DNA of 64,000 bases, taken from assembly GCA_028688225.1 (NCBI GenBank), contig JAQTYQ010000002.1, positions 124,001 to 188,000 of the forward strand. Direction: 5' to 3'. Every line of letters begins with the position of its first letter. The first letter of the stretch is position 1. Origin of the DNA: Opitutaceae bacterium. Its GTDB lineage: Bacteria; Verrucomicrobiota; Verrucomicrobiia; Opitutales; Opitutaceae. Positions 1-64,000 of this stretch are shown piece by piece. Made by a program: the position numbers and the translations under genes. Under the pieces are notes generated by a model, which saw only the letters and a program-made list of their open reading frames with translations, was not told where the DNA came from and made no database searches.

Positions 1-71
1 AAAATCCGCATTCCGCTTGTGGGCTTCCAACTTTTGACTTTGGGCCTGCCGACCTTGGACGGTGATCGTGA

Positions 72-1082
72 TCAGGTCTTCGGGTAGCCGCACCGGCAGT
101 AGATCGTCTCCACCGTCTCCAGGATCCGGATGCCTTCGCGCAGGCCGGGTGCGGGTTCGCGGTCCAGGCGGATGTCTTCCAGGAAGGCCTCGGTCTCCAG
201 GCCCCACGAGTCGTCGCCGGACGGATATTCCCAGACCTTGGTCTCAGGAGGCCCCATTTGCGGCAGCATCTGGTAGAAGGTCAGGCGCTCGGGGCCGTAG
301 CTGCCGCCCAGGCCGTCGATGGCGATTTTCGCATCGCGGCCGTAGATCTCGAGCGAGAACAGGTTTTTCCATTCGGTGCAGCTCACATGCAGCCACGCGG
401 TCTGGCCCGCGGCCGTGCGCAGGCTGAGGAAGGCATTGTCGTCGACCGGCATGTCCCAGAAGTACGTGGCGCAGTGGCCGTCGACGGTGGCAAAGTCGCC
501 GAGGAACCAGCCGGCCAGGTCGATGAGGTGCACGCCCTGGTCGATGAGTTCGCCGCCGCCGGCCAGTTTCGGATCGGCGCGCCACTCGCGGTCGTAGCCC
601 TTGCGGCCGCCGTGACCGTACCGGCCGCGCAGGAACATGAGCGGGCCGGCGGCCCCGGCGTCGACCAGGGCGCGCGCCTGTCGCAGCGCCGGGTGAAAAC
701 GGTGGTTGTAGCCGAGCCGGACCCGGGCGCCGGTCCGGGCCGCGGCGGCCTGCACCTCGCGCAACTGCGCCGCCGTGAGCGCGCCGGGCTTTTCCACCAG
801 CACGTGTTTGCCGGCGCGGACGGCGGCGAGGCTGATGGGTGCGAGCGCGGCGTTGAGGGTGGCAACGATGACGGCGCCGACCTGCGGATCGCGCAGGGCG
901 ACGGCTTGATCGGTGATGGCCTGGCAACCGGGCACGGTCCCGGCGAGCCCGGCGGCCCGGGCGGCATCAAGATCACAGGCATAGAGCAGCCGGGCGTTCT
1001 TCAAGGCCGCGGCGCGTTTCTTGCCGATCAGCCCGCAACCGATGATGGCAAACCCGTCCGGGTTTTGCTTCTTGTCAGGCAT
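72..1082 (-). CDS. Gfo/Idh/MocA family NAD(P)-dependent oxidoreductase
   Basis: The protein has 336 residues, usual for this family. The Rossmann motif GCGLIG lies at residues 15-20, the family EKP motif at about 97-99 (VLVEKPGAL), and GGGELIDQGVHLIDL at about 175-189 carries the Asp/His pair expected at the active site. Such enzymes oxidise or reduce a sugar hydroxyl or keto group, often on nucleotide sugars, in the cytoplasm. An upstream in-frame ATG at 1115 would add 11 residues but would run into the divergent GtrA gene, so I chose the ATG at 1082, just before the glycine-rich motif. Only 25 bases separate the two divergent starts. Position at the edge of a surface-polysaccharide locus suggests a role in sugar-precursor synthesis; the substrate cannot be read from sequence. 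Confidence 0.88.
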   Translation of the reverse strand: MPDKKQNPDGFAIIGCGLIGKKRAAALKNARLLYACDLDAARAAGLAGTVPGCQAITDQAVALRDPQVGAVIVATLNAALAPISLAAVRAGKHVLVEKPGALTAAQLREVQAAAARTGARVRLGYNHRFHPALRQARALVDAGAAGPLMFLRGRYGHGGRKGYDREWRADPKLAGGGELIDQGVHLIDLAGWFLGDFATVDGHCATYFWDMPVDDNAFLSLRTAAGQTAWLHVSCTEWKNLFSLEIYGRDAKIAIDGLGGSYGPERLTFYQMLPQMGPPETKVWEYPSGDDSWGLETEAFLEDIRLDREPAPGLREGIRILETVETIYCRCGYPKT

Positions 1083-1107
1083 GGGGCGCAGCCTTTGCTT
1101 TGGGCCG

Positions 1108-1503
1108 ATGGTCAATCAAGACTTATTTCGGCGCGTGGCGCGTTTTGCCGTGGTCGGAGGGACGGTGATGGTGTTCTTCTCCGCCCTGAACTGGTTCTTC
1201 GGGCAGTGGCTGGGACGACAGGCGGCCTTTCTCGTTTCGTATCCGCCGGCCATCGTGCTGCATTTCTGCCTCAACAAGTGGTGGACGTTCGGCTGTCAGC
1301 GGACGGACGCAGTCCGCCAGCTCGGCGAATACCTGGTGATGGTCGTCGTTACATTCGTGCTCCAATGGGCCGTGTTTACCGTGCTGAGCGCCTGGACGCC
1401 GTTGAGCGGCTGGCTGGCCGCCGCCATGGCCAACGCCGCGCAGATGATCGTCACGTTTGTCATCATGCAGCGAAAGGTGTTTGCCGGCGTACCAGTCGGG
1501 TAA
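1108..1503 (+). CDS. GtrA-like small polytopic membrane protein
   Basis: This 131-residue protein has about four hydrophobic segments and the GtrA layout: FAVVGG near the N-terminus, a PPAIVLHFCLNKWWTF stretch (the family typically has an N-[KR]-x-W-[TV]-F motif) and a short basic tail. GtrA proteins are thought to flip polyprenyl-phosphate-linked sugars across the inner membrane for periplasmic glycan modification. The start at 1108 places the first basic residues just before membrane segment one; an ATG at 1021 would add 29 residues of unlike composition overlapping the divergent gene. A GtrB-like GT2 (22843-23775) and several GT-C-like giants in the same locus are natural functional partners (inference). 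Confidence 0.85.
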   Translation: MVNQDLFRRVARFAVVGGTVMVFFSALNWFFGQWLGRQAAFLVSYPPAIVLHFCLNKWWTFGCQRTDAVRQLGEYLVMVVVTFVLQWAVFTVLSAWTPLSGWLAAAMANAAQMIVTFVIMQRKVFAGVPVG

Positions 1504-1613
1504 GGGAAGGCCGGTCTTTTCTCCAGGCTGGACGCGGAGACGGGTGCGCCTTGCTGCACAAAGTGCTTGTTCGCGCCTCCCCGGAAGCTAGCTTCACGGC
1601 TTTACCCCGCCGG

Positions 1614-4463
1614 ATGCGCGAGTTCATCCAATCTTTTTATCTCAAGGAAAGGATTCTCTTCGTCCTGGGCGTGGCGCTGGTGCTGGCCTGGTACGCCTAT
1701 GCGAGCGGCCGGGCCAATCTCGGCTGGATCAGCACCGAACCCCACGCCTACTATGAACTCCTGACGGATGCCATCCTGTCGGGGCAGACGCACCTGAAAC
1801 TCGAGCCGGATCCGCGGCTGAAAACGCTGCCCAATCCCTGGGCGGGGCCGCAGGGCATCCCCCGCGCCCACGATGCCAGCTACTTCAACGGGCATTACTA
1901 TCTCTATTTCGGCATCGCGCCGGTGATCCTGCTGTACGCGCCCTGGCGGCTGCTGACGGGGACCTTTCTGGCCGAAGGCCTCGGCACCGGCGTCTTTTGC
2001 GCGGCCGGGTTTCTGCTGGCGGCGGTATTCTTCCTGCGCTGCAAACGGCGGTTTTTCCCCGCGTTGTCGCCGTGGTGGACCTTGCTCGGGGTTCTGCTAC
2101 TGGGGCTGGGATCCTTTGTGCAGTTTGAATTGCACAGCCCCCAGTTTTATCAGGTGCCCATTGCCTGCGGCTATGCCTGCGCCATGGGCGCGGCGCATGC
2201 GGTGCTGTCGGCGATGAGCAGCCCCCGGTTGCGGGGGCAGGCCGCCGGCCTGATGATCGCCAGCGCGCTGTGGGGCTGCGCGGTCGGCGCCCGGCCCAAT
2301 TATGTCTTCGGATTGACGATGGTGGGCGCAGCGGCGCTGGGGCTGACCTGGTCACGCCTGTACGGGGAAAAACGGCCGGCGGGCGAGGTGTGGCGGCTCT
2401 GGTTTGCGGCGGTGGCGCCCGCGGCCCTCGCCGGCGCGGGGCTGGCGTTCTATAATTATGCGCGCTTTGGCGATGTTTTTGAATTCGGCCTCACCTACCA
2501 GTTCGCTGCCATCGAGATGCGCGATTTCCGACTGGTCGGCTGGGACAATGTGCTGCCCGCGCTGAAGGCGTATCTGTTCGCGGGCAAGGAATACAACCTG
2601 TACTACCCGTTCGCCTATCAGACGGCGGACACTTTTGGCGTGATTCCGTGGGCTCCATTCGCACTGCTCGCGCTGGGCTTTCCGCTGACTTGGCGGCTGG
2701 CCCGGCTTCGGGAGCGTGCCTGGATGATAGGCGCGGGGTTTGTGCTGGCGGTGGCGCTGGCGAATTTCGGCTCCCTGCTCATCTACAGCTACCATCTCGG
2801 TCGTTACGAACTCGATTTCCTGCCGGAATTCATGCTGGTCGCGTTGTTGGTAGCTTCGGCTCTGTTCGCCTCTGCTCCGGCCATACGCTCCTGGAGACAC
2901 GGTTTGCTGCGCATCCTAGCCGGCGGCCTCCTCGCCTTCACCTTGGTGCATTCCCTCGTGCACGGGCTGCCCATGCAGTTCGAACGCCGGGAAGTGCTGC
3001 GGGCGGCCCGGCTGCTGGATACGCCTGCCGCGATGTTCGAGAAACTGGCCGACATCCGGCAGGGCCCCGTGGCCTTGGAAGTTGAATTTCCCGCTGCCGC
3101 GCCCGGGCGCAAGGAGCCGCTGGTGGCTTCGGGTAATGGGCGCGACCTGATCTACGTCCAGTACGAATCGCCCGGCCGGGCCCGCTTCGGCTTCAGTCAT
3201 TTCGGGGCCGGCGGGCCGCTGAGCGAACCGGTCGAACTGGTGCCCGGCCGGCGTTACCGGCTGGTGGTCGACATGGGCGGACTCTATCCGCCCCCGGAAC
3301 ATCCGGCTTTTGCGGGCTGGTCGGAAATCGAGAACAAGGCGCTGCATCGGCGGATGCAGGTGAACCTCGACGGACTTCCGGTGCTGCGGGCGGCCTCGGT
3401 TTTCTACCGGTCCGACCCTTTTGGCGTGCTGTTGGGGAAGAATCCGCTGCCGCCGCCCTGGCATGAGGCCAGGTTCACCGGCCGCATCCTCCATCACGAG
3501 CGGCTTGGGCTCCCTCCGTCCACAAATGTGACAATGGGGTTCGGGTCGGGGCCGGTCAGGCTGACGGTGCGTTTTCCTCCATTCCGCAACATCACGGCCC
3601 AGCCGCTGGTCAGCACCGGTCGCCACGGGGCGGGCGACCTAGTCTATGTCCTGTACCTCGCCCCGGGCAAGATTCGCTTCGGTCACGACTCCTGGAACGG
3701 CGCAGCGGTCGAGACGGAGCCGGTCTACTTCGATCCGGAGGAGGACCAGGTGATCGAGATCGACATGGGTTCCCTCTATCCCGGCGCCACCGATCTGCTC
3801 AAGTACAGCCACCGTTTCCAGCTGCGTTTCAACGGCCGGGAGCTGATTTCCATCCCCCGTCCCTTCAATCCATCTTTCGCGGCCGAGGTGGAGTTCGGCT
3901 ACAATGCCATCGGCGCCAGCACGGCCGATGTCCTGTTCAACGGCCCCAAACTCGAGGGCGAACGCCTGCCGTCTTTCCCGCCGGCGGCGGGCCGCGGCGC
4001 GTTGTATCTGACGCTCCAGCTCCCGGCCGAGCGCGTGGGCCGGCGCGAACCGCTGCTCGTCACCGGACGCAACGGCGCGGGCGATCTGGTCTATATCGGC
4101 TACCCCGATGCGACGCATGTCCAGATCGGCTTTGACCATTGGAAGGTGGGCGGCCCCTTGAGCGAGCCCATCCCCGTGCTGCCGGGTCTGGATCTCGAGG
4201 TCGAAATCAGCCTCGGTCCCCTTTACCCGCCGGACGACCCGGCGTGGCAAACGACTGATCAGGCGGTGCTGGAACGCCTCCGGTCCACCCTGCAGGTCCG
4301 GGTCGACGGGCGGGTGGTCCTGCAACAGGCGGTGAAGGCTTATCCGGCCGGCGCCGATCAAGTGTACATCGGAAAGAATCCGATCGGGGGCTCGACCTGC
4401 GGAGCGGAGTTCACCGGCCGCATTGTCCGGGTCGAGCACATCGGCGCGGCATATCTCAAGTGA
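1614..4463 (+). CDS. GT-C-like giant membrane protein with three C-terminal repeat domains
   Basis: The protein has 949 residues. The first about 450 form a polytopic membrane domain of roughly ten segments containing SYFNGHYYLYFGIAPVILL, almost the same as a stretch in the 1122-residue protein at 4742-8110, and an acidic first loop, as in GT-C glycosyltransferases that use polyprenyl-linked donors. The C-terminal half holds three copies of an about 150-residue repeat starting near residues 486, 646 and 795. Each copy runs EPLxxTGxxGxGDLVYV, RFGFxHW, SEPIPV, MGSLYP and IGxNxIGxSTCGxEFTG, and I predict a beta-sandwich. The frame stays open upstream to base 258, but that part is antisense to the oxidoreductase; 1614 is the first sensible ATG after GtrA. 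Likely periplasmic glycan transfer or binding; function not established. Confidence 0.85.
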   Translation: MREFIQSFYLKERILFVLGVALVLAWYAYASGRANLGWISTEPHAYYELLTDAILSGQTHLKLEPDPRLKTLPNPWAGPQGIPRAHDASYFNGHYYLYFGIAPVILLYAPWRLLTGTFLAEGLGTGVFCAAGFLLAAVFFLRCKRRFFPALSPWWTLLGVLLLGLGSFVQFELHSPQFYQVPIACGYACAMGAAHAVLSAMSSPRLRGQAAGLMIASALWGCAVGARPNYVFGLTMVGAAALGLTWSRLYGEKRPAGEVWRLWFAAVAPAALAGAGLAFYNYARFGDVFEFGLTYQFAAIEMRDFRLVGWDNVLPALKAYLFAGKEYNLYYPFAYQTADTFGVIPWAPFALLALGFPLTWRLARLRERAWMIGAGFVLAVALANFGSLLIYSYHLGRYELDFLPEFMLVALLVASALFASAPAIRSWRHGLLRILAGGLLAFTLVHSLVHGLPMQFERREVLRAARLLDTPAAMFEKLADIRQGPVALEVEFPAAAPGRKEPLVASGNGRDLIYVQYESPGRARFGFSHFGAGGPLSEPVELVPGRRYRLVVDMGGLYPPPEHPAFAGWSEIENKALHRRMQVNLDGLPVLRAASVFYRSDPFGVLLGKNPLPPPWHEARFTGRILHHERLGLPPSTNVTMGFGSGPVRLTVRFPPFRNITAQPLVSTGRHGAGDLVYVLYLAPGKIRFGHDSWNGAAVETEPVYFDPEEDQVIEIDMGSLYPGATDLLKYSHRFQLRFNGRELISIPRPFNPSFAAEVEFGYNAIGASTADVLFNGPKLEGERLPSFPPAAGRGALYLTLQLPAERVGRREPLLVTGRNGAGDLVYIGYPDATHVQIGFDHWKVGGPLSEPIPVLPGLDLEVEISLGPLYPPDDPAWQTTDQAVLERLRSTLQVRVDGRVVLQQAVKAYPAGADQVYIGKNPIGGSTCGAEFTGRIVRVEHIGAAYLK

Positions 4464-4617
4464 GGCGCGCCCAGGAGCGGCAATCCCGCGGTCGGAAGGC
4501 CCTCAGCCCGACTCCTTCCTGCCGGCAAGGCACAACCCCGCGAATCAGATGTATTGCTGGCTGCCTGAGCACCATGAGGGCGCGGAGAACCGCCCTTTGC
4601 GGATTTCGTCACCCCGG

Positions 4618-4654
4618 CAGGTAACATGTCAACTATTAGTTGACATGTTACCTG
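4618..4654. repeat. 37-bp palindrome between convergent genes
   Basis: Two perfect 18-base arms (caggtaacatgtcaacta and its reverse complement) flank a single central base. It sits between the convergent ends of the two giant-protein genes. It is AT-rich with no adjacent T tract in either direction, so it is not a classical intrinsic terminator, although a transcript would fold into a long hairpin from both strands. The remaining 278-base gap (4464-4741) shows nothing else I recognise. Confidence 0.85.
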
Positions 4655-4741
4655 ATCGTTCTGTTCACCTGCAGGGCGCCCAAATCAGGAGGCGGCTTCG
4701 AGCCACTGCTTGTGGCACCGGATCTTGGGGCGAGGCGATCC

Positions 4742-7700
4742 TCACGGCGCGGCGGCGTCGAAGCGCACGGAGACGATCTCGCCCTCGAAGTGCGGCTCGC
4801 AGGTGGAGAAACCGAGCGGGTTGGCGCCGACGCTGACGATTCCGGCCTCCTCCTGGAAAAATGTCGCGGCGGTGCACCACACCTCCCGGCCGGCGACGCT
4901 CACGGCGAGCAGGCCCTGGGCCGGGCGCCAATCGATGTCGAGCAGGACGGGCTGATCGTAGTCCACTTCGATCAAGGGGGAGGAGAGGCTGCCCCAGCCC
5001 CAGTGGTCAAAGCCGAACTGGAGATGTCGATCGTCGACATACTCGAGGTAGAGGGCGTCGCCTTTCCCCGTCTCCCCGGTCACCAGCAGCGGTTCATGGG
5101 TGCCGATCCGGTGGCGGGGAAGATGCAGTTCGAGGTGCAAACGGCCGCCGGTGAGATTCCACTGAGGAGGTGCCGCCGCCAGCCAGCCCCGGACGGTGCC
5201 TCGATCCAGAAATCCTGTCAGCGACGCTTCACCGGAGTAATCCGAGTCCGACAAGCCATCCGCCCACTGCCATTGACGTGCGGCGTCCGAAGGCTGGATG
5301 GAATCATCCGTCAGGATCAGCCGCCGGTCAAAATAGAGGTGCAGTCCCTTTTCCCAGCGATGTCGCGCGTAGCTGGTGAGGCCGTCGATCTCCGGTATCT
5401 CCGCCTTGCGTTCGAACCGTTTCCCGACAACCAGCTGGTGGATGCTGGCGTTATCCGCAGGCAGGGGGGCGGTCCAGGTGGTCCGGCCGCGGGCGGTCAG
5501 GCCGATTTCAACGGTGGCGGAGTCGCGATAGCGGATGTCGGCTTGGATCGGTTTACCGTCCTGATCCTTGGTCTGGAAAAGCGGCTCGATCTGCCCCTGA
5601 ATCTCCGCCGGCAGGCAGAGGCTGAGCGATTGCGGCGCCTGATAATCCTCCGGTTGCGCCTGCCGGCCGGGCAGGCCCAGCCGTTTGACCTCGGTCAGGT
5701 CGCCGCCGAAGAACATCCCGCAGCTTGAGGCGCCGACGTTGTTGCAGCCGACGTCGACGAACAGGGGATCCACGCGGTGAAAATGAGCGCGGGTCGCCCA
5801 GACAACCTTTCCGTCGAGCTTGACCAGAAGGAGGCTGCGCAGATACGGCGCCACGGTGGCGTCCGGGGGGTAGAGCGAGCCCATGTGCACCTCGAGCTCG
5901 TGCGGCCGGGTATAATCCACGGTGAGCACGGGACTCTGCACCATCGGCCCGCCCCAGTGATCGAGCGCAAAGCGGAGATGATCGTGGTCGAGGTATTGGA
6001 CCAGCAGCAGGTCGGCACGCGTGGTTTCGCCCGCGGTAACCAGCGGATCGGCAAAGCCCGTGCGGTCGCGCGGAAACTGCACCTGCATCGAGAAGGGACC
6101 GATTTCGGACCGCGCTCGGGACGCCAGTCGGGTGATATCAATCGGCACTCGCCCTTCTTGTTTCAGGGTACCGCTGAAGCGGCCGGTGATGACCGACGGC
6201 CACAGCGGGTTTTCCCCAAAGTGGATTTGTCCCGGTGAGGCGTCATAGAAGTTCACGCTGGCATGGAACACCGTCGTCCCATCCAGTTCGACCCGCACCA
6301 TGCGCTTGAGCTGCCGCAACTGCGCCCATACGAGGCCGTCGAAATAGGGCGACGCCTCGGGCGGATACAGCGTACCGAGGTGCACCACCACCGCATAAGG
6401 CTTTCCGGGAGTGACGGAAATCGGGCGGCTGGAAGGGCCGCCATAGCCCGTGTGATCCAGGCCGAAGCGGATGACGCCGGGGCCAAGATAATCGACATAC
6501 AACGTATCGGAATACCATGGCGTGCCGGTGGCGATCAGGGGCTCGATCCGGGGTTGGGAGACTTCCGGGAAGGTCACGCGCAGGCGGAGGGGTCCGGAAG
6601 GGTCGCCGAAGATCCGCTGCCACCACCACGCGGGATAGTCGAAAAGGCGGGCAAGGTGATTATAGGAGGAGCGGTTCGCGTTTTTGAAGTACTCTTGAAG
6701 CTGGAAGCTGGCCATGGCATTGTAGAAGCTGCCGAAGAACAACATGCCTGCGGCCGCAAGCTGGACAGGTCGGCGGAGCCGCCGGGGCCAAGTGGAGGAA
6801 GCCAGCAGACCGATGCCGGCGGCGAGCACCAACTCCGGTTGAAAATCGATCAAGTAGCGGTTGGGATGCGCGGCGAACAGGCAGACGATCAGTCCGTTGC
6901 CCAGAAACCAGCACACCAGGAAGCTGAATATCCAGGTGAGAGGGGTGCAACTAACGCGGCGCCGCCAGATGCCCACGGCTCCGGCCATGGCCAGCAGGAC
7001 CAACAGGCCCGAAAAAAACTGAGAGTGGACGTTCTCGATCCCCCACGGGCCTGGAGGCCGGGGGCTTTCGAGGCCCGGGCTAAAGAAGGGAAAGTACCGG
7101 CTGAATTCCGGCAAGGAGAGATAATAGCTCCGCAGGTTATACCAAAGGTATCCTAGGGCTAACCGCTCGTGTTGGGCCTCGCCGCATTGGTAGAAGAAAC
7201 CGAATTCGAATGGATTGTCGAATCGCAGGTAGTTGTAGAGCAGCAAGCCCGCCACGCCCAGCACCGCCGGCACGCCGGCGGCGAGAGCCGCGCGCCACAA
7301 TGCCGGTCCGGTTCTTTCCGCGGCGGGCCGGAGGCGCCAGGTCGCCCAAGCCAGCGCGGGCAGCAGGAGTCCGCTGAAGGCGAGATTCGCTCGGGAGCCA
7401 ACCGCCAAGGCGTAGCTTGTTCCCGCCAACACCAGCCACCGTCCCGCCGCTGTCGGCTGTTCCAGCGCCCGGAGCGCGCTGTAAAAGAACAGCATGGCGA
7501 AGGCGAAGGCGGAACAAGTAGCGACTTCGTAGAACAGTCCGTGCCGCAACGCCACCGGCACGACGGTGCAGAAGCCAGCGGCAAGGATAAGGACGGACCA
7601 TGCGGCCAGGCCGAGGGCGGGAAAATACCTTCGACGCAGGCGCCAGAAGAGGGCGACCATCAGCAGAAAACCCGCGGTCGCGAACAGGAAGGCGGCGAAG

Positions 7701-8110
7701 TTTTCCGGGACGCCGTGTCCGCTGATCGCCGCCCAGGGCAGGAACAGCAGGAGTACCGGCGTGATACCGAAGTAAAGATAGTAGCGCCCCTGGTAGACAC
7801 TGGCATCCAGCAGGTAGGGGGCATGGGCGCGCACTTCGGGGTCTGGGCTGAATAAATCCGGATGGGGCGTCTGGTTCATGTACAGATGCCCGGCGAGGAA
7901 TCCCTGGGTCAGCAGGTTGTAGTAGTCGTTTTTCTTGCCGCGGAAATCGAAACGGTTGCCCGTGGAGGAGGCGGTCCAGAAATAGAAGGCGACCACCAGC
8001 CCCGCCGCGAGGAGGGTGGCCGCGAGGAAGCGGCCGGGCGCGCGTTCCCGCGGCTGGAGCTCGGCAGATTCCTTGAGGGAGGATGAGGCGGCGCGGTTTG
8101 GGATCAGCAT
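4742..8110 (-). CDS. GT-C-like giant membrane protein with four C-terminal repeat domains
   Basis: This 1122-residue protein is a paralogue of the one at 1614-4463 in opposite orientation. Residues about 25-480 are polytopic and contain SVYQGRYYLYFGITPVLLL, the family signature. The C-terminus carries four repeat units starting near residues 507, 673, 827 and 992. The third is strongly diverged (no DHW or GSLYP core), while the fourth keeps EPLLVTG, FGFDHW and GANPLGFSTC. The ATG at 8110 precedes a soluble, charged N-terminus and the first membrane segment. The DegT aminotransferase lies 66 bases upstream in the same direction, suggesting co-transcription. Probable inner-membrane protein acting on the periplasmic side, by analogy with GT-C enzymes; acceptor and donor unknown. 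Confidence 0.85.
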   Translation of the reverse strand: MLIPNRAASSSLKESAELQPRERAPGRFLAATLLAAGLVVAFYFWTASSTGNRFDFRGKKNDYYNLLTQGFLAGHLYMNQTPHPDLFSPDPEVRAHAPYLLDASVYQGRYYLYFGITPVLLLFLPWAAISGHGVPENFAAFLFATAGFLLMVALFWRLRRRYFPALGLAAWSVLILAAGFCTVVPVALRHGLFYEVATCSAFAFAMLFFYSALRALEQPTAAGRWLVLAGTSYALAVGSRANLAFSGLLLPALAWATWRLRPAAERTGPALWRAALAAGVPAVLGVAGLLLYNYLRFDNPFEFGFFYQCGEAQHERLALGYLWYNLRSYYLSLPEFSRYFPFFSPGLESPRPPGPWGIENVHSQFFSGLLVLLAMAGAVGIWRRRVSCTPLTWIFSFLVCWFLGNGLIVCLFAAHPNRYLIDFQPELVLAAGIGLLASSTWPRRLRRPVQLAAAGMLFFGSFYNAMASFQLQEYFKNANRSSYNHLARLFDYPAWWWQRIFGDPSGPLRLRVTFPEVSQPRIEPLIATGTPWYSDTLYVDYLGPGVIRFGLDHTGYGGPSSRPISVTPGKPYAVVVHLGTLYPPEASPYFDGLVWAQLRQLKRMVRVELDGTTVFHASVNFYDASPGQIHFGENPLWPSVITGRFSGTLKQEGRVPIDITRLASRARSEIGPFSMQVQFPRDRTGFADPLVTAGETTRADLLLVQYLDHDHLRFALDHWGGPMVQSPVLTVDYTRPHELEVHMGSLYPPDATVAPYLRSLLLVKLDGKVVWATRAHFHRVDPLFVDVGCNNVGASSCGMFFGGDLTEVKRLGLPGRQAQPEDYQAPQSLSLCLPAEIQGQIEPLFQTKDQDGKPIQADIRYRDSATVEIGLTARGRTTWTAPLPADNASIHQLVVGKRFERKAEIPEIDGLTSYARHRWEKGLHLYFDRRLILTDDSIQPSDAARQWQWADGLSDSDYSGEASLTGFLDRGTVRGWLAAAPPQWNLTGGRLHLELHLPRHRIGTHEPLLVTGETGKGDALYLEYVDDRHLQFGFDHWGWGSLSSPLIEVDYDQPVLLDIDWRPAQGLLAVSVAGREVWCTAATFFQEEAGIVSVGANPLGFSTCEPHFEGEIVSVRFDAAAP

Positions 8111-8176
8111 GGTTCAACAACGTGATCGGCGGAGCAAATCCAGGGCATTTCGGCGCGAGACGGTTTCGGGACCCGC

Positions 8177-9280
8177 TTACCAGTCTTTGAACTCCCCGAT
8201 GACCGCCGCCACGTGCGCGACCTGTTCGTCGGTCAGCTCCGGATACATCGGCAGGCTCAGGCATTCGCGTGCCGCCCGTTCGGCCAGGGGGAAATCTCCC
8301 GGCCGATAGCCCAGGGCGGCGAAACACTTTTGCAGATGCAGCGGCAGGGGGTAATGGATGGCGCTGCCGATGCCGTGGGCCTCGAGATGAGCCTTGAGGC
8401 GGTCGCGGCCGGGATGTCGCACGGTGTAAAGATGATAAACACTCTCGGCATAGTCCGCTTCGCGCGGCAGGATCAGCGGCGTGTTCCGGAGCAGTTCGTG
8501 GTAACGATGCGCAATCCGGCGCCGCGCGACGTTCCTGGCGGCGAGCCGGGTGAGTTTCACCCGCAGGACCGCGCCCTGGATGGCCTCCATGCGGTAGTTA
8601 TAGCCGATCTCGTCGTGGTGGTAGCGGCTGCTGGAACCGTGCTCGCGCAGTGCGCGGGCCCGGGCGGCGAGATCGGCGCGGTTCGTCACCAGCGCCCCCG
8701 CCTCGCCACAGGCGCCGAGATTCTTGGTCGGATAGAAGCTGAAGGCGGAGGTCCCCCCGAACGTCCCCACGATTTTGCCGCGGTAGCGCGCCCCGTGCGC
8801 CTGGGCGGCATCCTCGACCAGCGGCAGCTGATGCCGGCGGGCGATCTCGAGCAGGGCGTCCATGTCGCAGGAATGGCCGTAGAGATGCACGGGCAGGATC
8901 GCCTTGGTGCGCGGGGTGACGGCCGCCTCCACGCGGCGCGGATCGAGGTTCATGGTCTGCTCCTCGATGTCGACGAACACGGGACGCGCACCGGTATAGA
9001 CGATGGCCCAGCTCGTGGCGATAAACGTGTAGGGCGTGGTGATGACCTCGTCGCCCGACCCGAGGTCGAGCAGGCGCATGGCCACATGGAGGGCGGAGGT
9101 TCCGCTGTTGAAGCCGATGCAATGGGCCGCCCCGCAGAAGGCCGCGAATTCCTTTTCGAACTGCTGCACCTCGGGGCCGAGGCAGAAGGCGCCGCTGTCG
9201 AGGCTGCGGGCGATGGCCGCATCCAGTTCGGGCCGCAGGGCGCGGATTTGGGCGGTCAGGTCAAGATACGGAACTTTCAT
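8177..9280 (-). CDS. DegT/DnrJ/EryC1/StrS family PLP-dependent sugar aminotransferase
   Basis: This 367-residue protein begins MKVPYLDLTAQ, the usual family start, and carries GFNSGTSALHVAM near residue 55 and the PLP-lysine context SFYPTKNLGACGEAG. The catalytic lysine is present, which argues for transamination of a 4- or 3-keto nucleotide sugar rather than an RfbH-type dehydratase, where Lys is replaced by His. The ATG at 9280 was preferred over one at 9301 because it aligns with the family N-terminus. It probably supplies an amino sugar for the surface glycan, in the cytoplasm. Upstream lies a 149-bp MITE-like repeat (9345-9493), which separates it from the SDR gene. Confidence 0.93.
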   Translation of the reverse strand: MKVPYLDLTAQIRALRPELDAAIARSLDSGAFCLGPEVQQFEKEFAAFCGAAHCIGFNSGTSALHVAMRLLDLGSGDEVITTPYTFIATSWAIVYTGARPVFVDIEEQTMNLDPRRVEAAVTPRTKAILPVHLYGHSCDMDALLEIARRHQLPLVEDAAQAHGARYRGKIVGTFGGTSAFSFYPTKNLGACGEAGALVTNRADLAARARALREHGSSSRYHHDEIGYNYRMEAIQGAVLRVKLTRLAARNVARRRIAHRYHELLRNTPLILPREADYAESVYHLYTVRHPGRDRLKAHLEAHGIGSAIHYPLPLHLQKCFAALGYRPGDFPLAERAARECLSLPMYPELTDEQVAHVAAVIGEFKDW

Positions 9281-9344
9281 GCGCACCCAGCAAACAGGCA
9301 TTCACGCCCGGGAGGAAAGCAGATTATGCGCAGTTGGCAGACGC

Positions 9345-9493
9345 TATAGCGATCTAAACTGAAGTGTAGCCACGAAAGAGCACATGGATCGCAAAGGAAA
9401 AATCTGAGAGGATTGGCTATGTGCTCCTTGCGTTTTTTGGTGGCTAAAGATCGAGTTCAAAATTTGGCCACGACTTTACTTAAGATGCTCTAG
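9345..9493. mobile_element. MITE-like repeat, type B copy 1
   Basis: The element is about 149 bp and nearly repeated at 22697-22845. Shared blocks include gaagtgtagccacgaaag, ttggtggctaaagatcgag and tttggccacgactttactta. The ends form an imperfect inverted repeat related to TAnAGCGnnTTAAnT. The terminal cta of the right end (9490-9492) is the TAG stop codon of the neighbouring minus-strand SDR gene. No open frame lies inside, so mobility would have to come from elsewhere. Confidence 0.8.
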
Positions 9494-10341
9494 AACCGCA
9501 GCCCGCGGTCCTCCGGCACGATGCGGCGGAGCGTGTACACCTCCGACCCGGCCAGGGTTTTCGCATGCCGGTCGAGCGTGGTCCACGGATCCCACTGGGC
9601 CGCCAGCAGCCGGCCGCTGATGCCGTCGGAGGCGGGCGACAGCAGCCACGCCACGAGCCCGATGGCCTTTTCGAGCGAACCGCCGCCCGTTTCCTTTTGT
9701 TTGCGGGCAGCCTCGTATTCGGCCTGGCCGGCCACGCCCGGCCCCAGGCGGAGCACCTCGTCGGTGAGACGGGTGTTGATGGCTCCGGGGGCGATGGCGT
9801 TGATGTCGAGCGGCTGGCTGCGCAGCTCCTCGGCCACGGTCTCGACCAGCCGGACCACCCCGGTCTTGGCCACGCCGTACGCGGAGAAATTGGGCCGCGG
9901 CTTGGTGGCGCCGCCGCCCGAGAAGCACACGATCTTGGCGCGGCGCGGGGCGTGGCGCAGAAGTTCATGGAAGGCGCGGATGGCGTAGTAGGTGCCGTCG
10001 AGGTTCGAGCGCACGGTTGCGCTCCATTGTTGCGGATCCACGGCGACGGCGGGGCCGACCGCGCCCTGCAATCCCGCGCAGGTGATGAGGCCGTCGGCAT
10101 GCGGCCAGGCCGCGTGAACCTCGCGCGCGGCGCGGGCGACCTGATCCCAGTCGGAGACGTCGCAGCGGATGGCCCGGAAGGCGGCGGGATATTGCGCCGC
10201 CAGGCCGGCCTGGCCGGAACGGGCGAAACCCCACACGTGATGACCTTGCGCGAGCAGGTGCCCCGCCAGCGCGTGCCCGATGCCCGAACTGGTGCCGGTG
10301 ATGACGAGGTGCATGCGGGAGGACGGGGGAGGCCGGCTCAT
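9490..10341 (-). CDS. Short-chain dehydrogenase/reductase (classical SDR)
   Basis: This 283-residue enzyme has the NAD(P) motif TGTSSGIG at residues 15-22 and the catalytic SAYGVAK with Tyr and Lys spaced by three, plus an upstream Ser in CFSGGGA. The start at 10341 overlaps the stop of the upstream gene by four bases (ATGA), which supports it over the internal ATG at 10314 and indicates translational coupling. The stop codon TAG is contributed by the end of a type B repeat. Probably a cytoplasmic ketoreductase acting on a sugar or lipid intermediate of the locus; substrate unknown. Confidence 0.9.
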   Translation of the reverse strand: MSRPPPSSRMHLVITGTSSGIGHALAGHLLAQGHHVWGFARSGQAGLAAQYPAAFRAIRCDVSDWDQVARAAREVHAAWPHADGLITCAGLQGAVGPAVAVDPQQWSATVRSNLDGTYYAIRAFHELLRHAPRRAKIVCFSGGGATKPRPNFSAYGVAKTGVVRLVETVAEELRSQPLDINAIAPGAINTRLTDEVLRLGPGVAGQAEYEAARKQKETGGGSLEKAIGLVAWLLSPASDGISGRLLAAQWDPWTTLDRHAKTLAGSEVYTLRRIVPEDRGLRF

Positions 10342-10850
10342 TTTCGTTCCCGCTCGACAGCGTAGTCCGGCAGGATCGCCGGCGCCTCGCCGTGCTGCTC
10401 GGGCCGGTGGTCCATGATCCAGAAGGCATCGAGCCGTGGGTAGCGGGGCTCGGGTTCGCGGAGAAGCCGGATCTCGAAGGAGACCTGTGTGCCTCGCCGG
10501 CTGGCGTCGCGCCGCACCGAGACGATCCGGAAACGGTCGCCGGTGCGCACGAGATCGATGATGCGCACCCCGGCCAGGTCGGCGCCGACGTATCTGGGCG
10601 ACACCTCGGCGGGCAGTTCCGGCACGCTCATGGGTGCGCTGGGAAAATTGGCGCCAACCAAGGGCCAGGACGTGTCATGTCGCTTGAATTTGAAGAGGTA
10701 GCAGTCGTGCTCAAAAATATACTCCCGGCCGGGCAGTTGGGTATACAGCGCCAGGCCGTTGACGTAGGTGGTCTTCGTCGCGTTGAGCTGCCAGGTGACA
10801 AAACCGGCCAGCAACCCGGCGATGGCGAGGGCCAGAATCCATTTCGTCAT
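10338..10850 (-). CDS. Membrane-anchored protein of unknown function
   Basis: This 170-residue protein starts with MTKWILALAIAGLLAGFV, one hydrophobic helix after a short basic start, followed by an about 145-residue soluble region rich in aromatic and charged residues, so it is probably anchored with the bulk outside the cytoplasm. I recognise no family. It is coupled to the SDR downstream by an ATGA overlap. Charge pattern and codon use look like the neighbours. The role is unknown; association with sugar-modifying genes is the only clue. Confidence 0.75.
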   Translation of the reverse strand: MTKWILALAIAGLLAGFVTWQLNATKTTYVNGLALYTQLPGREYIFEHDCYLFKFKRHDTSWPLVGANFPSAPMSVPELPAEVSPRYVGADLAGVRIIDLVRTGDRFRIVSVRRDASRRGTQVSFEIRLLREPEPRYPRLDAFWIMDHRPEQHGEAPAILPDYAVERERK

Positions 10851-11174
10851 GCGCCCAGAAAGACAAAGCGGACGCGCTTTGGCGACGGTTTTGTTGGCAT
10901 CAGGCAGGTGACGTACGTTCTTCTACAACCAGTTTGGAACCACTGATTCACACTGATCTCCTCTAGCATCTATTCCAAAACCTGAAACAGATATGAATCA
11001 TCAGGCATTGGTAGGGGCGCGATCTTGTCGCGCCCTCCGGGAGGGACGCAGCCCCTCGACAGGCTCGGGGCCCTGAGCGAAGTCGAACGGGCAAGCCTGC
11101 GCCCCTACGATTCGTTCGCCGGTTTTGGGATAATTTCTAGTCCAATCAGTGCCTCTGTGGTTCAACGACGGTCT
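10851..11174. other. 324-bp gene-free gap holding a repeat element
   Basis: No gene is apparent. The gap contains the 11011-11108 element with gtaggggcgc / gcgcccctac ends. I see no convincing promoter or terminator. Confidence 0.6.
11011..11108. repeat. Interspersed repeat with inverted gtaggggcgc ends
   Basis: The 98-bp element is bounded by gtaggggcgc and gcgcccctac. Its right 62 bases (11048-11109) recur, apparently exactly, at 30344-30405, including the internal cctcgacaggctcggggccc block. It has no coding potential. Confidence 0.75.
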
Positions 11175-14126
11175 TTACAGCGGTTTAAGTTTTTTCGTAG
11201 CCGTCTTGGTATCGGGTAGCGCAGGCATCTTGCCTGCTCCCTCGACTGATGCAGACTGGAAGCCTGCGCTACTTTTACGGCCATACTTCAATTTAACCCG
11301 CTCTAGAAAGATAGTGACAGTCCCCGCCACCAGGCCAGCCATGCCGGCGAGCGAGATCCAAAAAAGTGCGGCGAGCCCCGTGGGCGGCCGATACTTTAGC
11401 TCGACTTGGGAATTGCCGGCGGGCACGGCGATGCCGACCAGGCCGTCGGGGGTCTTGCGCAGCGTCGCGGGTTTGCCGTTCACCGTTGCGGCATAACCGG
11501 TCTGAAACATGCGGGGCGTCTCCAGCCAGGCCGGAGCGGGACTGCGGACCCGGGCCCGGTAGGGAACCCAGCTCTCCACCTGCACCGGTAATGCCGCCGG
11601 ATTGTAGGCGATCATCCGGAGGTGGGCAAACGGCACCAGTTCCGGGGGTGTGCCTGCCTCCGGGGCCTGGAGAAAGCGCACGGTCACTTTTTCCGCGGTC
11701 GGCGTGGACGTCCAGAGTGACAGCCAGTTCGCATGCTCGCCGCCGGCGCCAAAGGCTTTCAGGCCGCCGTAGGCCGGCAGGGCGTATTCGCGGAAAAACG
11801 AGCGGCCGGTGAGCTGGAAGACTCCGATGGTTTTTTCCGGTTTGAGGAACTCACAGGTGAGCAGGTAGCGCCGGTTGGGTTCGAGCGTGAGCGGGGCCGA
11901 TAGCCTGAGTTCAGTGGCGTCCGGCTGGGGATACCCATCGAAATGGCCGGCGGGGACCTCTTGGCCGGTGGCGAGCGCGGCGGCGGGATTGGTTGCAATC
12001 GGCGCCAGCGTGTCCCGCGCCAGCAGCCGTTCCTCCATCGCCGGATCCGCATTGCCGTGGGTGAACGTCCCGGGCGGCTGCGGGAAGATGAGATAGGAAT
12101 AGCTGGTCAGGAGTATGTTTTCCGGCCGCAGCATGTCGACGGCGGTTTCCGGAGGCCGGCGGCCATCGCGGGAACCTTTGGCGAACTTGGCCGCTTCGAC
12201 CAGGCTCCACGCGCAGGCGAGCGTCAGGAGCACCGCCAGCCAGCGCTGCCGCCGCGGATGATCCAGCACGCCTCCGGCCATGACCGCTGCCGCGCCGAAG
12301 ATCACCGTGCCCGCGAGCACCAGGTACAGGCGATTCATCGCCCAGTTGCCGGTGATGTTGCGCACCAGGGCCGGCACGGCGTTCCAGAGCTTGAGGTCCA
12401 GCCCCGGGATGGGCGTCAGCAATAGGGCCACCAGCACGGAGGCGCCGAGCAGAATCCAGGCGGCGGGCTGGCGCACGCGCCACAGGTGCCAGAGGCTGAA
12501 CAACAGCAGACCCCAGAGGGCATAGCCGAGTTGAAAATCGCCCAATACCCGGCCATCGGAACTGAGAGGCAACAACACTGCGGGAAAGACTTGCCGCAGG
12601 AAGGAGACCATATTGAAAGCGGTCGCCACCTGAAAGGCATCGGCCTTTACGGAAGCCTCCGGCGGGAAAAGCAGCACCGAGCCGATCGGATAGGCCGCCA
12701 CCGCGGCAAAAACCGCGGCCCCGGCGACGACGTGCAGCCAGGCTCGGCCGCGTGGACGCTGGATCAGCAACCGGATGATCTGGGCGATCCCGGCCAGCAG
12801 GGTGGTCCAGAGCGCGATGGGCGCATGACCCCACCAGCAGAGTCCCAGAGCCGTGCCCAGCAAGATCATCGGCCAGCGCGCCCCGTCATCGCGAAACGAG
12901 CGCACGGTGGCCAGCCACACCAGCGGCACCCAGGGCAGCGTGGTCCACGACATGTAAAGATCGTTGTTGTAGGCGATGCCCAGCACGCCCGGGCAGGCCA
13001 GATAGAACACCGCCAAACCGGCCGCGAACCAGCGGTGCCGGGGCAACAGGGTCCGGAGACTGAAATAAGCGGAAAAGATGGCGCCCAAGCCGATGGCTGT
13101 AATCAGCAAATTCTGCAGGGCGAACACGCCAAGCGTGCGCAGAGTGAGCGCGTCCAGAAGGGCACCCAGGTAATGGAAGGCGGGCGCAACCCGCAGCGGG
13201 TAGATCGCGCCGTTGAATTGATAGATGCTCTGGCCGAGCCAGACGGGAAACACCCCGGCGCGCGTCTGCGCCACCATGTCGGCCAGCATCGTGCCGTACC
13301 AGCGCGCGTCGGGCGCACCGTGGAGCGTGAATTCCGCAAAACCCTGCAGGAGAAAAAATCCGGCGAGGGCCAGGAGGAGCCAGCGCAAGTTTTCCGCCAC
13401 GGCGCCGGGGAGACGCGCCGTCCCGCGCACGGCGATGCGGTAAACTGCCAGGGTCGCCGCGATCCAGAGGAAGACCGTGAGGTGCGCCCGGGGAATCGTC
13501 CCGTGCAGGGCGAGCCCGGCTGACCAGAGCGCAGCCAACAGGGCAAGTGATCCGGCGAGGCGCACGACGTCATGCGGGCCCGGCCGGTACCAGCCGGCCA
13601 TCCTTCTTCCGGCCAGCCATAACAGGATCAGCGTCCATGGCAGCCAGGGGTGCGGCCAGAAAGCCGGATACAAGCTGTGCGCGAGGTAAAAACCGATGCC
13701 CAGCACCATGGCCTCGCCGAGCAGCAGATCGTCGTGGGCCTGCTGCCGGCGCATCGCCCAGTCGCGCGAATGGGCGCGATCCAGCACAGGCACAACCGCC
13801 CGCTGGGCCAGGGCCGCGCCAATCCAAAATGGCGCAAAGGCGAGGGAAGCCCAAGGCCGGCCGAAGCCAAGATGGAAGAGGACTCCAGCTCCAACCGTGA
13901 CGCCCAGCAAAGCCGGCAGCTGGGCCCGAAAGTGCCGCCAGGCGCCGCTCTCAGCCGGAGTCTCCCGCAGCAGAAGGAACAGACCCAGCGCCAGCACCAC
14001 CAGCTCCGCCATGCCCGGGACCCGGGCGGCCGGCAGCGCCCGGCCGGTGAGTTCCAGCGCCCCGGCCAGAAGCACTAGGTCGATCAGGCCGGCAAAACGT
14101 TGCTGGAGCCAATGGCGAATATTCAC
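11175..14126 (-). CDS. YfhO-like large membrane protein with a repeat-encoded C-terminal tail
   Basis: This 983-residue protein has about a dozen or more membrane segments, then a periplasmic region ending in the YfhO-type signature GYAATVNGKPATL ... VPAGNSQVELKYRP and a last membrane helix. YfhO-like proteins belong to the GT-C superfamily and are implicated in adding sugars to extracytoplasmic polymers. Its N-terminus resembles the PTPS-related membrane domain (SIYQFNGAIYPLRVAPAFHYL), shared with three paralogues at 14224, 19936 and 24026. The final about 41 residues (SAGFQSASVEGAGKMPALP region) are encoded inside a MITE-like repeat (11179-11302), so the original stop was probably displaced by that element. 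It lacks the beta-repeat domains of its neighbour. Confidence 0.85.
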   Translation of the reverse strand: MNIRHWLQQRFAGLIDLVLLAGALELTGRALPAARVPGMAELVVLALGLFLLLRETPAESGAWRHFRAQLPALLGVTVGAGVLFHLGFGRPWASLAFAPFWIGAALAQRAVVPVLDRAHSRDWAMRRQQAHDDLLLGEAMVLGIGFYLAHSLYPAFWPHPWLPWTLILLWLAGRRMAGWYRPGPHDVVRLAGSLALLAALWSAGLALHGTIPRAHLTVFLWIAATLAVYRIAVRGTARLPGAVAENLRWLLLALAGFFLLQGFAEFTLHGAPDARWYGTMLADMVAQTRAGVFPVWLGQSIYQFNGAIYPLRVAPAFHYLGALLDALTLRTLGVFALQNLLITAIGLGAIFSAYFSLRTLLPRHRWFAAGLAVFYLACPGVLGIAYNNDLYMSWTTLPWVPLVWLATVRSFRDDGARWPMILLGTALGLCWWGHAPIALWTTLLAGIAQIIRLLIQRPRGRAWLHVVAGAAVFAAVAAYPIGSVLLFPPEASVKADAFQVATAFNMVSFLRQVFPAVLLPLSSDGRVLGDFQLGYALWGLLLFSLWHLWRVRQPAAWILLGASVLVALLLTPIPGLDLKLWNAVPALVRNITGNWAMNRLYLVLAGTVIFGAAAVMAGGVLDHPRRQRWLAVLLTLACAWSLVEAAKFAKGSRDGRRPPETAVDMLRPENILLTSYSYLIFPQPPGTFTHGNADPAMEERLLARDTLAPIATNPAAALATGQEVPAGHFDGYPQPDATELRLSAPLTLEPNRRYLLTCEFLKPEKTIGVFQLTGRSFFREYALPAYGGLKAFGAGGEHANWLSLWTSTPTAEKVTVRFLQAPEAGTPPELVPFAHLRMIAYNPAALPVQVESWVPYRARVRSPAPAWLETPRMFQTGYAATVNGKPATLRKTPDGLVGIAVPAGNSQVELKYRPPTGLAALFWISLAGMAGLVAGTVTIFLERVKLKYGRKSSAGFQSASVEGAGKMPALPDTKTATKKLKPL
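11179..11302. mobile_element. MITE-like repeat, type A copy 1, inside a gene 3' end
   Basis: This 124-bp element starts agcggtttaagtt and ends with a related inverted end (tttaacccgct). It closely matches 23891-24013, including gtatcgggtagcgcaggc and the cttttacggccatac block. It lies within the 3' end of the 983-residue membrane protein gene, whose TAA stop is one base outside the left end. Confidence 0.85.
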
Positions 14127-14223
14127 AAGAGGAGGGCGAATGACGTTGGGTGGCTTTGGACCCCATGGACGGGCGATTTCTCCATGGGTTAATCACCAGG
14201 TCTTGGGTTGAAGTGGGGTTTAT

Positions 14224-17200
14224 TCATGGGACAGACCCACGGCGTTCCTCGGAATAGATGATGCCGCTGAACTCCGGCCCGCAGGTGGAGCCGCCGATGC
14301 GGTTGTGCCCGACAGTGATGCCCGCTGTGTCAGCGGGATAGCACGGTAAATCGGCTTGAAATACGATCCGGCCGTTGAGCCTGATGGTGCGGTGCAGTTG
14401 GCAGCGCTGGCGTGTTTCCGTCGAAAGCCCGTTCCACCCGTCCGCGTCGAGTGTGGCCGGATAAAGCGAGCCCATGCTGATCTCCAGTTCTTGCGGCGAA
14501 TCGTAATCGATGGGGATCGGCTCGCTGACGGCTCCGCCCACCGCCCAGTGGTCGAAGCCGAAACGCACATGCCGGGCGTCGGCGTAGATGACATACGCGA
14601 AATCGCCCGCGCCGGGACGTCCGGTGACCACGAGCGGTTCCTGCTGGCCGGTTTTATCTTGGGGGAAAAAGACCGTGAGGCGGATCGGCCCGAACGTTTG
14701 TGCCGGTCGCGAATCGAACGCAGCAGCCGGGGGCACGACCGCCAGGGTCGGCCCGGTGAAGCGGGCTTCGATTCCCGGCAGACCCGAGGCATTGAACCCG
14801 GCGGTGATTTCGAACGGTTGATCCAAGATCGCGGGCAGCTTCAGGTCGAAGAGGTGCCGGCCTCTGAACTCCAGATCTGCCGCCAGCGCCGGGCTGCCCG
14901 CAGTCTGACGGCTAATGCCGACGGTCAGCACCTCCTCCCGTCCGGCCGCAAAAGGCAAAACCGGCGATTCGGTTTTGGTGCCGTCGGTTGCCACAAAACC
15001 GAATCGCAACCGGTCCCGGCTGAGATAGCTGACATAATACAGGCCGTCCCGGCCGGCCGGTCCCAGCGATAGCAGCGGCTCGCTCAACCCTTCCCGGTCA
15101 GCCGGAAAGCACAGCTTCAGGTTCACGGACTGGGGCGGGAAAAGCACCAGCGCCGGGGCCGGCGGCAGGCGCCCGACTTTCAGGATGGTGCCGCTGAACC
15201 GGGCATCGGTGTTGGAGCCGCCGATGCGCGTTTCGCCTATGGTCACTTCAGTAATTCTGGATTCGAAGGCCGGACGCGGCACGAGGAGTGCCGTCCGGCC
15301 GTTGAGTTCAACGCGCAACTCTCCGCGCCGCCGGGCCAGCGTCAGGGGACTGAGGGCCCGCACGCGGGGATGATCGAGCGGGTAAAGCGCCGACGAACTG
15401 ACCACGATCTCCTGCTCCTGCCAGTAATCCACCGGCAGGGGGTCCGATTCATAGAGCTTGCCCCAGATTTCGGCACCCACCCGCACGTGCTGCTCGTCGT
15501 GATATTCGAGGAACACGATGGTGCCCGCTCCCGTCCGGCCGGTGGCCAGCACAGGCTGCCGCCGGCCGGGCTGGTCGCGAGGCAGCAGGAGCGTGATGCG
15601 CACCGGACCGATAGCCTGGAGGTACGCGGACCGGAAATGCCAGACGGAGGCGCCGGCGGCGATGACCGCCGCCGTGCCGAGCAACCACCATCGGTGCCGC
15701 TTGAGCCAGACCAGGAGTGGTGTCCATGCGCGGATGAGCGGGCGCAGATTTTCTGCGCAGCTAAAACCGGTGGCGTGTCCCGCCGCCCAGATGAAAAAGC
15801 CCAGCCAGGCGATGGCGTTGAGCCAGAACGTAACTCTGACCGCCGGCGTACCCGCATAGCTCAGCTCGACCTCACTCTTTCCCCTGGGTACGGGCAGCAT
15901 CACCTGCCCGGCGGGCGAGCGGATCGGGCGGACCGGACGGCCGTTGACGGTGGCGCGGTAGCCCGGGAGGTAGCGCCGGCACGTTTCGACATAGCAGCCG
16001 TCCTCGTCGGTTTCGACCGTGCAACGCAGCGGCAGCAGTGACTCCACACGGACCGGCAGACGGGCGGTATCGACGGCCTGCAGGATAAAACCGGCGGGCT
16101 CGACCGAAGCGCCGGAAGACGGAGCCCAATCGGGAACATGGAGCTCAAGGGTCACTTTTTCCGGCTGCTCCAGCGCAGTCCAGAGCGGAAACGTGTACCG
16201 ATGAGACGGGGCTGCACCGGTGCCCGAAGGCTCATCCGCATCGGGCAGGCTGTACAACCGGGCCAGCGCGGTGCCGCCCAGGATGAGCACGACTTGGCGG
16301 GGCGGCGTACGAAACGCGAGCGACAGCAGGTACTGCCGGTGTGGTTCCAGCGTGAATTGCGCCGTGGCCACGCCCGCTGGGGAGGCCGGCAGTTCGCCCT
16401 GGGCGACGACCGACGCCTCCATGAGGGCGCCTTGCATCGGCGCAGCGATGATTTCCTTGCCGTGCTTTTGTAGGGCGAATTCGAACCGGGGATCGATCAC
16501 GCTGCGCCGGTACGAAGGCGGCACACCGAGGAAGGCATAGGAGGCGATGGTTAGGTCGATGTTAGAAGCCAGATGGCTGCGCGTCGTGGCCTCCTTTTCC
16601 CACCGCGTGGCGAATCCCCGTACGATGAACGGCCGGGCCTGCCAGAACAACGCGGCGACGCCGAGCGCGACGAGAAAAATCATCCCGCTGCGGGCGGGCT
16701 TGGTGCGCGGCAGCCTGCACGGTGTCACGAGTGCGGCGCCGAAAATGACCAGGGCCGTGGCCACGAGATAGAGGCGCTGCATCGGCCAGATGTTGGTCAG
16801 GGTGTGGACGGCGGAGGGCAGGTGCAGCCAGAGCCAGCCGGTCACTCCGGGAATGGGCAGCGTGAGGCAGAGCAGAAAGAGCGTGCAGACCAGGAGGCCG
16901 GCGTCGACCGGCCTCGGTCGGCGCCGGCCTCCTGGTCTAAAGGCAGACCGCCCGAGCCCGACGACCGTCGCCACCAACAGCAGCCATTGGAGGGCGCCGA
17001 ATTGCAGATCGCTCAGACGGTCCGCCCGGCTGCTGACGGGGAGCAGGCAGCCGGGAAACACCTCGCGCACGTTGCGCAGCAGCACCGTCACAAAGCTGTC
17101 CCGCAGCCCGGCATTGCCGGCAAAGTAGCCGAGGTCGGAGGAGAGAGCGGCCACCGAAACGAAGACGAATCCGGACAAAAACGCCGCGATGACGAACGCG

Positions 17201-17958
17201 TTGGCCAACCCCGCTAGCTCCCGCCATGAGGGCTGTCGCAGAAAAATGAGGCCGCGCACCAACAGCGTGGCGCCGGTCAACCACAGGGCCACGGGCGGAT
17301 GGGCCAGCCATGCGGCCGCCAGCGCGGCGGCCATCAGCATGTCATTGCGCAGAGTGGTCTGGCGGCATTGACGCAGGCAGGCGCCAAGGGCGAGCGGCAC
17401 AAAAGGGGCCGCATGCACCGTCATGTAGAGATCCTGCCCGTAAGCCGCGCCCAGCAGGCTGGGGCATAATCCATAGGCTGACGCCAGCGCGACGGCGGCC
17501 GGACGGGGACAATCCAGCCCCCAGCGCAGACCGGCATAGGCGGCGAAGATCGCGCCGATCAGACTGAGGGCCAGCGAGAGGTTTTGCAGCTCCCAGAAAC
17601 TCAGGTGGCGGAAGGTGGCCAGATCCAGCGCTCCCGCCAGATAGAACAGGTAGGGGGCGTTGCGCAGGGGGTGGATCCGGCCGTTGAACGCAAATTCCGT
17701 CTGCCCTGCCAGCACCGGGATCTCCCCGGCGCGCAGCTGCGTCACCGCATCGGCCACCGCCAGGCTGTAGTTGTAGGCCTCGCCGGTCCCGATTGCCCGG
17801 TCGGTCAAAAACGGGGCGGCCGCCGTCAGCCCGACGGCAAACAGCGCTGCGACCCGCAGCCCCGTCCAGCCCCAGTGCTCTTCCGTCCGTCGGCGCCAGC
17901 GCATGACGGCAAAGGCGCCCAGCGGAACGAGTGCGACGATGGCGAACATGAACGGCAT
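14224..17958 (-). CDS. YfhO-like giant membrane protein with three C-terminal repeat domains
   Basis: With 1244 residues this is the largest member of the set. The N-terminal about 480 residues are polytopic and include AYNYSLAVADAVTQLRAGE and FAFNGRIHPLRNAPYLFYL (PTPS-related/YfhO-like). The region ending PGYRATVNGRPV ... VPRGKSEVELSYAG is the YfhO-type tail. Two further membrane helices follow, then three copies of the repeat domain starting near residues 784, 944 and 1091; the middle one has lost the DHW and GSLYP cores. It thus joins a YfhO-type module to the repeat module seen on unrelated GT-C-like proteins at 1614 and 4742. The gene at 18051 lies upstream in the same direction. Likely a periplasmic-facing glycosyl transfer protein. 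Confidence 0.85.
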   Translation of the reverse strand: MPFMFAIVALVPLGAFAVMRWRRRTEEHWGWTGLRVAALFAVGLTAAAPFLTDRAIGTGEAYNYSLAVADAVTQLRAGEIPVLAGQTEFAFNGRIHPLRNAPYLFYLAGALDLATFRHLSFWELQNLSLALSLIGAIFAAYAGLRWGLDCPRPAAVALASAYGLCPSLLGAAYGQDLYMTVHAAPFVPLALGACLRQCRQTTLRNDMLMAAALAAAWLAHPPVALWLTGATLLVRGLIFLRQPSWRELAGLANAFVIAAFLSGFVFVSVAALSSDLGYFAGNAGLRDSFVTVLLRNVREVFPGCLLPVSSRADRLSDLQFGALQWLLLVATVVGLGRSAFRPGGRRRPRPVDAGLLVCTLFLLCLTLPIPGVTGWLWLHLPSAVHTLTNIWPMQRLYLVATALVIFGAALVTPCRLPRTKPARSGMIFLVALGVAALFWQARPFIVRGFATRWEKEATTRSHLASNIDLTIASYAFLGVPPSYRRSVIDPRFEFALQKHGKEIIAAPMQGALMEASVVAQGELPASPAGVATAQFTLEPHRQYLLSLAFRTPPRQVVLILGGTALARLYSLPDADEPSGTGAAPSHRYTFPLWTALEQPEKVTLELHVPDWAPSSGASVEPAGFILQAVDTARLPVRVESLLPLRCTVETDEDGCYVETCRRYLPGYRATVNGRPVRPIRSPAGQVMLPVPRGKSEVELSYAGTPAVRVTFWLNAIAWLGFFIWAAGHATGFSCAENLRPLIRAWTPLLVWLKRHRWWLLGTAAVIAAGASVWHFRSAYLQAIGPVRITLLLPRDQPGRRQPVLATGRTGAGTIVFLEYHDEQHVRVGAEIWGKLYESDPLPVDYWQEQEIVVSSSALYPLDHPRVRALSPLTLARRRGELRVELNGRTALLVPRPAFESRITEVTIGETRIGGSNTDARFSGTILKVGRLPPAPALVLFPPQSVNLKLCFPADREGLSEPLLSLGPAGRDGLYYVSYLSRDRLRFGFVATDGTKTESPVLPFAAGREEVLTVGISRQTAGSPALAADLEFRGRHLFDLKLPAILDQPFEITAGFNASGLPGIEARFTGPTLAVVPPAAAFDSRPAQTFGPIRLTVFFPQDKTGQQEPLVVTGRPGAGDFAYVIYADARHVRFGFDHWAVGGAVSEPIPIDYDSPQELEISMGSLYPATLDADGWNGLSTETRQRCQLHRTIRLNGRIVFQADLPCYPADTAGITVGHNRIGGSTCGPEFSGIIYSEERRGSVP

Positions 17959-18050
17959 GCGTGAAAGGATCGCCGACCGGCCGGTGGGTGCGTCACGAAA
18001 GGCCGGCCGTGGTCATGGATTCGCCTGGCGTTTCCGACCGGGGTGGGCGG

Positions 18051-19025
18051 CTAACCGCGATGGTCGTAGACCCAGCGGTTGGCCTCGAGCCAGCGCAACG
18101 TGCGCACGATGCCCTGCTCGATGGTGAGTTTCGGCTTCCAGCCGGCGGCCTGGATTTTCCGGGTGTCGAGAAAGATGAAGGGATTGTCGCCGATCCAGCC
18201 GCGGTCGCCGCCGGTGTAGCGCAACTCGGGCTGGAGTCCGAGGGCGCCGCAGATGAAGCGGATACTGTCGTTCACCTGCACGTATTCCGGCGTGCCGAGG
18301 TTGTAGATCTGGATGTGGTGTTTAGCTTGGGCGGCGGTGGCCAGGCGGACGACGTGCAGCATGGAGTCGATGCAGTCCTGCACATAGAGGTAGCTCTTGC
18401 GTTGCGAGCCGTCGCCGAGCACGCGCAGCCATGCCGGGTGTTCCGTGAGCTGCTGGTAGAAATCAAACACGTGGCCGTGGGTGTAGCGTTCGCCGAGGAT
18501 GGAGACAAAACGGAAGATGTAGCCCTCGAAGCCGAAGCCCTCGCCATAGGCGCTGATCAGACTCTCGCCGGCCACCTTGGAGGCGCCATACAGGGAGGTC
18601 TGGATGGGAAACGGCGCATCCTCGGGCGTGGGGATGACGCTGGTTTCGCCGTAGGTGGAACCGGTCGAGGAAAAGGCGAGGCGCCGGATGCCGTTGGCGC
18701 GCATGGCCTCCAGCACATTGAAGGTGGCAAGGGTGTTTTGCTCGACATCCTTGCGGGGTTGTTCGGTGCCGAAGCGCACGTCGGCGTTGGCGGCGAGATG
18801 GAAGACAAAGTCGCAGCCATGCATCGCGGCGGTCAGCGCGGGCAGGTCGAGGTTGTCGCCGCGCACCAGGTTGAAACCGGGCTGCTGCCGGGCGCCGGCC
18901 AGGAACCGCTCCTGGCCGGTGGAAAAATTATCCCAGCCCACGACGGCGAGCCCGTCCGCGAGCAGGCGGTCAACCAGGGTGGAGCCGATGAAGCCGGCGG
19001 CGCCGGTTACGAAGACCCGTTGCAT
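18051..19025 (-). CDS. NAD-dependent epimerase/dehydratase (extended SDR)
   Basis: This 324-residue enzyme begins MQRVFVTGAAGFIG with the GxxGxxG NAD motif, has SSTGSTYG for the catalytic Ser/Thr and YGASK for the Tyr/Lys pair, the order found in UDP-glucose 4-epimerase and related nucleotide-sugar enzymes. HLAANADVRFGTEQP and the TGGDRGWIGD C-terminal segment also fit this group. It probably epimerises or dehydrates a UDP- or GDP-sugar in the cytoplasm. A purine-rich GTGAAA-type tract lies immediately upstream of the ATG (19034-19065). Exact substrate not predictable. Confidence 0.93.
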   Translation of the reverse strand: MQRVFVTGAAGFIGSTLVDRLLADGLAVVGWDNFSTGQERFLAGARQQPGFNLVRGDNLDLPALTAAMHGCDFVFHLAANADVRFGTEQPRKDVEQNTLATFNVLEAMRANGIRRLAFSSTGSTYGETSVIPTPEDAPFPIQTSLYGASKVAGESLISAYGEGFGFEGYIFRFVSILGERYTHGHVFDFYQQLTEHPAWLRVLGDGSQRKSYLYVQDCIDSMLHVVRLATAAQAKHHIQIYNLGTPEYVQVNDSIRFICGALGLQPELRYTGGDRGWIGDNPFIFLDTRKIQAAGWKPKLTIEQGIVRTLRWLEANRWVYDHRG

Positions 19026-19033
19026 GCTGAATG

Positions 19034-19065
19034 TAAGGGTGAAAGTAAAAGTGAGAGTGAGAGTG
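19034..19065. repeat. GTGAAA/GTGAGA hexamer tract
   Basis: A run of gtgaaa/gtgaga-type hexamers sits within 10 bases of the start codon of the minus-strand epimerase. On the coding strand it is pyrimidine-rich, so it is not a Shine-Dalgarno sequence for that gene. Confidence 0.75.
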
Positions 19066-19137
19066 CCCGCCGGCGCAAGCGCGAGGAAAGTGCGGCTGGT
19101 GCGCTTCCCTCATCCGCCGGGCCGCGCCCGTTCACGC

Positions 19138-19869
19138 TCACCCTTGCGCCGGCCGCGGCCGCAACGCGAGCCCGATGCAAAGATTGCACCAGATGAAGGG
19201 GATCCGGAGCGGGAAGAAGCTGCGGGCCTCGGTGGTAAACCAGGGGGCGAGCTCCTCCAGGATCTCGTGTGGGAAGTTGATGTGCTCGCGCTTGTAAAAC
19301 CAGGAGTAGTCACCGCCATAGCGCCGTTTATACACCCTTTCCGCTGAAATCTTGCGCGCCATGGTGTACGCCGGGCTGCCCTCGGTGGGGATGACCACGA
19401 GGAACCGGCCGGTTTCCTTGTTCACCAAGCGGTGAGCCTCGCGGATGGCCGCCGGTAGGTTGGGCAGGTGTTCGAGGACATGGACCGCGATCACCCGGTC
19501 AAAAAAACCGTCGGGAAAATCGAGCCGGGTCTGGCAGTCGCCGACGATGGCCTGCACCCGGGGAAAATTTTTGCGAATCCCCGCCGCCATGTTCTCGCGG
19601 AGTTCGAGCGCATGGTAATTCTCCTCCTGCTCTCGAGTGAGTTTTTCGTGGTGAAGATGCTCGCCGAGTCCTGCCCCGATCTCCAGGGAGGTCTTGAAAT
19701 CGGGCGGCGAGTATTTCACCGGAAAGTTGTGATTGAAAGACTCCACAAGGGCAAAACGCCGCGGCAGCACTTCGTGCCACAGTTTCATGAAGTCATCGCT
19801 AATGCGCTTCTGCTCCGGCGTTAGCGGCGGGAGCGTCTTGGGCCATTTTGGAGTCTGGGTTGTCGGCAT
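19138..19869 (-). CDS. Class I SAM-dependent methyltransferase
   Basis: This 243-residue protein has SAM motif I as LEIGAGLGEHLHHEKL, an acidic motif II region (YHALELRENM), motif III/IV in the FDRVIAVHVLEHLPNL stretch and VNKETGRFLVVIPTEG after it, the common Methyltransf_11 layout. The ATG at 19869 was chosen over 19923, which adds 18 residues of repeat-like composition. It probably methylates a sugar, lipid-linked glycan or small precursor in the cytoplasm. It sits between the epimerase and a YfhO-like gene transcribed the same way. Confidence 0.88.
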   Translation of the reverse strand: MPTTQTPKWPKTLPPLTPEQKRISDDFMKLWHEVLPRRFALVESFNHNFPVKYSPPDFKTSLEIGAGLGEHLHHEKLTREQEENYHALELRENMAAGIRKNFPRVQAIVGDCQTRLDFPDGFFDRVIAVHVLEHLPNLPAAIREAHRLVNKETGRFLVVIPTEGSPAYTMARKISAERVYKRRYGGDYSWFYKREHINFPHEILEELAPWFTTEARSFFPLRIPFIWCNLCIGLALRPRPAQG

Positions 19870-19935
19870 GGGAAAGACTGCGCGGTTAGAGCGAATAGCC
19901 TCCCCGCCCGTGAGAAAAGGCAAATCTTGCCCGGC

Positions 19936-22650
19936 TTACGGATGAAGCGGCTCACGCCGCACCGCGAGGATCCTGCCGGTGAAGCGCGTGCCGGCGTTCG
20001 AGCCGCCGATGCGGTTCTCGCCCACGGTGATGTCCGCGAGCCTGGTGTCGTACGGCCGCACGTTTTCATTGAGGACCACCCGCCCGTCGAGCACCACGCG
20101 CAGCCGCTTCCGCAGGGCCTCGCGTTCAGGGCCGGGCAGAGATTTGACGGCCGGATGATCGGACGGAAACAGCGCCCCTTCCGAAATCTCGATCGTGTGC
20201 ACCGCAAAATAGTCGGCCTCGATGGGTTCGCTTATCTTGCCGAGCAGGCCCCAGACATCGACGCCGAGGCGTACGTGGCGCGAATCCTCGTAGTGCACGT
20301 AGACAAAAGTCCCGGCATGGGGCCGGCCGGTGACCAGCAATGGCTGGGTACCCTGCGGGGCGTTGCGGGGGAAGATGACCTGCAGGACGACTGGGCCGGC
20401 GCCCTCGCGCCAGCGGCGCCAGGCATGCACGCCCCACCAGGCGGCTGCGAGCGCGACTGACACGGCCCCGGCCGTTGCCAGCAGGCGCCAGTTGATTCGC
20501 GCCATTCTCCGGCGAAGTGCACCGATGGCCGACACGACGCCTGCCCGCATCCGGCGTGGCATGATCAATCCCGCCGCCATGCCCGCCCATCCGGCGAAGG
20601 CGAGCCAGAAGGCCGCCCGGAGCAGGGGAGATCCGGCGTAGCGCAGTTCCACCTGACTGGTGTCGGCGGGGACGGGTAGCAGCACGAGCCCGTCGGGCGA
20701 CGTCTGCACGGGACAGGGTTGGCGGTCCACCGTCGCTGCATAACCGGGCAGAAACATGCGCGGCACCTCCAGATAGCCGGCCGTCGCGGCGTGGACCTGC
20801 ACCCGCAGCGGCACGAATGTCTCCACGGCCACCGGGAGCTGGTCGAGGGTCGTGGCCTCGAGCTTGAAGTCGGCAAAGCGCATCCAGCTTTGGGCCTCGA
20901 TCCCCGGTGCGACGAGCCACAGCTCGATCTCCTCGGGCTCCTGGCTCGTCGTCCACAGGCTCAGGGAATGGCGGTTGTGCGGCCGCAGGCCGAAACCTTC
21001 GGGGCCGCCTGCCGCCGGGAGGGAATACTGCCGGAAAAACGTCCGTCCGCGCAGCTGGAGGATGAGCGACCGGGGCGGTGTTTTGAAATCAAACGTCAGT
21101 CGGTAGCGCCGGCCGGGCCGGAGCGTGAGCCGCGGCGCCAGCACCAGGTGATCGGCGGCGGTCTCGACCACCCGGAAGGTGCCGCGGGCCGCCGTCTCGG
21201 CGAACGGCGCGTCGGCGTTGGCCGCCACCACGTGCGCATCGAACGGGGCGCGCAGGCGGAATTCCATCACCGGGTCGATGACGCCGTTCATGAACCAGGG
21301 CGGGGAGCCGAGCATGGCGAACGAGATCACGGTCAGGTCGATGTTCTCGGGCTGGTGGACCCGGCGGGAGCTGGCGGCATCGAGGCGCGTGGCAAAACCG
21401 CGCGCCACAAAAGGCAGCGCCTCCCAGCCGGTCCAGAGCACACCGGCGGCCAGCAGACAGACGGCGGCGTCGCGCCGGAACCCCGTCCACGGCTTCGCCA
21501 GCGGGCGCCAGCCCAGGGCGAACGCAAAAACAGCCAGGAGCGTGACCAGCAGGTACAGGCGCTGCATCGGCCACTGGTTGGTCAGCGTCACCGTGATCGT
21601 GGGCAGCTTTTCCCACAGCCATGTCTGCACGCCCGGCACCGGCAGGGTCAGCGCCAGGAAGAAGGCGGCGACGACGACGAATACCAGCGCCAGCACCTGC
21701 CGCCGCCACAGGGCGAGCCCGGTCGCGACGACCAGCAGCGCCCAGTAAGCGTAGCCCAGTTGAAAATCACCGAGCTGGTCTGCCCGCGCGCTCACCGGCT
21801 CCAGCGCCGCGGCCGCCACCCGGCGCGTCTCGGAGAGCAGCAGTTGCACATCCTTGACGTGGGTGATGCTGTGGTAGCCGCTCACGGTCAGCGCGGACAC
21901 GAAGGCATAGCCGGCCAGCACCGCAAACAGCAGACCCGCGCCCGCAACCGGCAGCAGGATCCGCCCGCGTCGCCACCCGGTGATGACGACGACGAGGCCC
22001 GCCGGCAGCGTGACGACGGTCAGCCAGAATGCCACCGGCGGATGGGCCAGCCAGATGGCCGCCAACCCGATCGCGATTTGGGCGAGGGAGCCGAACGTTC
22101 CTTCGCGCTGGGCCCGGACCAGTCCGCCGAGGACCAGCGGAATCCACGGCGCGGTCATGACGGTCATGTAGAGGTCCATGGCGTAGGCCGTGGAGAGCAG
22201 ACCGGGCGAGAAGCCGTAGGCAGCGGCCAGTCCGGCCGCGATTCGGGCATCGAGCCCGGGCACGGCCCGGCGGAGGGAGCCATAACAGCTCAGCACGCCG
22301 CCGAACAGGCTCAGGCCGACCACGAGGTTTTGCAGCGTCCAGAAGCCGAGCATGCGGAAGGTCAGCAGGTCGAGCAGCCCTGCTGCATAGGTGAAATAGG
22401 GCGCGGTGCGCAGGGGATGGATGCGGCCGTTCCAGGCGTACTCGCTCTGGCCGACGAGCACGGGAAACACACCGGACCGCATCTGGGTGACGCTGTCGGC
22501 GACCGCGAGGCTGTAGTTGTAGGCCTCGCTCGTGCCGAGCGCAGTGTCGGTGAAGAACGGCGCGGCGATGAACAGTCCCGCGGCCAGGAGGATGGCCAGG
22601 ACGGGGCCGCGGCCGGCCAGCAAGGGGCGCAGGGGGGCGGGCGGGGTCAT
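19936..22650 (-). CDS. YfhO-like membrane protein with one C-terminal repeat domain
   Basis: This 904-residue paralogue of the 14224-17958 protein has AYNYSLAVADSVTQMRSGV and YAWNGRIHPLRTAPYFTYA in the N-terminal membrane domain and the YfhO-type PGYAATVDRQP ... VPADTSQVELRYAG tail. After one more membrane helix (near residue 720) it has a single repeat domain from about 752 to the end (PLLVTGRPHAGTFVYV, ALFPSDHP, IGGSNAGTRFTGRI). It may represent the simplest YfhO-plus-repeat state. Likely an inner-membrane protein with the repeat in the periplasm; substrate unknown. Confidence 0.85.
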   Translation of the reverse strand: MTPPAPLRPLLAGRGPVLAILLAAGLFIAAPFFTDTALGTSEAYNYSLAVADSVTQMRSGVFPVLVGQSEYAWNGRIHPLRTAPYFTYAAGLLDLLTFRMLGFWTLQNLVVGLSLFGGVLSCYGSLRRAVPGLDARIAAGLAAAYGFSPGLLSTAYAMDLYMTVMTAPWIPLVLGGLVRAQREGTFGSLAQIAIGLAAIWLAHPPVAFWLTVVTLPAGLVVVITGWRRGRILLPVAGAGLLFAVLAGYAFVSALTVSGYHSITHVKDVQLLLSETRRVAAAALEPVSARADQLGDFQLGYAYWALLVVATGLALWRRQVLALVFVVVAAFFLALTLPVPGVQTWLWEKLPTITVTLTNQWPMQRLYLLVTLLAVFAFALGWRPLAKPWTGFRRDAAVCLLAAGVLWTGWEALPFVARGFATRLDAASSRRVHQPENIDLTVISFAMLGSPPWFMNGVIDPVMEFRLRAPFDAHVVAANADAPFAETAARGTFRVVETAADHLVLAPRLTLRPGRRYRLTFDFKTPPRSLILQLRGRTFFRQYSLPAAGGPEGFGLRPHNRHSLSLWTTSQEPEEIELWLVAPGIEAQSWMRFADFKLEATTLDQLPVAVETFVPLRVQVHAATAGYLEVPRMFLPGYAATVDRQPCPVQTSPDGLVLLPVPADTSQVELRYAGSPLLRAAFWLAFAGWAGMAAGLIMPRRMRAGVVSAIGALRRRMARINWRLLATAGAVSVALAAAWWGVHAWRRWREGAGPVVLQVIFPRNAPQGTQPLLVTGRPHAGTFVYVHYEDSRHVRLGVDVWGLLGKISEPIEADYFAVHTIEISEGALFPSDHPAVKSLPGPEREALRKRLRVVLDGRVVLNENVRPYDTRLADITVGENRIGGSNAGTRFTGRILAVRREPLHP

Positions 22651-22696
22651 GCAGGCGGCGTCTGTGGTAGGCCGGGGCTCCGCCGGTGCGGGCGCC

Positions 22697-22845
22697 TAGA
22701 GCGATTTAAACTGAAGTGTAGCCACGAAAGAACACATAGATCGCAAAGGGAAGGGTCTGAATGGATTGGCGATGCGCTTCTTGAGTTCTTTGGTGGCTAA
22801 AGATCGAGTTCAGAATTTGGCCACGACTTTACTTAAGACACGCTA
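22697..22845. mobile_element. MITE-like repeat, type B copy 2
   Basis: This 149-bp element nearly matches 9345-9493. The left end reads tagagcgatttaaact and the right end, reversed, begins tagcgtgtcttaag, an imperfect terminal inverted repeat. Its last three bases (22843-22845) form the TAG stop codon of the minus-strand GT2 gene, exactly as copy 1 does for the SDR gene. Confidence 0.82.
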
Positions 22846-23775
22846 TTGCTTGAAACCCTCGGCGCGGTCGACGATGAAACGGGGCCGGACCCGCACCTCC
22901 TCGTAGATGCGGCCGATGTATTCGCCGAGGATGCCGACGCTGATGAGCTGCACCCCGCCCATGAAGAGGATGAGGATGACGATGGTCGGATTGCCGACGG
23001 GGAAGGGGAAGCCGGCCAGCTTCATCACCAGATAGATCAGCGCGATGAGGATCGAGCCGAAGGCCAGCGCGAAGCCGAGCTGCGTGCTCAGGGTGAGGGC
23101 GTAGGTGGAAAAGCAGAAGATGCCGTTGAAGCCGATGCGGAGCGACCCGAGGAAGCGGTTGTAGTTGGTCTGCCCGGCGAAGCGCGCCGGACGGTCGAAC
23201 GGGATGAGCACCTGCCGGAAGCCGACCACCGCCACCATGCCGCGCAGGAACCCGTGGGTCTCCTTCAGCTGCACCACCTCGTTGACGACCCGCCGGGACA
23301 TCAGGCGGAAGTCGCCCGTGTTCGGCGGAATCTTCACATCGGCGATCTTGTTGATGATCCGGTAGCCGGTCTCGGCAATGAGTCTCTTGATCCAGGGCTC
23401 GCCCGTCCGCTGGCGGCGCTGCGGCAGCACGACATCGTAGCCCTCCCGCCATTTGGCGATCATCTCCCCGAGCAGTTCCGGCGGATCCTGCAAATCCACG
23501 TCCATGACGACGACGGCGTCGCCCGTGGAGTATTGCATGCCGGCCAGGGTGGACATCGGCTGGCCGAAGCGGCGGGAAAACCTGATCAGCTTGATGCGCG
23601 CATCCTGCGCGCGGTGCTCGAGCACGACCTCCTCAGTGCGGTCGGGCGACGGGTCCAGCGCGAAGATAATCTCGTAGTCCTCGGTGAGACCAGAGAGAAT
23701 CGGACGCAGGCGGCGCAGAAACTCACCGATGTTCTTCTCCTCACGGTAGACGGGAACCACGATGCTCAGGAGCAT
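22843..23775 (-). CDS. GT2 glycosyltransferase, GtrB/DPM1-like polyprenyl-phosphate type
   Basis: This 310-residue protein starts MLLSIVVPVYREEKNI, has the acidic donor-binding DVDLQDPPELL near residue 95 and ends with two hydrophobic helices, the arrangement of GtrB-type enzymes that load a sugar from an NDP donor onto polyprenyl phosphate at the cytoplasmic membrane face. The product would be flipped by a GtrA-like protein (one is present at 1108-1503) and used by GT-C enzymes such as the giants around it. The ATG at 23775 aligns with the family start. The stop codon lies in a type B repeat. Confidence 0.92.
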   Translation of the reverse strand: MLLSIVVPVYREEKNIGEFLRRLRPILSGLTEDYEIIFALDPSPDRTEEVVLEHRAQDARIKLIRFSRRFGQPMSTLAGMQYSTGDAVVVMDVDLQDPPELLGEMIAKWREGYDVVLPQRRQRTGEPWIKRLIAETGYRIINKIADVKIPPNTGDFRLMSRRVVNEVVQLKETHGFLRGMVAVVGFRQVLIPFDRPARFAGQTNYNRFLGSLRIGFNGIFCFSTYALTLSTQLGFALAFGSILIALIYLVMKLAGFPFPVGNPTIVILILFMGGVQLISVGILGEYIGRIYEEVRVRPRFIVDRAEGFKQ

Positions 23776-23890
23776 GCGGGGAGCAAAGCGGAAAACCGGC
23801 GGGGCGGGAAGGCAGAAAACCTGGCCGCCGGCCAACCGTGGAGGCCTGACTGTAATCCGCTTCAGGCCCAACGACGAAAACCTTGGCTAC

Positions 23891-24013
23891 AGCGGTTTAA
23901 GTTATTTCGTAGCCGTCCTGGTATCGGGTAGCGCAGGCTTCCAGCCTGCATTTGTACCGATGCAGGCTGGAAGCCTGCGCTACTTTTACGGCCATACATC
24001 AACTTAAGCCGCT
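23891..24013. mobile_element. MITE-like repeat, type A copy 2
   Basis: This 123-bp element lies between the GT2 start and the end of the next minus-strand gene, with inverted ends agcggtttaagtt and aacttaagccgct (imperfect). The interior carries an inverted pair of the gcaggcttccagcctgca type and a gcaggctggaagcctgcgct half. It nearly matches 11179-11302. Confidence 0.85.
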
Positions 24014-24025
24014 CTGGGATATTCT

Positions 24026-26287
24026 TTAATGGTCTTGCCGCCGGTCAGCGGTGGACGCGGCTTCGGCTGAAGTGCGGGCGAAGAGGTGGTAGCGGCGGAT
24101 GGCCGCCCCATCGAGCGCCGCTTCCCCGGCTGCGCCCGGATGATTCCGCCATAACCGCCAGCCGAGCCAGACCCACACGAACAGCAGCGAGACGAGCGAG
24201 AGGTAATAGACTGCAACCAGACCTGGCGGACCGGGGTAATCGAGCACGACCTGACTGCGGCCGGCCGGCATTGACACCGCGACCAGACCCGCGGCGGTGC
24301 ATTGCACCGGTACGACGCGGCCATTCACCGTCGCGCGATAGCCGGGGATGAAGACGCGCGGCGTCTCCAGCAAACCGGCGTGCGGGGTGTCGGCGGCGAC
24401 CTTCAGGGGAACGAGCGACTCGAGCTGGAGCAGGAGATCGGCCGGGGAAAAAGGAATGGCCTGCATCACCACGGCCACCCCGGGCGATTGCACCGAAAGC
24501 TTTTCCGCCGGCAGGCCGCCGGTGCGGACCGGGAAGGCATGGGCCGAGGTCGGGCGGGCCCCGAAGGCCATCGGTCCGCCGAATTCCGGCAAGATATAGG
24601 CAAAGTGCCGGGTGTGCCCGTGGACGATGATCGGTCCCTTGGCGTCCGCGGGCAGGTCGAAGTTGAGCAAATAATCGTGCACGCCGTCGGTTTGAAACCA
24701 GATTTCCGGGTGGATGGTGAGCTTGGGTGGCGGCGCAGGCAGGCGGGCGACCTGGCCCAGGACGGCGGAGGTGTTGTCGAGCACGACCTGCTGGTTTTCA
24801 TCGAGCAGCCGCAGCTCGAAGGCCGGATCCATGCGGCCATGCGAGAAATAGGGCGGGAAAGCGCCGAAGAGGGCGTACGATGCCCGGGTAAGTTCGACGT
24901 TTTCCGGACGCAGCATTTGCGCCGTCATGAGCGGGCCGGCATTGACGAGGCGGGCGCGGCTTTGCAGCGCCCAGGCCTCGGAGACGCTCCAGGCGGCGCC
25001 GATCCCCAGCAAAATGCACCCGAGTCCGTACAGGCGGCGCTGCCCCGGGCCGAGACCGCCAAGGTCCAGTGCGCCGGCGACCAGGGCCAGGGCGGCCAGG
25101 ATCGGATAGAACCGTTGCATGGGCCAGGAATTGGTGAGGTTGAGCACGGCCGAGGGCACGGCATCCCACAATGCGAGCGTGACATGCGGCACCGGGATCA
25201 CCAACAAGACAAAGGCGCCGAGCGCGCCGAGCAGGACCGCCCCCGCCACGCCGCGGCGCACCTGCCAGCCGCTGCCCAGGAGCAGCACGGCCCACAGCGT
25301 AAAACCGAGCTGCAGATCCGCCAACGGTGCGTCCACCCGGGAGATCGTGGAATAAAACGAAGCCGGCCAGGCGGCCTGCAGATTGGCCAGGATGGCCTGC
25401 GGCATCGTGCCGTCGCCGTCCGGCGAATAATGCAGATGCAGGCTGCGCACCGAGTAAAGTTCGTAGAGCATCAGCACGGCCATGAGCGCGACCCCGAACA
25501 CCGGGCGGAGCAGATTGCCCTCCGCCCGTCCCACCAGCAGGAGGCGGACGAATTGCGTGACGACGAGCACGGGGGTGAGCCAGACGGCGATGGGAGGGTG
25601 GACGTACCAAAGCAGCCCGAGCGAGGCGACCGAGAGCAGCAGGCCGTCCCCATCCCGCACTTTTTGCAGCGAAAGGACGATGCCCAGCCAGAACAGCGGC
25701 TGCCACGGCGCGATGAGCGTGGTCGCGAGCATGTCGTAGTGATAGAGCGGCGCGAGCAGGCCGGCGCTGGTGACGTAGGCGCTGGCGAGCAGGGCTGCCG
25801 CCACCCGTCTTGCCGGCGCGAGGCGCCGGACCGCATAATAGGCCGTGAGGGCGCCGCCCAGCGTGCTGAGCTGAACCGTGAGATTCTGCAGGGCCGCGAA
25901 ATCCAGCCGGTGACCGGTCAGCCAGTCGAGGGCGCCGCCGAGATGCAGGTAGTAGGGCGCGGTGCGGATGGTATGGACGCCGCCATTGAACGCGTAGTCT
26001 GTCTGGCCGACCAGGACGGGAAAAACGCCCTGCCGGAACTGGGTGACGGCATCGGCCATCTGCAGCAGGTAGTGATAAGCATCGCCGGCCCCGATGAGCG
26101 TGCCCTGGAAATAGGGCCAGGTGGCAAACAGGCCGGCCGCCTCGACCCAAAGCAGGCAGCCGCATTCCACCGTCCAGTCACGCCGGGCGCCGGCCGGCCG
26201 GCGCCGGAGGCGCAGTACCAGCGCCAGCCAAGGCATCATCGCCACCAGCCCAAGCGGGGCAGCCATGGAGAAAAAGTGGGCGGGCAT
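24026..26287 (-). CDS. YfhO-like polytopic membrane protein
   Basis: This 753-residue protein has AYHYLLQMADAVTQFRQGV and YAFNGGVHTIRTAPYYLHL in the N-terminal membrane domain (about twelve segments) and the C-terminal PGYRATVNGRVV ... MPAGRSQVVLDYPG signature with one final helix. It is the shortest of the four YfhO-like paralogues and lacks the beta repeats. It could transfer a sugar to an extracytoplasmic acceptor. The 1220-residue protein lies 70 bases upstream in the same direction, probably one transcript. Confidence 0.85.
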   Translation of the reverse strand: MPAHFFSMAAPLGLVAMMPWLALVLRLRRRPAGARRDWTVECGCLLWVEAAGLFATWPYFQGTLIGAGDAYHYLLQMADAVTQFRQGVFPVLVGQTDYAFNGGVHTIRTAPYYLHLGGALDWLTGHRLDFAALQNLTVQLSTLGGALTAYYAVRRLAPARRVAAALLASAYVTSAGLLAPLYHYDMLATTLIAPWQPLFWLGIVLSLQKVRDGDGLLLSVASLGLLWYVHPPIAVWLTPVLVVTQFVRLLLVGRAEGNLLRPVFGVALMAVLMLYELYSVRSLHLHYSPDGDGTMPQAILANLQAAWPASFYSTISRVDAPLADLQLGFTLWAVLLLGSGWQVRRGVAGAVLLGALGAFVLLVIPVPHVTLALWDAVPSAVLNLTNSWPMQRFYPILAALALVAGALDLGGLGPGQRRLYGLGCILLGIGAAWSVSEAWALQSRARLVNAGPLMTAQMLRPENVELTRASYALFGAFPPYFSHGRMDPAFELRLLDENQQVVLDNTSAVLGQVARLPAPPPKLTIHPEIWFQTDGVHDYLLNFDLPADAKGPIIVHGHTRHFAYILPEFGGPMAFGARPTSAHAFPVRTGGLPAEKLSVQSPGVAVVMQAIPFSPADLLLQLESLVPLKVAADTPHAGLLETPRVFIPGYRATVNGRVVPVQCTAAGLVAVSMPAGRSQVVLDYPGPPGLVAVYYLSLVSLLFVWVWLGWRLWRNHPGAAGEAALDGAAIRRYHLFARTSAEAASTADRRQDH

Positions 26288-26357
26288 TACGATGGCTTAG
26301 TATGGGAAACGCCCGATCCGTTCCATGATTAACTGGCGCCCGGGTGAATCGAGGGGA

Positions 26358-29300
26358 TTACTCGAAATCGATGTTGACGATGCGATAGGAACGCTCACGG
26401 GTGTCGGGGGCGGCCAGCGGATAGCTGCGGCCGGCGGCGAGCGCCAGGGTGGTGGCGCGGACGGCGGAGAGCGGCACGGTGATGCGCTCGGTCTTCTCGA
26501 GCCCCAGCAGGCGGGTCGTCGGCGGGACGCCGTCAACGCTGACCTCCAGCGGCAGATCGGTCCGCGCCGGATAGCGCACGAGTTCCACGTAGGCCTGCTT
26601 GAAGCGGCTGGTGGCGGGGAAGGAGAAATCGATCTTCCGGTCGACCCAGCCGTCGGTGTCGGCTCCGTGAATGCCGAACAGGTAGCCCGAGCGATGCCAG
26701 CCGCGCGCAAACAGGTCGGTGCGGCTGTAGTTCTCGAAGGAGATGTTCTTGATGAAGAAGGCACGCCGGCGCGGATCGTTCGGCAGCGCGAACTCCCCGT
26801 CCGCCTCGAGCCGGATCTGGCTACGCTCGCCGGCGAGGAGCGGCAGATTCAGACTGAGATAGGAGGCGCGCGGCGCCCTCGCGGTCTGCACCAGGAGGTC
26901 GTTCTGGTAGACCTTGAGCTCGTTGGCGGGCAGCGCGGCCCAGCCCGGCATCTCGAGGTCGAGCTTGAGCACCTGGAATCCGCTGAATGCCGGCGCCTTG
27001 AAGGACGCCTGCCGGCCGACCCAGCCGTCCCCGTCGATCCCGGTGAGTTCGAACCGCTCCCCCTGCTCGTTGGCGAGGCGGAGAAAATCGGCGAAACCGG
27101 AGAGGTCGCTGATGGAGATCTCGCGGACGAAGGCCGATTTGACGCGGGTGTCGTTGCGGCCATAGATCCGCGCCCACGCAGAGTTACTACCATAGGCCTG
27201 CGTTACCGAAAAATGCAGCGAGATGGAGGTGATGTCGGCCGGCTCCCTGATCAGGCGGGTGAGGGTGAATTCGCCGGCCTTCAGATGTACGATCTCGGTC
27301 GGCTTCTCGTTGATCGAGACGGTCAGATCCACGCCCTCGGTCTTGAAGGCGGGGGTTTCGGGGACGTAGCCCTTGAAATAGAGCACCTGGCCGGGATGGG
27401 ACGGCCCGAACTTGAAGTAGGCGTCCTCGGCCACCCAACCGTCCTCGTAGATTCCGGAGTACTCCAGGCCGGGATATTTGGAGAGGTCTTCGGGGAAACG
27501 GCTGATCTTGGTTGGCCGCGACAGGGCGTGATATTGCTCATCGGTCATGACCGAAATGTCGCGCACAAAGCCGACGAGGCGGCGGTCGTCCAGGTTGTAG
27601 TTCCGCCCGTAGAGCAGCATCAGGCCGGTTTTGGTCTTCAGGATCGGCGCGGGGTCCTCGCCGAAATCGACCATGATATAGGCCTGGTTCTCGTAGTACT
27701 CGGGTTTGATGACCGGCGAAAACACGCGCGCCGAGCCGTTGCCGACGAAGGGCAGCGGATAGTCCTGCTCGCCGACCACGATGGCCTTCGCGGGCAGTTG
27801 GGAGCGGCTCTGTCCGAGCGGAGTGCGGGTGAAATCGACCACGAGGCGCAGATCGGACGAGGGGTTGATGATGTTGAAGACATTGTACCGGCCGCTGCCA
27901 TGGAAGTAGACCCGGCCATGGGTGATCGGCTCGGGCTCGCGCTGGAAGAAAGCCGCCCTGAAGCGCGCCGAGGAGTAGTAGTGCGGGCCGAGCTCGGAAT
28001 GGATGAACACCAGCCGGTCCTTTACCTGGCTCTCGAGCTTGTACTGGTACATGTGCTGGACGGTCCAGCTGTCGCCCCGGTTCTGTTTGTTGAAATGGTC
28101 AAGGTTGGTGCGGATGGCGACGAAGAGGCGGTCCCGGTAGCCGATCTGGCGCGAACTGGTTTCGGTCCAATTGTTGAGCGGCGCCTGAATGGTCATCACC
28201 CGGTAGTCGGGCACGTCGCCGTGCATGATTTCGCTGGGCAGGAGCGGGCGCAGCAGGGCCAGCTTCTCGATCAACCGCGCCTGCGGCCCGAGATTGGGGT
28301 CGGGGGTGCGGAGGAATTTCAACACCGCGATGTTGGCGATGTTGTCCATGTAGGAGCGGCTGAGGAAACGCGTGTCGATGCCCTTGGTGTACTGGGAGAG
28401 CATCTTCGCGCTGACCACGTTGCTGATGTCGCTTTCGATGCCGTCGTAGACCAGGTTTTTCGGCGAGGTGAAGCGCACCCCGAGGCGGGACGCGTCCACG
28501 ACTTCGGTCAGGCCGCCGCCATAGGTGCCGAGCGAGGCGTAGCTGTAGTACACGTGGTTCGGCATCGTGCAGCAGAAGAACACCGCGAGGGCGATGCGTC
28601 CCCAGCGGCGGAATTTCGGCCGGCCGTCGAAGAGGAACCTGGCGAAGCCCTGGGCGAGAATCAGGGTGGTCACCGGCTGGGCGAACATCGCCAGCTTGAA
28701 GAGGCCGAAGTCCTGTCCCTTGAAGAACAGGTAGAAGCCCAGCGGAATCATGACGGCCGCGAGGTAGCCGACCGGGGCGCCCTCCCCGAGGTTGCGCCCG
28801 GCATGCCAGATCAGGTAGCCGAGCAGGATGAAGCCGACCGCGATCTGGATCGAGATCAGCGGATCGAAGCCGACCGCGCCAAAGGCGTGCAGGCCGAAGA
28901 GCATGGGCACGAAGGAGGGCACCAGCGTCCAGGGAAACAGCACGAGGCCGCCGCTTTGGTCGTTGATTTCCGCCATGGCGCCCAGGCCGGCGGAGCCGAC
29001 CGACTGCATCACCAGCGTATTGATGAATTCATAGGTGCTCGTGCCGAGCAGGACAAAGGTGAGCCCGGCCACGCCTGCCACAAAGAGCGCGTAGCGGCCG
29101 AAATGCGGCATGTCGGTGTAACGCAGCCGGACCGCAAAGATCAGGATGCCCAGCGCGATGAAGGGCGACACCTCCGGATACAGGATGCCGAGGCAGCAGG
29201 TGAGCAGGCCGGCGAGCAGCAGTTTGCGCAGGCTCAGGTACCGGGTGGAGAACAGCACCGTCGCCGCCGCCAGCAGGTTGGCGATGCCGCCCACTTGCGC

Positions 29301-30020
29301 GATCAGCTGATAGAGCGTGCCCAGGCCGAAGAGCGGGCTCGTGGCGAAAAGGAAACAGGCCACCAGCGCGATCTTGCGGTAACGGCCGCGGTACACCGCG
29401 ATCGCTGCCATCGCGAAGATCTGCATCATGCTCAGCATGAGGATCGCCGGCATGAAGACCTCGTGCGGGTTGCGGCCGGTCAGCGACGCCATCCAGGCCA
29501 CGGTCAGCTCCGAGCCCGGCCGGATCTGCTGCAGGCCGTGCATGAACCAGTAGTGCTGCGTGTAATCGGAGCCCTCGAGCTGGGTCTGTTCCGGCAGCTC
29601 GTAGTAGCCGTGGTGCAGAAAACGGTCGGCGGCCAGGGAGTAGTTGGCCATGTCGTCGTTGGCGTAGGAGATCCAGCGGAAGCCGTAGAGGAACAGGGGC
29701 CAGCCGGTGTAGAGCAGGTAGGCCAGGGTGATGGCGAAAAACGGCCGGAGCTGGCGCCACGGCAGCTTGGGCCGGCGCCACCAGAAAATCGCGCCGGCAA
29801 ACACCGCCAGGCCCAGCGTGAGCCACGGGCCGGCGACCGCGAACGGCAGCCCCCACACGTTGAGGCGCGTGCCGATGACCAGCAGGAGCGCCAGGCCGGT
29901 CATCGGGGCGATGAACCAGCTCCAGAGCACGCCCAGCCGCGGACGCAGGAGGCTGATGACAGCCTGGCCGACGAAAGTGAGAAAAAGGAAAAGGGTGACG
30001 ACGAGGAGCAGGGCGATCAT
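26358..30020 (-). CDS. GT-C-like giant membrane protein with three DGW-type C-terminal repeats
   Basis: This 1220-residue protein has an N-terminal half of about twelve membrane segments with the acidic loop motif SYANDDMANYSLAADRFL, similar to the donor-binding loops of GT-C enzymes. The C-terminal third contains three copies of a domain different from that of its neighbours, each opened by GIxxDGWVxxxxxF (GIYEDGWVAEDAYF, GIDGDGWVGRQASF, GADTDGWVDRKIDF) and continuing into likely beta strands with LxVxxND. These could be carbohydrate-binding modules in the periplasm. A GTGAAA-type tract lies just upstream of the start. Function not established. Confidence 0.82.
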   Translation of the reverse strand: MIALLLVVTLFLFLTFVGQAVISLLRPRLGVLWSWFIAPMTGLALLLVIGTRLNVWGLPFAVAGPWLTLGLAVFAGAIFWWRRPKLPWRQLRPFFAITLAYLLYTGWPLFLYGFRWISYANDDMANYSLAADRFLHHGYYELPEQTQLEGSDYTQHYWFMHGLQQIRPGSELTVAWMASLTGRNPHEVFMPAILMLSMMQIFAMAAIAVYRGRYRKIALVACFLFATSPLFGLGTLYQLIAQVGGIANLLAAATVLFSTRYLSLRKLLLAGLLTCCLGILYPEVSPFIALGILIFAVRLRYTDMPHFGRYALFVAGVAGLTFVLLGTSTYEFINTLVMQSVGSAGLGAMAEINDQSGGLVLFPWTLVPSFVPMLFGLHAFGAVGFDPLISIQIAVGFILLGYLIWHAGRNLGEGAPVGYLAAVMIPLGFYLFFKGQDFGLFKLAMFAQPVTTLILAQGFARFLFDGRPKFRRWGRIALAVFFCCTMPNHVYYSYASLGTYGGGLTEVVDASRLGVRFTSPKNLVYDGIESDISNVVSAKMLSQYTKGIDTRFLSRSYMDNIANIAVLKFLRTPDPNLGPQARLIEKLALLRPLLPSEIMHGDVPDYRVMTIQAPLNNWTETSSRQIGYRDRLFVAIRTNLDHFNKQNRGDSWTVQHMYQYKLESQVKDRLVFIHSELGPHYYSSARFRAAFFQREPEPITHGRVYFHGSGRYNVFNIINPSSDLRLVVDFTRTPLGQSRSQLPAKAIVVGEQDYPLPFVGNGSARVFSPVIKPEYYENQAYIMVDFGEDPAPILKTKTGLMLLYGRNYNLDDRRLVGFVRDISVMTDEQYHALSRPTKISRFPEDLSKYPGLEYSGIYEDGWVAEDAYFKFGPSHPGQVLYFKGYVPETPAFKTEGVDLTVSINEKPTEIVHLKAGEFTLTRLIREPADITSISLHFSVTQAYGSNSAWARIYGRNDTRVKSAFVREISISDLSGFADFLRLANEQGERFELTGIDGDGWVGRQASFKAPAFSGFQVLKLDLEMPGWAALPANELKVYQNDLLVQTARAPRASYLSLNLPLLAGERSQIRLEADGEFALPNDPRRRAFFIKNISFENYSRTDLFARGWHRSGYLFGIHGADTDGWVDRKIDFSFPATSRFKQAYVELVRYPARTDLPLEVSVDGVPPTTRLLGLEKTERITVPLSAVRATTLALAAGRSYPLAAPDTRERSYRIVNIDFE

Positions 30021-30035
30021 GCCGGTGAAAGGAAA

Positions 30036-30070
30036 AAGAGAGTGAAAGTGAGAGTGAAAGTGAGAGAGGG
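30036..30070. repeat. GTGAAA/GTGAGA hexamer tract
   Basis: Hexamer-type repeat 16 bases upstream of the start codon of the minus-strand 1220-residue protein; the plus strand carries the GTGAAA/GTGAGA orientation. Confidence 0.75.
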
Positions 30071-30226
30071 CGCAAGCGCGGTGTCAGGGGGGCAATCCGG
30101 CTCCACCTTGGGGACTGAATGAGACCGGCGGCCGGGATGCTCGCTCAATCGCCAGACGGGTAGGGACGGACCGCTGGGCCGTCCATGCTTCCCGGCGTGC
30201 CCGGCGGTCACGCCCCGGATGCATGG

Positions 30227-30404
30227 GTAGGGGCACGCCCTGGCCTGATGGAGCTCGGTGCGATTCGATGATCCGGCCGGATCATCGAATCGCGCTTGCA
30301 CCGCTGCGGCGCGGGCTGGTCGCGCCTTGGATGAATGAAAGGCGCAGCCCCTCGACAGGCTCGGGGCCCTGAGCGAAGTCGAACGGGCAAGCCTGCGCCC
30401 CTAC
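30227..30404. repeat. Composite interspersed repeat in a 398-bp gap
   Basis: The gap 30021-30418 has no gene. It includes gtaggggcac at 30227 and gcgcccctac at 30395-30404 as possible ends, a 62-bp block (30344-30405) shared with 11048-11109, and a perfect palindrome in the middle. Confidence 0.7.
30260..30293. repeat. 34-bp perfect palindrome
   Basis: Two 17-base arms, gcgattcgatgatccgg and its exact reverse complement, with no spacer. The site lies in the gap between the 1220-residue protein and the GT9-GT2 fusion, both on the minus strand. There is no adjacent T run. Confidence 0.88.
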
Positions 30405-30418
30405 GTCTCCCTCTTTCC

Positions 30419-33400
30419 TTACCAGCGGATCCCGAGCGCGTGCAACCGTGCCGTCAGGGCCCCGTGAAAGCGGATGCGGCGGGCCCAGATATTGATTTTT
30501 TCCATGTCTTCCGCCCGCTCCTCGCCGTGAAACAAGGCGCGCACCCGGCGCATCTCCTCCGCCCCGGTCGTATGGATGGAGGCGCTGGTCTTCTGCTGCG
30601 GATGCACCCGGAAGCTGCCCAGGAAGTAAGGCAGCCGCACCACGCGCAATCCCGCCCGGGTGAAGCGCGCGAGCAGGTCCCAGTCGAGGGCGAACTGAAA
30701 GCTGGGGTCGACGCCGCCGACGCGATCCCACGCGCGTTTGCGCCAGTAGAGCGTCTCCTGCGGCACATAGTCGATCCATTCCAGTCCGCGTGGGTCGTGG
30801 CGCGGCATGATCCACCGGCCGGTCTCCCGGTCGAGCTCGTCGATGATGATGCGGTGGCCGTACACAACGTCGACCTGCGGATGGGTGGCGAAGTATTCGC
30901 CCACGTAGCGCAGTGCCCGCGGGTTGACGAAGTCGTCGGAATTGAGCCACGCCATGACGTCGTCCGGCCGGAGCCGGTCGGCGATTTTATCGAAACCGCG
31001 GCGGACGGCGTCGGCCTGGCCGCCGTCCTTCTCCGAAACCCAGGCGGTCAGCCGGCCGGCATAGCGGGCGATGATCTGGGGCGTCGGCTCGGGCGAGCCG
31101 CCATCCTGCACGACGTAGAGCAGCTTCGGGTACTGCTGGTTGAGCACGCTGAGCAGGGTGCTTTCGATGAAGGCCGGCTGGCCATAGGACGGCGTGACGA
31201 TCGCGATCTGCGGCAGACGTCCCTCGGGCAGCCGGGGCTTGGGGAACCGGTCCCAGCGGATCGGCTGCGGCGGGTAGTTTTGCAGGATGCCGATCTGCAT
31301 CCAGTATTCCTCGACCACCTTTTTGAACACCCAGTCGCTGAAGGGGCGCCACCATTTCAGGCGCACATGGGCGCCGGTGGCCGTCCAGAGCTTGTGCAGC
31401 CGCGCCGTCGGCGTGGTGGCGGCGGCAGCCAGTTGCTGGATGACGGCCTCCCGTTCCACGCAGGCGCGATGCAGCTGTTGAATGACGGCTTCCTTCTCGG
31501 CGAGGAGCCGGAGGTAGTGCTTGCTATGTTCCAGGGTGGCGAGGCCGGCAGAGTAGTTGGCCAGCGAATGGCGGGTTTCGCTGAGCGCATGCTCCAGGTT
31601 GCGGATATGCGTGTTCTGGTCGTGCAGGGCCTTGGCGTAATCCAGGGTGCCGGGCGGCAGCGCGGCAAAAAGCGCCTCGAGCCGGGTCTTCTCTCCCTGC
31701 AGCGCGACCAGCTGCGTGTCCCGCTGCGCGAGGCCGGCGTTCAACTCGGCGACGCCGGCATTCAGGTCGGCGACAATCTTCTGAAAGTCGCGGATATGCC
31801 CATCCAGCTTGAAAATCAGCGCCTCGCGCTCATTGCAAACGGCCTTCAGGCTGACGATTTCGGCATCCTTGACGTCGGCTTCCTGTTTGAGGTCGGCGAT
31901 CTCCGCGTCCTTGCTGGCGCATTCGGCTTCAAGTTCGGCCTTGATCGCCTCCATCTCGGTCTTGCGCTCCTCGGCGGCCCGCTTGAGGTCGGCGATCTCG
32001 GTATCCTTGACGTCGGTCTCCTGCTTGAGGTCGGCGATCTCCGCGTCCTTGCTGGCGCATTCGGCTTCAAGTTCGGCCTTGATCGCCTCCATCTCGGCCT
32101 TGCGCTCCTCGGCCGCCCGCTTGAGGTCGGCAATCTCGGCGTCCTTGCGGTCGGTTTCGTGCTTGAGCTCCTCGATCTTGTTCTGGCGGTCGAGGCGGTC
32201 GCGCTGAAGGGAACGGTAGAGCGGGGTCGCCGCTTCGATCAGCCGGAGGGTTTCGGGCGGAAGGTTGGCCACCTGGACCACCTCGTCGTAGTCCTGCGCT
32301 CCGCGGGTTAGGACGAGTTCAACCGCGCGCTGGACATCAGCCAGAACGATGGTTTTCACGCACGGCGCGTCGCCCCAATGGCAGTCCCAGGCGCAACCGA
32401 AGCAGGGCAGGGGTTGCACGACCGAGACGACCTGCCGCCCGACGGGGCGGAAGCGCGGCCAATAGCCGCCGGCAAAGATACCGATGGTCGGCCGGCCGAG
32501 GGCGGCGGCCAGGTGCATGGCGCCGGTGTCGTGGCCGACGTAAAGGCGGCTTTGCGCCAGGAGGGCGCCGAGCAGCGGCATCTCGCCGTCGCGGGTGAGG
32601 CAAACGGCCGGCCGGCTGGCGCCGGTCGCGATCTCCTCTAGCAGCGCGGCTTCACTGACGTGGCCCAGCAGGAGGACGGGCAATTTCTTTGCACGCTTAA
32701 GCCACGCGATGAGTTCAGCGAATCGCCTGGCTGGCCAGGCCTTGATCTCCACGTTGGCCAGACCGGCGGGATAAACGGCGGCAAATCCGCCCGGAGGCAG
32801 ATGGTGCGCGGCGAGGAAGGCGGCGGCCTTTTGCGCGGTTGCGGCCGGCACGGTCAGCGCCGGGCGGGTGGGCGGCGAGGAGCGGCCGATCAGCTGGTCG
32901 GCCAGGCGGTGGTTGCTTTCCCACTCCCGCTGCTGGTCGTCCACCGGCACCACCTCGGGGAAGGTCCCGGCCGCGTCGATGCCCAGTTCGAGCCGCAGGG
33001 CCGTGGCGAAGAGCGGATCGATCGGACGGCCGCCGAGCGCTACGCGCCGGGCCTTGGGGAAATGCGCCGCGATCGCCGCCTCCAGCCAGGTGCGGTTGAA
33101 GGTGGCGGCGACAATCAGGTCGGGCTCCAGTTTTTCCAATGCGGCCAGGAGCGCGGCCAGCTCCCGGTGGCAGGCGGCGGGTTTCTGGGTGAAGGGGTTG
33201 ATGTTCCCGACCTGCCAATGCACCCAGTCGGGAAACAGGGGGGCCAGCGACTCGTAGCCCGGGCGCACGAGCAGGGTGTGGCGCGCCTTCGGCCAGGCGG
33301 CCTGGAGCTGCGCCAGGGCCGACGAGAAGATGATCAGGTCGCCGAACGTGTCGGGCCGGATGTAGATGACGCTTTGAGGTGTCGCGGGCACGGAAAACGG

Positions 33401-33478
33401 TTGAGGAAACAGCGCGCCGATGAATTCGGCGAGCCTCTTTTGCAGGTCGCGCGGTGCCAGCCCGCATATTCTCACCAC
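30419..33478 (-). CDS. GT9-coiled coil-GT2 bifunctional glycosyltransferase fusion
   Basis: This 1019-residue protein has three parts. Residues about 1-395 resemble heptosyltransferase-type GT9 enzymes (YIRPDTFGDLIIFSSAL, GHDTGAMHLAAALGRP, and a LPCFGCAWDCHWGD cysteine cluster). Residues about 415-700 are highly charged and helical, with KDAEIADLK units; two 46-residue copies are nearly identical. Residues about 755-1019 are a GT2 domain (IAIVTPSYGQPAFIESTLL, acidic AWLNSDDF near 844). I infer that the coiled coil tethers the two catalytic domains or fixes a spacing between them. It probably adds two different sugars to the nascent glycan at the cytoplasmic membrane face. Substrates unknown. 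Confidence 0.9.
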   Translation of the reverse strand: MVRICGLAPRDLQKRLAEFIGALFPQPFSVPATPQSVIYIRPDTFGDLIIFSSALAQLQAAWPKARHTLLVRPGYESLAPLFPDWVHWQVGNINPFTQKPAACHRELAALLAALEKLEPDLIVAATFNRTWLEAAIAAHFPKARRVALGGRPIDPLFATALRLELGIDAAGTFPEVVPVDDQQREWESNHRLADQLIGRSSPPTRPALTVPAATAQKAAAFLAAHHLPPGGFAAVYPAGLANVEIKAWPARRFAELIAWLKRAKKLPVLLLGHVSEAALLEEIATGASRPAVCLTRDGEMPLLGALLAQSRLYVGHDTGAMHLAAALGRPTIGIFAGGYWPRFRPVGRQVVSVVQPLPCFGCAWDCHWGDAPCVKTIVLADVQRAVELVLTRGAQDYDEVVQVANLPPETLRLIEAATPLYRSLQRDRLDRQNKIEELKHETDRKDAEIADLKRAAEERKAEMEAIKAELEAECASKDAEIADLKQETDVKDTEIADLKRAAEERKTEMEAIKAELEAECASKDAEIADLKQEADVKDAEIVSLKAVCNEREALIFKLDGHIRDFQKIVADLNAGVAELNAGLAQRDTQLVALQGEKTRLEALFAALPPGTLDYAKALHDQNTHIRNLEHALSETRHSLANYSAGLATLEHSKHYLRLLAEKEAVIQQLHRACVEREAVIQQLAAAATTPTARLHKLWTATGAHVRLKWWRPFSDWVFKKVVEEYWMQIGILQNYPPQPIRWDRFPKPRLPEGRLPQIAIVTPSYGQPAFIESTLLSVLNQQYPKLLYVVQDGGSPEPTPQIIARYAGRLTAWVSEKDGGQADAVRRGFDKIADRLRPDDVMAWLNSDDFVNPRALRYVGEYFATHPQVDVVYGHRIIIDELDRETGRWIMPRHDPRGLEWIDYVPQETLYWRKRAWDRVGGVDPSFQFALDWDLLARFTRAGLRVVRLPYFLGSFRVHPQQKTSASIHTTGAEEMRRVRALFHGEERAEDMEKINIWARRIRFHGALTARLHALGIRW
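31871..32146. repeat. Tandem 138-bp intragenic repeat
   Basis: Two adjacent 138-bp units (31871-32008, 32009-32146) are nearly identical at DNA level and encode 46 residues each of the coiled coil in the GT9-GT2 fusion. The unit is a multiple of three but not of the 21-base heptad, so copy changes would keep frame yet shift heptad phase. Confidence 0.9.
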
Positions 33479-33505
33479 TCTGCGATGAACACCCGCCCTG
33501 CCTGA

Positions 33506-33904
33506 TTACGGCGACCCGGAAGGCACACGGGGTATCCGCAGTTTCAGGCGCGGAAACCAGCGGCTGAAATCCTGGGGATTGCGGGTGACAAGGCCGGTAC
33601 GGTTCGCTGCGAATCCGCCAATGAGCATGTCGGCAATGGGGCGCTTGGCCGCTCGCGCCTGGCGCTTGGCGACAATGTAGGCGTTCCAAGCGGTGCAAGC
33701 CTGCTCCGTGTCGGCCGCCGTCCATGGTTCCTCATGGGAAATGCCTGCTTGATCCAGGAAGCGCTTCTGCTCCGGCAGATCGCCGGCGAACGTGTGCCGA
33801 CGCCCCCCTTGATTCGAGCGGACGATCCCCGGGTGCGACCGGATTTCTAACGCCGGCCCTGCCGTCACTGGTTCATCCATTCCCAGGCCGGCCCGGCCGG
33901 TCAC
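33506..33904 (-). pseudogene. Truncated PIN-domain (VapC-like) toxin
   Basis: The last about 85 residues fit the C-terminal half of a PIN domain: RPIADMLIGGFAANRTGLVTRN (acidic residue in IADMLIGG) and DFSRWFPRLKLRIP. The first about 40 residues do not show the N-terminal MxxLDTNxL motif, so the nuclease is probably inactive or missing its start. A GTG at 33904 overlaps the stop of the pyruvyl-transferase gene by four bases, but this may be fortuitous. No antitoxin was found next to it. I read it as a decayed TA remnant inside the glycan operon. Confidence 0.5.
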
Positions 33905-34971
33905 GGTTCAGCCGTTGGCCGGCGAATTCCGCATTCGTCAAAGAAGGCGTGGCACGCCGCCCGGGCGTCCGCGGCCAGCCGGTGCAACGCCGCCAGCGGG
34001 GCAGGCTGAGCTAATTCAAGGGCGCCACTGAAACTTGCCGCAATAGCCAGGTCCTGCACCCGGTGCAACGGAATCTGCTGCAACAGACCCTTGAGTTTGA
34101 GGCTCCGCGCAAAGACCGAGACGGCGGCGCCCCGCCAGGCGGCGGCGAGAGCGGAATGATAGCGGGTGGTCAGGCAGGCCCGCAGGCGATCATAGGGTTG
34201 AATGAAGGCCGCTAGTTTCCCTTGCGCATAATCAGGCAGGCAAAGGCGGAGCGCGGCGTGTTCGGCGACGCTGAACTCCTGCCAGAGCAGCATCTCGGAC
34301 ACGGCCAACGGGCGCACCTCCTGGGCGATCCATAACAGACGCCGGCCGGCAGGTTGGGAGAGAAGGAATTGACTGAGGGCGTCGCGGGATAATTGCGCCG
34401 ACTTCTCCACGTGCAGCACCAGACCGTCGAGGTGCTCGATTGCGGCCGGGGCGGGCTGATCCTGGAAATAAGCATGGGCAAGATCCGCCGCCGGGAAAAT
34501 GCGCGCCTGCGCCCGGGTCTGCTGTAGCAGTTCGGCGGAAAGCGGATCGCGCGTCCAGATGCCGGCGGCCCGCTCCAGGATGAAGCGCGTCTGCGGCATG
34601 GCCATGGCCTCCGCCTCGTCCACCCCCACGCCCAAAAAGTAGGCCGGCACCGCTGCCGCTTCCGCATCGGTCAGATCGGCGACGATGTGATCAAGCAGGT
34701 AGGGTCCCACGCAGCATTGAAACGGGGTGTCGCCCAGCCCCAGCCACACGTCGGCTTCGCTGATCAACTGCCGCCGGACCATCGGGTCCGCCGGATGCCA
34801 TTCCACCTGGGGGAAACGCTGCTGCATGGGGGCCGCCGCGCGCGGGATGCAGCAGGTGAGCCGCGCGCGGGCGCCGGTGCGCGCCAGCTCGCCCAGAAAT
34901 CCCGCCAACATCCAGTCGTCCCCGATGTTGCCGGCACCGTAGATATCGAGACCAATATGGAGATGCAGCAT
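33901..34971 (-). CDS. Polysaccharide pyruvyl transferase family protein
   Basis: This 356-residue protein begins MLHLHIGLDIYGAGNIGDDWMLAGF, the GxGNxGD entry of the polysaccharide pyruvyl-transferase (CsaB/WcaK-like) family, and has a later TTRYHSALAAAWRGAAVSV stretch corresponding to the conserved RxH/AxxxG region. Enzymes of this family attach a pyruvate ketal to sugars in capsules, teichoic acids and exopolysaccharides. The start at 34971 matches the family N-terminus; an upstream GTG at 35022 would extend it by 17 residues. The wzt gene (35034-36392) lies just upstream on the same strand, fitting a polymer-decorating role before export. Confidence 0.8.
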   Translation of the reverse strand: MLHLHIGLDIYGAGNIGDDWMLAGFLGELARTGARARLTCCIPRAAAPMQQRFPQVEWHPADPMVRRQLISEADVWLGLGDTPFQCCVGPYLLDHIVADLTDAEAAAVPAYFLGVGVDEAEAMAMPQTRFILERAAGIWTRDPLSAELLQQTRAQARIFPAADLAHAYFQDQPAPAAIEHLDGLVLHVEKSAQLSRDALSQFLLSQPAGRRLLWIAQEVRPLAVSEMLLWQEFSVAEHAALRLCLPDYAQGKLAAFIQPYDRLRACLTTRYHSALAAAWRGAAVSVFARSLKLKGLLQQIPLHRVQDLAIAASFSGALELAQPAPLAALHRLAADARAACHAFFDECGIRRPTAEP

Positions 34972-35033
34972 CGTGATGCGATAGCGCGGAGCATTCTGTT
35001 GGTCGGGTTGGCGCCGGCACAAGCCTTCCCGCG

Positions 35034-36392
35034 CTAACCAACGACCGCCACCTCCATCGGCAGCCGGGCGATGCCATAAAATGGCCAGGTTCCGACGGCA
35101 TCATACCTCACTTCAATCGGACCCAGGCCTTCATGCCGGTCTTGGACAAAACCGTGATTGGGGCCGTCCAGGGAGGGTTCGGAACAGCCAAGGCTGAACG
35201 TGTACGGTCCGGGCTGGACGGCCATGGTCAATCTGAAGGTCAGGATGCGCTCCTCCCCGGCCTGGAAGGAGTGCAGGGGCGTGTGCAGCTGGCGGGTGCC
35301 GGCGGCAAAGACCACGTTGTTCATGCGGTCAAAGAGATGCAGGCCGGCGGAGGGATCAGGAATTTCGCGGTTGGCCCTGAGCAGCAGATGGATCTGCACC
35401 GTCTGCAGCATCTCCACGCTCAGCGAGTGCAGGCCGCACTCGTTGACAAAGCATGCGGCGGCAACCTCCAGCTCGTGGATGCCGTGCCGCGACCGGGCCT
35501 TGGGCAGGATGTTGTGGGCCAGGATCTCCGCCTTCAACTCGGTCAGCGCCGGCGCCGGGGGAGGCGCGACGGTCCGGCGGGCCGCATTCGCCGCGGGCGC
35601 CGCTGCACCTGAGGAAATCGCATAGTAGCGGCTCGCCGCCTCCTCGGGCGGACCCGCAAACACCACGGCGCCTTCCTTCAGCAGCAGGGCCCGGTCGCAG
35701 AGGTTTTGCACCGCCCCGATGTCGTGGGAAACAAACAACAGCGACGTGCCGTCGGCCAGCATCGCCCGGATGCGCGCAAAACATTTCTGCTGGAAGAACA
35801 CGTCGCCCACGCTCAGGGCCTCGTCGACAATGAGAATGTCGGGCTGGGTGGCGGTGGCGACGGCGAAGGCCAGCCGGACCATCATGCCGTTGGAATAGGT
35901 CTTGACCGGCTGCTCGATGAAGTCGCCAATGTCGGCGAACGCGGCGATCTCGTCGAACCGGGACTCGATTTCCCTCATGGTGAAGCCGACGATGGAGCCG
36001 CTAATGAAGACGTTTTCCCGGCCGGTGAAGTCGGGGTTGAAGCCCGAGCCGAGTTCCAGCAGCGCCGAGACGCGCCCGTTGACGGCCACCCGGCCGCCGG
36101 TCGGCGTCAACGTGCCGGCGATCAATTGCAGCAGCGTGCTTTTGCCGGAGCCGTTGCGGCCGATGATGCCGGTGGCCTCGCCGCGACGCACGGTGAAGGA
36201 GACATCGCGGAGCGCGTAGAAATCGCGGTAGCCGCGGGCGGCGCGCCCCGCCAGCGCCCGGTAGGGTGCCGAAGCCTGCGGGAAGACCCGGGCCGCGGTC
36301 TCCAGCAGCGGGCTCTTCAGGCGGGCCGACGGGTGCTCCCAGATCCGGTAGGCCTTGGTGAGGTTTTCGACGGTGATGATGGCGTCACTCAT
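35034..36392 (-). CDS. wzt: ABC transporter ATP-binding protein, Wzt-type with C-terminal glycan-binding domain
   Basis: This 452-residue protein has Walker A GRNGSGKST (78-86), signature TYSNGMMVRLA (165-175), Walker B DILIVDE (185-191) and the switch His region SLLFVSHD. About 185 further residues form a C-terminal beta domain (HGIHELEVAAACF, GEERILTFRLTM), as in Wzt proteins that recognise the finished O-polysaccharide end. With Wzm (36921-37730) it exports undecaprenyl-linked glycan across the inner membrane. The ATG at 36392 is preferred; the frame continues upstream only through the pyrimidine/purine hexamer tract, giving an artificial Ser-Leu repeat. Confidence 0.95.
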   Translation of the reverse strand: MSDAIITVENLTKAYRIWEHPSARLKSPLLETAARVFPQASAPYRALAGRAARGYRDFYALRDVSFTVRRGEATGIIGRNGSGKSTLLQLIAGTLTPTGGRVAVNGRVSALLELGSGFNPDFTGRENVFISGSIVGFTMREIESRFDEIAAFADIGDFIEQPVKTYSNGMMVRLAFAVATATQPDILIVDEALSVGDVFFQQKCFARIRAMLADGTSLLFVSHDIGAVQNLCDRALLLKEGAVVFAGPPEEAASRYYAISSGAAAPAANAARRTVAPPPAPALTELKAEILAHNILPKARSRHGIHELEVAAACFVNECGLHSLSVEMLQTVQIHLLLRANREIPDPSAGLHLFDRMNNVVFAAGTRQLHTPLHSFQAGEERILTFRLTMAVQPGPYTFSLGCSEPSLDGPNHGFVQDRHEGLGPIEVRYDAVGTWPFYGIARLPMEVAVVG

Positions 36393-36395
36393 GAG

Positions 36396-36476
36396 GGAGA
36401 GTGAAAGTGAAAGTGAAAGTGAGAGTGAAAGTGAAAGGGAAGTGAGGATGAAAGTGAGAGTGAGGGTGAAAGTGAG
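36396..36476. repeat. Long GTGAAA/GTGAGA hexamer tract upstream of wzt
   Basis: The longest tract in the window, about 80 bp of nearly pure gtgaaa/gtgaga hexamers ending a few bases from the wzt start codon. It fills the gap between wzt and the S23-like gene, both on the minus strand. Confidence 0.85.
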
Positions 36477-36499
36477 ACCCAAGGTGGCGATCGCCACAA

Positions 36500-36865
36500 T
36501 CATCCGTCGCTCCGGAGGGTTTTGATGCTGGCCGAGAGTATCCCGATGGTCTCACCACACAAGGCGACACGTTTGGCAATGACATCGGCGGGCAACCAGT
36601 GTTTGAGACGTTGATAACGGCCAGCGGTCTCTTGCGCAGATCCGCGCGAAATAACTAGAAAGTGCGCGAAATCCCGCTGAGATTCGCGACCATAGCCTTC
36701 TTCCATATTCGATGCGACGGAATCGGCACTGGCATATTGTTGCGAGATGAGCCGGTAAAGTGCCGGGCTTTTGAGGAGTGGCTCAAGATCGGCGACGACG
36801 TGGTCAAACAGCTCCAACGCTTTCTGGTAGGCGCCAAAGCTTTTCAGTTTATCACGCTCCGGCAT
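36500..36865 (-). CDS. S23/IVP-type four-helix-bundle protein
   Basis: This 121-residue protein is helical throughout, with YQKALELFDHVVADLEPLL and SNMEEGYGRESQRDFAHFL, the pattern of the 23S rRNA intervening-sequence (S23/IVP) family. About four fifths of its residues match the second copy at 44437-44802. Both copies lie among glycan genes and are flanked by hexamer tracts. No rRNA or reverse transcriptase is nearby. The family forms pentameric barrels and is found in diverse mobile contexts; its role here is unknown. Its start codon follows a purine-rich stretch that can act as a ribosome-binding site. Confidence 0.9.
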   Translation of the reverse strand: MPERDKLKSFGAYQKALELFDHVVADLEPLLKSPALYRLISQQYASADSVASNMEEGYGRESQRDFAHFLVISRGSAQETAGRYQRLKHWLPADVIAKRVALCGETIGILSASIKTLRSDG

Positions 36866-36871
36866 AACTCC

Positions 36872-36920
36872 TCTCTTTCACCCTGATTTTCACCTTCACT
36901 TTCACTTTCACTTTCACCCC
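36872..36920. repeat. GTGAAA hexamer tract between S23-like gene and wzm
   Basis: On the minus strand it reads GTGAAA-type up to the S23-like ATG and ends with a GAGAGGAG-type sequence, so it may also supply the ribosome-binding site of that gene. It fills the whole gap to the wzm stop. Confidence 0.8.
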
Positions 36921-37730
36921 CTAGATCACATCCGCGAAGGCCGGTTGCATTTTTTTGAAAAACCAGCCGCCCAGCACGAACACGGCCGCCCCGACGACGT
37001 AGGTATAGCCCAGGTGCGTCAGATTGACGGGCAGATTCCACAGCAACGCGGCGCGCGCCAGATCCACGGTGTGCAGCAGTGGATTCCATTTCAGCACCGC
37101 CCAGAATGCCGGGGGAATGATCTGGAGAGAGTAGAAGATCGCGCTGGCGTAGAGGATGATCTGCGCGACGAACTGGATGATATGCTGCACGTCCCGGAAG
37201 AACACGCCGAGCGCCGCGAGGAACCAGCCCAGCCCGATGGTCAGAAGAAGATGCGGCGCCGCGATCACCGGCAGCCACAGCAGGCCATGCAGGGTCACGC
37301 CGCGGCCGCCGGCCGTCATCCCGATGAGCAGCAGGCCCAGGCTGATGAGGAAATTGAACCAGGATGCGCCCAGCTGTGCCAGCGGCAGCACTTCGAGGGG
37401 AAAGACCACCTTTTTGACCAGGTTGGGACTGCTGACGATGAGGGTGGGCGCCACCGTGAGGGTCTCCGCGAGGACGTGGAAAAAAATCAGGCCGAGGAAG
37501 ACGCCGAGCGCGAAATCCATCCGCGTCTCGTCGGCCAGGACGCGAAAGCGTCCGCCGAAGATGATCCCGAAGACGAAGACGTAGAGGCCCAGCATCAACA
37601 GCGGGTTGAGCACGGCCCAGAGCATGCCGAGATAGCTGCCGCGGTGCTTCATCTCGATGGCGCGCACGGTGAACTGCCAGAGCAGGTCGCGGCGGCGCGC
37701 GAAGTGGTGCCAGGCGGCGGAGGAGGTCAT
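36921..37730 (-). CDS. wzm: ABC-2 type polysaccharide export permease (Wzm-like)
   Basis: This 269-residue protein has six predicted membrane segments and the ABC-2 permease layout: RAIEMKHRGSYLGMLWAVLNP amphipathic entry, VVFPLEVLPLAQLGASWFNF centre and FFRDVQHIIQFVAQIILYAS before the last helices. Together with Wzt (35034-36392) it forms the exporter for lipid-linked O-polysaccharide. An S23-like gene and two hexamer tracts lie between the two subunits, an unusual arrangement because wzm and wzt are normally adjacent. The start is an ATG at 37730 with a tract directly upstream. Confidence 0.95.
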   Translation of the reverse strand: MTSSAAWHHFARRRDLLWQFTVRAIEMKHRGSYLGMLWAVLNPLLMLGLYVFVFGIIFGGRFRVLADETRMDFALGVFLGLIFFHVLAETLTVAPTLIVSSPNLVKKVVFPLEVLPLAQLGASWFNFLISLGLLLIGMTAGGRGVTLHGLLWLPVIAAPHLLLTIGLGWFLAALGVFFRDVQHIIQFVAQIILYASAIFYSLQIIPPAFWAVLKWNPLLHTVDLARAALLWNLPVNLTHLGYTYVVGAAVFVLGGWFFKKMQPAFADVI

Positions 37731-38057
37731 GAAGTGAGAGTGAAAGTGAGGGTGAGGATGAAAAGGGGGAAACGGCTAGGAGGGGAAGACTTAGCCAGAT
37801 CCATGCAGTTGAAACTGTAGGGCGGGGTCGCCGCACCCCGCTGACATTCGAACAAAAGGCGGGATCGGGCGATCCCGCCCTACAACCAAATGGTCGAGGC
37901 CTGGCAGAGTGGCATGAGGGTTCAACTGCATAGTTCCGGCTTGGAAGACGGGGAAGGCCAAGACCGGGCGGTCGACTTTTTCGCATCTTTGCTCGCACTT
38001 GTCACTTTCACATTTGCCTTGGCGCCGACTCCCCGCTGTAAGCAGGGCTGCGCAACT
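37731..38057. other. 327-bp divergent gap between wzm and rfbF
   Basis: It contains a GTGAAA tract at about 37733-37766, the gtagggcggg inverted element at 37816-37884, a CTTTCA-like stretch at about 37996-38020 and the 5' leader of rfbF. Promoters for both directions should be here, but I could not assign -35/-10 boxes with confidence. Confidence 0.6.
37816..37884. repeat. 69-bp element with 11-bp perfect inverted ends
   Basis: The ends are tgtagggcggg and cccgccctaca. Inside are two smaller inverted pairs (ggggtcgccgcacccc and gggatcgggcgatccc). Related gtagggcg-type elements occur at 46719-46787 and within the O-antigen ligase gene at 53521-53596. Confidence 0.75.
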
Positions 38058-38837
38058 ATGAAAGTGGTCATCCTCTGTGGGGGCAAGGGCACGCGGCTTC
38101 GCGAGGAGACGGAATTCCGCCCCAAGCCCATGGTGCCGGTGGGCCGGCGTCCGATCCTCTGGCATATCCTCAAGATTTACTCCCATTTCGGACATCGCGA
38201 TTTTGTGCTCTGTCTCGGCCATCGCGGGGACATCATCAAGGAGTACTTTCGCAACTACCGGTGGCACGCCTCCGATGTCACGCTCACCCTTGGCCGGAAA
38301 CCGGCCGTGGAGTTTCACGAAGCCCCGGCGGACGAGGACTGGCGCATCACCTTTGCCGACACCGGCGAGCAGGCGCAGACGGCCGATCGCGTGCGGCGGA
38401 TCCAGCGCTACCTGGGCGACGAGACCGAATTCATGCTGACCTATGGCGACGGGGTCGGCGATATCGACCTCACGGCGCTGCTCGCGCATCACCGCCGCAG
38501 CGGAAAAATCTGCACGATCACCGCCGTGCGTCCCCCGGGCCGTTTCGGCGAGCTCACGCTGTCCGGAGATTCCCAGGTGACCGCCTTCAACGAGAAGCCG
38601 CAAACGGAGGGCGGTTACATCAACGGCGGCTTCATGGTCTTTTCGCGCCGGATCTTCGAGCACCTGTCCGATACTTCGGAGATGCTGGAACAGGGGCCCT
38701 TGAAGCGCCTGGTCCAGGCCGGGCAGCTCAACGCCTACCGGCACGACGGTTTCTGGCAGCCGATGGACACTTCTCAGGAACTCACGCTGCTCAATCAGCT
38801 GTGGGACAGCGGCCGCGCCCCGTGGAAGATCTGGTAG
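38058..38837 (+). CDS. rfbF: Glucose-1-phosphate cytidylyltransferase
   Basis: This 259-residue enzyme matches the length of characterised RfbF proteins. It starts MKVVILCGGKGTRLREET with the nucleotidyltransferase signature at residues 8-14, followed by RPKPMVPVGRRPILWHI, TYGDGVGDID and GGYINGGFMVF. It makes CDP-glucose from glucose-1-phosphate and CTP, the entry step for CDP-dideoxy and branched sugars of O-antigens. The frame is open upstream, but the ATG at 38058 fits the family start exactly. rfbG follows after 48 bases in the same direction. Confidence 0.96.
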   Translation: MKVVILCGGKGTRLREETEFRPKPMVPVGRRPILWHILKIYSHFGHRDFVLCLGHRGDIIKEYFRNYRWHASDVTLTLGRKPAVEFHEAPADEDWRITFADTGEQAQTADRVRRIQRYLGDETEFMLTYGDGVGDIDLTALLAHHRRSGKICTITAVRPPGRFGELTLSGDSQVTAFNEKPQTEGGYINGGFMVFSRRIFEHLSDTSEMLEQGPLKRLVQAGQLNAYRHDGFWQPMDTSQELTLLNQLWDSGRAPWKIW

Positions 38838-38885
38838 AAGATCGCAGGCAGCCAAACTCGTGAGAGTTTGGAGGCTTCTCTCATC

Positions 38886-40001
38886 GTGTCCCAACTTCAT
38901 CTATTCTCTGGTGTCTACTCGGGTCGTCGGGTGCTGGTTACCGGTCATACCGGCTTCAAGGGCGCGTGGCTGGCGCGGTGGCTGGTGAAGCTTGGCGCCA
39001 GGGTCACCGGCTATGCCCTGCCGCCTCCGACCGACCCCAGTCTGTTTGCCGCCATCGATTGGGAGGGCCGTCTGGATCATGGCGTCGGGGATGTGCGGGA
39101 GGCGACGGCGCTGCAGGCGCTGGTCGCGCGGCTTCAGCCCGAGGTGGTCTTCCATCTGGCCGCCCAGCCGCTGGTGCGCCGTTCCTATGCGGAGCCGGTG
39201 GAAACGTTCGCGACCAACGTGCTCGGAACCGTTCATCTGCTCGAAGCCGTCCGCCGGCAGGGCGGGCCCTGCGCGGTGGTGGTGGTGACCTCGGACAAAT
39301 GCTACGAAGCGATTGGCAGCTCCGAGGAGCGTCGGGAGGGCGATCCGCTCGGCGGGCACGATCCCTACAGCGCGAGCAAAGCCGGCGCAGAGATTGCCGC
39401 CGCGGCCTACGCCCGCGCTTATTTTGGAAAAGATGGACGCGTGGCGCTGGCCACGGCGCGGGCGGGCAACGTGATCGGCGGCGGCGACTGGGCGGAAGAC
39501 CGCATCATGCCGGATTGCATCCGCGCCCTGCAGGCGGGCCGCCCTATCCCTGTTCGCCGTCCCGCGGCCGTGCGGCCCTGGCAGCATGTGCTCGAGCCGC
39601 TGAGCGGTTATCTGTGGCTGGGGACGCGCCTGTGGCAGGCCGTTGCGGAAGGCAAGGCCCGGCCGTCGGGCTCGTTCAATTTTGGTCCTGAGGCTGCGGG
39701 ACATCACGAAGTGCGCACCCTCGTCACCGAGGTGTTGCGGCATTGGCCGGGACGCTGGGAAGCCGCGTCTGTCGCCGGTGATCCGCACGAAAACGAGTGC
39801 CTGCGGCTTTCGATCGATCGGGCCGCGCATGAACTCGGCTGGAAGCCCGTCTGGGATTTTGCCCGAGCGGTCGAGCGGACGGTTGCCTGGTACCGCGCCT
39901 TCCTCACTGAGGGCCGCCACGCGGCCGTCGGTTTGGTGGAGGGTGATCTCGACGCCTATGTTCAGGCCGCCCGAGGCCTGGGCTTACCCTGGACGTGCTA
40001 G
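38886..40001 (+). CDS. rfbG: CDP-glucose 4,6-dehydratase
   Basis: This 371-residue enzyme has the NAD motif GHTGFKG at residues 20-26, TSDKCYEAIG and the YSASK catalytic pair, plus AGNVIGGGDWAEDRIMPD, all characteristic of RfbG-type dehydratases. It converts CDP-glucose to CDP-4-keto-6-deoxyglucose. I chose the GTG at 38886 because a GGAGG sits 11 bases upstream; a TTG at 38868 would add six residues. Together with rfbF it defines a CDP-sugar pathway; the expected RfbH 3-dehydratase is not seen in this window. Confidence 0.94.
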   Translation: MSQLHLFSGVYSGRRVLVTGHTGFKGAWLARWLVKLGARVTGYALPPPTDPSLFAAIDWEGRLDHGVGDVREATALQALVARLQPEVVFHLAAQPLVRRSYAEPVETFATNVLGTVHLLEAVRRQGGPCAVVVVTSDKCYEAIGSSEERREGDPLGGHDPYSASKAGAEIAAAAYARAYFGKDGRVALATARAGNVIGGGDWAEDRIMPDCIRALQAGRPIPVRRPAAVRPWQHVLEPLSGYLWLGTRLWQAVAEGKARPSGSFNFGPEAAGHHEVRTLVTEVLRHWPGRWEAASVAGDPHENECLRLSIDRAAHELGWKPVWDFARAVERTVAWYRAFLTEGRHAAVGLVEGDLDAYVQAARGLGLPWTC

Positions 40002-40081
40002 CATTGGGAGCGCGCGGGATTCTGCTTCCATCGCCTGAGCCCAGGCTTGATGCGAAGGCCGTTCCGCGTAGAGTTGGTCTT

Positions 40082-40285
40082 ATGAACGAATTGGTTTTTG
40101 AGGTGTTGCAGGAGGCCGATGGCGGTTATGTCGCCGAAGCGCTCGGCGAAAGCATTGTTACCGAGGCGGATACTTGGGATGAATTGCGGGCCAATGTTCG
40201 CGAGGCGGTGACGGCATTCTATTTCGACCGCCCCGCGCCCGATCGCTTGCGCCTCCGTCTGGTACGAGACGAAGTCCTGGTGTGA
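40082..40285 (+). CDS. hicB: HicB-like antitoxin
   Basis: This 67-residue protein, MNELVFEVLQEADGGYVAEALG, has the short partially RNase H-like HicB fold (the EALGESIVTEADTWDELRAN stretch is typical). It precedes hicA with a four-base GTGA overlap, the normal order for this subgroup. It neutralises HicA and probably represses the operon. Its stop overlaps the HicA GTG start. It interrupts the CDP-sugar gene run between rfbG and the epimerase. Confidence 0.85.
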   Translation: MNELVFEVLQEADGGYVAEALGESIVTEADTWDELRANVREAVTAFYFDRPAPDRLRLRLVRDEVLV

Positions 40286-40521
40286 AGCTGCCACGCGACA
40301 TCAGCGGGCGGGAATTAGCCAAGACGCTTTGTCGAAGTTGGGGGTATCGGCAGGTCAACCAAGTCGGCAGCCATATCATTTTGCAGACCGAAGAACCAGT
40401 GCATCACCGGCAATCGGTGCCCGATCATAGTCGGCTTCGAATCGGTACGCTCAACGCCATCCTGCGTTCCGTCGCCCAAGCCAAGCGCGTCACTCGTGAG
40501 GCGATCCTTGAGTCATTTTGA
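40282..40521 (+). CDS. hicA: HicA-like mRNA interferase toxin
   Basis: This 79-residue protein has the HicA/YcfA core: GRELAKTLCRSWGYRQVNQ, GSHIILQT with the active-site His, VPDHSRLRIGTLNAILRS. HicA toxins bind RNA through a double-stranded RNA-binding-like fold and cleave translated mRNA. GTG start at 40282 overlaps hicB by four bases. No other gene lies before the epimerase at 40621. Confidence 0.88.
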   Translation: MKLPRDISGRELAKTLCRSWGYRQVNQVGSHIILQTEEPVHHRQSVPDHSRLRIGTLNAILRSVAQAKRVTREAILESF

Positions 40522-40620
40522 CATTGTTGGCGTCGGGTACGCCAAGTGTCGGCTCAGCGCCAAATGGTTTTGTAGCGGTCAAACGGCTCAGGATGGCCGC
40601 AAGCGGTTCCGCATCTCCTT

Positions 40621-41703
40621 ATGAGTTTAATCTCTCCTGTCGATCTGGAACATGTGCTCGAGCACACCGCCGGGGTCTGGCCGGCACTGGCCGGACAACG
40701 GCTGTTCATCACCGGCGGCACGGGATTCTTCGGCTGCTGGCTCTTGGAAACACTGCTCGCGGCCAACCGAAAACTCGATCTCGGTCTGGAAGCCACGGTG
40801 CTCTCGCGTGATCCGGATGCGTTTGCGCAACGCATGCCGCATCTGGCCGCTACGTCCGGCCTTCGCTGGGTGCGGGGATCGGCCGTGGATTTCACCCCGG
40901 AACGGGTGGCGCGGGAACTGGGCTTGGCGCCGGGGAGGCTGGCCTTTGACGCCGTGATCCATCTCGCCACCGAGGCGGACAACGCCCGCACCCTGGCCGA
41001 ACCCGCCGCCGCGGTCGAGGTGATCGCCGGCAGCACGCGCCGCGCCCTCGAGTTCGCAGGCGCGGTCGGGGCGCGACGGTTTCTCTTCACGAGTTCCGGC
41101 TCCGTCTACGGCCGCCAGCCGGCCGAATTGGAAAAAATGTCCGAGGATTTTCCGGGTTCGTCCGATCCCGCGCATTTGAGCGCCGCCTATGCCATTTCCG
41201 GGCAGGCCAAGCGTGCCGCCGAGGAACTGTGCGCCACTTTTTGGAAGCAGCGTGGCGTCGAGACCATTGTGGCCCGTTGCTTTGCCTTTGCCGGACCGCA
41301 CCTGCCGTTGGACGGCAAGTTTGCGTTCGGCAATTTCCTCGCCGACGCCCTCGCGGGCCGGGATATCGTCATCACCGGCGACGGCACACCGGTGCGTTCC
41401 TATCTTTATGCCGCCGATCTGGCGATCTGGCTCTGGACGCTGCTGGCCCGGGGTGCGCCTGGGCGTGTGTACAATGTCGGGTCTGAGCACGCGGTTAGCA
41501 TCCGTGAATTGGCGGAGACCGTGGCCCGGCTGGTGGCGCCGGGGCGCCGGGTCAAGATCCTGCAGGCACCGGCTTCTAGTGCTCCCATCGAACGCTACGT
41601 GCCGTCCACCCGGCGTGCGCGAGAAGAACTCGGCCTGCGAGAGTTCGTCGGGCTTGAGGAAGCAATCCTTCGCACCGCCGCCTGGGCGCGGCGGCGGGGT
41701 TGA
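40621..41703 (+). CDS. NAD-dependent nucleotide-sugar epimerase/reductase (RfbJ/abequose-synthase-like)
   Basis: This 360-residue protein has the Rossmann motif GGTGFFG at residues 32-38, SSGSVYG for the catalytic Ser region, and an extended-SDR C-terminus (YNVGSEHAVSIRELAE). By position after rfbF/rfbG it could act on CDP-4-keto-6-deoxyglucose, like CDP-abequose synthase or a 4-reductase. Odd point: the normal Tyr-x3-Lys motif reads YAISGQAKRAAE, in which Tyr and Lys are separated by six residues, so it may be atypical or use another Lys. Cytoplasmic. Confidence 0.8.
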   Translation: MSLISPVDLEHVLEHTAGVWPALAGQRLFITGGTGFFGCWLLETLLAANRKLDLGLEATVLSRDPDAFAQRMPHLAATSGLRWVRGSAVDFTPERVARELGLAPGRLAFDAVIHLATEADNARTLAEPAAAVEVIAGSTRRALEFAGAVGARRFLFTSSGSVYGRQPAELEKMSEDFPGSSDPAHLSAAYAISGQAKRAAEELCATFWKQRGVETIVARCFAFAGPHLPLDGKFAFGNFLADALAGRDIVITGDGTPVRSYLYAADLAIWLWTLLARGAPGRVYNVGSEHAVSIRELAETVARLVAPGRRVKILQAPASSAPIERYVPSTRRAREELGLREFVGLEEAILRTAAWARRRG

Positions 41704-42027
41704 GCAGCGGAGTTACGGTGCTACCGAGCGGCGGAACTACCGAACAGAGGAGCTGCGGGACTGCCGGCGATCGATCTTCGGGACTCCACCATAGGTCGGC
41801 AGCTCTGTAGTTCCGCAGCCCCGCCCTTCCGCCCGCCGGGAGCTCAGCGTTGAGCGTCGGGCAACCAACGTTCAGCGTTCACCGGCAGATGCTCTTCATA
41901 CTTGAGATGGTCAACAACCCCATGGGCGACGTCGCCCGTGCCCCGTGCCACCACGCTTGCACCGCAAGGCGCAACCGCCCATTCTCCCAAGTGCATGAAC
42001 CTGACGGCGACACATTCGGGAAAGGGC
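41704..42027. other. 324-bp gap with degenerate repeats and a gene remnant
   Basis: The first half is purine-rich degenerate sequence of the gagcggcggaactacc type and a gttgagcgt/gttcagcgt type, seen in other gaps. The 5' fragment of a NeuB-like gene lies at 41889-41940. No complete gene. Confidence 0.6.
41889..41940 (+). pseudogene. 52-bp duplicate of the NeuB-like gene 5' end
   Basis: Codons for MLFILEMVNNPMGDVAR match the first 17 codons of the NeuB-like gene at 42912 (MLFIFEMANNHMGDVAH) with five mismatches in 52 bases. Similarity stops abruptly at 41940. It is a truncated partial copy about 1 kb upstream of the complete gene, in the same direction. Confidence 0.8.
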
Positions 42028-42237
42028 ATGGTTCCACGACCGGAGAATCCGCTGGATCCTCGCTTGCTGGCGCTCTACCGCGCCGCCACTCCCGCCGCCA
42101 AGCTTACGGCGGTGACCCGGCTCAATGCCGCCTTGATTGGACTCAAGGAGGCCCAGCTGGCCACCACCCGGCCGGAGTGGACGCCGGACCGGCGTCGGGT
42201 TGAACTCCGTCGCTGGTGGATGGCTTCCCGGGACTGA
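42028..42237 (+). CDS. Small protein paired with a nucleotidyltransferase
   Basis: This 69-residue basic protein, with DPRLLALYRAATPAAKLTAV and WMASRD at the end, is rich in Arg and Ala and likely helical. It ends 23 bases before the nucleotidyltransferase ATG at 42261, and the longer upstream frame of that gene overlaps it. I do not recognise a family; the pairing looks like a two-gene module, perhaps toxin-antitoxin-like as with MNT-type nucleotidyltransferases (inference). Confidence 0.65.
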   Translation: MVPRPENPLDPRLLALYRAATPAAKLTAVTRLNAALIGLKEAQLATTRPEWTPDRRRVELRRWWMASRD

Positions 42238-42260
42238 TCAGCCGTACAACCTGGTTGCCC

Positions 42261-42809
42261 ATGTGGGACTGGCTCTTTCAGTTCATTGATCCGCTGGAGC
42301 GCAGAGCCATTCCTTATGCGCTGGTTGGATCGGTGGCTTCCTCCATTTATGGCGAACCGCGCGCGACCAACGATCTCGACGTGGTCATTCAAATCGGGGC
42401 CAATGACGCGCGACGGTTGATCGCCGCGTTTTCTCCGGATCGATTCTATGTCCCGCCGGAGGAGGTGGTGCTGGCCGAAATCGCCCGGGCTCATGGAGCG
42501 CATCTCAACGTCATCGCCCTCGACTCCATGACCAAGGCGGACCTTTATCCACTGCCGGTGGAACAGCAGGACTGGTTTCTCCGCCGCCGTGCGCTCGCCG
42601 TGAACGAGCGCCAGGTGTGGCTGGCCGCACCCGAGGTGGTGATTCTCCACAAGCTTTTGTTCCATCGCGAAGGAGGCGGGGAGAAGCATCTGCGCGACGT
42701 CCGGGTGATGATGGCGACGCTGGGCAGCGAGCTGGACCGGCCCTGGTTGCAAGCTGAAGCGGCCCGGCTGGGCCTCGCGTTGCCACCGGAGGCAACAGCC
42801 GCCAGCTGA
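42261..42809 (+). CDS. Nucleotidyltransferase-fold protein (AbiEii/DUF6036-like)
   Basis: This 182-residue protein has VGSVASSIYGEPRATNDLDVVI near residue 20, the GS-x-DxD motif of the Pol-beta superfamily. It resembles small stand-alone nucleotidyltransferases found in AbiE-like toxin or HEPN/MNT contexts. I chose the ATG at 42261; an ATG at 42216 overlaps the small gene by 22 bases. It could modify tRNA or a partner protein, or take part in a defence or TA module; no substrate can be assigned. It sits between sugar genes. Confidence 0.78.
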   Translation: MWDWLFQFIDPLERRAIPYALVGSVASSIYGEPRATNDLDVVIQIGANDARRLIAAFSPDRFYVPPEEVVLAEIARAHGAHLNVIALDSMTKADLYPLPVEQQDWFLRRRALAVNERQVWLAAPEVVILHKLLFHREGGGEKHLRDVRVMMATLGSELDRPWLQAEAARLGLALPPEATAAS

Positions 42810-42833
42810 ATATCAGCGTTTGCCCTCTTTGCT

Positions 42834-42880
42834 TTTTCACCTTCACCATCACTTCCCCTTTCCCTTCACTCTCTGTCCTC
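42834..42880. repeat. CTTTCA/CACTTC-type tract upstream of the NeuB-like gene
   Basis: A pyrimidine-rich, hexamer-like tract (ctttttcaccttcacc type) about 30 bases upstream of the start, just before the aaggagg ribosome-binding site. Confidence 0.65.
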
Positions 42881-42911
42881 CGTAGCCTTGGCGAAGGAGG
42901 ATCACTTCCGC

Positions 42912-44396
42912 ATGCTCTTCATTTTTGAGATGGCCAACAACCACATGGGCGACGTCGCCCATGGCCGGCGCATCATCCGCGAACTGCGCGAGGCGTGTGC
43001 GGGCTTCGATTTTCGTTTTGCGGTCAAGCTCCAATACCGTCACCTCCCCGATTTCATTCATCCCGATTTCCGCGCCCGGACCGACCTGAAGTTCGTCAAA
43101 CGGTTTTCCGAGACCGCGCTCGGCTGGGATGACTACCGGCGGCTCAAGGACGCCATCGTCGAGCACGGTTTCCTCTCCGTCTGCACCCCGTGGGACGAGG
43201 CGTCGGTGGACCAGATCGTCGAACACGGCTTCGACTATCTCAAGGTGCCAAGCTGCTACCTGACCGACTGGCCGCTCGCGGAGAAGATCGCCGCGACCAG
43301 CCTGCCGCTGATCCTCTCCACCGCGGGCGAGCCGTTTGAGGAGATCGACCGCATCGTCAGTTTCTATCAGCACCGCAACAAGCGCCTCGCGATCCTGCAT
43401 TGCGTGGGCGAATACCCGACGCCCGACGCCAACCTGCAGCTCAACCAGATCGAGTTGCTGCGGCGCCGCTATGCGGACGTCGAGATTGGCCACTCGACCC
43501 ATGAGTCGCCCGACCAGTACGAGGCCGTGATGATGGCGGTCGCGAAAGGCGCCACCGTCTTCGAGAAACACGTCGGCGTGCCCACGGAGCGCTACCGCCT
43601 GAACGCCTATTCCGCCACGCCGGCGCAGGTGCGCTTTTGGCTTCAGGCCGCCCAGCGGGCGGTGGCCATGGCTGGAGCGGCCGGGTGCCGGCACGAGTTT
43701 TCGGCCGCCGAGCGCGGCACGCTGGCCGAACTGCGCCGGGCGGTTTTTGCCCGGCGCGAGATCCGGCCGGGCGAAGTCATCCGGCTCGAGGATGTGTTTC
43801 TTTCGATCCCAGGCCGGCCGGGCCAGTTGGTGGGGCAGGACTTGTCGAAATACACCGAGTTTCGCGCCACCCGGGCTTATGCGGCAAAAGAGGCGGTCAT
43901 GCGCGACGGCGTGACTCCGACCGACACACGCAGCCTGGTCCACGGCATCGTGCATGATGTGAAAGCGCTGCTGAAAGCGTCGGGCGCCATCGTGCCGGCG
44001 CAACTCGAACTCGAGCTGTCACACCACTATGGTCTCGAACGGTTCCGCGAGTTCGGCTCGACCACGATCACCGTCGTCAACCGCGAATACTGCAAGCGGG
44101 TCATCCTCATGCTGCCGGGCCAGCGGCACCCGGAGCAGTGGCACAAGCTTAAGGACGAGACCTACCATCTCCTCCATGGCGAGATCGATCTCGTGCTCGA
44201 CGGCCGGCCCCGCAAGTGCGCGCGCAACGACGTGGTGATCATCCCCCGGGAGGTGCGGCATTCGTTTGCCAGCGCCGCCGGCGCGGTCATCGAGGAGATC
44301 TCCTCGTCCTACTCCCCGGGTGACTCCTATTACACCGATCCCGTCATCACCCAGGACCCCAACCGCAAGACCTATGTCACGAACTGGATGGATTAG
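42912..44396 (+). CDS. NeuB-like sugar-acid synthase fused to a C-terminal cupin
   Basis: This 494-residue protein begins MLFIFEMANNHMGDVAHGRR, as NeuB/SpsE synthases do (EIxNNHxGD), and has EIGHSTHE, ATVFEKHVGVP and a SAF-like region (RREIRPGEVIRLEDVFLS, about residues 285-335). From about 370 a cupin follows with PGQRHPEQWHKLKDETYHL metal-binding His/Glu residues, like sugar isomerases of the LyxI type. NeuB enzymes condense PEP with a C4-C6 sugar to form a nonulosonic acid; the fused cupin may isomerise the acceptor. An aaggagg lies 11 bases upstream of the ATG at 42912. The first 17 codons recur at 41889. Confidence 0.85.
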   Translation: MLFIFEMANNHMGDVAHGRRIIRELREACAGFDFRFAVKLQYRHLPDFIHPDFRARTDLKFVKRFSETALGWDDYRRLKDAIVEHGFLSVCTPWDEASVDQIVEHGFDYLKVPSCYLTDWPLAEKIAATSLPLILSTAGEPFEEIDRIVSFYQHRNKRLAILHCVGEYPTPDANLQLNQIELLRRRYADVEIGHSTHESPDQYEAVMMAVAKGATVFEKHVGVPTERYRLNAYSATPAQVRFWLQAAQRAVAMAGAAGCRHEFSAAERGTLAELRRAVFARREIRPGEVIRLEDVFLSIPGRPGQLVGQDLSKYTEFRATRAYAAKEAVMRDGVTPTDTRSLVHGIVHDVKALLKASGAIVPAQLELELSHHYGLERFREFGSTTITVVNREYCKRVILMLPGQRHPEQWHKLKDETYHLLHGEIDLVLDGRPRKCARNDVVIIPREVRHSFASAAGAVIEEISSSYSPGDSYYTDPVITQDPNRKTYVTNWMD

Positions 44397-44408
44397 CGCG
44401 TTGCGCGG

Positions 44409-44433
44409 GTGAGAGTGAAGGTGAAAGTGAGAA
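44409..44433. repeat. GTGAAA/GTGAGA tract upstream of second S23-like gene
   Basis: Purine-rich hexamer tract ending just before the ATG at 44437. Here the coding strand is the GTGAAA strand, so it can also serve as a ribosome-binding site. Confidence 0.75.
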
Positions 44434-44436
44434 TCT

Positions 44437-44802
44437 ATGTCGGAACGTTATCAGTTGAAAAATTATGGCGCCTATCAAAAGGCGCTGGAACTGTTTGACC
44501 ACGTCGTTGCCGATCTCGAGCCGCTCCTCCATAATTCAATACTTCACCGACTCATCGCCCAGCAATACGCCAGCGCTGATTCCATCGGCTCCAACATCGA
44601 GGAAGGCTACGGTCGGGAATCGAAGCGGGATTTCGCGCATTTCCTGATCATTTCGCGCGGCTCAGCACAGGAAACGGCCGGTCGTTATGAACGGTTCAAA
44701 CACTGGTTATCGGCCGACCTCATTGCGGGGCGCGTTGCGTTGTGCGGTGAGATCATTGGTATTCTCTCCTCTACGATCAAAACGCTCCGGAGTGACAGCT
44801 AG
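44437..44802 (+). CDS. S23/IVP-type four-helix-bundle protein, second copy
   Basis: This 121-residue protein shares about four fifths of its residues with the 36500-36865 protein, including YGAYQKALELFDHVVADLEP, YASADSI and EEGYGRESKRDFAHFL. The two have the same length and end in KTLRSD. They lie 8 kb apart in opposite directions, both flanked by hexamer tracts and both between glycan genes, suggesting a recent duplication. Helical, soluble, probably oligomeric. I see no rRNA insertion site or reverse transcriptase. Function unknown. Confidence 0.9.
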   Translation: MSERYQLKNYGAYQKALELFDHVVADLEPLLHNSILHRLIAQQYASADSIGSNIEEGYGRESKRDFAHFLIISRGSAQETAGRYERFKHWLSADLIAGRVALCGEIIGILSSTIKTLRSDS

Positions 44803-44817
44803 CTATGCTTGCGTAGC

Positions 44818-44849
44818 ACTTTCACTTTAACTTTCACCTCCACTTCCCT
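44818..44849. repeat. CTTTCA tract upstream of the ThDP enzyme
   Basis: The tract actttcactttaactttcac-type sequence reaches the TTG start at 44850. No Shine-Dalgarno sequence is visible because the coding strand is pyrimidine-rich here. Confidence 0.75.
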
Positions 44850-46634
44850 TTGAAGCTTTCCGACTACGCCGTCGATTTTCTCATCCGCCATGGTCTCCGG
44901 CGCATTTTCCTCCTGCCCGGCGGGGGCTGCATGCATCTGACCGATGCGGTGGGCAAGCGGCCGGAGCTGGATTACGTGTGCTGTCTCCACGAGCAGGCGT
45001 GCGCGTTCGCGGCCGAGGCCTATGGCGAATACACAAACGCTTTCGGCTGCGCGCTGGTCACGGCGGGGCCCGGCGGCACCAATGCCATCACCGGCGCGGC
45101 CTGCGCCTGGATCGAATCGTCGCCCTGCCTCTTTCTCTCCGGCCAGGCCAAGCGCACCGATCTGATTTCGAGCCAGCCGCTGCCGGTGCGGTCGATGGGG
45201 CAGCAGGAGGTCGACATCGCGGCGATGGTGCGTCCGGTCACGAAATACGCGGTGACCGTGCTTGAACCGGCCGAGATCCGTTTCCACCTCGAAAAGGCGC
45301 TGTGGCTCGCCACTCACGGCCGCAAGGGTCCGGTCTGGCTCGACATTCCGCTTGATGTGCAGGCCGCTCAGGTGGATCCGGCGGCGATGACGGGTTTCAC
45401 GCCGCCGCCAGAGGAGACCCGCAGCTTCGCGCCGGGAATCACCCGGGCGCTTGAGGCGCTGGCCCGCGCCCGCCGTCCCGTCATCTACGCCGGCAACGGG
45501 GTGCGCACGGCCGGAATGATCGATGCGTTCCGGGCGCTGGTGGAACGCCTCCACCTGCCGGTGCTGCTGACTTGGAAGGCCGCGGATTTTCTGCCGGAGG
45601 ATCATCCATGCTACGCCGGACGCCCAGGCGGCATTGGGCAGCGTGCGGCGAATTTCACCCAGCAGAAGGCGGATTGGATGCTCGTGCTGGGCGCGCGGCT
45701 GGATCTGCCGTCGGTGGCGTTCAATCACGCGAACTTCGCCCCGCGGGCTTTCAAGGTGTTCGTGGACGTTGATCCGGCGGAGCTGGCCAAGTTCAAGGCG
45801 AAGATCGACGTGCCGGTCTGCGCGGATCTTAGGCGCTTTCTGACGGAATTGCTTTCCGGAGCCACCGCCCGCTCCTGGCCGGATTTCAAAGACTGGAGCG
45901 GAAGATGCCGCGGCTGGATGCAGCGTTTCCCGGTCGTACTGCCGGCGTATCGGAAGCAGCCGGCGGGCCCGGTCAGCACCTATGTGCTCATGGACGTGCT
46001 CTCCGAACTGCTCGGCCCGGAGGATGTGATCGTGCCGGGAAGCTCCGGTCCCTGCAGCGACATCTTTTATCAGGCGTTCCGGATCAAGGCCGGCCAACGG
46101 ATTCTCAATGCACCGGGGCTCGGCGCGATGGGCACCGGCCTGCCCGGCAGCATCGGTGCGGCGCTGGCCGCCGGCGGGCGGCGGGTCGTGAACATCAACG
46201 GGGAGGGCGGATTCCAGCTCAACATCCAGGAGCTTGAGACCGTGCGGCGGCTGGGCCTGCCGATCAAATTTATCGTGCTGGACAACGGCGGCTATCGTTC
46301 GGTCGTCACCATGCAGCGAAGCCATTTTCAGGGGCGTTTGGTGGGCGCCGAGCCTTCGAGCCGCCTGACCATGCCCGATACCGGCCGCGTGGCCGCGGCC
46401 TATGGAATTCCGGCGCTGTCCGTTGATTCCCACGACCGGCTGCGGGACGCGCTGGCGGAGGCGCTGGCCCGTCCGGGTCCCGTGGTGTGCGTGGTCAAGA
46501 CGTCCGTGGACGAAATGACCGCGCCGCGGGCGATCTCGGAAGTGCGGCCGGACGGCACCATCGTCTCGAAACCGATGGAGGACATGTGGCCTTTCCTCGA
46601 TCGCGCCGAGTTCAACGCCATCATGGCGGAGTAG
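44850..46634 (+). CDS. Thiamine-diphosphate-dependent enzyme of the acetolactate-synthase type
   Basis: This 594-residue protein shows the three-domain layout of ThDP carboligases: an N-terminal PYR domain with the catalytic Glu region (CCLHEQACAFAAEAYGEY), a middle domain with APGITRALEALARARRPVIYAGNGV, and a C-terminal PP domain with GAMGTGLPGSIGAA and INGEGGFQLNIQEL plus VLDNGGYRS for the Mg/ThDP motif. Such an enzyme next to CDP-sugar genes could add a two-carbon branch to a keto sugar, as YerE does, or decarboxylate a keto acid. TTG start at 44850. The locus lacks a visible RfbH, so the substrate is open. Confidence 0.85.
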   Translation: MKLSDYAVDFLIRHGLRRIFLLPGGGCMHLTDAVGKRPELDYVCCLHEQACAFAAEAYGEYTNAFGCALVTAGPGGTNAITGAACAWIESSPCLFLSGQAKRTDLISSQPLPVRSMGQQEVDIAAMVRPVTKYAVTVLEPAEIRFHLEKALWLATHGRKGPVWLDIPLDVQAAQVDPAAMTGFTPPPEETRSFAPGITRALEALARARRPVIYAGNGVRTAGMIDAFRALVERLHLPVLLTWKAADFLPEDHPCYAGRPGGIGQRAANFTQQKADWMLVLGARLDLPSVAFNHANFAPRAFKVFVDVDPAELAKFKAKIDVPVCADLRRFLTELLSGATARSWPDFKDWSGRCRGWMQRFPVVLPAYRKQPAGPVSTYVLMDVLSELLGPEDVIVPGSSGPCSDIFYQAFRIKAGQRILNAPGLGAMGTGLPGSIGAALAAGGRRVVNINGEGGFQLNIQELETVRRLGLPIKFIVLDNGGYRSVVTMQRSHFQGRLVGAEPSSRLTMPDTGRVAAAYGIPALSVDSHDRLRDALAEALARPGPVVCVVKTSVDEMTAPRAISEVRPDGTIVSKPMEDMWPFLDRAEFNAIMAE

Positions 46635-46915
46635 GCGATGGAAGTGAGATGGAGAGTGAAGGTGAGAGTGAGGGTGAAAGTGATCGGGAATCCGTCATGT
46701 ACCAATGGACATCGGCGCGTTAGGGATAACGCGCCCTACCGCCGGGAAGGGGTGCTGGGGGTAGGGCGGAGTATCCTTACTCCGCCGGAACAGGGCATTC
46801 GTGAATCGTCCGGCCCGACCTTTGCCCTTCGCTCTTCATTTCCAGTCAACATGCCCTCTGCCCACTTTCCATTTTCACTCTCACTTTCATTTTCCTTCTC
46901 TCATTCTCGGCTATT
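46635..46915. other. 281-bp gap with hexamer tracts and gtagggcg-type element
   Basis: A GTGAAA tract (46643-46685), a gttagggataacgcgccctacc half-element (46719-46740), a ggtagggcggagtatcc half-element (46760-46787) and a CTTTCA tract (46862-46907) fill the gap between the ThDP enzyme and FkbM genes. No gene seen. Confidence 0.7.
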
Positions 46916-48088
46916 ATGACCACTCTTGAAGAAATCCACGCCTTCCTCGCCGAGCCCGTCGCGGCGGCCGCGGAACGGGAACGGCGGACCTTCCCCGCGC
47001 TGCTGGCGGGGACCGACGGTTCCGTGGTTCTCTTTGGGGCCGGCCGCTTGGGGCGGCTGTGCGCCCGGGCCTTGCGCCGCGGCGGGGTGACACTGCACGC
47101 CTTTTGCGATCGCAATCCGCAGCTTCACGGAGACACGGTTGAGGGAGCGGTGGTCATGAGTCCCGAGGAGGCGGCGCACCGGTTCGGCACGTCGGCTCTG
47201 TTCGTCGTGTCGATCTGGACCGGCACCGCCCGCGAGAGCATGGCTGAGCGGATGGATTTTTTGCGCCGGCTCGGCTGTCGTTTCGTGGCGAATTATGCGG
47301 CGCTGGTCTGGGCCCACGGACGCGCAGAAACGCCCTTTCATTCATTTGATTTGCCGTCGCGGGTGCTCGAAAACGCGCCGGCGCTGCGCGATCTGGCCCG
47401 CCTGCTGTCCGATCAGACCTCCCTCCAGACGTTGCTCGCCGCGTTGCGGCAGCGTTTGCACGGTGAGTTCGACAGCGCGCCGCCCGCCGCCGATCAGTAT
47501 TTCCCGCGGGAGGTCGTGGCGTTGCGCGCCGACGAAATCTTTGTCGATGGCGGCGCCTTTACCGGAGACACCCTGGACGCGTTCCTGGAGCACACCGGAC
47601 CGGCGTTTCGCGCCTACCATGCCTTCGAGCCGGACCACGCGAACGCGGAGGAATTGCGGCGGCGTGTGGCCGGGCTTCCGGAACCGGTTCGCCCAAAAAT
47701 CTCGGTGCATGAAGTCGCGCTGCATGCCCGGAATGAGCTGCTGGATTTCTCCGCGGAGGGGAGCCCGACTTCGAAAATTGTTCCAAGAGGCGGATCGAGC
47801 GTTCCGGGCAGGACGCTTGATTCCCTGTTCTCTGACCAGCCGGTCACCTTCCTCAAACTGGACGTGGAAGGCGCCGAGCAGGACGCGTTGCGGGGTGCCC
47901 GGTCCGTCATCTCGCGCGACCGGCCGCTGACGGCGGTCTGTGTCTATCATGGCCCTCGCGATCTGTGGGAGATTCCGCTCATGCTGCGCGAACTCCTGCC
48001 GGAGCACCGGTTCTTTCTCCGTCAGCACCAGTTCGATGGCTATGAGCTCGTGGTCTATGCTATTCCGCCCGATCGCGACGTCCGTTGA
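46916..48088 (+). CDS. FkbM family methyltransferase
   Basis: This 390-residue protein has an N-terminal nucleotide-binding-like region (SVVLFGAGRLGRLCARAL, as in sugar-modifying two-domain proteins) and a C-terminal FkbM domain from about residue 200 (FVDGGAFTGDTLDAF, FEPDHANAEELRRR, FLKLDVEGAEQDALRGA). FkbM proteins are SAM-dependent O-methyltransferases of sugars and polyketides. It probably methylates a sugar of the glycan in the cytoplasm. ATG at 46916 with the coding sequence reading on immediately. Ends 310 bases before the next methyltransferase. Confidence 0.9.
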   Translation: MTTLEEIHAFLAEPVAAAAERERRTFPALLAGTDGSVVLFGAGRLGRLCARALRRGGVTLHAFCDRNPQLHGDTVEGAVVMSPEEAAHRFGTSALFVVSIWTGTARESMAERMDFLRRLGCRFVANYAALVWAHGRAETPFHSFDLPSRVLENAPALRDLARLLSDQTSLQTLLAALRQRLHGEFDSAPPAADQYFPREVVALRADEIFVDGGAFTGDTLDAFLEHTGPAFRAYHAFEPDHANAEELRRRVAGLPEPVRPKISVHEVALHARNELLDFSAEGSPTSKIVPRGGSSVPGRTLDSLFSDQPVTFLKLDVEGAEQDALRGARSVISRDRPLTAVCVYHGPRDLWEIPLMLRELLPEHRFFLRQHQFDGYELVVYAIPPDRDVR

Positions 48089-48397
48089 TTATTTAGAGCA
48101 CGCAGAGAACGCAGAGCAATTTCTCTGTTCCCTCGGTTCCCTTCTCTATGTCCGCTGGCGATGGTTCTGCAGTTCCATCTGCTTAGTGATGGTCAGTGTG
48201 CATTAGTTCACCTGCGGCGGTTAACCTCCAGCCTAAAGCTTACCGTCCTTCCGTGTATCACTCTTACCTTCACCCTCTCTGTTACCTCGTCGGCCCCTGT
48301 AAGAGGATTGGGTTTCCCTCTCACTCGATGGATGGTAATCAGTGTGTAGTGGCTTGAGATCTTCCCCAAAAATTCCTTTTGCGCTTTATGAGCCTTT
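48089..48397. other. 309-bp gap with degenerate repeats
   Basis: No gene is evident. The gap contains tttagagcacgcagagaacg (the agcacgcagagaacgcagag type), a ttcacctgcggcgg...cctaaag block related to the inverted repeat at 54838, a ttttgcgcttt..tttttgcggcca block, and gacttgtgacttg repeats running on into the gene start. These are the same intergenic-type repeats seen around 52.6 and 56.6 kb. Confidence 0.6.
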
Positions 48398-49879
48398 TTG
48401 CGGCCATCATTTCCGATTAGCCGTGGCCAGCAATTTGAAACCCGGGACTTCGGATTTCCGTCGCTCGGTCCGCCTCGCCTTGTGACTTGTGACTTGAAAC
48501 TTGGAACTTTGAATTTCCGGCGCCGCGCGCCGGAAATTCGTCCCTGTCCCGTCTGCGACGGCCTTGCCCGTCGGGTGCTGCACCGGCAGCGGTTCATGGA
48601 TGGCCCGCTGGGCGACGGTTATGACGTCGTGGTCTGCGGGGCGTGCGGAGCGGGTTTCGCCGATGGCATACCGACCCAGGCGGAACTCGACGCCTATTAC
48701 GCCGGGCGGTCCAAGTACACGTACGATCAGACCGGTGGAGCTGAGTCGCCGTACGATTTCCGGCGCTTCGAGCGGATCGCGGATCAGATCGCCGCTTTTG
48801 TGCCATCGACCGGGGCGCGGATTCTCGATGTCGGCTGCGCCACGGGCGGATTGCTGGCGACCTTGAAGCAGCGCGGCTATCGGCACGTGCTGGGTGCCGA
48901 TCCCTCGCCGGCGTGCGCCGCGGCCGCCCGGCGTCTGCACGACGTGGACGTGCGCGTGGCGACCTTGGCCCAGTTGGCGGAGTGGAAGGATCGATTTGAT
49001 CTCATTCTCCTGGTGGGTGTACTGGAACATTTACACGAGGTGCGGCCGGCGGTGGAGACGGTGGCACGATTGCTCGCGCCTGACGGCAGACTCTATTGCG
49101 CCCAGCCCGACGTGGTGGCGTTTGCCGACTGCGTCAACGCGCCCTACCAGCAGTTCAGCGTCGAGCATGTGAACTTTTTTTCGGAGACCTCCCTCAACCG
49201 TCTGATGTCGGTCTGCGGCCTGGAATCCCGGCAAACCTGGCGCTGGCTGGTTGAATGGCGCGAAGGCGTCACCGATTCGGTCGTCAGTGGGATCTTTGCC
49301 CCTACGGTGCAGGTCTCAGGTTCCAGGTTGCAGGTTGCAGGAGACCAACCTCCGCCCGCCGCCGCTCCGCAGATCAGTGGCTCTGTCCCTCCATCTCCTG
49401 TCGTTCCGCAGCTCCGTCGCTCCGTGCCCTCTGCGCCCTGCTCCCTGCCCCCTGCTCCCTCTTCATCCGTTCCCCTTTCACTTTCACCCTCACCCTCACT
49501 TTCACTTTTCGTCGACTCCACCACCGCTCCCGCGATTGAACGCTACTTGGCCAAATGCGGCCAGGAGGACCGGAAACTGACTGCGGTGATCGAACAACTG
49601 GTCCGCAGCCAGGAACCGGTGTTGGTCTGGGGCGCCGGTACGCTGACCCGCCGGCTCCTGGCCACGACCCGTTTGGTCGAGGCCAACATCGTCGCCTTCG
49701 TTGATTCAAATACCGGTCTGCAGGGTCAGCATCTGGCCGGCCGTGAAATCATCGCGCCGGCAAAACTCTCCGGCCGCCCGGAGGCCATCGTGATTGCCTC
49801 GAAGGCCTTCGAGCGCGAGATCCTCCGGCAAATCCACGACCAGCTCAGGTTGTCCAATCGAGTGATTCTGCTCGGATAG
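48398..49879 (+). CDS. Zinc-ribbon C-methyltransferase-like SAM methyltransferase, start uncertain, repeat-rich insert
   Basis: This 493-residue frame (TTG at 48398) has a zinc-ribbon CPVC ... CGACG region (residues about 49-85), motif I ILDVGCATGGLLATL (near 145), LILLVGVLEHLHEV and a C-terminal VWGAGTLTRRLLATTRL nucleotide-binding region as in the Methyltransf_14 domain of sugar C-methyltransferases. Residues about 305-375 are low-complexity, encoded by repeat material also seen outside genes, including CTTTCA-type hexamers, ctgccccctgctccc and caggttgcaggttgcagg blocks. The start lies in gacttg-type repeat sequence; the first in-frame ATG would remove the zinc ribbon. Probably methylates a keto sugar. 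Confidence 0.78.
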   Translation: MRPSFPISRGQQFETRDFGFPSLGPPRLVTCDLKLGTLNFRRRAPEIRPCPVCDGLARRVLHRQRFMDGPLGDGYDVVVCGACGAGFADGIPTQAELDAYYAGRSKYTYDQTGGAESPYDFRRFERIADQIAAFVPSTGARILDVGCATGGLLATLKQRGYRHVLGADPSPACAAAARRLHDVDVRVATLAQLAEWKDRFDLILLVGVLEHLHEVRPAVETVARLLAPDGRLYCAQPDVVAFADCVNAPYQQFSVEHVNFFSETSLNRLMSVCGLESRQTWRWLVEWREGVTDSVVSGIFAPTVQVSGSRLQVAGDQPPPAAAPQISGSVPPSPVVPQLRRSVPSAPCSLPPAPSSSVPLSLSPSPSLSLFVDSTTAPAIERYLAKCGQEDRKLTAVIEQLVRSQEPVLVWGAGTLTRRLLATTRLVEANIVAFVDSNTGLQGQHLAGREIIAPAKLSGRPEAIVIASKAFEREILRQIHDQLRLSNRVILLG

Positions 49880-50411
49880 GTTGCGGATAAAAAGTGGCCG
49901 CAAAAAGGCCCAGCGCGGCGGAGCCGCAACCAAACCCGGAAGGACTTTTTTGACCACCGATTCCGCGGATGGGCACGGATAAAACCAAGGCGCGGCATTC
50001 CGTATTAATCCGTGTCATCCGTGTGATCCGTGGTTGGTTTGGGATTGAGAGGATCTGGGTAAATCATCGCGGCACGCGAGGATTTGGCATTACAGCAGTA
50101 CAAAAGGCGCAAGAAACGCTTCGCCATTTTGTCTGACTATCTGTCATAAAAACCGACCGGTTTGTTTTAACAGGAGGAAACGGAGATAACAGGGATCCAA
50201 TTGATGAGTGAAGATCAACGTGCATGAGCGGTTACTCTTTCCGGCTTGGCCGGCAAATCCTCTGTTCCCTCGGCGATCTCCTGTAAAATGATTGGATTGG
50301 TCTCTTGTCCGCGGTTTTAAACGCCCCGTCTTTTTGGCCGCGGCGCCCGTCGCTTTGGTGGTGTGCGGCCATGATGCTCGAGCCGCAACCTTGTCCCTCG
50401 GCGATATCCCG
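49880..50411. other. 532-bp gap holding interspersed repeats
   Basis: The gap between the methyltransferase and vapC has no gene. The 49889-49970 block matches 57609-57690 (gcagcgcggcggagccgcaa, aggacttttttgaccaccga). A ttaatccgtgtcatccgtg block (about 50007-50026) and ccgaggatttgg-type blocks follow. The last 200 bases are unremarkable. Confidence 0.65.
49889..49970. repeat. About 80-bp interspersed repeat, copy 1
   Basis: Contains gcgcggcggagccgcaac followed by aggacttttttgaccaccga; closely similar to 57609-57690, which is in the gap upstream of hipB. No coding sense. Confidence 0.8.
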
Positions 50412-50801
50412 CTACGCAATCTTCTCGGCGCCAGGAATGTCCCGGTCAAAGGTCGCGAGCTTGGCTCCGCCCGCGGCGGCGAGCGAGGCGAGATGCCCGT
50501 CACCGGTCTGTCCTGGAGTTTTTACCCAGGCGGGTAGGTGGGCGGCGCGGCGGTCATCGGCGATAAACCCGACCTCCGCTTTGGCGGCTTGGAAAGCGGC
50601 CAGCACCCGCCGCGCGGTGGCAGCATCAGGCACATAGCCTGCGGCCAGGGCGACCCGGACGAAGCCGATTTCGCTCCATGGACAAAGGAGCACCTGGTCA
50701 TCCCGTTGCAAGGTTCCAGCCCAGGTCTCGGCCGATTCATGGTGCTCATGCGCTGCAATCAGCAGCGCCACCACCACGTTGACGTCGAGGAGATACTTCA
50801 C
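50412..50801 (-). CDS. vapC: PIN-domain toxin (VapC-like)
   Basis: This 129-residue protein has the four acidic positions of a PIN ribonuclease: LLDVNVVVALLIAAHEHH, SEIGFVRVAL, TGDGHLASLAA and TFDRDI. VapC toxins cleave tRNA or rRNA. It is downstream of the small antitoxin gene and starts four bases inside that gene (ATGA overlap, translational coupling). A complete module in the gap between glycan genes. Confidence 0.9.
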   Translation of the reverse strand: MKYLLDVNVVVALLIAAHEHHESAETWAGTLQRDDQVLLCPWSEIGFVRVALAAGYVPDAATARRVLAAFQAAKAEVGFIADDRRAAHLPAWVKTPGQTGDGHLASLAAAGGAKLATFDRDIPGAEKIA

Positions 50802-51040
50802 GGAAAGTCGGCCAGCAGCTCACGCACTTTGGCCGACGTCAGTCGCGGGGTGCCCGGGGGCGAAACCACGACATAGGCCCCCGTCCGGCGCGAGCGCACC
50901 AGGCGCGGCTGGGCGGCCGGCGCGCCGCCGCCCAGGGCGACCCGCCGCAGGTAAGCCGACAAGGTGAGCTTTTGCCGCCGGGCGGCGGCCCGGATCTCCC
51001 GCTCCTCCTGGGCTGTGGCTTTGAAGGTCAAGGTGGGCAT
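50798..51040 (-). CDS. vapB: VapB-like antitoxin
   Basis: This 80-residue protein reads MPTLTFKATAQEEREIRAAARRQ, a ribbon-helix-helix-type start, followed by a C-terminal toxin-binding tail ending LLADFP. It is just upstream of vapC with a four-base overlap. The ATG at 51040 is preceded by a 17-base near-palindrome with perfect 8-base arms (51042-51058) and a TTGACA box, the likely operator-promoter. The frame is open further upstream but is not coding-like. Confidence 0.82.
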   Translation of the reverse strand: MPTLTFKATAQEEREIRAAARRQKLTLSAYLRRVALGGGAPAAQPRLVRSRRTGAYVVVSPPGTPRLTSAKVRELLADFP

Positions 51041-51041
51041 C

Positions 51042-51075
51042 GGTAATACCGTATTACCCGGAGCGACGGTGTCAA
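51042..51075 (-). promoter_or_regulatory. Operator-promoter of the VapBC module
   Basis: On the minus strand TTGACA (51070-51075) is followed by GGTAATAC-G-GTATTACC (51042-51058), 8-base arms around one base, ending just before the antitoxin ATG. The -10 box probably overlaps this operator. The plus-strand module at 51510 has a similar GGTATTACC in the same place, suggesting related antitoxin operators. Confidence 0.6.
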
Positions 51076-51471
51076 GGAGTCGGGCGATGGCTTGGATTCT
51101 GGCCGAATTGATTCCCCCACCGCACCCTTGACGGCCTGAATCCATATTGGGTGTTGAAAGTTAGGCATTCGCTGTTGAACGTTAGGTGTTGGTCGTTTTG
51201 CCGCTCGGGCGTCCGGTGGTTTCAATTTCCTTCCTTCACCCTCACTGGACTTTCCCCGCATTTGCTTTCTACCAATCTTTCCTGCCTTTCGCCTTTACTC
51301 CCCTGTCGCGCCATAGCCTATGGGGGCGACGGCGGATCACTAGCTCCCTCACTCCCGCTTTCACTTTAGCGTCCACTTTCACTTCCTTGTTGCGGCCCTC
51401 CCGTCTCGTCAGGGCCTGCGGGTGACAACGGAAGCTCCGCGGAAGCGCAGCCGGGCCGGCTTCTCCGCGGC
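51076..51471. other. 396-bp divergent gap between two VapBC modules
   Basis: No gene is evident. It contains gttgaaagttaggcattcgc / gttgaacgttaggtgttggt tandem-like blocks and CTTTCA-type hexamers (51346-51386), as elsewhere. Confidence 0.6.
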
Positions 51472-51509
51472 TTGACAGAAACGGTTGCCGGTATTACCTG
51501 CAACATACC
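51472..51509 (+). promoter_or_regulatory. Promoter/operator of the second VapBC module
   Basis: TTGACA at 51472-51477 lies upstream of a GGTATTACC stretch (51490-51498) inside a gttgc ... gcaac inverted pair, 11 bases before the ATG at 51510. The -10 is ambiguous (tattac or tacctg). Little leader remains, so the transcript may be nearly leaderless. Confidence 0.5.
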
Positions 51510-51725
51510 ATGAAGGTCGTCACGATCAAAGTCCCTCGTGATCTGGAAAAACGGCTTCGCCGGGCGGCGGCGCGCCGGGGGGAGAATTTCTCGGAGCTCG
51601 CCCGGCGGGCTTTGCGCAAGGAGGTCGAGGTCGACGGACCCGATTTCGCCACGCTGGCGGCGCCCTATCGCGGCATGTTCCACGGCCCGCGGGACCTGTC
51701 GACCCGCGAGGGCTATGGACGTTAA
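51510..51725 (+). CDS. vapB: CopG-type (ribbon-helix-helix) antitoxin, VapB-like
   Basis: This 71-residue protein, MKVVTIKVPRDLEKRLRRAA, has the beta strand and helix-turn-helix of ribbon-helix-helix repressors, ELARRALRKEVE in helix 2 and a toxin-binding tail (TREGYGR). The next gene starts 11 bases inside it. An ordinary autorepressor-antitoxin. Confidence 0.82.
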   Translation: MKVVTIKVPRDLEKRLRRAAARRGENFSELARRALRKEVEVDGPDFATLAAPYRGMFHGPRDLSTREGYGR

Positions 51726-52128
51726 GGCCATCGTGGATGCCGGACCGCTGGTGGGCTGGCTCAATGCCGATGATCAATGGCATGCCTGGAGCGTTGAGGT
51801 CCTTTCTGACTGCCGGGGCGCGCTCAGCACGACGGAAATTGTCCTCGGCGAAGCCTGCTGGCATCTGGGCGGCAACACCAAACCCGCCCACGCGCTGTTG
51901 TCCCTGGTCCGCAACGGCGCGGTGGTGCTCGTTCAACCCTGGCCGGAGCACTTGGCGCGCACCCAGGAGCTGATGCTCAAGTACGCGTGCATGGACGCCG
52001 CGGATGCGTCGCTCGTCGTTTTGTCCGAGCTTCATCCCCGGGCGCAGATCATCACGACCGACTTTGCCAACTTTCGCCTCTACCGCCGGTTCCGGGATCA
52101 ACCGCTGCCGCTGAAGATTCCGGCGTAG
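51715..52128 (+). CDS. vapC: PIN-domain toxin (VapC-like)
   Basis: This 137-residue protein has AIVDAGPLVGWLNADDQWHA with the first Asp, TEIVLGEACW, CMDAADASLVVL and IITTDFANFRLYRR as the remaining acidic sites. It is a typical VapC ribonuclease. The ATG at 51715 overlaps the antitoxin by 11 bases. The longer frame upstream (from 51538) is antitoxin coding sequence in another frame. Confidence 0.9.
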   Translation: MDVKAIVDAGPLVGWLNADDQWHAWSVEVLSDCRGALSTTEIVLGEACWHLGGNTKPAHALLSLVRNGAVVLVQPWPEHLARTQELMLKYACMDAADASLVVLSELHPRAQIITTDFANFRLYRRFRDQPLPLKIPA

Positions 52129-52183
52129 TGCGCGTTTTCATCTTCCCCTGACGGCTGGCGGGGTAGGTCAAGGTTGGCTTCGT

Positions 52184-52219
52184 TCTCACTTTCACTTTCA
52201 CTCTCACTTTCTTCCTCCC
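52184..52219. repeat. CTTTCA hexamer tract upstream of the coiled-coil gene
   Basis: ctttcactttcactctcac-type tract ending at the ATG of the coiled-coil gene at 52220. Confidence 0.8.
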
Positions 52220-52522
52220 ATGCCTGACAATCCTCAACCTGCGACCTGCGACCCCAATTTCCACCGCGCCCTCACCCAGCGTAACCAAGCCATCGCCTGC
52301 GCCATCCTCTCGATCACGCTCTCGCTGGCCCTGGTGCTGAACACCTTTCTCGGCCACCGGAAAGAACTGGTCGCGGCCCGTCAGCAGGTCGTCACCCTGC
52401 AAGGCAGCCTGACCGACGTGCAAAACGCGCTGACAGCAAACCAGCAGGCGCTGGCCCAGACCCAGGAAGCATTACGTCAAACGCAGGCGGCCCTGGCCCG
52501 CGCCGAAGCCGAAAAACGGTAG
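52220..52522 (+). CDS. Single-pass membrane coiled-coil protein of unknown function
   Basis: This 100-residue protein has a helix at about residues 27-45 (AIACAILSITLSLALVLNTF) and then a heptad-like helical region (QQVVTLQGSLTDVQNAL, LAQTQEALRQTQAALARAE) of Gln/Ala/Glu composition. It may anchor in the inner membrane with the coil in the periplasm or cytoplasm. I recognise no family. The hexamer tract lies immediately upstream. It precedes the O-antigen ligase-like gene but no role can be deduced. Confidence 0.7.
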   Translation: MPDNPQPATCDPNFHRALTQRNQAIACAILSITLSLALVLNTFLGHRKELVAARQQVVTLQGSLTDVQNALTANQQALAQTQEALRQTQAALARAEAEKR

Positions 52523-52825
52523 TGGGGGCGTGCGGAACGACGGAGCGGCAGAGCCGCGGAAAGATCCTCGGATTCTTTCTTTCACAGAAGTGCGCAAAGA
52601 GCACAGAGCCAATCTTCTCTCCGCGGCCTTAGCGTGCTCCTGTGAGGCAATAGAGCGATAAGCCGTAAGCTTTAAGCAGTAAGCTGAACGTCGAACACTT
52701 TGCGCCTTGCTCCGTGCCCTCCGCGTGCTCCTGTGAGGGAAAGCGATAAGCGCCAGGTTGCAGGCTGGAAGCTATGAGCGAATGAGTTCTTGTGACTTTT
52801 GCGCTTTTTTGCGGCCATTAAGATC
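52523..52825. other. 303-bp gap of degenerate repeats
   Basis: No gene is seen. It holds ggcagagccgcggaaag, gtgcgcaaagagcacagag, gataagccgtaagctttaag, and ttttgcgcttttttgcggcc blocks; all are types also found at 48.1, 56.5, 57.6 or 62.4 kb. The last block directly precedes the ligase-like ATG. Confidence 0.6.
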
Positions 52826-54787
52826 ATGTCTGTCCGGAAACTGCTCTTGGGGCTCACGCAAAGCTGGCAGAGCGCCCTGCACGTCGCGTTCATCCTGTTG
52901 TGCGGGCGTTTCCTGGTGGCCGCGACCCGGGCAACCGCTCCTGACCTCTGGCCGGTGGTCGTGCTGAGCGCAGGGAGCATCGCGCTGGGTGCCTGGAGTT
53001 CAAGGGCGGCGCTGTTTGCTTTCATCGTTTCCCTGCCGTTGTTGAACGGACTCGGCAAGACGTTCCTGTCCAACTGTGCCTCGCCGCCGAGCCTGGTGTT
53101 TGCGGCGATGGTTTTGGGTCTTTGCCTGCGGCAACTCGCTTCGTGTGTCGCAGGTCTAAGGTCCAAGGTCGAAGGTCAGGGGGTAGAGGGCAGGGAACAA
53201 GAAGCAGGGGGCGGATATCAGGGCGGCGGAACTTCGGCACAGCAGAACCTCGGGCTCCGGGAGAGTTCTTGCCCCTTACCCCTTACCCCTTGCCCCTTAC
53301 CGGCCTTCATAGGCCTGGCCGCCGACGTTCTGTCCACCGTCGTTCTGCTGTCCCTGGCCCTGCAGATCTTCCGGCATCAGGGTGGGGTGGGGTTTTGGAC
53401 AAAATTCTGGGGCCAGCCGGTGTTCGGATATGGTGATCCGATGTATTTCGTCACCTCGGCGTTTGTCTGGCTGCAGGGCTTGTTCTGCTTTCGCATGCTC
53501 ATGGAGGAAGGCGAGAGTGAGGTAGGGCGCGGTATCCTTAACGCGCCGCAGTTCGAGGATCAAACGGACGGCGGATTAGGGATAATCCGCCCTACCGATC
53601 GGTTCGGGCTGCAGCAAGTAACAAGCCGTTTGACTGCATGGTTGCGGCTTGGCGTGAAAGGCGATGAGCAAAGCCCTGCGGGTGGAGGAGTATCCGCCTG
53701 GGTCGGGCCGGCCTTCCTGATCTACGGTATTACCATCGGAGCGTTCTATTTGCTCCAACGGATTCTGAATGTCCCGGATCCTTATGACAGCACCAGATGG
53801 TGCATGCCGTTTGAGGACATCCACTCCTTCGGGAGTTTTGTGGTCACCCTTTTTATTTTCGCGGTCGTGTCGTGGGAGTTGAAGCCACGGCGTGGTCCGG
53901 CTGATCCACAATGGAGCCGCGACGCCCCCGTTGCGGATTTTGCCTCCGCCGCGACGGGGGCGTCGCGGCTCCAGGTCATGAACCGCTGGATGCGAAATAT
54001 CTGGATCGGGACCATATTTCGCGCGATGTGTCTCGTCGGACTACTGGTTCTGGTCGTCCTCTCGTGGTCGCGGGCTACGTGGCTGGCGGGAGCGCTTACC
54101 CTGTTGCTGGTAGCCTGGTTCAGGTTGCCGAGAAGATGGACTGCAGCACTCGTGGGGTTGGGAGTCGTCGCGGTGGCGATCATCAATCTGAACGCGGATC
54201 GAGCGTCTTGGAAACAGAACATCTACCTCTCCCGGCTGACTTCACTGACGCGATTTGAAGATCTGGAGAACAAGGATCCATCCCGCATCAATCTTTATCG
54301 CAAGGCCCTGGGCCTGATCCGGGAGCATCCGCTGGTGGGCCATGGGATTGGTTCATTTTATCTGACCTCGGTGCGTTTTGCCCGGCCGGGTGATCCCTAT
54401 GCGGAGACACCCAACTTCGCCCATAATTTCCTGCTGCAAATGGCGGCGGAACTGGGCGTGCCAGTGGCGGGACTGTTCCTCGCGCTGATCGCCGTCGCGC
54501 TCTGGCGCGGCTATCGAAGATCGGGAGCCGGGCAGACATGGATGGCCGCAAAAAGGCGCCAAAATGCCCAAGAACCGGATTCCATCCGGCCTCCGGCCTC
54601 CGGCCTCCAGCCTCCAAGTTATGAAACGCTTGGCGCCACCCTGGCGCTCACGGCCTACCTGATCACCCAGCTAACGGCCAACGCGTTGAACATCTACATC
54701 AGCAACCAGTTTCTTTTCTGGTTCCTGATGGCCGCCATGCTGACCGCAAGGAGTGAGGATGATAGTGGAAGTGAAAGGGCAGCATAA
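52826..54787 (+). CDS. O-antigen ligase/polymerase-like membrane protein with four repeat-derived inserts
   Basis: This 653-residue protein has about eleven membrane helices and the Wzy_C/RfaL signature FAHNFLLQMAAELGVPVAGLF near the C-terminus, plus LVGHGIGSFYLTSV before it. It could polymerise or ligate O-antigen in the periplasm. Four stretches look repeat-derived yet keep frame: about residues 110-160 (GGTC-type tandem), 230-260 (gtagggcg element), 355-385 (20-base inverted repeat) and 570-600 (ggcctccggcctccgg type). All fall in loops between helices. The ATG at 52826 follows a repeat block; nothing upstream looks coding. Wzz-like protein is encoded opposite, 240 bases downstream. Confidence 0.85.
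   Translation: MSVRKLLLGLTQSWQSALHVAFILLCGRFLVAATRATAPDLWPVVVLSAGSIALGAWSSRAALFAFIVSLPLLNGLGKTFLSNCASPPSLVFAAMVLGLCLRQLASCVAGLRSKVEGQGVEGREQEAGGGYQGGGTSAQQNLGLRESSCPLPLTPCPLPAFIGLAADVLSTVVLLSLALQIFRHQGGVGFWTKFWGQPVFGYGDPMYFVTSAFVWLQGLFCFRMLMEEGESEVGRGILNAPQFEDQTDGGLGIIRPTDRFGLQQVTSRLTAWLRLGVKGDEQSPAGGGVSAWVGPAFLIYGITIGAFYLLQRILNVPDPYDSTRWCMPFEDIHSFGSFVVTLFIFAVVSWELKPRRGPADPQWSRDAPVADFASAATGASRLQVMNRWMRNIWIGTIFRAMCLVGLLVLVVLSWSRATWLAGALTLLLVAWFRLPRRWTAALVGLGVVAVAIINLNADRASWKQNIYLSRLTSLTRFEDLENKDPSRINLYRKALGLIREHPLVGHGIGSFYLTSVRFARPGDPYAETPNFAHNFLLQMAAELGVPVAGLFLALIAVALWRGYRRSGAGQTWMAAKRRQNAQEPDSIRPPASGLQPPSYETLGATLALTAYLITQLTANALNIYISNQFLFWFLMAAMLTARSEDDSGSERAA
53521..53596. repeat. gtagggcg-type element inside the ligase gene
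   Basis: The element runs from ggtagggcg to cgccctacc (76 bp), with cgcggtatcctta and ttagggataatccgc inside. It is in frame as VGRGILNAPQFEDQ ... IIRPT within a loop. Related to 37816-37884 and 46719-46787. Confidence 0.75.
53912..53973. repeat. 20-base perfect inverted repeat inside the ligase gene
   Basis: Arms tggagccgcgacgcccccgt (53912-53931) and its reverse complement (53954-53973) flank a 22-base spacer. The whole sits in frame in a loop between two membrane helices. Confidence 0.85.
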
Positions 54788-55026
54788 ACGTAATGCCTCG
54801 TCCACCTACGTGACCTGTGTTCCCCGTCGCGGACGCTGGAAAATGTAAGTTCACCTGCGGTGAACCGGGAACCTAAACATTTTCCGAAGGCCGCGGAGGG
54901 GCAGAAAATTCCCCAGTCAGGTCTTGGGGTTGTCAGTTTCTGAGCCTTATGAGCCTTTTGTGGCTATTCCAGATATCCGCCGGAGTCGGAATTGCCGCGT
55001 TAACCCTTTTTGCGGCTATTGCAGAA
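54788..55026. other. 239-bp convergent gap
   Basis: Between the ligase-like gene and the Wzz-like gene. It contains the inverted repeat at 54838-54885 and two gagccttatgagccttttgtg / cctttttgcggctattgcag blocks. No gene. Confidence 0.6.
54838..54885. repeat. 48-bp inverted repeat, possible bidirectional terminator
   Basis: Outer arms ggaaaatgt and acattttcc and inner arms gttcacc and ggtgaac form a nested hairpin between convergent genes. No long T tract follows, so terminator function is uncertain. A related ttcacctgcgg...cctaaa block lies at about 48209-48240. Confidence 0.55.
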
Positions 55027-56493
55027 TCAGGCAGCTTTCTTCGCGGCGCCGACATACACCCCCAGCAGGCTCAGACCCATCCCCAGCGCCAGGCCGAGAA
55101 ACGCACCGATGATCCCGGCCTTCGCCAGCGGCCGGTATTTGCTGCCGGTAATAGGTGCCATACTGATGCGAATCGCGCTGCCGAACTGCTGATGGGCATA
55201 ATCCGTTTGGGTCTGGCGGATTTCGGAGACTAATCGGTCGTACGCTGTTTGTAGCACCTTGAGCGATGCGTCTACCCGCTTCATCAGTGTCGATTGATCT
55301 GGGTTATCTTCGCGCATTGCCGCATCCATCTCCTTGCGGCGTTCCAATATGCGGGCCTCCTCCGCTTGAATGCGCTTGACCTTGAGGCTGGCATCGAGCG
55401 CCTTGCGGATCACGAGATTATAGGAGTCATTGGCCAGCAGGGAATTGACGAGTCCCTGGTCAAGGATGGGAGCATCGGGGCGCGGTTGGGTCACCTGCGA
55501 TTTGACTCCGACGACGAAATTCTCGGTGCGGGAATGCTCCTCGGCCATGGCCAGATATTCCCGGTCGGTTTTCTCCTCCTCCAGTGCCAGGCGCTCCTCG
55601 TCTGCCAGCGTCTTCAAAGTGTAGTCCATCTTCACCAAGGCCGCCTTGCGATCACGCGACAGACTGTACAAACGGATGAGTCCCAAAGTCTCGTTAAGCT
55701 GGACGCGAGAAAAGAGCTGGGTCTCTTCCAGCAAGTCGCTGAAAGATCGATTGGTGGTAGGTGAACGGAAAGATCTTGCATCCACGATCTGTTGACTCAG
55801 GTAGGCCTCAATGTTCTCGAGCTCCGAACTCAACACCCGCTCATAATCGGAGTAATCCGCATCCCGCAGCGTTTCCTGCACATTGCCAAAGGCGAGGGGC
55901 AGGGCGGCGTGCGTGCGCTGAAACTTCGCCTGGAAGACGCCGACGATTTCGTTCAGCAGTCGCGCGCGCTGCCGGCTGTCGAGCGGGAATTTGCGGGGCA
56001 GGGTCAGGGTGAGCAGATATTCGTCGGGAACATACGTCGGCGGGTTCTGTCCGGCAGCCCGCAGCCGGTCGCGGGCCTTGGTGACGTTGGGCGGGATGAT
56101 GCCCTCAATGGTGATCGCCGCCCGGATTTTGCCCTGGAACTCCTCATCGGCATTCAGTCCATCCCGTTTCAGCGCTTCGACGACAACATCCGACGCGCGG
56201 AGGTCGTCGGGCTGGAACTTGGAGTGGTCCGGGTATTCGCCCCGCTCAAAGCCATTGAAGGCGAAGGTCACCCGCATCGAGGTCGTGGCTGTGGTGAAGG
56301 GGCTGGCAGCCAGGTAAATGATGGCGGCGATGGCCAGGCCGAGCGCCGCTAGGCCGAGGATCTGCGGCAGCCCGCGGGCCAGCCGCGCCCAGATTTCGCG
56401 CAAGTCGATGCTTTCGTACGCGCCCTCGTCGAAGGAAGGTGGCGGAACGCCGGGACCGGGGGTGGGGGAGGAGGAAGCAGAGGATGGCGCCAT
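55027..56493 (-). CDS. Wzz/chain-length-determinant-like protein
   Basis: This 488-residue protein has a first membrane helix at about residues 40-66, a long periplasmic region with coiled-coil stretches (RQTQTDYAHQQF, LVKMDYTLKTLADEERLALEEEKTD), and a second helix at about 460-480 (GIIGAFLGLALGMGLSLLGVY), the Wzz/PCP topology. It should regulate polymer length together with an O-antigen polymerase such as the ligase-like protein encoded opposite. The Pro-rich cytoplasmic N-terminus precedes an ExWARLARGL stretch. ATG at 56493. No tyrosine-kinase domain is fused. Confidence 0.82.
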   Translation of the reverse strand: MAPSSASSSPTPGPGVPPPSFDEGAYESIDLREIWARLARGLPQILGLAALGLAIAAIIYLAASPFTTATTSMRVTFAFNGFERGEYPDHSKFQPDDLRASDVVVEALKRDGLNADEEFQGKIRAAITIEGIIPPNVTKARDRLRAAGQNPPTYVPDEYLLTLTLPRKFPLDSRQRARLLNEIVGVFQAKFQRTHAALPLAFGNVQETLRDADYSDYERVLSSELENIEAYLSQQIVDARSFRSPTTNRSFSDLLEETQLFSRVQLNETLGLIRLYSLSRDRKAALVKMDYTLKTLADEERLALEEEKTDREYLAMAEEHSRTENFVVGVKSQVTQPRPDAPILDQGLVNSLLANDSYNLVIRKALDASLKVKRIQAEEARILERRKEMDAAMREDNPDQSTLMKRVDASLKVLQTAYDRLVSEIRQTQTDYAHQQFGSAIRISMAPITGSKYRPLAKAGIIGAFLGLALGMGLSLLGVYVGAAKKAA

Positions 56494-56853
56494 GGGAATG
56501 GCTCATGAAAAGTCGAAAACCGCCCGACGCAAGGATTGAATGGTGGTACGTGGGCAGGCCTTTGCCTCATAGCCATCAGCTCACAGCTTTCAGCTTATGG
56601 CTCTCAGTTTTCTCCGTTTCCTCCTGTGAGAAAAAGACACGGCATTTTTTTACATAAGGCCGCCAAGGTCGCGGAGGGGGCTTTCAGCTTATCGCTTACC
56701 GCTTTCTGCCCCTGGCCCAGAGACTTTCGACTTGGGACCTTGAACCTACGACCTAAGACCCACTCTGCCGCTCAGGCTTGCCTCTTGCCGCAGCTCTGTC
56801 GTTCCGCCGTTCCGTCCTTCCGCTTTCCTCCCTCGGACGCGCAGCGTGCCACC
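56494..56853. other. 360-bp gap of degenerate repeats
   Basis: No gene is seen. Blocks: cagctttcagcttatggctc, acataaggccgccaaggtcg (56653-56672, repeated near 62434), gacttgggaccttgaacc / cctacgacctaagaccc, and ccgccgttccgtccttccgc. These are the degenerate families seen around 48, 52 and 61 kb. Confidence 0.6.
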
Positions 56854-57264
56854 TCACTGGGGAACCTCGGTGGTCACATCGGCGAAAACGCGCAGATCGT
56901 CATCGAACGACGCAATCCTGGTGCTCCGTTCCGCCGCCGCGGCTGCCAGATAGCCGTCGCCGAAGTCCACATTGGCCTTGGCGACCCGCTGGAGTGCATC
57001 CGCCAACCGTGGTCGATGCTCGACCTCAACCACGTCGCCATGGATGAGCGGCAGTAATTTTCCGGCGGCATCGGAACGGGACAGCCGGTAAACCTTGACC
57101 AGCACATAAAACACCTCCGCGACGGTCACCGGCGAGAGCAGCAGTTGCATCCGGCCGGCCCTGGCGGCGGCAAAGAGCCGCGCGGAGGCCGGTGACTGTT
57201 GGGGGTCGTCGTCGCGCAGAAAGCGGAGGACGACGTTCGCATCGAGGTGGTAACGGGGCGTCAT
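56854..57264 (-). CDS. vapC: PIN-domain toxin (VapC-like), third complete copy
   Basis: This 136-residue protein starts MTPRYHLDANVVLRFLRDDD, has SPVTVAEVFYVLVK, NVDFGDGYLAAAA and IASFDDDLRVF as acidic sites. Unlike the other two modules its antitoxin is an AbrB-type protein (57261-57506), overlapping it by four bases. Probably a tRNA- or rRNA-cleaving ribonuclease. Confidence 0.9.
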   Translation of the reverse strand: MTPRYHLDANVVLRFLRDDDPQQSPASARLFAAARAGRMQLLLSPVTVAEVFYVLVKVYRLSRSDAAGKLLPLIHGDVVEVEHRPRLADALQRVAKANVDFGDGYLAAAAAERSTRIASFDDDLRVFADVTTEVPQ

Positions 57265-57506
57265 GATTTGCGTCCTTCCTTCGCAACCTCATCGCCCCAG
57301 GCCGCGCGTCCTTTGCGTTTTTCCGCCGGATCTCGCGGCTGTGCCGTGCGGGCCGACCCGAAGAGGGCCATGATATCCGGAACGGGCCGCACCAGCGCCC
57401 CGCCATCCGGGGTCTCCTCCCAGACCACGGCCGACGATTTCCAACGCAGCCGGAACTTGGCGGGAATCGTCGTCTGACCTTTACTTGAAATATATGTCTT
57501 TACCAT
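57261..57506 (-). CDS. vapB: AbrB/MazE-type antitoxin
   Basis: This 81-residue protein reads MVKTYISSKGQTTIPAKFRLR, the swapped-hairpin AbrB signature. It precedes vapC with an ATGA overlap. A direct repeat catggtaaa at the start (on the minus strand about 19 bases apart) may be an operator half-site pair. The fused tail ends WGDEVAKEGRKS and probably contacts the toxin. Confidence 0.88.
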   Translation of the reverse strand: MVKTYISSKGQTTIPAKFRLRWKSSAVVWEETPDGGALVRPVPDIMALFGSARTAQPRDPAEKRKGRAAWGDEVAKEGRKS

Positions 57507-58037
57507 GAGGACAAGGTTTTACCATGGGCGGCCATCCCGTCAATGCTGACTTCCGGCCTCCCGGCCCTCCGGCTTTTGTACTCTGAACCCCAAGCTCAGT
57601 TCTGTGAGCCGCAAAAATGCGCAAAAGTCGCAGCGCGGCGGAGCCGCAACCAAACCCAGAAGGACTTTTTTGACCACCGATTCCGCAGGTTTCGCGCCGA
57701 GGTCGCGGAGAGGGCATCTGATCAGTGGCGATTAGCCTGCATCAGTGGTTACCTCTTTCGCCGTTTCGCCTTCAGCATTCTCGCAAGCCGGCAATTGCCT
57801 CCCGGAGTCGGTCCACCCTAAACTGCCAGCAATGGAACCGACAACCTGGCGGCCCATCCGGGACGATTTTTTGGCGCGGCTGCCCGCCGAAATCCCGGCC
57901 GTTTCTCCGCAACTTGCTGTCTCGAAACGTTCTTTTGCCGCCTGATTGACCGAGAAAACAGGGCTCGACTTCCAATAGAATAATATGCAATGCATGGCTT
58001 ATTAAATGAGTCAGTAAGCAATCAATAGCATCCAATC
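57507..58037. other. 531-bp divergent gap with interspersed repeat and AT-rich promoter region
   Basis: The 57609-57690 block repeats 49889-49970. The last about 90 bases before hipB are AT-rich (taatatgcaatgcatggctt) and likely contain its promoter, but I cannot assign boxes. No gene. Confidence 0.6.
57609..57690. repeat. About 80-bp interspersed repeat, copy 2
   Basis: Matches 49889-49970 over gcagcgcggcggagccgcaa and aggacttttttgaccaccga, with small differences. It lies in the gap upstream of hipB, without coding sense. Confidence 0.8.
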
Positions 58038-58370
58038 ATGCGCTCTTCCGTACATGACCTGCTTCCGCCTCCCTTGCGCCGGGCTTTGGCCAAGCTCGGC
58101 CATGACGTGGCGACGGCCCGCCGGAAACGCCACCTCACGATCGCGATGATGGCGGAGCGGATGGGCATTGCCCCGAACACCTATCGCCGTGTGGAAAAGG
58201 GCGACCCTTCCGTGGCGATGGGCGCCTACGCCATGGCGCTGTTCGTCCTGGGGCTGAGCGCTTCGCTCGCGGATCTGATCGACGTCAAGCGCGATGACGT
58301 GGGCCTGCAACTGGAAGAGGCGCGCCTGCCGAAACGCGTGCGCGTGAAACAAGCCCCCACTTCCCTGTGA
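58038..58370 (+). CDS. hipB: HipB-like antitoxin (XRE-type HTH)
   Basis: This 110-residue protein carries a Cro/C1-type helix-turn-helix (RRKRHLTIAMMAERMG, then PNTYRRVEKGDPSVAM). It precedes hipA with a four-base GTGA overlap. It should bind the promoter and the HipA kinase. ATG at 58038. Confidence 0.88.
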   Translation: MRSSVHDLLPPPLRRALAKLGHDVATARRKRHLTIAMMAERMGIAPNTYRRVEKGDPSVAMGAYAMALFVLGLSASLADLIDVKRDDVGLQLEEARLPKRVRVKQAPTSL

Positions 58371-59653
58371 ACCGCACGCTCCAAGTCTATCTCGGCAACG
58401 AGGCTCGGTTGATCGGCACCCTGCGTTACGATCAGGCGGGCGCGCGCGAGCATGCCGCATTTTCCTGCGATAACGACTGGCTGGCCGCGCCGGATCGGTT
58501 CGCCCTTGAGCCAAACCTGCCCCTCGTCGCCGGCGCGCAGTATCACCGTAAAATTTCCGACGGCTCCGTGTTTCACGCCGCCATCGCCGACACCGAACCG
58601 GACGGTTGGGGTCGCCGCGTGATCCTGCGCGACCACGCCAAGCGGCGCCAAAGCGTCCGCCGGGCCGGAAAGGACGCGGGAGCCGCACGCCTCAATGCGG
58701 TGGATTTTCTCCTGGCGGTCGATGACGGCAGCCGCGTCGGCGCGCTGCGCTTTCGCGACGAACAGGGCGTCTTTCAGCGGGCTGCGGAACCGGGTCGGCG
58801 CACTGCGCCGCCCTTGCTGGAGTTGCGGCAACTTCTGGCAGCGTCGCGTGCGGTCGAGATGGAGACGGAAACCGCGGCCGATCTCGCCTATCTGCGCGGT
58901 CGCGGCACCTCGCTCGGCGGCCTGCGCCCGAAATGCACGGTGGTGGATGACGACGGCTTGCTCGCGGTGGGCAAGTTTCCCAGCGTGCAGGACGAGCGGG
59001 CGGTCAGCAAGGGCGAGATCCTGGCGATGACCCTCGCACGGCGTGCCGGCATCCACGTCGCGGATGCGCGGCTGGTGGACAGCGACGGCGTTCCGGTGGC
59101 CTTGATCCGGCGCTTCGACCGCACGCTCGATGGCCGGCGGCTCATGTATGTTTCCGCCGCCACGCTGCTCGGGGTCGAAGCGGGCGACGCTACCGACCAC
59201 TCCTACGCTGAAATCGTCGATGCCCTGCGCCTTCACGGTGCGGCCGTCCAAGCGGACATCGAGGAGCTTTGGCGGCGGATGGCGTATTCCATCCTTATCA
59301 CCAACGTGGACGACCATCTCCACAACCACGGCTTCCTGCATGCCGAGCACGGGCTCTGGCGGCTCTCTCCGGCTTTCGACCTCAATCCGTTTCCCGACCG
59401 CGACCGTGAACTCAAAACGTGGATCTCCGACGACACCGGACCGGAGGCCACGATCGATGCGCTGATGTCGGTGATCGCCTACTTCCGCATCCCATTGAAG
59501 CGGGCAAAGGCAATCCTGCAGGAGGTCGAAAACGCGGTCGCCGGCTGGCGCGACGTGGCGAAATCGCTCGGCATGACGGATCGCGACCTGGAGGACTTCG
59601 CCGACGCTTTCGAGCATTCCGAGCGAACGGCCGCTGCAAAGGCGTCCGCCTGA
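58367..59653 (+). CDS. hipA: HipA-like Ser/Thr kinase toxin
   Basis: This 428-residue protein has the N-terminal HipA domain (VYLGNEARLIGTLRY), the glycine-rich loop LGGLRPKCTVVDDDG, the catalytic ITNVDDHLHNHGFL loop and LSPAFDLNPF Mg-binding segment, so the kinase appears intact. HipA-type kinases phosphorylate glutamyl-tRNA synthetase or similar targets to cause growth arrest. GTG start overlaps hipB by four bases. A terminator-like hairpin follows directly (59651-59703). No extra domain is seen. Confidence 0.93.
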   Translation: MNRTLQVYLGNEARLIGTLRYDQAGAREHAAFSCDNDWLAAPDRFALEPNLPLVAGAQYHRKISDGSVFHAAIADTEPDGWGRRVILRDHAKRRQSVRRAGKDAGAARLNAVDFLLAVDDGSRVGALRFRDEQGVFQRAAEPGRRTAPPLLELRQLLAASRAVEMETETAADLAYLRGRGTSLGGLRPKCTVVDDDGLLAVGKFPSVQDERAVSKGEILAMTLARRAGIHVADARLVDSDGVPVALIRRFDRTLDGRRLMYVSAATLLGVEAGDATDHSYAEIVDALRLHGAAVQADIEELWRRMAYSILITNVDDHLHNHGFLHAEHGLWRLSPAFDLNPFPDRDRELKTWISDDTGPEATIDALMSVIAYFRIPLKRAKAILQEVENAVAGWRDVAKSLGMTDRDLEDFADAFEHSERTAAAKASA

Positions 59654-59703
59654 TCGGAAAAGTCGGAGCAGTTCAAACCGCGTTTGAATTACCGATCATT
59701 TTT
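59651..59703 (+). terminator. Probable intrinsic terminator after hipA
   Basis: An inner stem ttcaaac-cgc-gtttgaa (59672-59688) is nested in an outer pair tgatcgg (59651-59657) / ccgatca (59692-59698), followed by five T residues. It starts at the hipA stop codon. Confidence 0.6.
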
Positions 59704-59730
59704 CAATCAGGGCGGAATCGGGCAGCGTGT

Positions 59731-59880
59731 TCACGAAAATGTGACGGCAAAGAATCCACCCTTGCCCCAGGTATAAAATCCCCGCTTCCGCGGAAATTCG
59801 GCCGCCAGACGCTCCTTGAGCCTTTCATACTGCCGCCTAAACGCCCCATCTCCTCGCAAGCGGTCGCGAAAACTCAGATA
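59731..59880 (-). pseudogene. Possible GrpB-family remnant
   Basis: The minus strand encodes, without interruption for about 49 codons before a stop, a sequence like FRDRLRGDGAFRRQYERLKE then RLAAEFPRKR and FYTWGKGGFF, similar to the C-terminus of GrpB/UPF0157 proteins as I remember them. It is stopped upstream by a TGA in the same frame and has no start. It is best read as a fragment. The rest of the 414-base gap (59654-60067) shows no gene apart from the terminator and the promoter below. Confidence 0.45.
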
Positions 59881-60033
59881 TCATCCGCGGCCGCGCACTC
59901 CACTGCCAAGCAGTGGTGTAACTTACGGTGGAACCGCGGCCGGCTTGAGCCCGAGGGCGGGTGCCGCAGCGGTCTGGTGCGGGCCTTGGCCCCGCAGGAG
60001 CGGCGGCCGGCCGCCCTTCGCCTGGTCATGCGC

Positions 60034-60061
60034 TTGACCACCGGCTGGTCATCCCTAGGAT
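60034..60061 (+). promoter_or_regulatory. Promoter/operator of MazF module 1
   Basis: TTGACC (60034-60039), a 16-base spacer and TAGGAT (60056-60061), seven bases before the antitoxin ATG, so transcription would start at or close to the start codon. A gacca ... tggtc inverted pair (60036-60050) spans -35 to spacer and may be an antitoxin operator. Confidence 0.55.
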
Positions 60062-60067
60062 GCCGTC

Positions 60068-60286
60068 ATGAAAATGCTGACCGTTTCCCGCGCCAAGGCG
60101 CAGTTCTCCGGGATCGCGCGGCGCGTGCTCCGAAAACGCGAGGCGGTGATCGTCAAGACGCCGGCCGGCTATGTGCAGATCGTGCCGTTTGAGGTGCCGG
60201 AGTTTGTGCCGCCGGCGGGGAAGGGGACGATTCAACTGACGGAGCGGGAAATCGCCCTGGCCAACTCGCTGGGCGAATCGCTGTGA
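60068..60286 (+). CDS. Phd/YefM-type antitoxin (MazF module 1)
   Basis: This 72-residue protein, MKMLTVSRAKAQFSGIARRVL, has the Phd/YefM fold (KREAVIVKTPAGYVQIVPFE follows). It is the antitoxin of the PemK/MazF-like toxin, which begins four bases inside it (GTGA overlap). Tail ends TEREIALANSLGESL. Confidence 0.82.
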   Translation: MKMLTVSRAKAQFSGIARRVLRKREAVIVKTPAGYVQIVPFEVPEFVPPAGKGTIQLTEREIALANSLGESL

Positions 60287-60621
60287 ACCTGAACCGCTGG
60301 GACGTCGTCTTCGTGCCGGCGGACGCGCAGGATGCGACCGGACATCCGGCGGTGGTCCTGTCGCCTCCCGACATTCTTGCCGACCCCCGCCAAGCCCGCC
60401 TCAATGTCCTCGTGGGGACGAAGAAGCAGCCGGCCGAGACGGCCAAATCGCACCAGGTGATCTTGAACGGTGCCGACGGCCTGGAGTTTGCCACCCTGCT
60501 CAACTGCGCCCTCGTGTATCAAGTGCGGAAGGCGAACATTCTGCGAACGGTCGGGTCGGTCAGTCATGCCCGGCGCGGCGCGATCGCCACCCGCGTGCGT
60601 GCCGCCCTGGGCTTGGGCTGA
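60283..60621 (+). CDS. MazF/PemK-family toxin 1
   Basis: This 112-residue protein starts MNLNRWDVVFVPADAQDATGH and has RLNVLVGTKKQPAETAKSHQ, DGLEFATLLNCALVYQV and VGSVSHARRGAIATRV, the small beta-barrel ribonuclease fold of PemK/MazF. It closely resembles the two toxins downstream. GTG start overlaps the antitoxin. Likely an mRNA interferase. Confidence 0.85.
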   Translation: MNLNRWDVVFVPADAQDATGHPAVVLSPPDILADPRQARLNVLVGTKKQPAETAKSHQVILNGADGLEFATLLNCALVYQVRKANILRTVGSVSHARRGAIATRVRAALGLG

Positions 60622-60839
60622 GGGGTGTTTCCCGTGGGTCCGCCTTTCAGGGCGGGGGTCTGTCAGCCCCTGCTGCTGCGATACGGAACGATGCATTGAA
60701 TCCAAGCCGTCGTTTTGGCGCGGGCATGGGTAGGGGAGGTTGGCTCGGCCGGGGGTTCGCGCAAGCCGGCAATTTACTCCCGAAGCCGGCGCGGTGTGGC
60801 CGCCATTGACAACGATTCCGGAGTAGGAAAAGGTAAGAC

Positions 60840-61088
60840 ATGCAACTAACCCTTTCGTCCAAAGGACAACTGGTGCTGCCGGCGCCGGTCCGCCGCCGCC
60901 TGCGTTTGCAGGCGCGTTCGAAGGTCGAGTTGGAAGAGCGCGAGGATGGGGTGTTCATCCGACCGGCGGCCAAGGCGCCGGCCTTCGCGCCGATTGCTTA
61001 TCCGCCGCCGGGATCCTTGAAGGTCAACCAGCGGCTGCTGTCACTGGACAAACTGGCCGGCCCGGATGTCGGTCCCGACGCTCGGTGA
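60840..61088 (+). CDS. AbrB/MazE-type antitoxin (MazF module 2)
   Basis: This 82-residue protein reads MQLTLSSKGQLVLPAPVRRR, an AbrB swapped-hairpin DNA-binding domain, and a C-terminal tail of Ala/Pro/Asp composition. A TTGACA is present at 60806-60811 and an AGGAAAAGGT sequence lies just upstream of the ATG. It overlaps the toxin by four bases. It differs from the Phd-type antitoxins of the two flanking modules. Confidence 0.87.
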   Translation: MQLTLSSKGQLVLPAPVRRRLRLQARSKVELEEREDGVFIRPAAKAPAFAPIAYPPPGSLKVNQRLLSLDKLAGPDVGPDAR

Positions 61089-61432
61089 GCGTCTCCATTT
61101 GCCAATGGGATGTCGTTCGCGTGCGCCTTCGTCCGGAAGATCGCGACGAACATCCGGCGATTGTGCTGAGCGGTGACGAGTTCTGCGCGGATGAACGGCG
61201 CCTTGTCCTCAACGTGCTTTACGGGACGACCCGGCGGCCGGCGGAAACGCCTGAACCTTACGAAGTCACGCTGAACAGCGCCGATGGTTTGGACCGGGCG
61301 ACGCTGTTCAGCTGCGGTCACCTTTACACGGTGGACCGGCGCAAAATCACGGCTGTGATCGGGCGGGTCGTTGCCGAACGTCGCCGTCAGATCGGCCGCA
61401 AGGTCGTGGCGACCTACCGGCTTCCATTGTGA
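61085..61432 (+). CDS. MazF/PemK-family toxin 2
   Basis: This 115-residue protein, starting MSVSICQWDVVRVRLRPEDR, shares blocks with toxin 1 (RLVLNVLYGTTRRPAETPE, LNSADGLDRATLFSCGHLYT, VIGRVVAERRRQIGRKVV). It appears to be a diverged copy of the same type paired with a different antitoxin family. GTG start overlapping the AbrB gene. Likely an mRNA interferase. Confidence 0.85.
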   Translation: MSVSICQWDVVRVRLRPEDRDEHPAIVLSGDEFCADERRLVLNVLYGTTRRPAETPEPYEVTLNSADGLDRATLFSCGHLYTVDRRKITAVIGRVVAERRRQIGRKVVATYRLPL

Positions 61433-61733
61433 AACCGGGCGAATTCTCTGCGGGCCAGCTTTCAGCTTAAAGCTTGCCGCCTCTCCTTCACATGAGCACG
61501 CGGAGGTCACGGAGGAGGCCCCGGAATCAAGTTCACTCTGTTCATTCTGTTTTCTCCGGTAAAAACTCTCACTTTCACCTTCACCCTCACTCCCGTAGTC
61601 TACTTACCGCTTACCGCTCTCTGCCCCTGGTCCTGAGACTTTCGCTCTGCGACCTTTGACTTGTGACCTGCCGCTCCGTCGCTCCGCCGCTCGGCCTCCC
61701 GCCTGTCCTCCGCTTGCTGCAAGGCACCAACCC
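61433..61733. other. 301-bp gap with degenerate repeats and hexamer tract
   Basis: Between MazF modules 2 and 3. Contains tttcagcttaaagcttgcc, a CTTTCA tract at 61565-61595, and gacctttgacttgtgacctg, the gacctt/gacttg type. No gene seen. Confidence 0.6.
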
Positions 61734-61756
61734 TTGACACGGTCCGATTTCGGACC
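61734..61756 (+). promoter_or_regulatory. Promoter/operator of MazF module 3
   Basis: TTGACA (61734-61739) is followed by a palindrome ggtccga-tt-tcggacc (61741-61756) and the ATG at 61769. The 16-base inverted repeat lies in the spacer, a good place for antitoxin autorepression. The -10 is not clear. Confidence 0.55.
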
Positions 61757-61768
61757 GAAAGTAAGCCC

Positions 61769-62008
61769 ATGGACTATCTGACGGTGACCTCGGCCAAGCC
61801 AAAGTTGGGCCGCCTCATGGACCGGGTGCTGAAAAAAGGCGAACCGGTCATCATCCGGCGGGGAAAACGGTTTGTGCAACTGAGCGAATACGTTGTGCCC
61901 GAAGCGATTCCGCAACGGCCGGTCGGTTACTTCGCGGCCGAGGAGACCCCGGCCGAATACGAGCGGGCCAATCGTCTGGCGGCACTGAGTCCCGACCGAC
62001 CAGAATGA
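61769..62008 (+). CDS. Phd/YefM-type antitoxin (MazF module 3)
   Basis: This 79-residue protein, MDYLTVTSAKPKLGRLMDRVL, has the Phd/YefM start and GEPVIIRRGKRFVQLSEYVV, with a longer acidic tail (ETPAEYERANRLAAL). It is a diverged homologue of the module 1 antitoxin. It overlaps the toxin by four bases (ATGA). DNA-binding and toxin-neutralising. Confidence 0.82.
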   Translation: MDYLTVTSAKPKLGRLMDRVLKKGEPVIIRRGKRFVQLSEYVVPEAIPQRPVGYFAAEETPAEYERANRLAALSPDRPE

Positions 62009-62346
62009 GCCGGCAATGGGAAACGTGGATGACGCTGGGTGACGAGCAGGATCCGCACGGCCACCCGTTGATCGTTCTTTCCAACGACGAGGCATGCGCC
62101 GATGCGAACCGGGCGTCGCTGAATGTGCTCTTTGGCTCGACGAAGCGCCCGGCGATCGCCAGCCGGCCATTTGAAATTGTGTGTGACGAAGCCGACGGTT
62201 TCGAGAAGCCCACGGTGATTGATTGTTCGCGGATTTATTTCATTCCCAAGGGAAAGTTGGCCCGCCGGCTCGGGACTGTATCGCGGACGCGGCGCGTGCA
62301 AGCCTGCCGCAAGCTCGCGGAGGTTTTCCGTTTTGTTTTTCAATGA
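62005..62346 (+). CDS. MazF/PemK-family toxin 3
   Basis: This 113-residue protein starts MSRQWETWMTLGDEQDPHGHP, then SLNVLFGSTKRPAIASRP, VCDEADGFEKPTVIDCSRIY and LGTVSRTRRVQACRKL, again aligned with toxins 1 and 2. Its N-terminus differs most (WETWMTLG replaces WDVVFVPA/VRVRLRPE). The three toxin genes share a D-G-HPxIVLSxDExxAD core. Likely an mRNA interferase. Confidence 0.85.
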   Translation: MSRQWETWMTLGDEQDPHGHPLIVLSNDEACADANRASLNVLFGSTKRPAIASRPFEIVCDEADGFEKPTVIDCSRIYFIPKGKLARRLGTVSRTRRVQACRKLAEVFRFVFQ

Positions 62347-62460
62347 TTGCCGCTGTCGGAAGCTCTGCGCTGTTTGCGCCCTTTGGTGAAAAAAAAGAAG
62401 CTTAAAGCTTCCGGCTTATCGCGCTTTGTCTCACATAAGGCCGCCAAGGTCGCCGAGGCG

Positions 62461-62697
62461 GCTGACGGCGGTACTATCGAGATCTGGGGCGATGGTACGG
62501 CCATGCGTGCCTATACCTACATTGACGACATGGTGGATGGCATCGTCATGCTGATGCATTCCAACTTGGAAAATGGCGTCAACATCGGCCGTCAAGAATA
62601 TGTCTCCGTTGATCAGCTGGCCAACCTTATCGCGGAAATCGCTGGCAAGAAGATCTTCTTTCATCACATAGCAGGCCCGGTTGGCGTCAAAGCGGCT
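62461..62697 (+). pseudogene. Internal fragment of an NDP-sugar epimerase (GDP-mannose 3,5-epimerase-like)
   Basis: About 75 codons (GTIEIWGDGTAMRAYTYIDD, DGIVMLMHSNLENGVNIGRQ, EYVSVDQLANLIAEIAGKKI, HHIAGPVGV) match the C-terminal half of a GDP-mannose 3,5-epimerase-type extended SDR. No N-terminal NAD domain and no proper C-terminus. Directly preceded by an acataaggccgccaaggtcg repeat block and followed by a ggggacacgg hairpin, so it looks cut out at repeat boundaries. Confidence 0.75.
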
Positions 62698-62711
62698 CTT
62701 CATCAAAGATT

Positions 62712-62744
62712 GGGGACACGGGGTGATTAAGCCACCGTGTCCCC
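62712..62744. repeat. ggggacacgg hairpin
   Basis: Arms ggggacacgg (62712-62721) and ccgtgtcccc (62735-62744) with a 13-base loop, at the junction between the epimerase fragment and the ISL3-type fragment. It may mark an element boundary. Confidence 0.65.
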
Positions 62745-62745
62745 G

Positions 62746-62889
62746 ATGATGATTAACCTAACGCTCCCTGGATATCGCATCGTCCGGGTGGAGAGCAACT
62801 CTGAGATGCAGGTCTATCTCGAGGTGCTGCAGGCACCTCGCACCTGCCCTTGCTGCGGAGCCAGCCGGCTCCGCAGCAAGGGGCGCTAA
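62746..62889 (+). pseudogene. N-terminal fragment of an ISL3-type transposase
   Basis: A 47-codon frame, MMINLTLPGYRIVRVESN then EMQVYLEVLQAPRTCPCCGA and RLRSKGR, resembles the N-terminus and CPxCG zinc ribbon of ISL3-family transposases and then stops at a TAA. The rest of the transposase is absent. Likely a truncated insertion sequence. Confidence 0.65.
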
Positions 62890-62904
62890 CCCAAGCTTCG
62901 CACG

Positions 62905-62928
62905 AAAACGCGATTTTCGCGGTTTTTT
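62905..62928 (+). terminator. Possible terminator hairpin upstream of the transposase gene
   Basis: cgcga-ttt-tcgcg (62909-62921) followed by g and six T residues. It may stop transcription entering the insertion sequence. Confidence 0.45.
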
Positions 62929-63022
62929 GTTGGACGCTCCCTCTGGGCGGAGGTTGAAAACGCTGGTGGTCCGACCTACTCCGTAGACGCCGCGGGGCCG
63001 ATCGTGCGATACTGCGGCTGCG

Positions 63023-64000
63023 ATGTTCCTCAAACGCCGCCTCCGCCACAAAGACGGCAAGCGTCACACCTACTACTCGGTCTGCGAGAGCCTGCGCGTG
63101 CACGGCGGGCGCACCATCCAGCGCCAGCTTCTGCACTTGGGCGAACTCAACACCACGCAGTTCGAGTCCTGGCAACACACCCTCGATGTGCTGCATGAGG
63201 ACGGCTCGCGGCACCAGCGGCGGCTCTTCACCGATCGCGAGGGCGGCGCGCCTCCGGCCGAGGATGTGGTCGAAGTCAAGCTCTCCTCCTTCGCCGTCAA
63301 ACAACCCCGCCGCTTCGGCGATTGCTGGGCGGGCTGCCATGCCTGGGAGCAACTCGGCCTGCGCGGGTTCTGGCAGGAACGCCTCGCCGAGGAAGCCGGC
63401 GGGGTGCCGTGGGCCAAGGTCCTGGAACTGCTCGCAGTCAACCGCCTGCTCGATCCGCGCAGCGAACTCTACGTCCATGAAAAATGGTTCCCCCAGACCG
63501 CGATGGATCTGCTGCTCGGCACCGATGCCGCCGTCGCCGCCAAGGACCGGCTCTACCGCTGCCTGGACCGGATCGTCGCGCACAAGCCCGCCCTCGAGCA
63601 GCACCTCGCCCAAAAATGGCGTGACCTTTTCGGCGCCACCTTCGATGTCCTGCTCTACGATCTGACGAGCACCTACTTTGAAGGCGCCGCTCCCGAAGTG
63701 CCCTCCGCCCGGCGCGGCTACAGCCGCGACCACCGGCCCGACTGCCTGCAAGTGGTGCTCGCTTTGGTCGTGACCCCCGAAGGCTTCCCGCTGACCTACG
63801 AAGTCTTTCCCGGCAACACCCTCGACTGCACGACCCTCGGCACGATCCTCGACCAGGTGGAGCAAAAGCACGGGAAGGCCCGGCGCGTGTGGGTCTTCGA
63901 CCGCGGCATCGTCAGCGAGGACAATCTCGCGCTTCTGCGCGCACGTGGCGCCCATTACCTGGTCGGCACGCCGAAACGAAAACTCCAGGCCTATGAGCAA
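63023..64000 (+). CDS. Transposase, IS1634/IS4-like DDE type (runs off the window)
   Basis: The frame is open from ATG 63023 to the window edge (326 residues), so the C-terminus is missing here. It starts MFLKRRLRHKDGKRHTYYSV and contains LLYDLTSTYFEG with the first catalytic Asp, GYSRDHRPDCLQVVLALV, YEVFPGNTLDCTTLG and VWVFDRGIVSEDNLALL with the second Asp, the pattern of IS1634/IS4-superfamily transposases. Left end and inverted repeat not identified. An IS at the edge fits the adjoining gene fragments. Confidence 0.88.
   Translation, partial: MFLKRRLRHKDGKRHTYYSVCESLRVHGGRTIQRQLLHLGELNTTQFESWQHTLDVLHEDGSRHQRRLFTDREGGAPPAEDVVEVKLSSFAVKQPRRFGDCWAGCHAWEQLGLRGFWQERLAEEAGGVPWAKVLELLAVNRLLDPRSELYVHEKWFPQTAMDLLLGTDAAVAAKDRLYRCLDRIVAHKPALEQHLAQKWRDLFGATFDVLLYDLTSTYFEGAAPEVPSARRGYSRDHRPDCLQVVLALVVTPEGFPLTYEVFPGNTLDCTTLGTILDQVEQKHGKARRVWVFDRGIVSEDNLALLRARGAHYLVGTPKRKLQAYEQ

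Follow-up and report, generated by a model that had tools for sequence, protein, structure and literature searches.

The window (the whole 64,000-nucleotide stretch of Opitutaceae DNA analysed here) holds four short repeats with inverted ends, B1, A1, B2 and A2. The original prediction had described them as a MITE-like family of two types, A (11179-11302 and 23891-24013) and B (9345-9493 and 22697-22845). All four elements were found, and their limits were refined through copy-to-copy comparison and empty sites, the TA target copies being counted in. Element B1 (9345..9492, + strand) has its alpha end on the left and its beta end on the right (both ends are defined below), target copies at 9345-9346 and 9491-9492 and a core of the form CCACGAAAGAGCACATGGATCGCAAAGG...GCGTTTTTTGGTGGC. 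Its right target copy and terminal G make up the TAG stop codon (9490..9492, - strand) of an SDR gene (9490..10341, - strand). Element A1 (11176..11305, + strand) has the beta end on the left (TACAGCGG...) and the alpha end on the right, with target copies at 11176-11177 and 11304-11305 and, at 11216..11272, a core consisting of an inverted GTAG REP pair (GTAGCGCAGGCATCTTGCCTGC / GCAGACTGGAAGCCTGCGCTAC). Element B2 (22697..22845, + strand) is arranged as B1, with target copies at 22697-22698 and 22844-22845, and again a target copy and the element's G form the TAG stop codon (22843..22845, - strand) of a gene, here a GT2 glycosyltransferase gene (22843..23871, - strand). Element A2 (23888..24016, + strand) is arranged as A1; its left TA lies at 23888-23889, its right target copy (24015-24016) has decayed to TG, and its core (23928..23983) is a 24-nt perfect inverted GTAG REP pair (GTAGCGCAGGCTTCCAGCCTGCAT and its complement). 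Folded as RNA, the entire A2 element reaches -78 kcal/mol.

None of the elements has genes of its own, as had been predicted from the lack of open frames, but the prediction did not hold for read-through. The open reading frame 11175..14126 (- strand) takes its last ~43 residues, read in frame, from the stretch 11175..11305 (- strand). Translation of the filled site compared with that of the joined flanks indicated that A1 interrupts this frame a few codons short of its predicted end, so that the A1-derived tail takes the place of a predicted short native tail.

A second composite repeat lies at 10936-11172 of the window, its outer sequences AACCACTGATTCACACTGATC...AATCAGTGCCTCTGTGGTTC enclosing a GTAGGGGCGC REP pair (11011-11108). 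Copies related to it were seen at C101:1994-2153, where the repeat abuts a type C element (see below), and on contigs C111, C84 and C80, and its REP resembles those that flank two other RAYT-like genes, on C98 and C84.

Dispersed copies have a common pair of ends

Pattern and similarity searching of the 4.3-Mb genome, the check that had been proposed for the end consensus, located copies with common ends across many contigs. About 13 copies are of type A, counting one fragment and one hybrid, three are of type B and seven belong to a third type, C; two extra end matches have yet other cores (C39:1016 and C56:62366). The family thus numbers 23 or more copies, of which only the four already described lie in the window, as originally stated. 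Copies are 84-99% identical and measure 117-147 bp between target copies, and their flanks differ, which led us to reject segmental duplication as the origin of the four window copies. No transposase gene was present within any copy when the sequence of all of them was read. MITEs are short elements (70-300 bp) with terminal inverted repeats and many dispersed copies, lacking an internal transposase gene. The present elements have each of these properties, together with a duplication visible at empty sites, and are real miniature transposons.

In every type an alpha end, TA-GAGCGGTTTAAGTTGAAGTGTAGCCG, is paired with a related beta end, TA-GAGCGGTTTnn...TCGTAGCCG, both of ~27 bp. The inverted end motifs of the family can be written GAGCGGTTTAA...TTAAACCGCTC, and the element proper starts with GAGCG, or with CAGCG at the A beta end. 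The proposal that A and B have different interiors and related ends was borne out: BLAST gave no match between cores of different types, and 22 of 29 positions were identical between the alpha ends of A and B (17/29 for the beta ends), 25 between those of A and C (22/29) and 24 between those of B and C (16/29). The ends are short and the beta ends of B are divergent, at 16-17 of 29 in its comparisons with A and C, so that one might ascribe the A/B likeness to coincidence or to decay of unrelated repeats. The alpha ends, however, match at 22-25 positions, a level of 22 being reached only 10 times among 200,000 pairs of 29-mers drawn at random from the window; the end pattern TANAGCGNTTTAANNT gave 14 matches in the genome and its reversed control 0, and other genera carry the same end. 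We consider coincidence extremely unlikely. That the alpha/beta asymmetry is kept in A, B and C argues for a common ancestral frame rather than independent origins. This asymmetry, type C, the connection of the A and C cores with GTAG REPs and RAYT, and the insertions in stop codons had been missed by the original prediction.

One copy is a hybrid (L010 1501-1630, at C56:15.9k): an A core with the A beta end is joined at GGCC to a B-type beta end, and parts have therefore been exchanged between types. Beside another type A copy (L008, 1501-1635), the 3′ end of the host gene and the far flank carry repeats of the CCAAAATCCCAAGGGCCAAAGGA / TTTGGCCTTTGGCG type, another degenerate intergenic palindrome that is present at orthologous sites in two congeners.

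Empty sites reveal a TA target duplication

The window elements are absent from the congeners G092 and G088, which provided clean empty sites for two copies. The B1 site in G092 (L132) reads ...CTTTTAGAAGTG..., and the B2 site reads ...GGGGCTATGACTTG... in G092 (L132) and ...GTGTTACGATTTG... in G088 (L133). All three have a single TA where the window has TA-element-TA, and the target duplication is therefore TA, which answers the proposed check for target-site duplications. A two-base duplication is by itself weak evidence.

Since no copy carries a transposase, movement in trans, as had been suggested, is the natural reading. Given the TA duplication and the inverted ends, the enzyme is most likely a TA-targeting DDE transposase, either IS630/Tc1-mariner-like or of an IS5 subgroup with TA targets. 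An autonomous partner with the same ends is usual for MITEs and is missing for orphan MITEs such as CREE. With the patterns used, the transposase with matching ends that the original prediction called for was found neither in this genome nor in 12 relatives: these 13 incomplete assemblies contained no inverted end pairs at the spacing of an insertion sequence. A resident IS630 transposase as partner, with the elements as IS630-derived MITEs, was rejected because the only DDE_3 gene of the genome (L131) has no end resembling GAGCGGTTTAA in its flanks. Plasmid and viral collections returned only chance matches to the ends; the single viral match (L165) was set aside as apparently coding sequence with no second end. 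In G037, two contigs stop 250-355 bp past an element end (L152 1986-2236 and L153 2044-2399), possibly where the assembly broke inside a longer repeat.

Half of the two-ended copies lie in stop codons

In 10 of the 21 two-ended copies, the target TA lies within the stop codon of a gene, and TA plus the G of the element reads TAG. Each of the ten genes is recognised by Pfam (P-II, ArgJ, thioredoxin, SDR twice, MFS, semialdehyde dehydrogenase, phosphorylase, GT2 and methyltransferase). For nine of them, those at B1 and B2 included, unoccupied orthologues share the stop position, with a shift of one codon downstream for the phosphorylase; the tenth is the methyltransferase, which could not be aligned to its end. 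At B1 the split codon of the SDR gene is TAA in G092, and at B2 the glycosyltransferase gene stops with TAG in G092 and TAA in G088. Because most ends start with G, insertion into a TAG or TAA stop leaves TAG, and half of the two-ended copies here are such harmless insertions. Of the six stop-codon cases of type A, five have the G-bearing alpha end towards the gene, and the sixth, the hybrid, has a B-derived beta end with G there. The C-bearing A end, which would give TAC, never faces the gene in these cases.

Insertion in stop codons was enriched about 7-fold relative to all intergenic TA of the window (P about 4e-7) and about 2-fold relative to TA at most 150 bp downstream of genes (P 0.007), and was not significantly enriched relative to TA within 60 bp downstream of genes (P 0.28). 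In other species, 4 of 26 copies lie in verified stop codons, many of these copies having been tested at just one end. As the enrichment is lost within 60 bp and the fraction is low in other species, we do not claim a dedicated stop-codon target. We read the pattern as tolerance of gene 3′ ends combined with an end sequence that restores the stop, to which a preference for TAG perhaps adds, and not as proof of such a target.

The position of most copies at gene 3′ ends, often in the stop codon itself, and their strong folding as RNA (-40 to -78 kcal/mol) would also suit selected 3′ end hairpins, acting as terminators or mRNA stabilisers, that are not mobile DNA at all. The empty sites in congeners and the near-identical dispersed copies, however, testify to recent movement, and Rfam had no match. 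We therefore regard this explanation as very unlikely, although an effect on 3′ ends could arise as a by-product of insertion.

The cores of types A and C are GTAG REP pairs

In the cores of A and C, a GTAG tag is followed by a hairpin and the hairpins stand in inverted pairs, built from a GTAGCGCAGGC REP in A and from GTAGGTCGGG hairpins of the GTAG REP type in C. The core of type B is a different, imperfect palindrome with no GTAG hairpin. On contig C47, a gene of 180 aa has GTAGGTCGGGC hairpins on both sides. It bears the NCBIfam name REP-associated tyrosine transposase and matches the E. coli TnpA-REP (PDB 4er8, E 2.4e-9). As this resident RAYT is flanked by the same hairpin, the C core is built of its REP. 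No RAYT adjoining the type A REP was seen in this genome, and stand-alone REPs like the A core occur at only two other places (C40 and C119), so that the A REP is today dispersed chiefly as part of the MITE.

These findings raise the question of whether the whole unit might be a REPtron or TIRtron product, its ends being the long TIRs of a RAYT-like Y1 transposase and ends and REP cores forming one RAYT-driven system. The GTAG REP pairs of A and C and the several RAYT-like genes of the genome fit such a system, the inner end motif GTAGCCG itself starts with GTAG, and RAYTs with long TIRs on either side are on record (PMC3733652). Several observations speak against it. GTAG REPs are missing from type B and from several of the cores found in other species, and GAGCGG ends surrounded no RAYT-like gene at the loci read in this genome, so that no Y1 transposase gene flanked by the ends was found there. 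Moreover, filled and empty sites compare as TA...TA versus TA, that is, the target is duplicated, which Y1 enzymes are not known to do. A single RAYT-driven system is accordingly an unlikely source of these elements.

The end recurs with different cores in related genera

By a strict alpha-end pattern, the end was present in 10 of 252 Opitutaceae genomes, in records named as Opitutae, Opitutaceae, Verrucomicrobiia and Lacunisphaera metagenome assemblies; a slightly longer pattern gave no match among about 160 genomes of the order outside the family. The strict pattern detected no copy in five congeners of the window's genome. The core differs in most species that carry the end: it is a GTCATTGCGAGG repeat in G021, another GTAG pair (GTAGGGCGGAGC) in G149, B-like in G142, C-like in G147, and short and REP-free in G022, G061 and G130.

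Such short forms would fit an old palindromic repeat whose ends are a preferred landing site, into which REPs and palindromes inserted independently before the composite was copied whole. The inner boundary at which the core starts is common to all types, and REP dimers inside longer palindromes are a published precedent (PMC3733652). Against this, no REP-free form turned up in this genome, and within a type the ends and core have been duplicated together, at 92-99% identity, which means that the composite, however it arose, travels as one piece. We hold a landing-site origin to be possible and rather doubtful; it bears on how the core entered and not on the unit being a MITE.

Discussion

The elements of the window probably belong to a MITE superfamily of the Opitutaceae that targets TA, is moved in trans and combines common ends with exchangeable hairpin cores. 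The mobile unit would be the pair of ~27-bp ends, alpha and beta, which a transposase supplied in trans would bind and paste into TA, duplicating it. The segment between GTAGCC and GGCTAC would be exchangeable, with the GTAGCGCAGGC REP pair (A), the GTAGGTCGGG REP pair (C) and the imperfect palindrome (B) as its fillings in this genome. If so, the MITE would carry REP cores along as it multiplies, either in addition to their own RAYT or in its place. Exchange may have proceeded by recombination or template switching at a short inner motif; for its direction and mechanism we infer this much from one hybrid and from comparison. A stronger version, in which one frame actively recruits hairpins, and REP pairs made by RAYTs are loaded into a DDE-type MITE and spread independently of RAYT with a stop-codon bias due to the TAG-restoring base, is a tentative idea that we think probably goes too far.

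The elements are relatives of known kinds, among them CREE, RUP, QMITE2 and REP dimers inside palindromes. Nearest in architecture, on which alone the likeness was judged, are the CREE/NEMIS of Neisseria, which measure about 105-155 bp, have ~25-bp ends in two variants, duplicate TA, hold no genes, form a hairpin transcript and have no known transposase (PMC2649163; PMC2229807). Size, the two end variants, TA duplication, lack of genes and hairpin are common to both families, whereas the hosts are others and CREE/NEMIS exist as length variants with one common core, as opposed to the unrelated palindromes, GTAG REPs included, found here. RUP of Streptococcus pneumoniae, a MITE of ~107 bp derived from IS630-Spn1, resembles the present family in its TA target and presumed movement in trans (PMC2229807) and differs in having as partner an insertion sequence whose ends match its own; no such partner was found here.

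The A and C cores are like REP dimers and REPtrons in their inverted GTAG hairpin pairs and in the presence of one of the REP types on the flanks of a RAYT gene. In Anabaena variabilis, GTAG-15 dimers lie inside TATAGGA...TCCTATA palindromes (PMC3733652), likewise REP pairs enclosed by a longer, TA-tipped palindrome. Unlike these systems, the present frame also holds cores other than GTAG REPs, which differ between species, and its TA duplication is demonstrated by empty sites. QMITE2 of Coxiella burnetii, a MITE of 150-190 bp that contains a GTAG REP and lies mainly in 3′ untranslated regions (PMC5896051), is by its description similar in carrying a GTAG REP inside a MITE at 3′ regions, and differs in its variable duplications of 7-11 bp and single core. 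TIMEs, the Tn3-derived inverted-repeat miniature elements, are non-autonomous mosaics with conserved ends and different core segments (PMC4133298); they share the principle of conserved ends with varying cores, but have 38-bp Tn3 ends, duplications of 5-6 bp and larger cores. Our literature search found no paper mentioning both miniature inverted-repeat elements and Opitut-. To these the present family adds a single frame that holds several unrelated palindromic cores, within one genome and across genera, with its TA duplication established.

These elements bear on how REPs persist and spread in genomes that have no RAYT or have lost it, nearly all type A REPs being inside the MITE. Copies with the same ends and different cores form a natural exchange series, a test bed for end recognition and core exchange. 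They also show that an element can reside in stop codons at little cost in a genome that is rich in GC and poor in TA.
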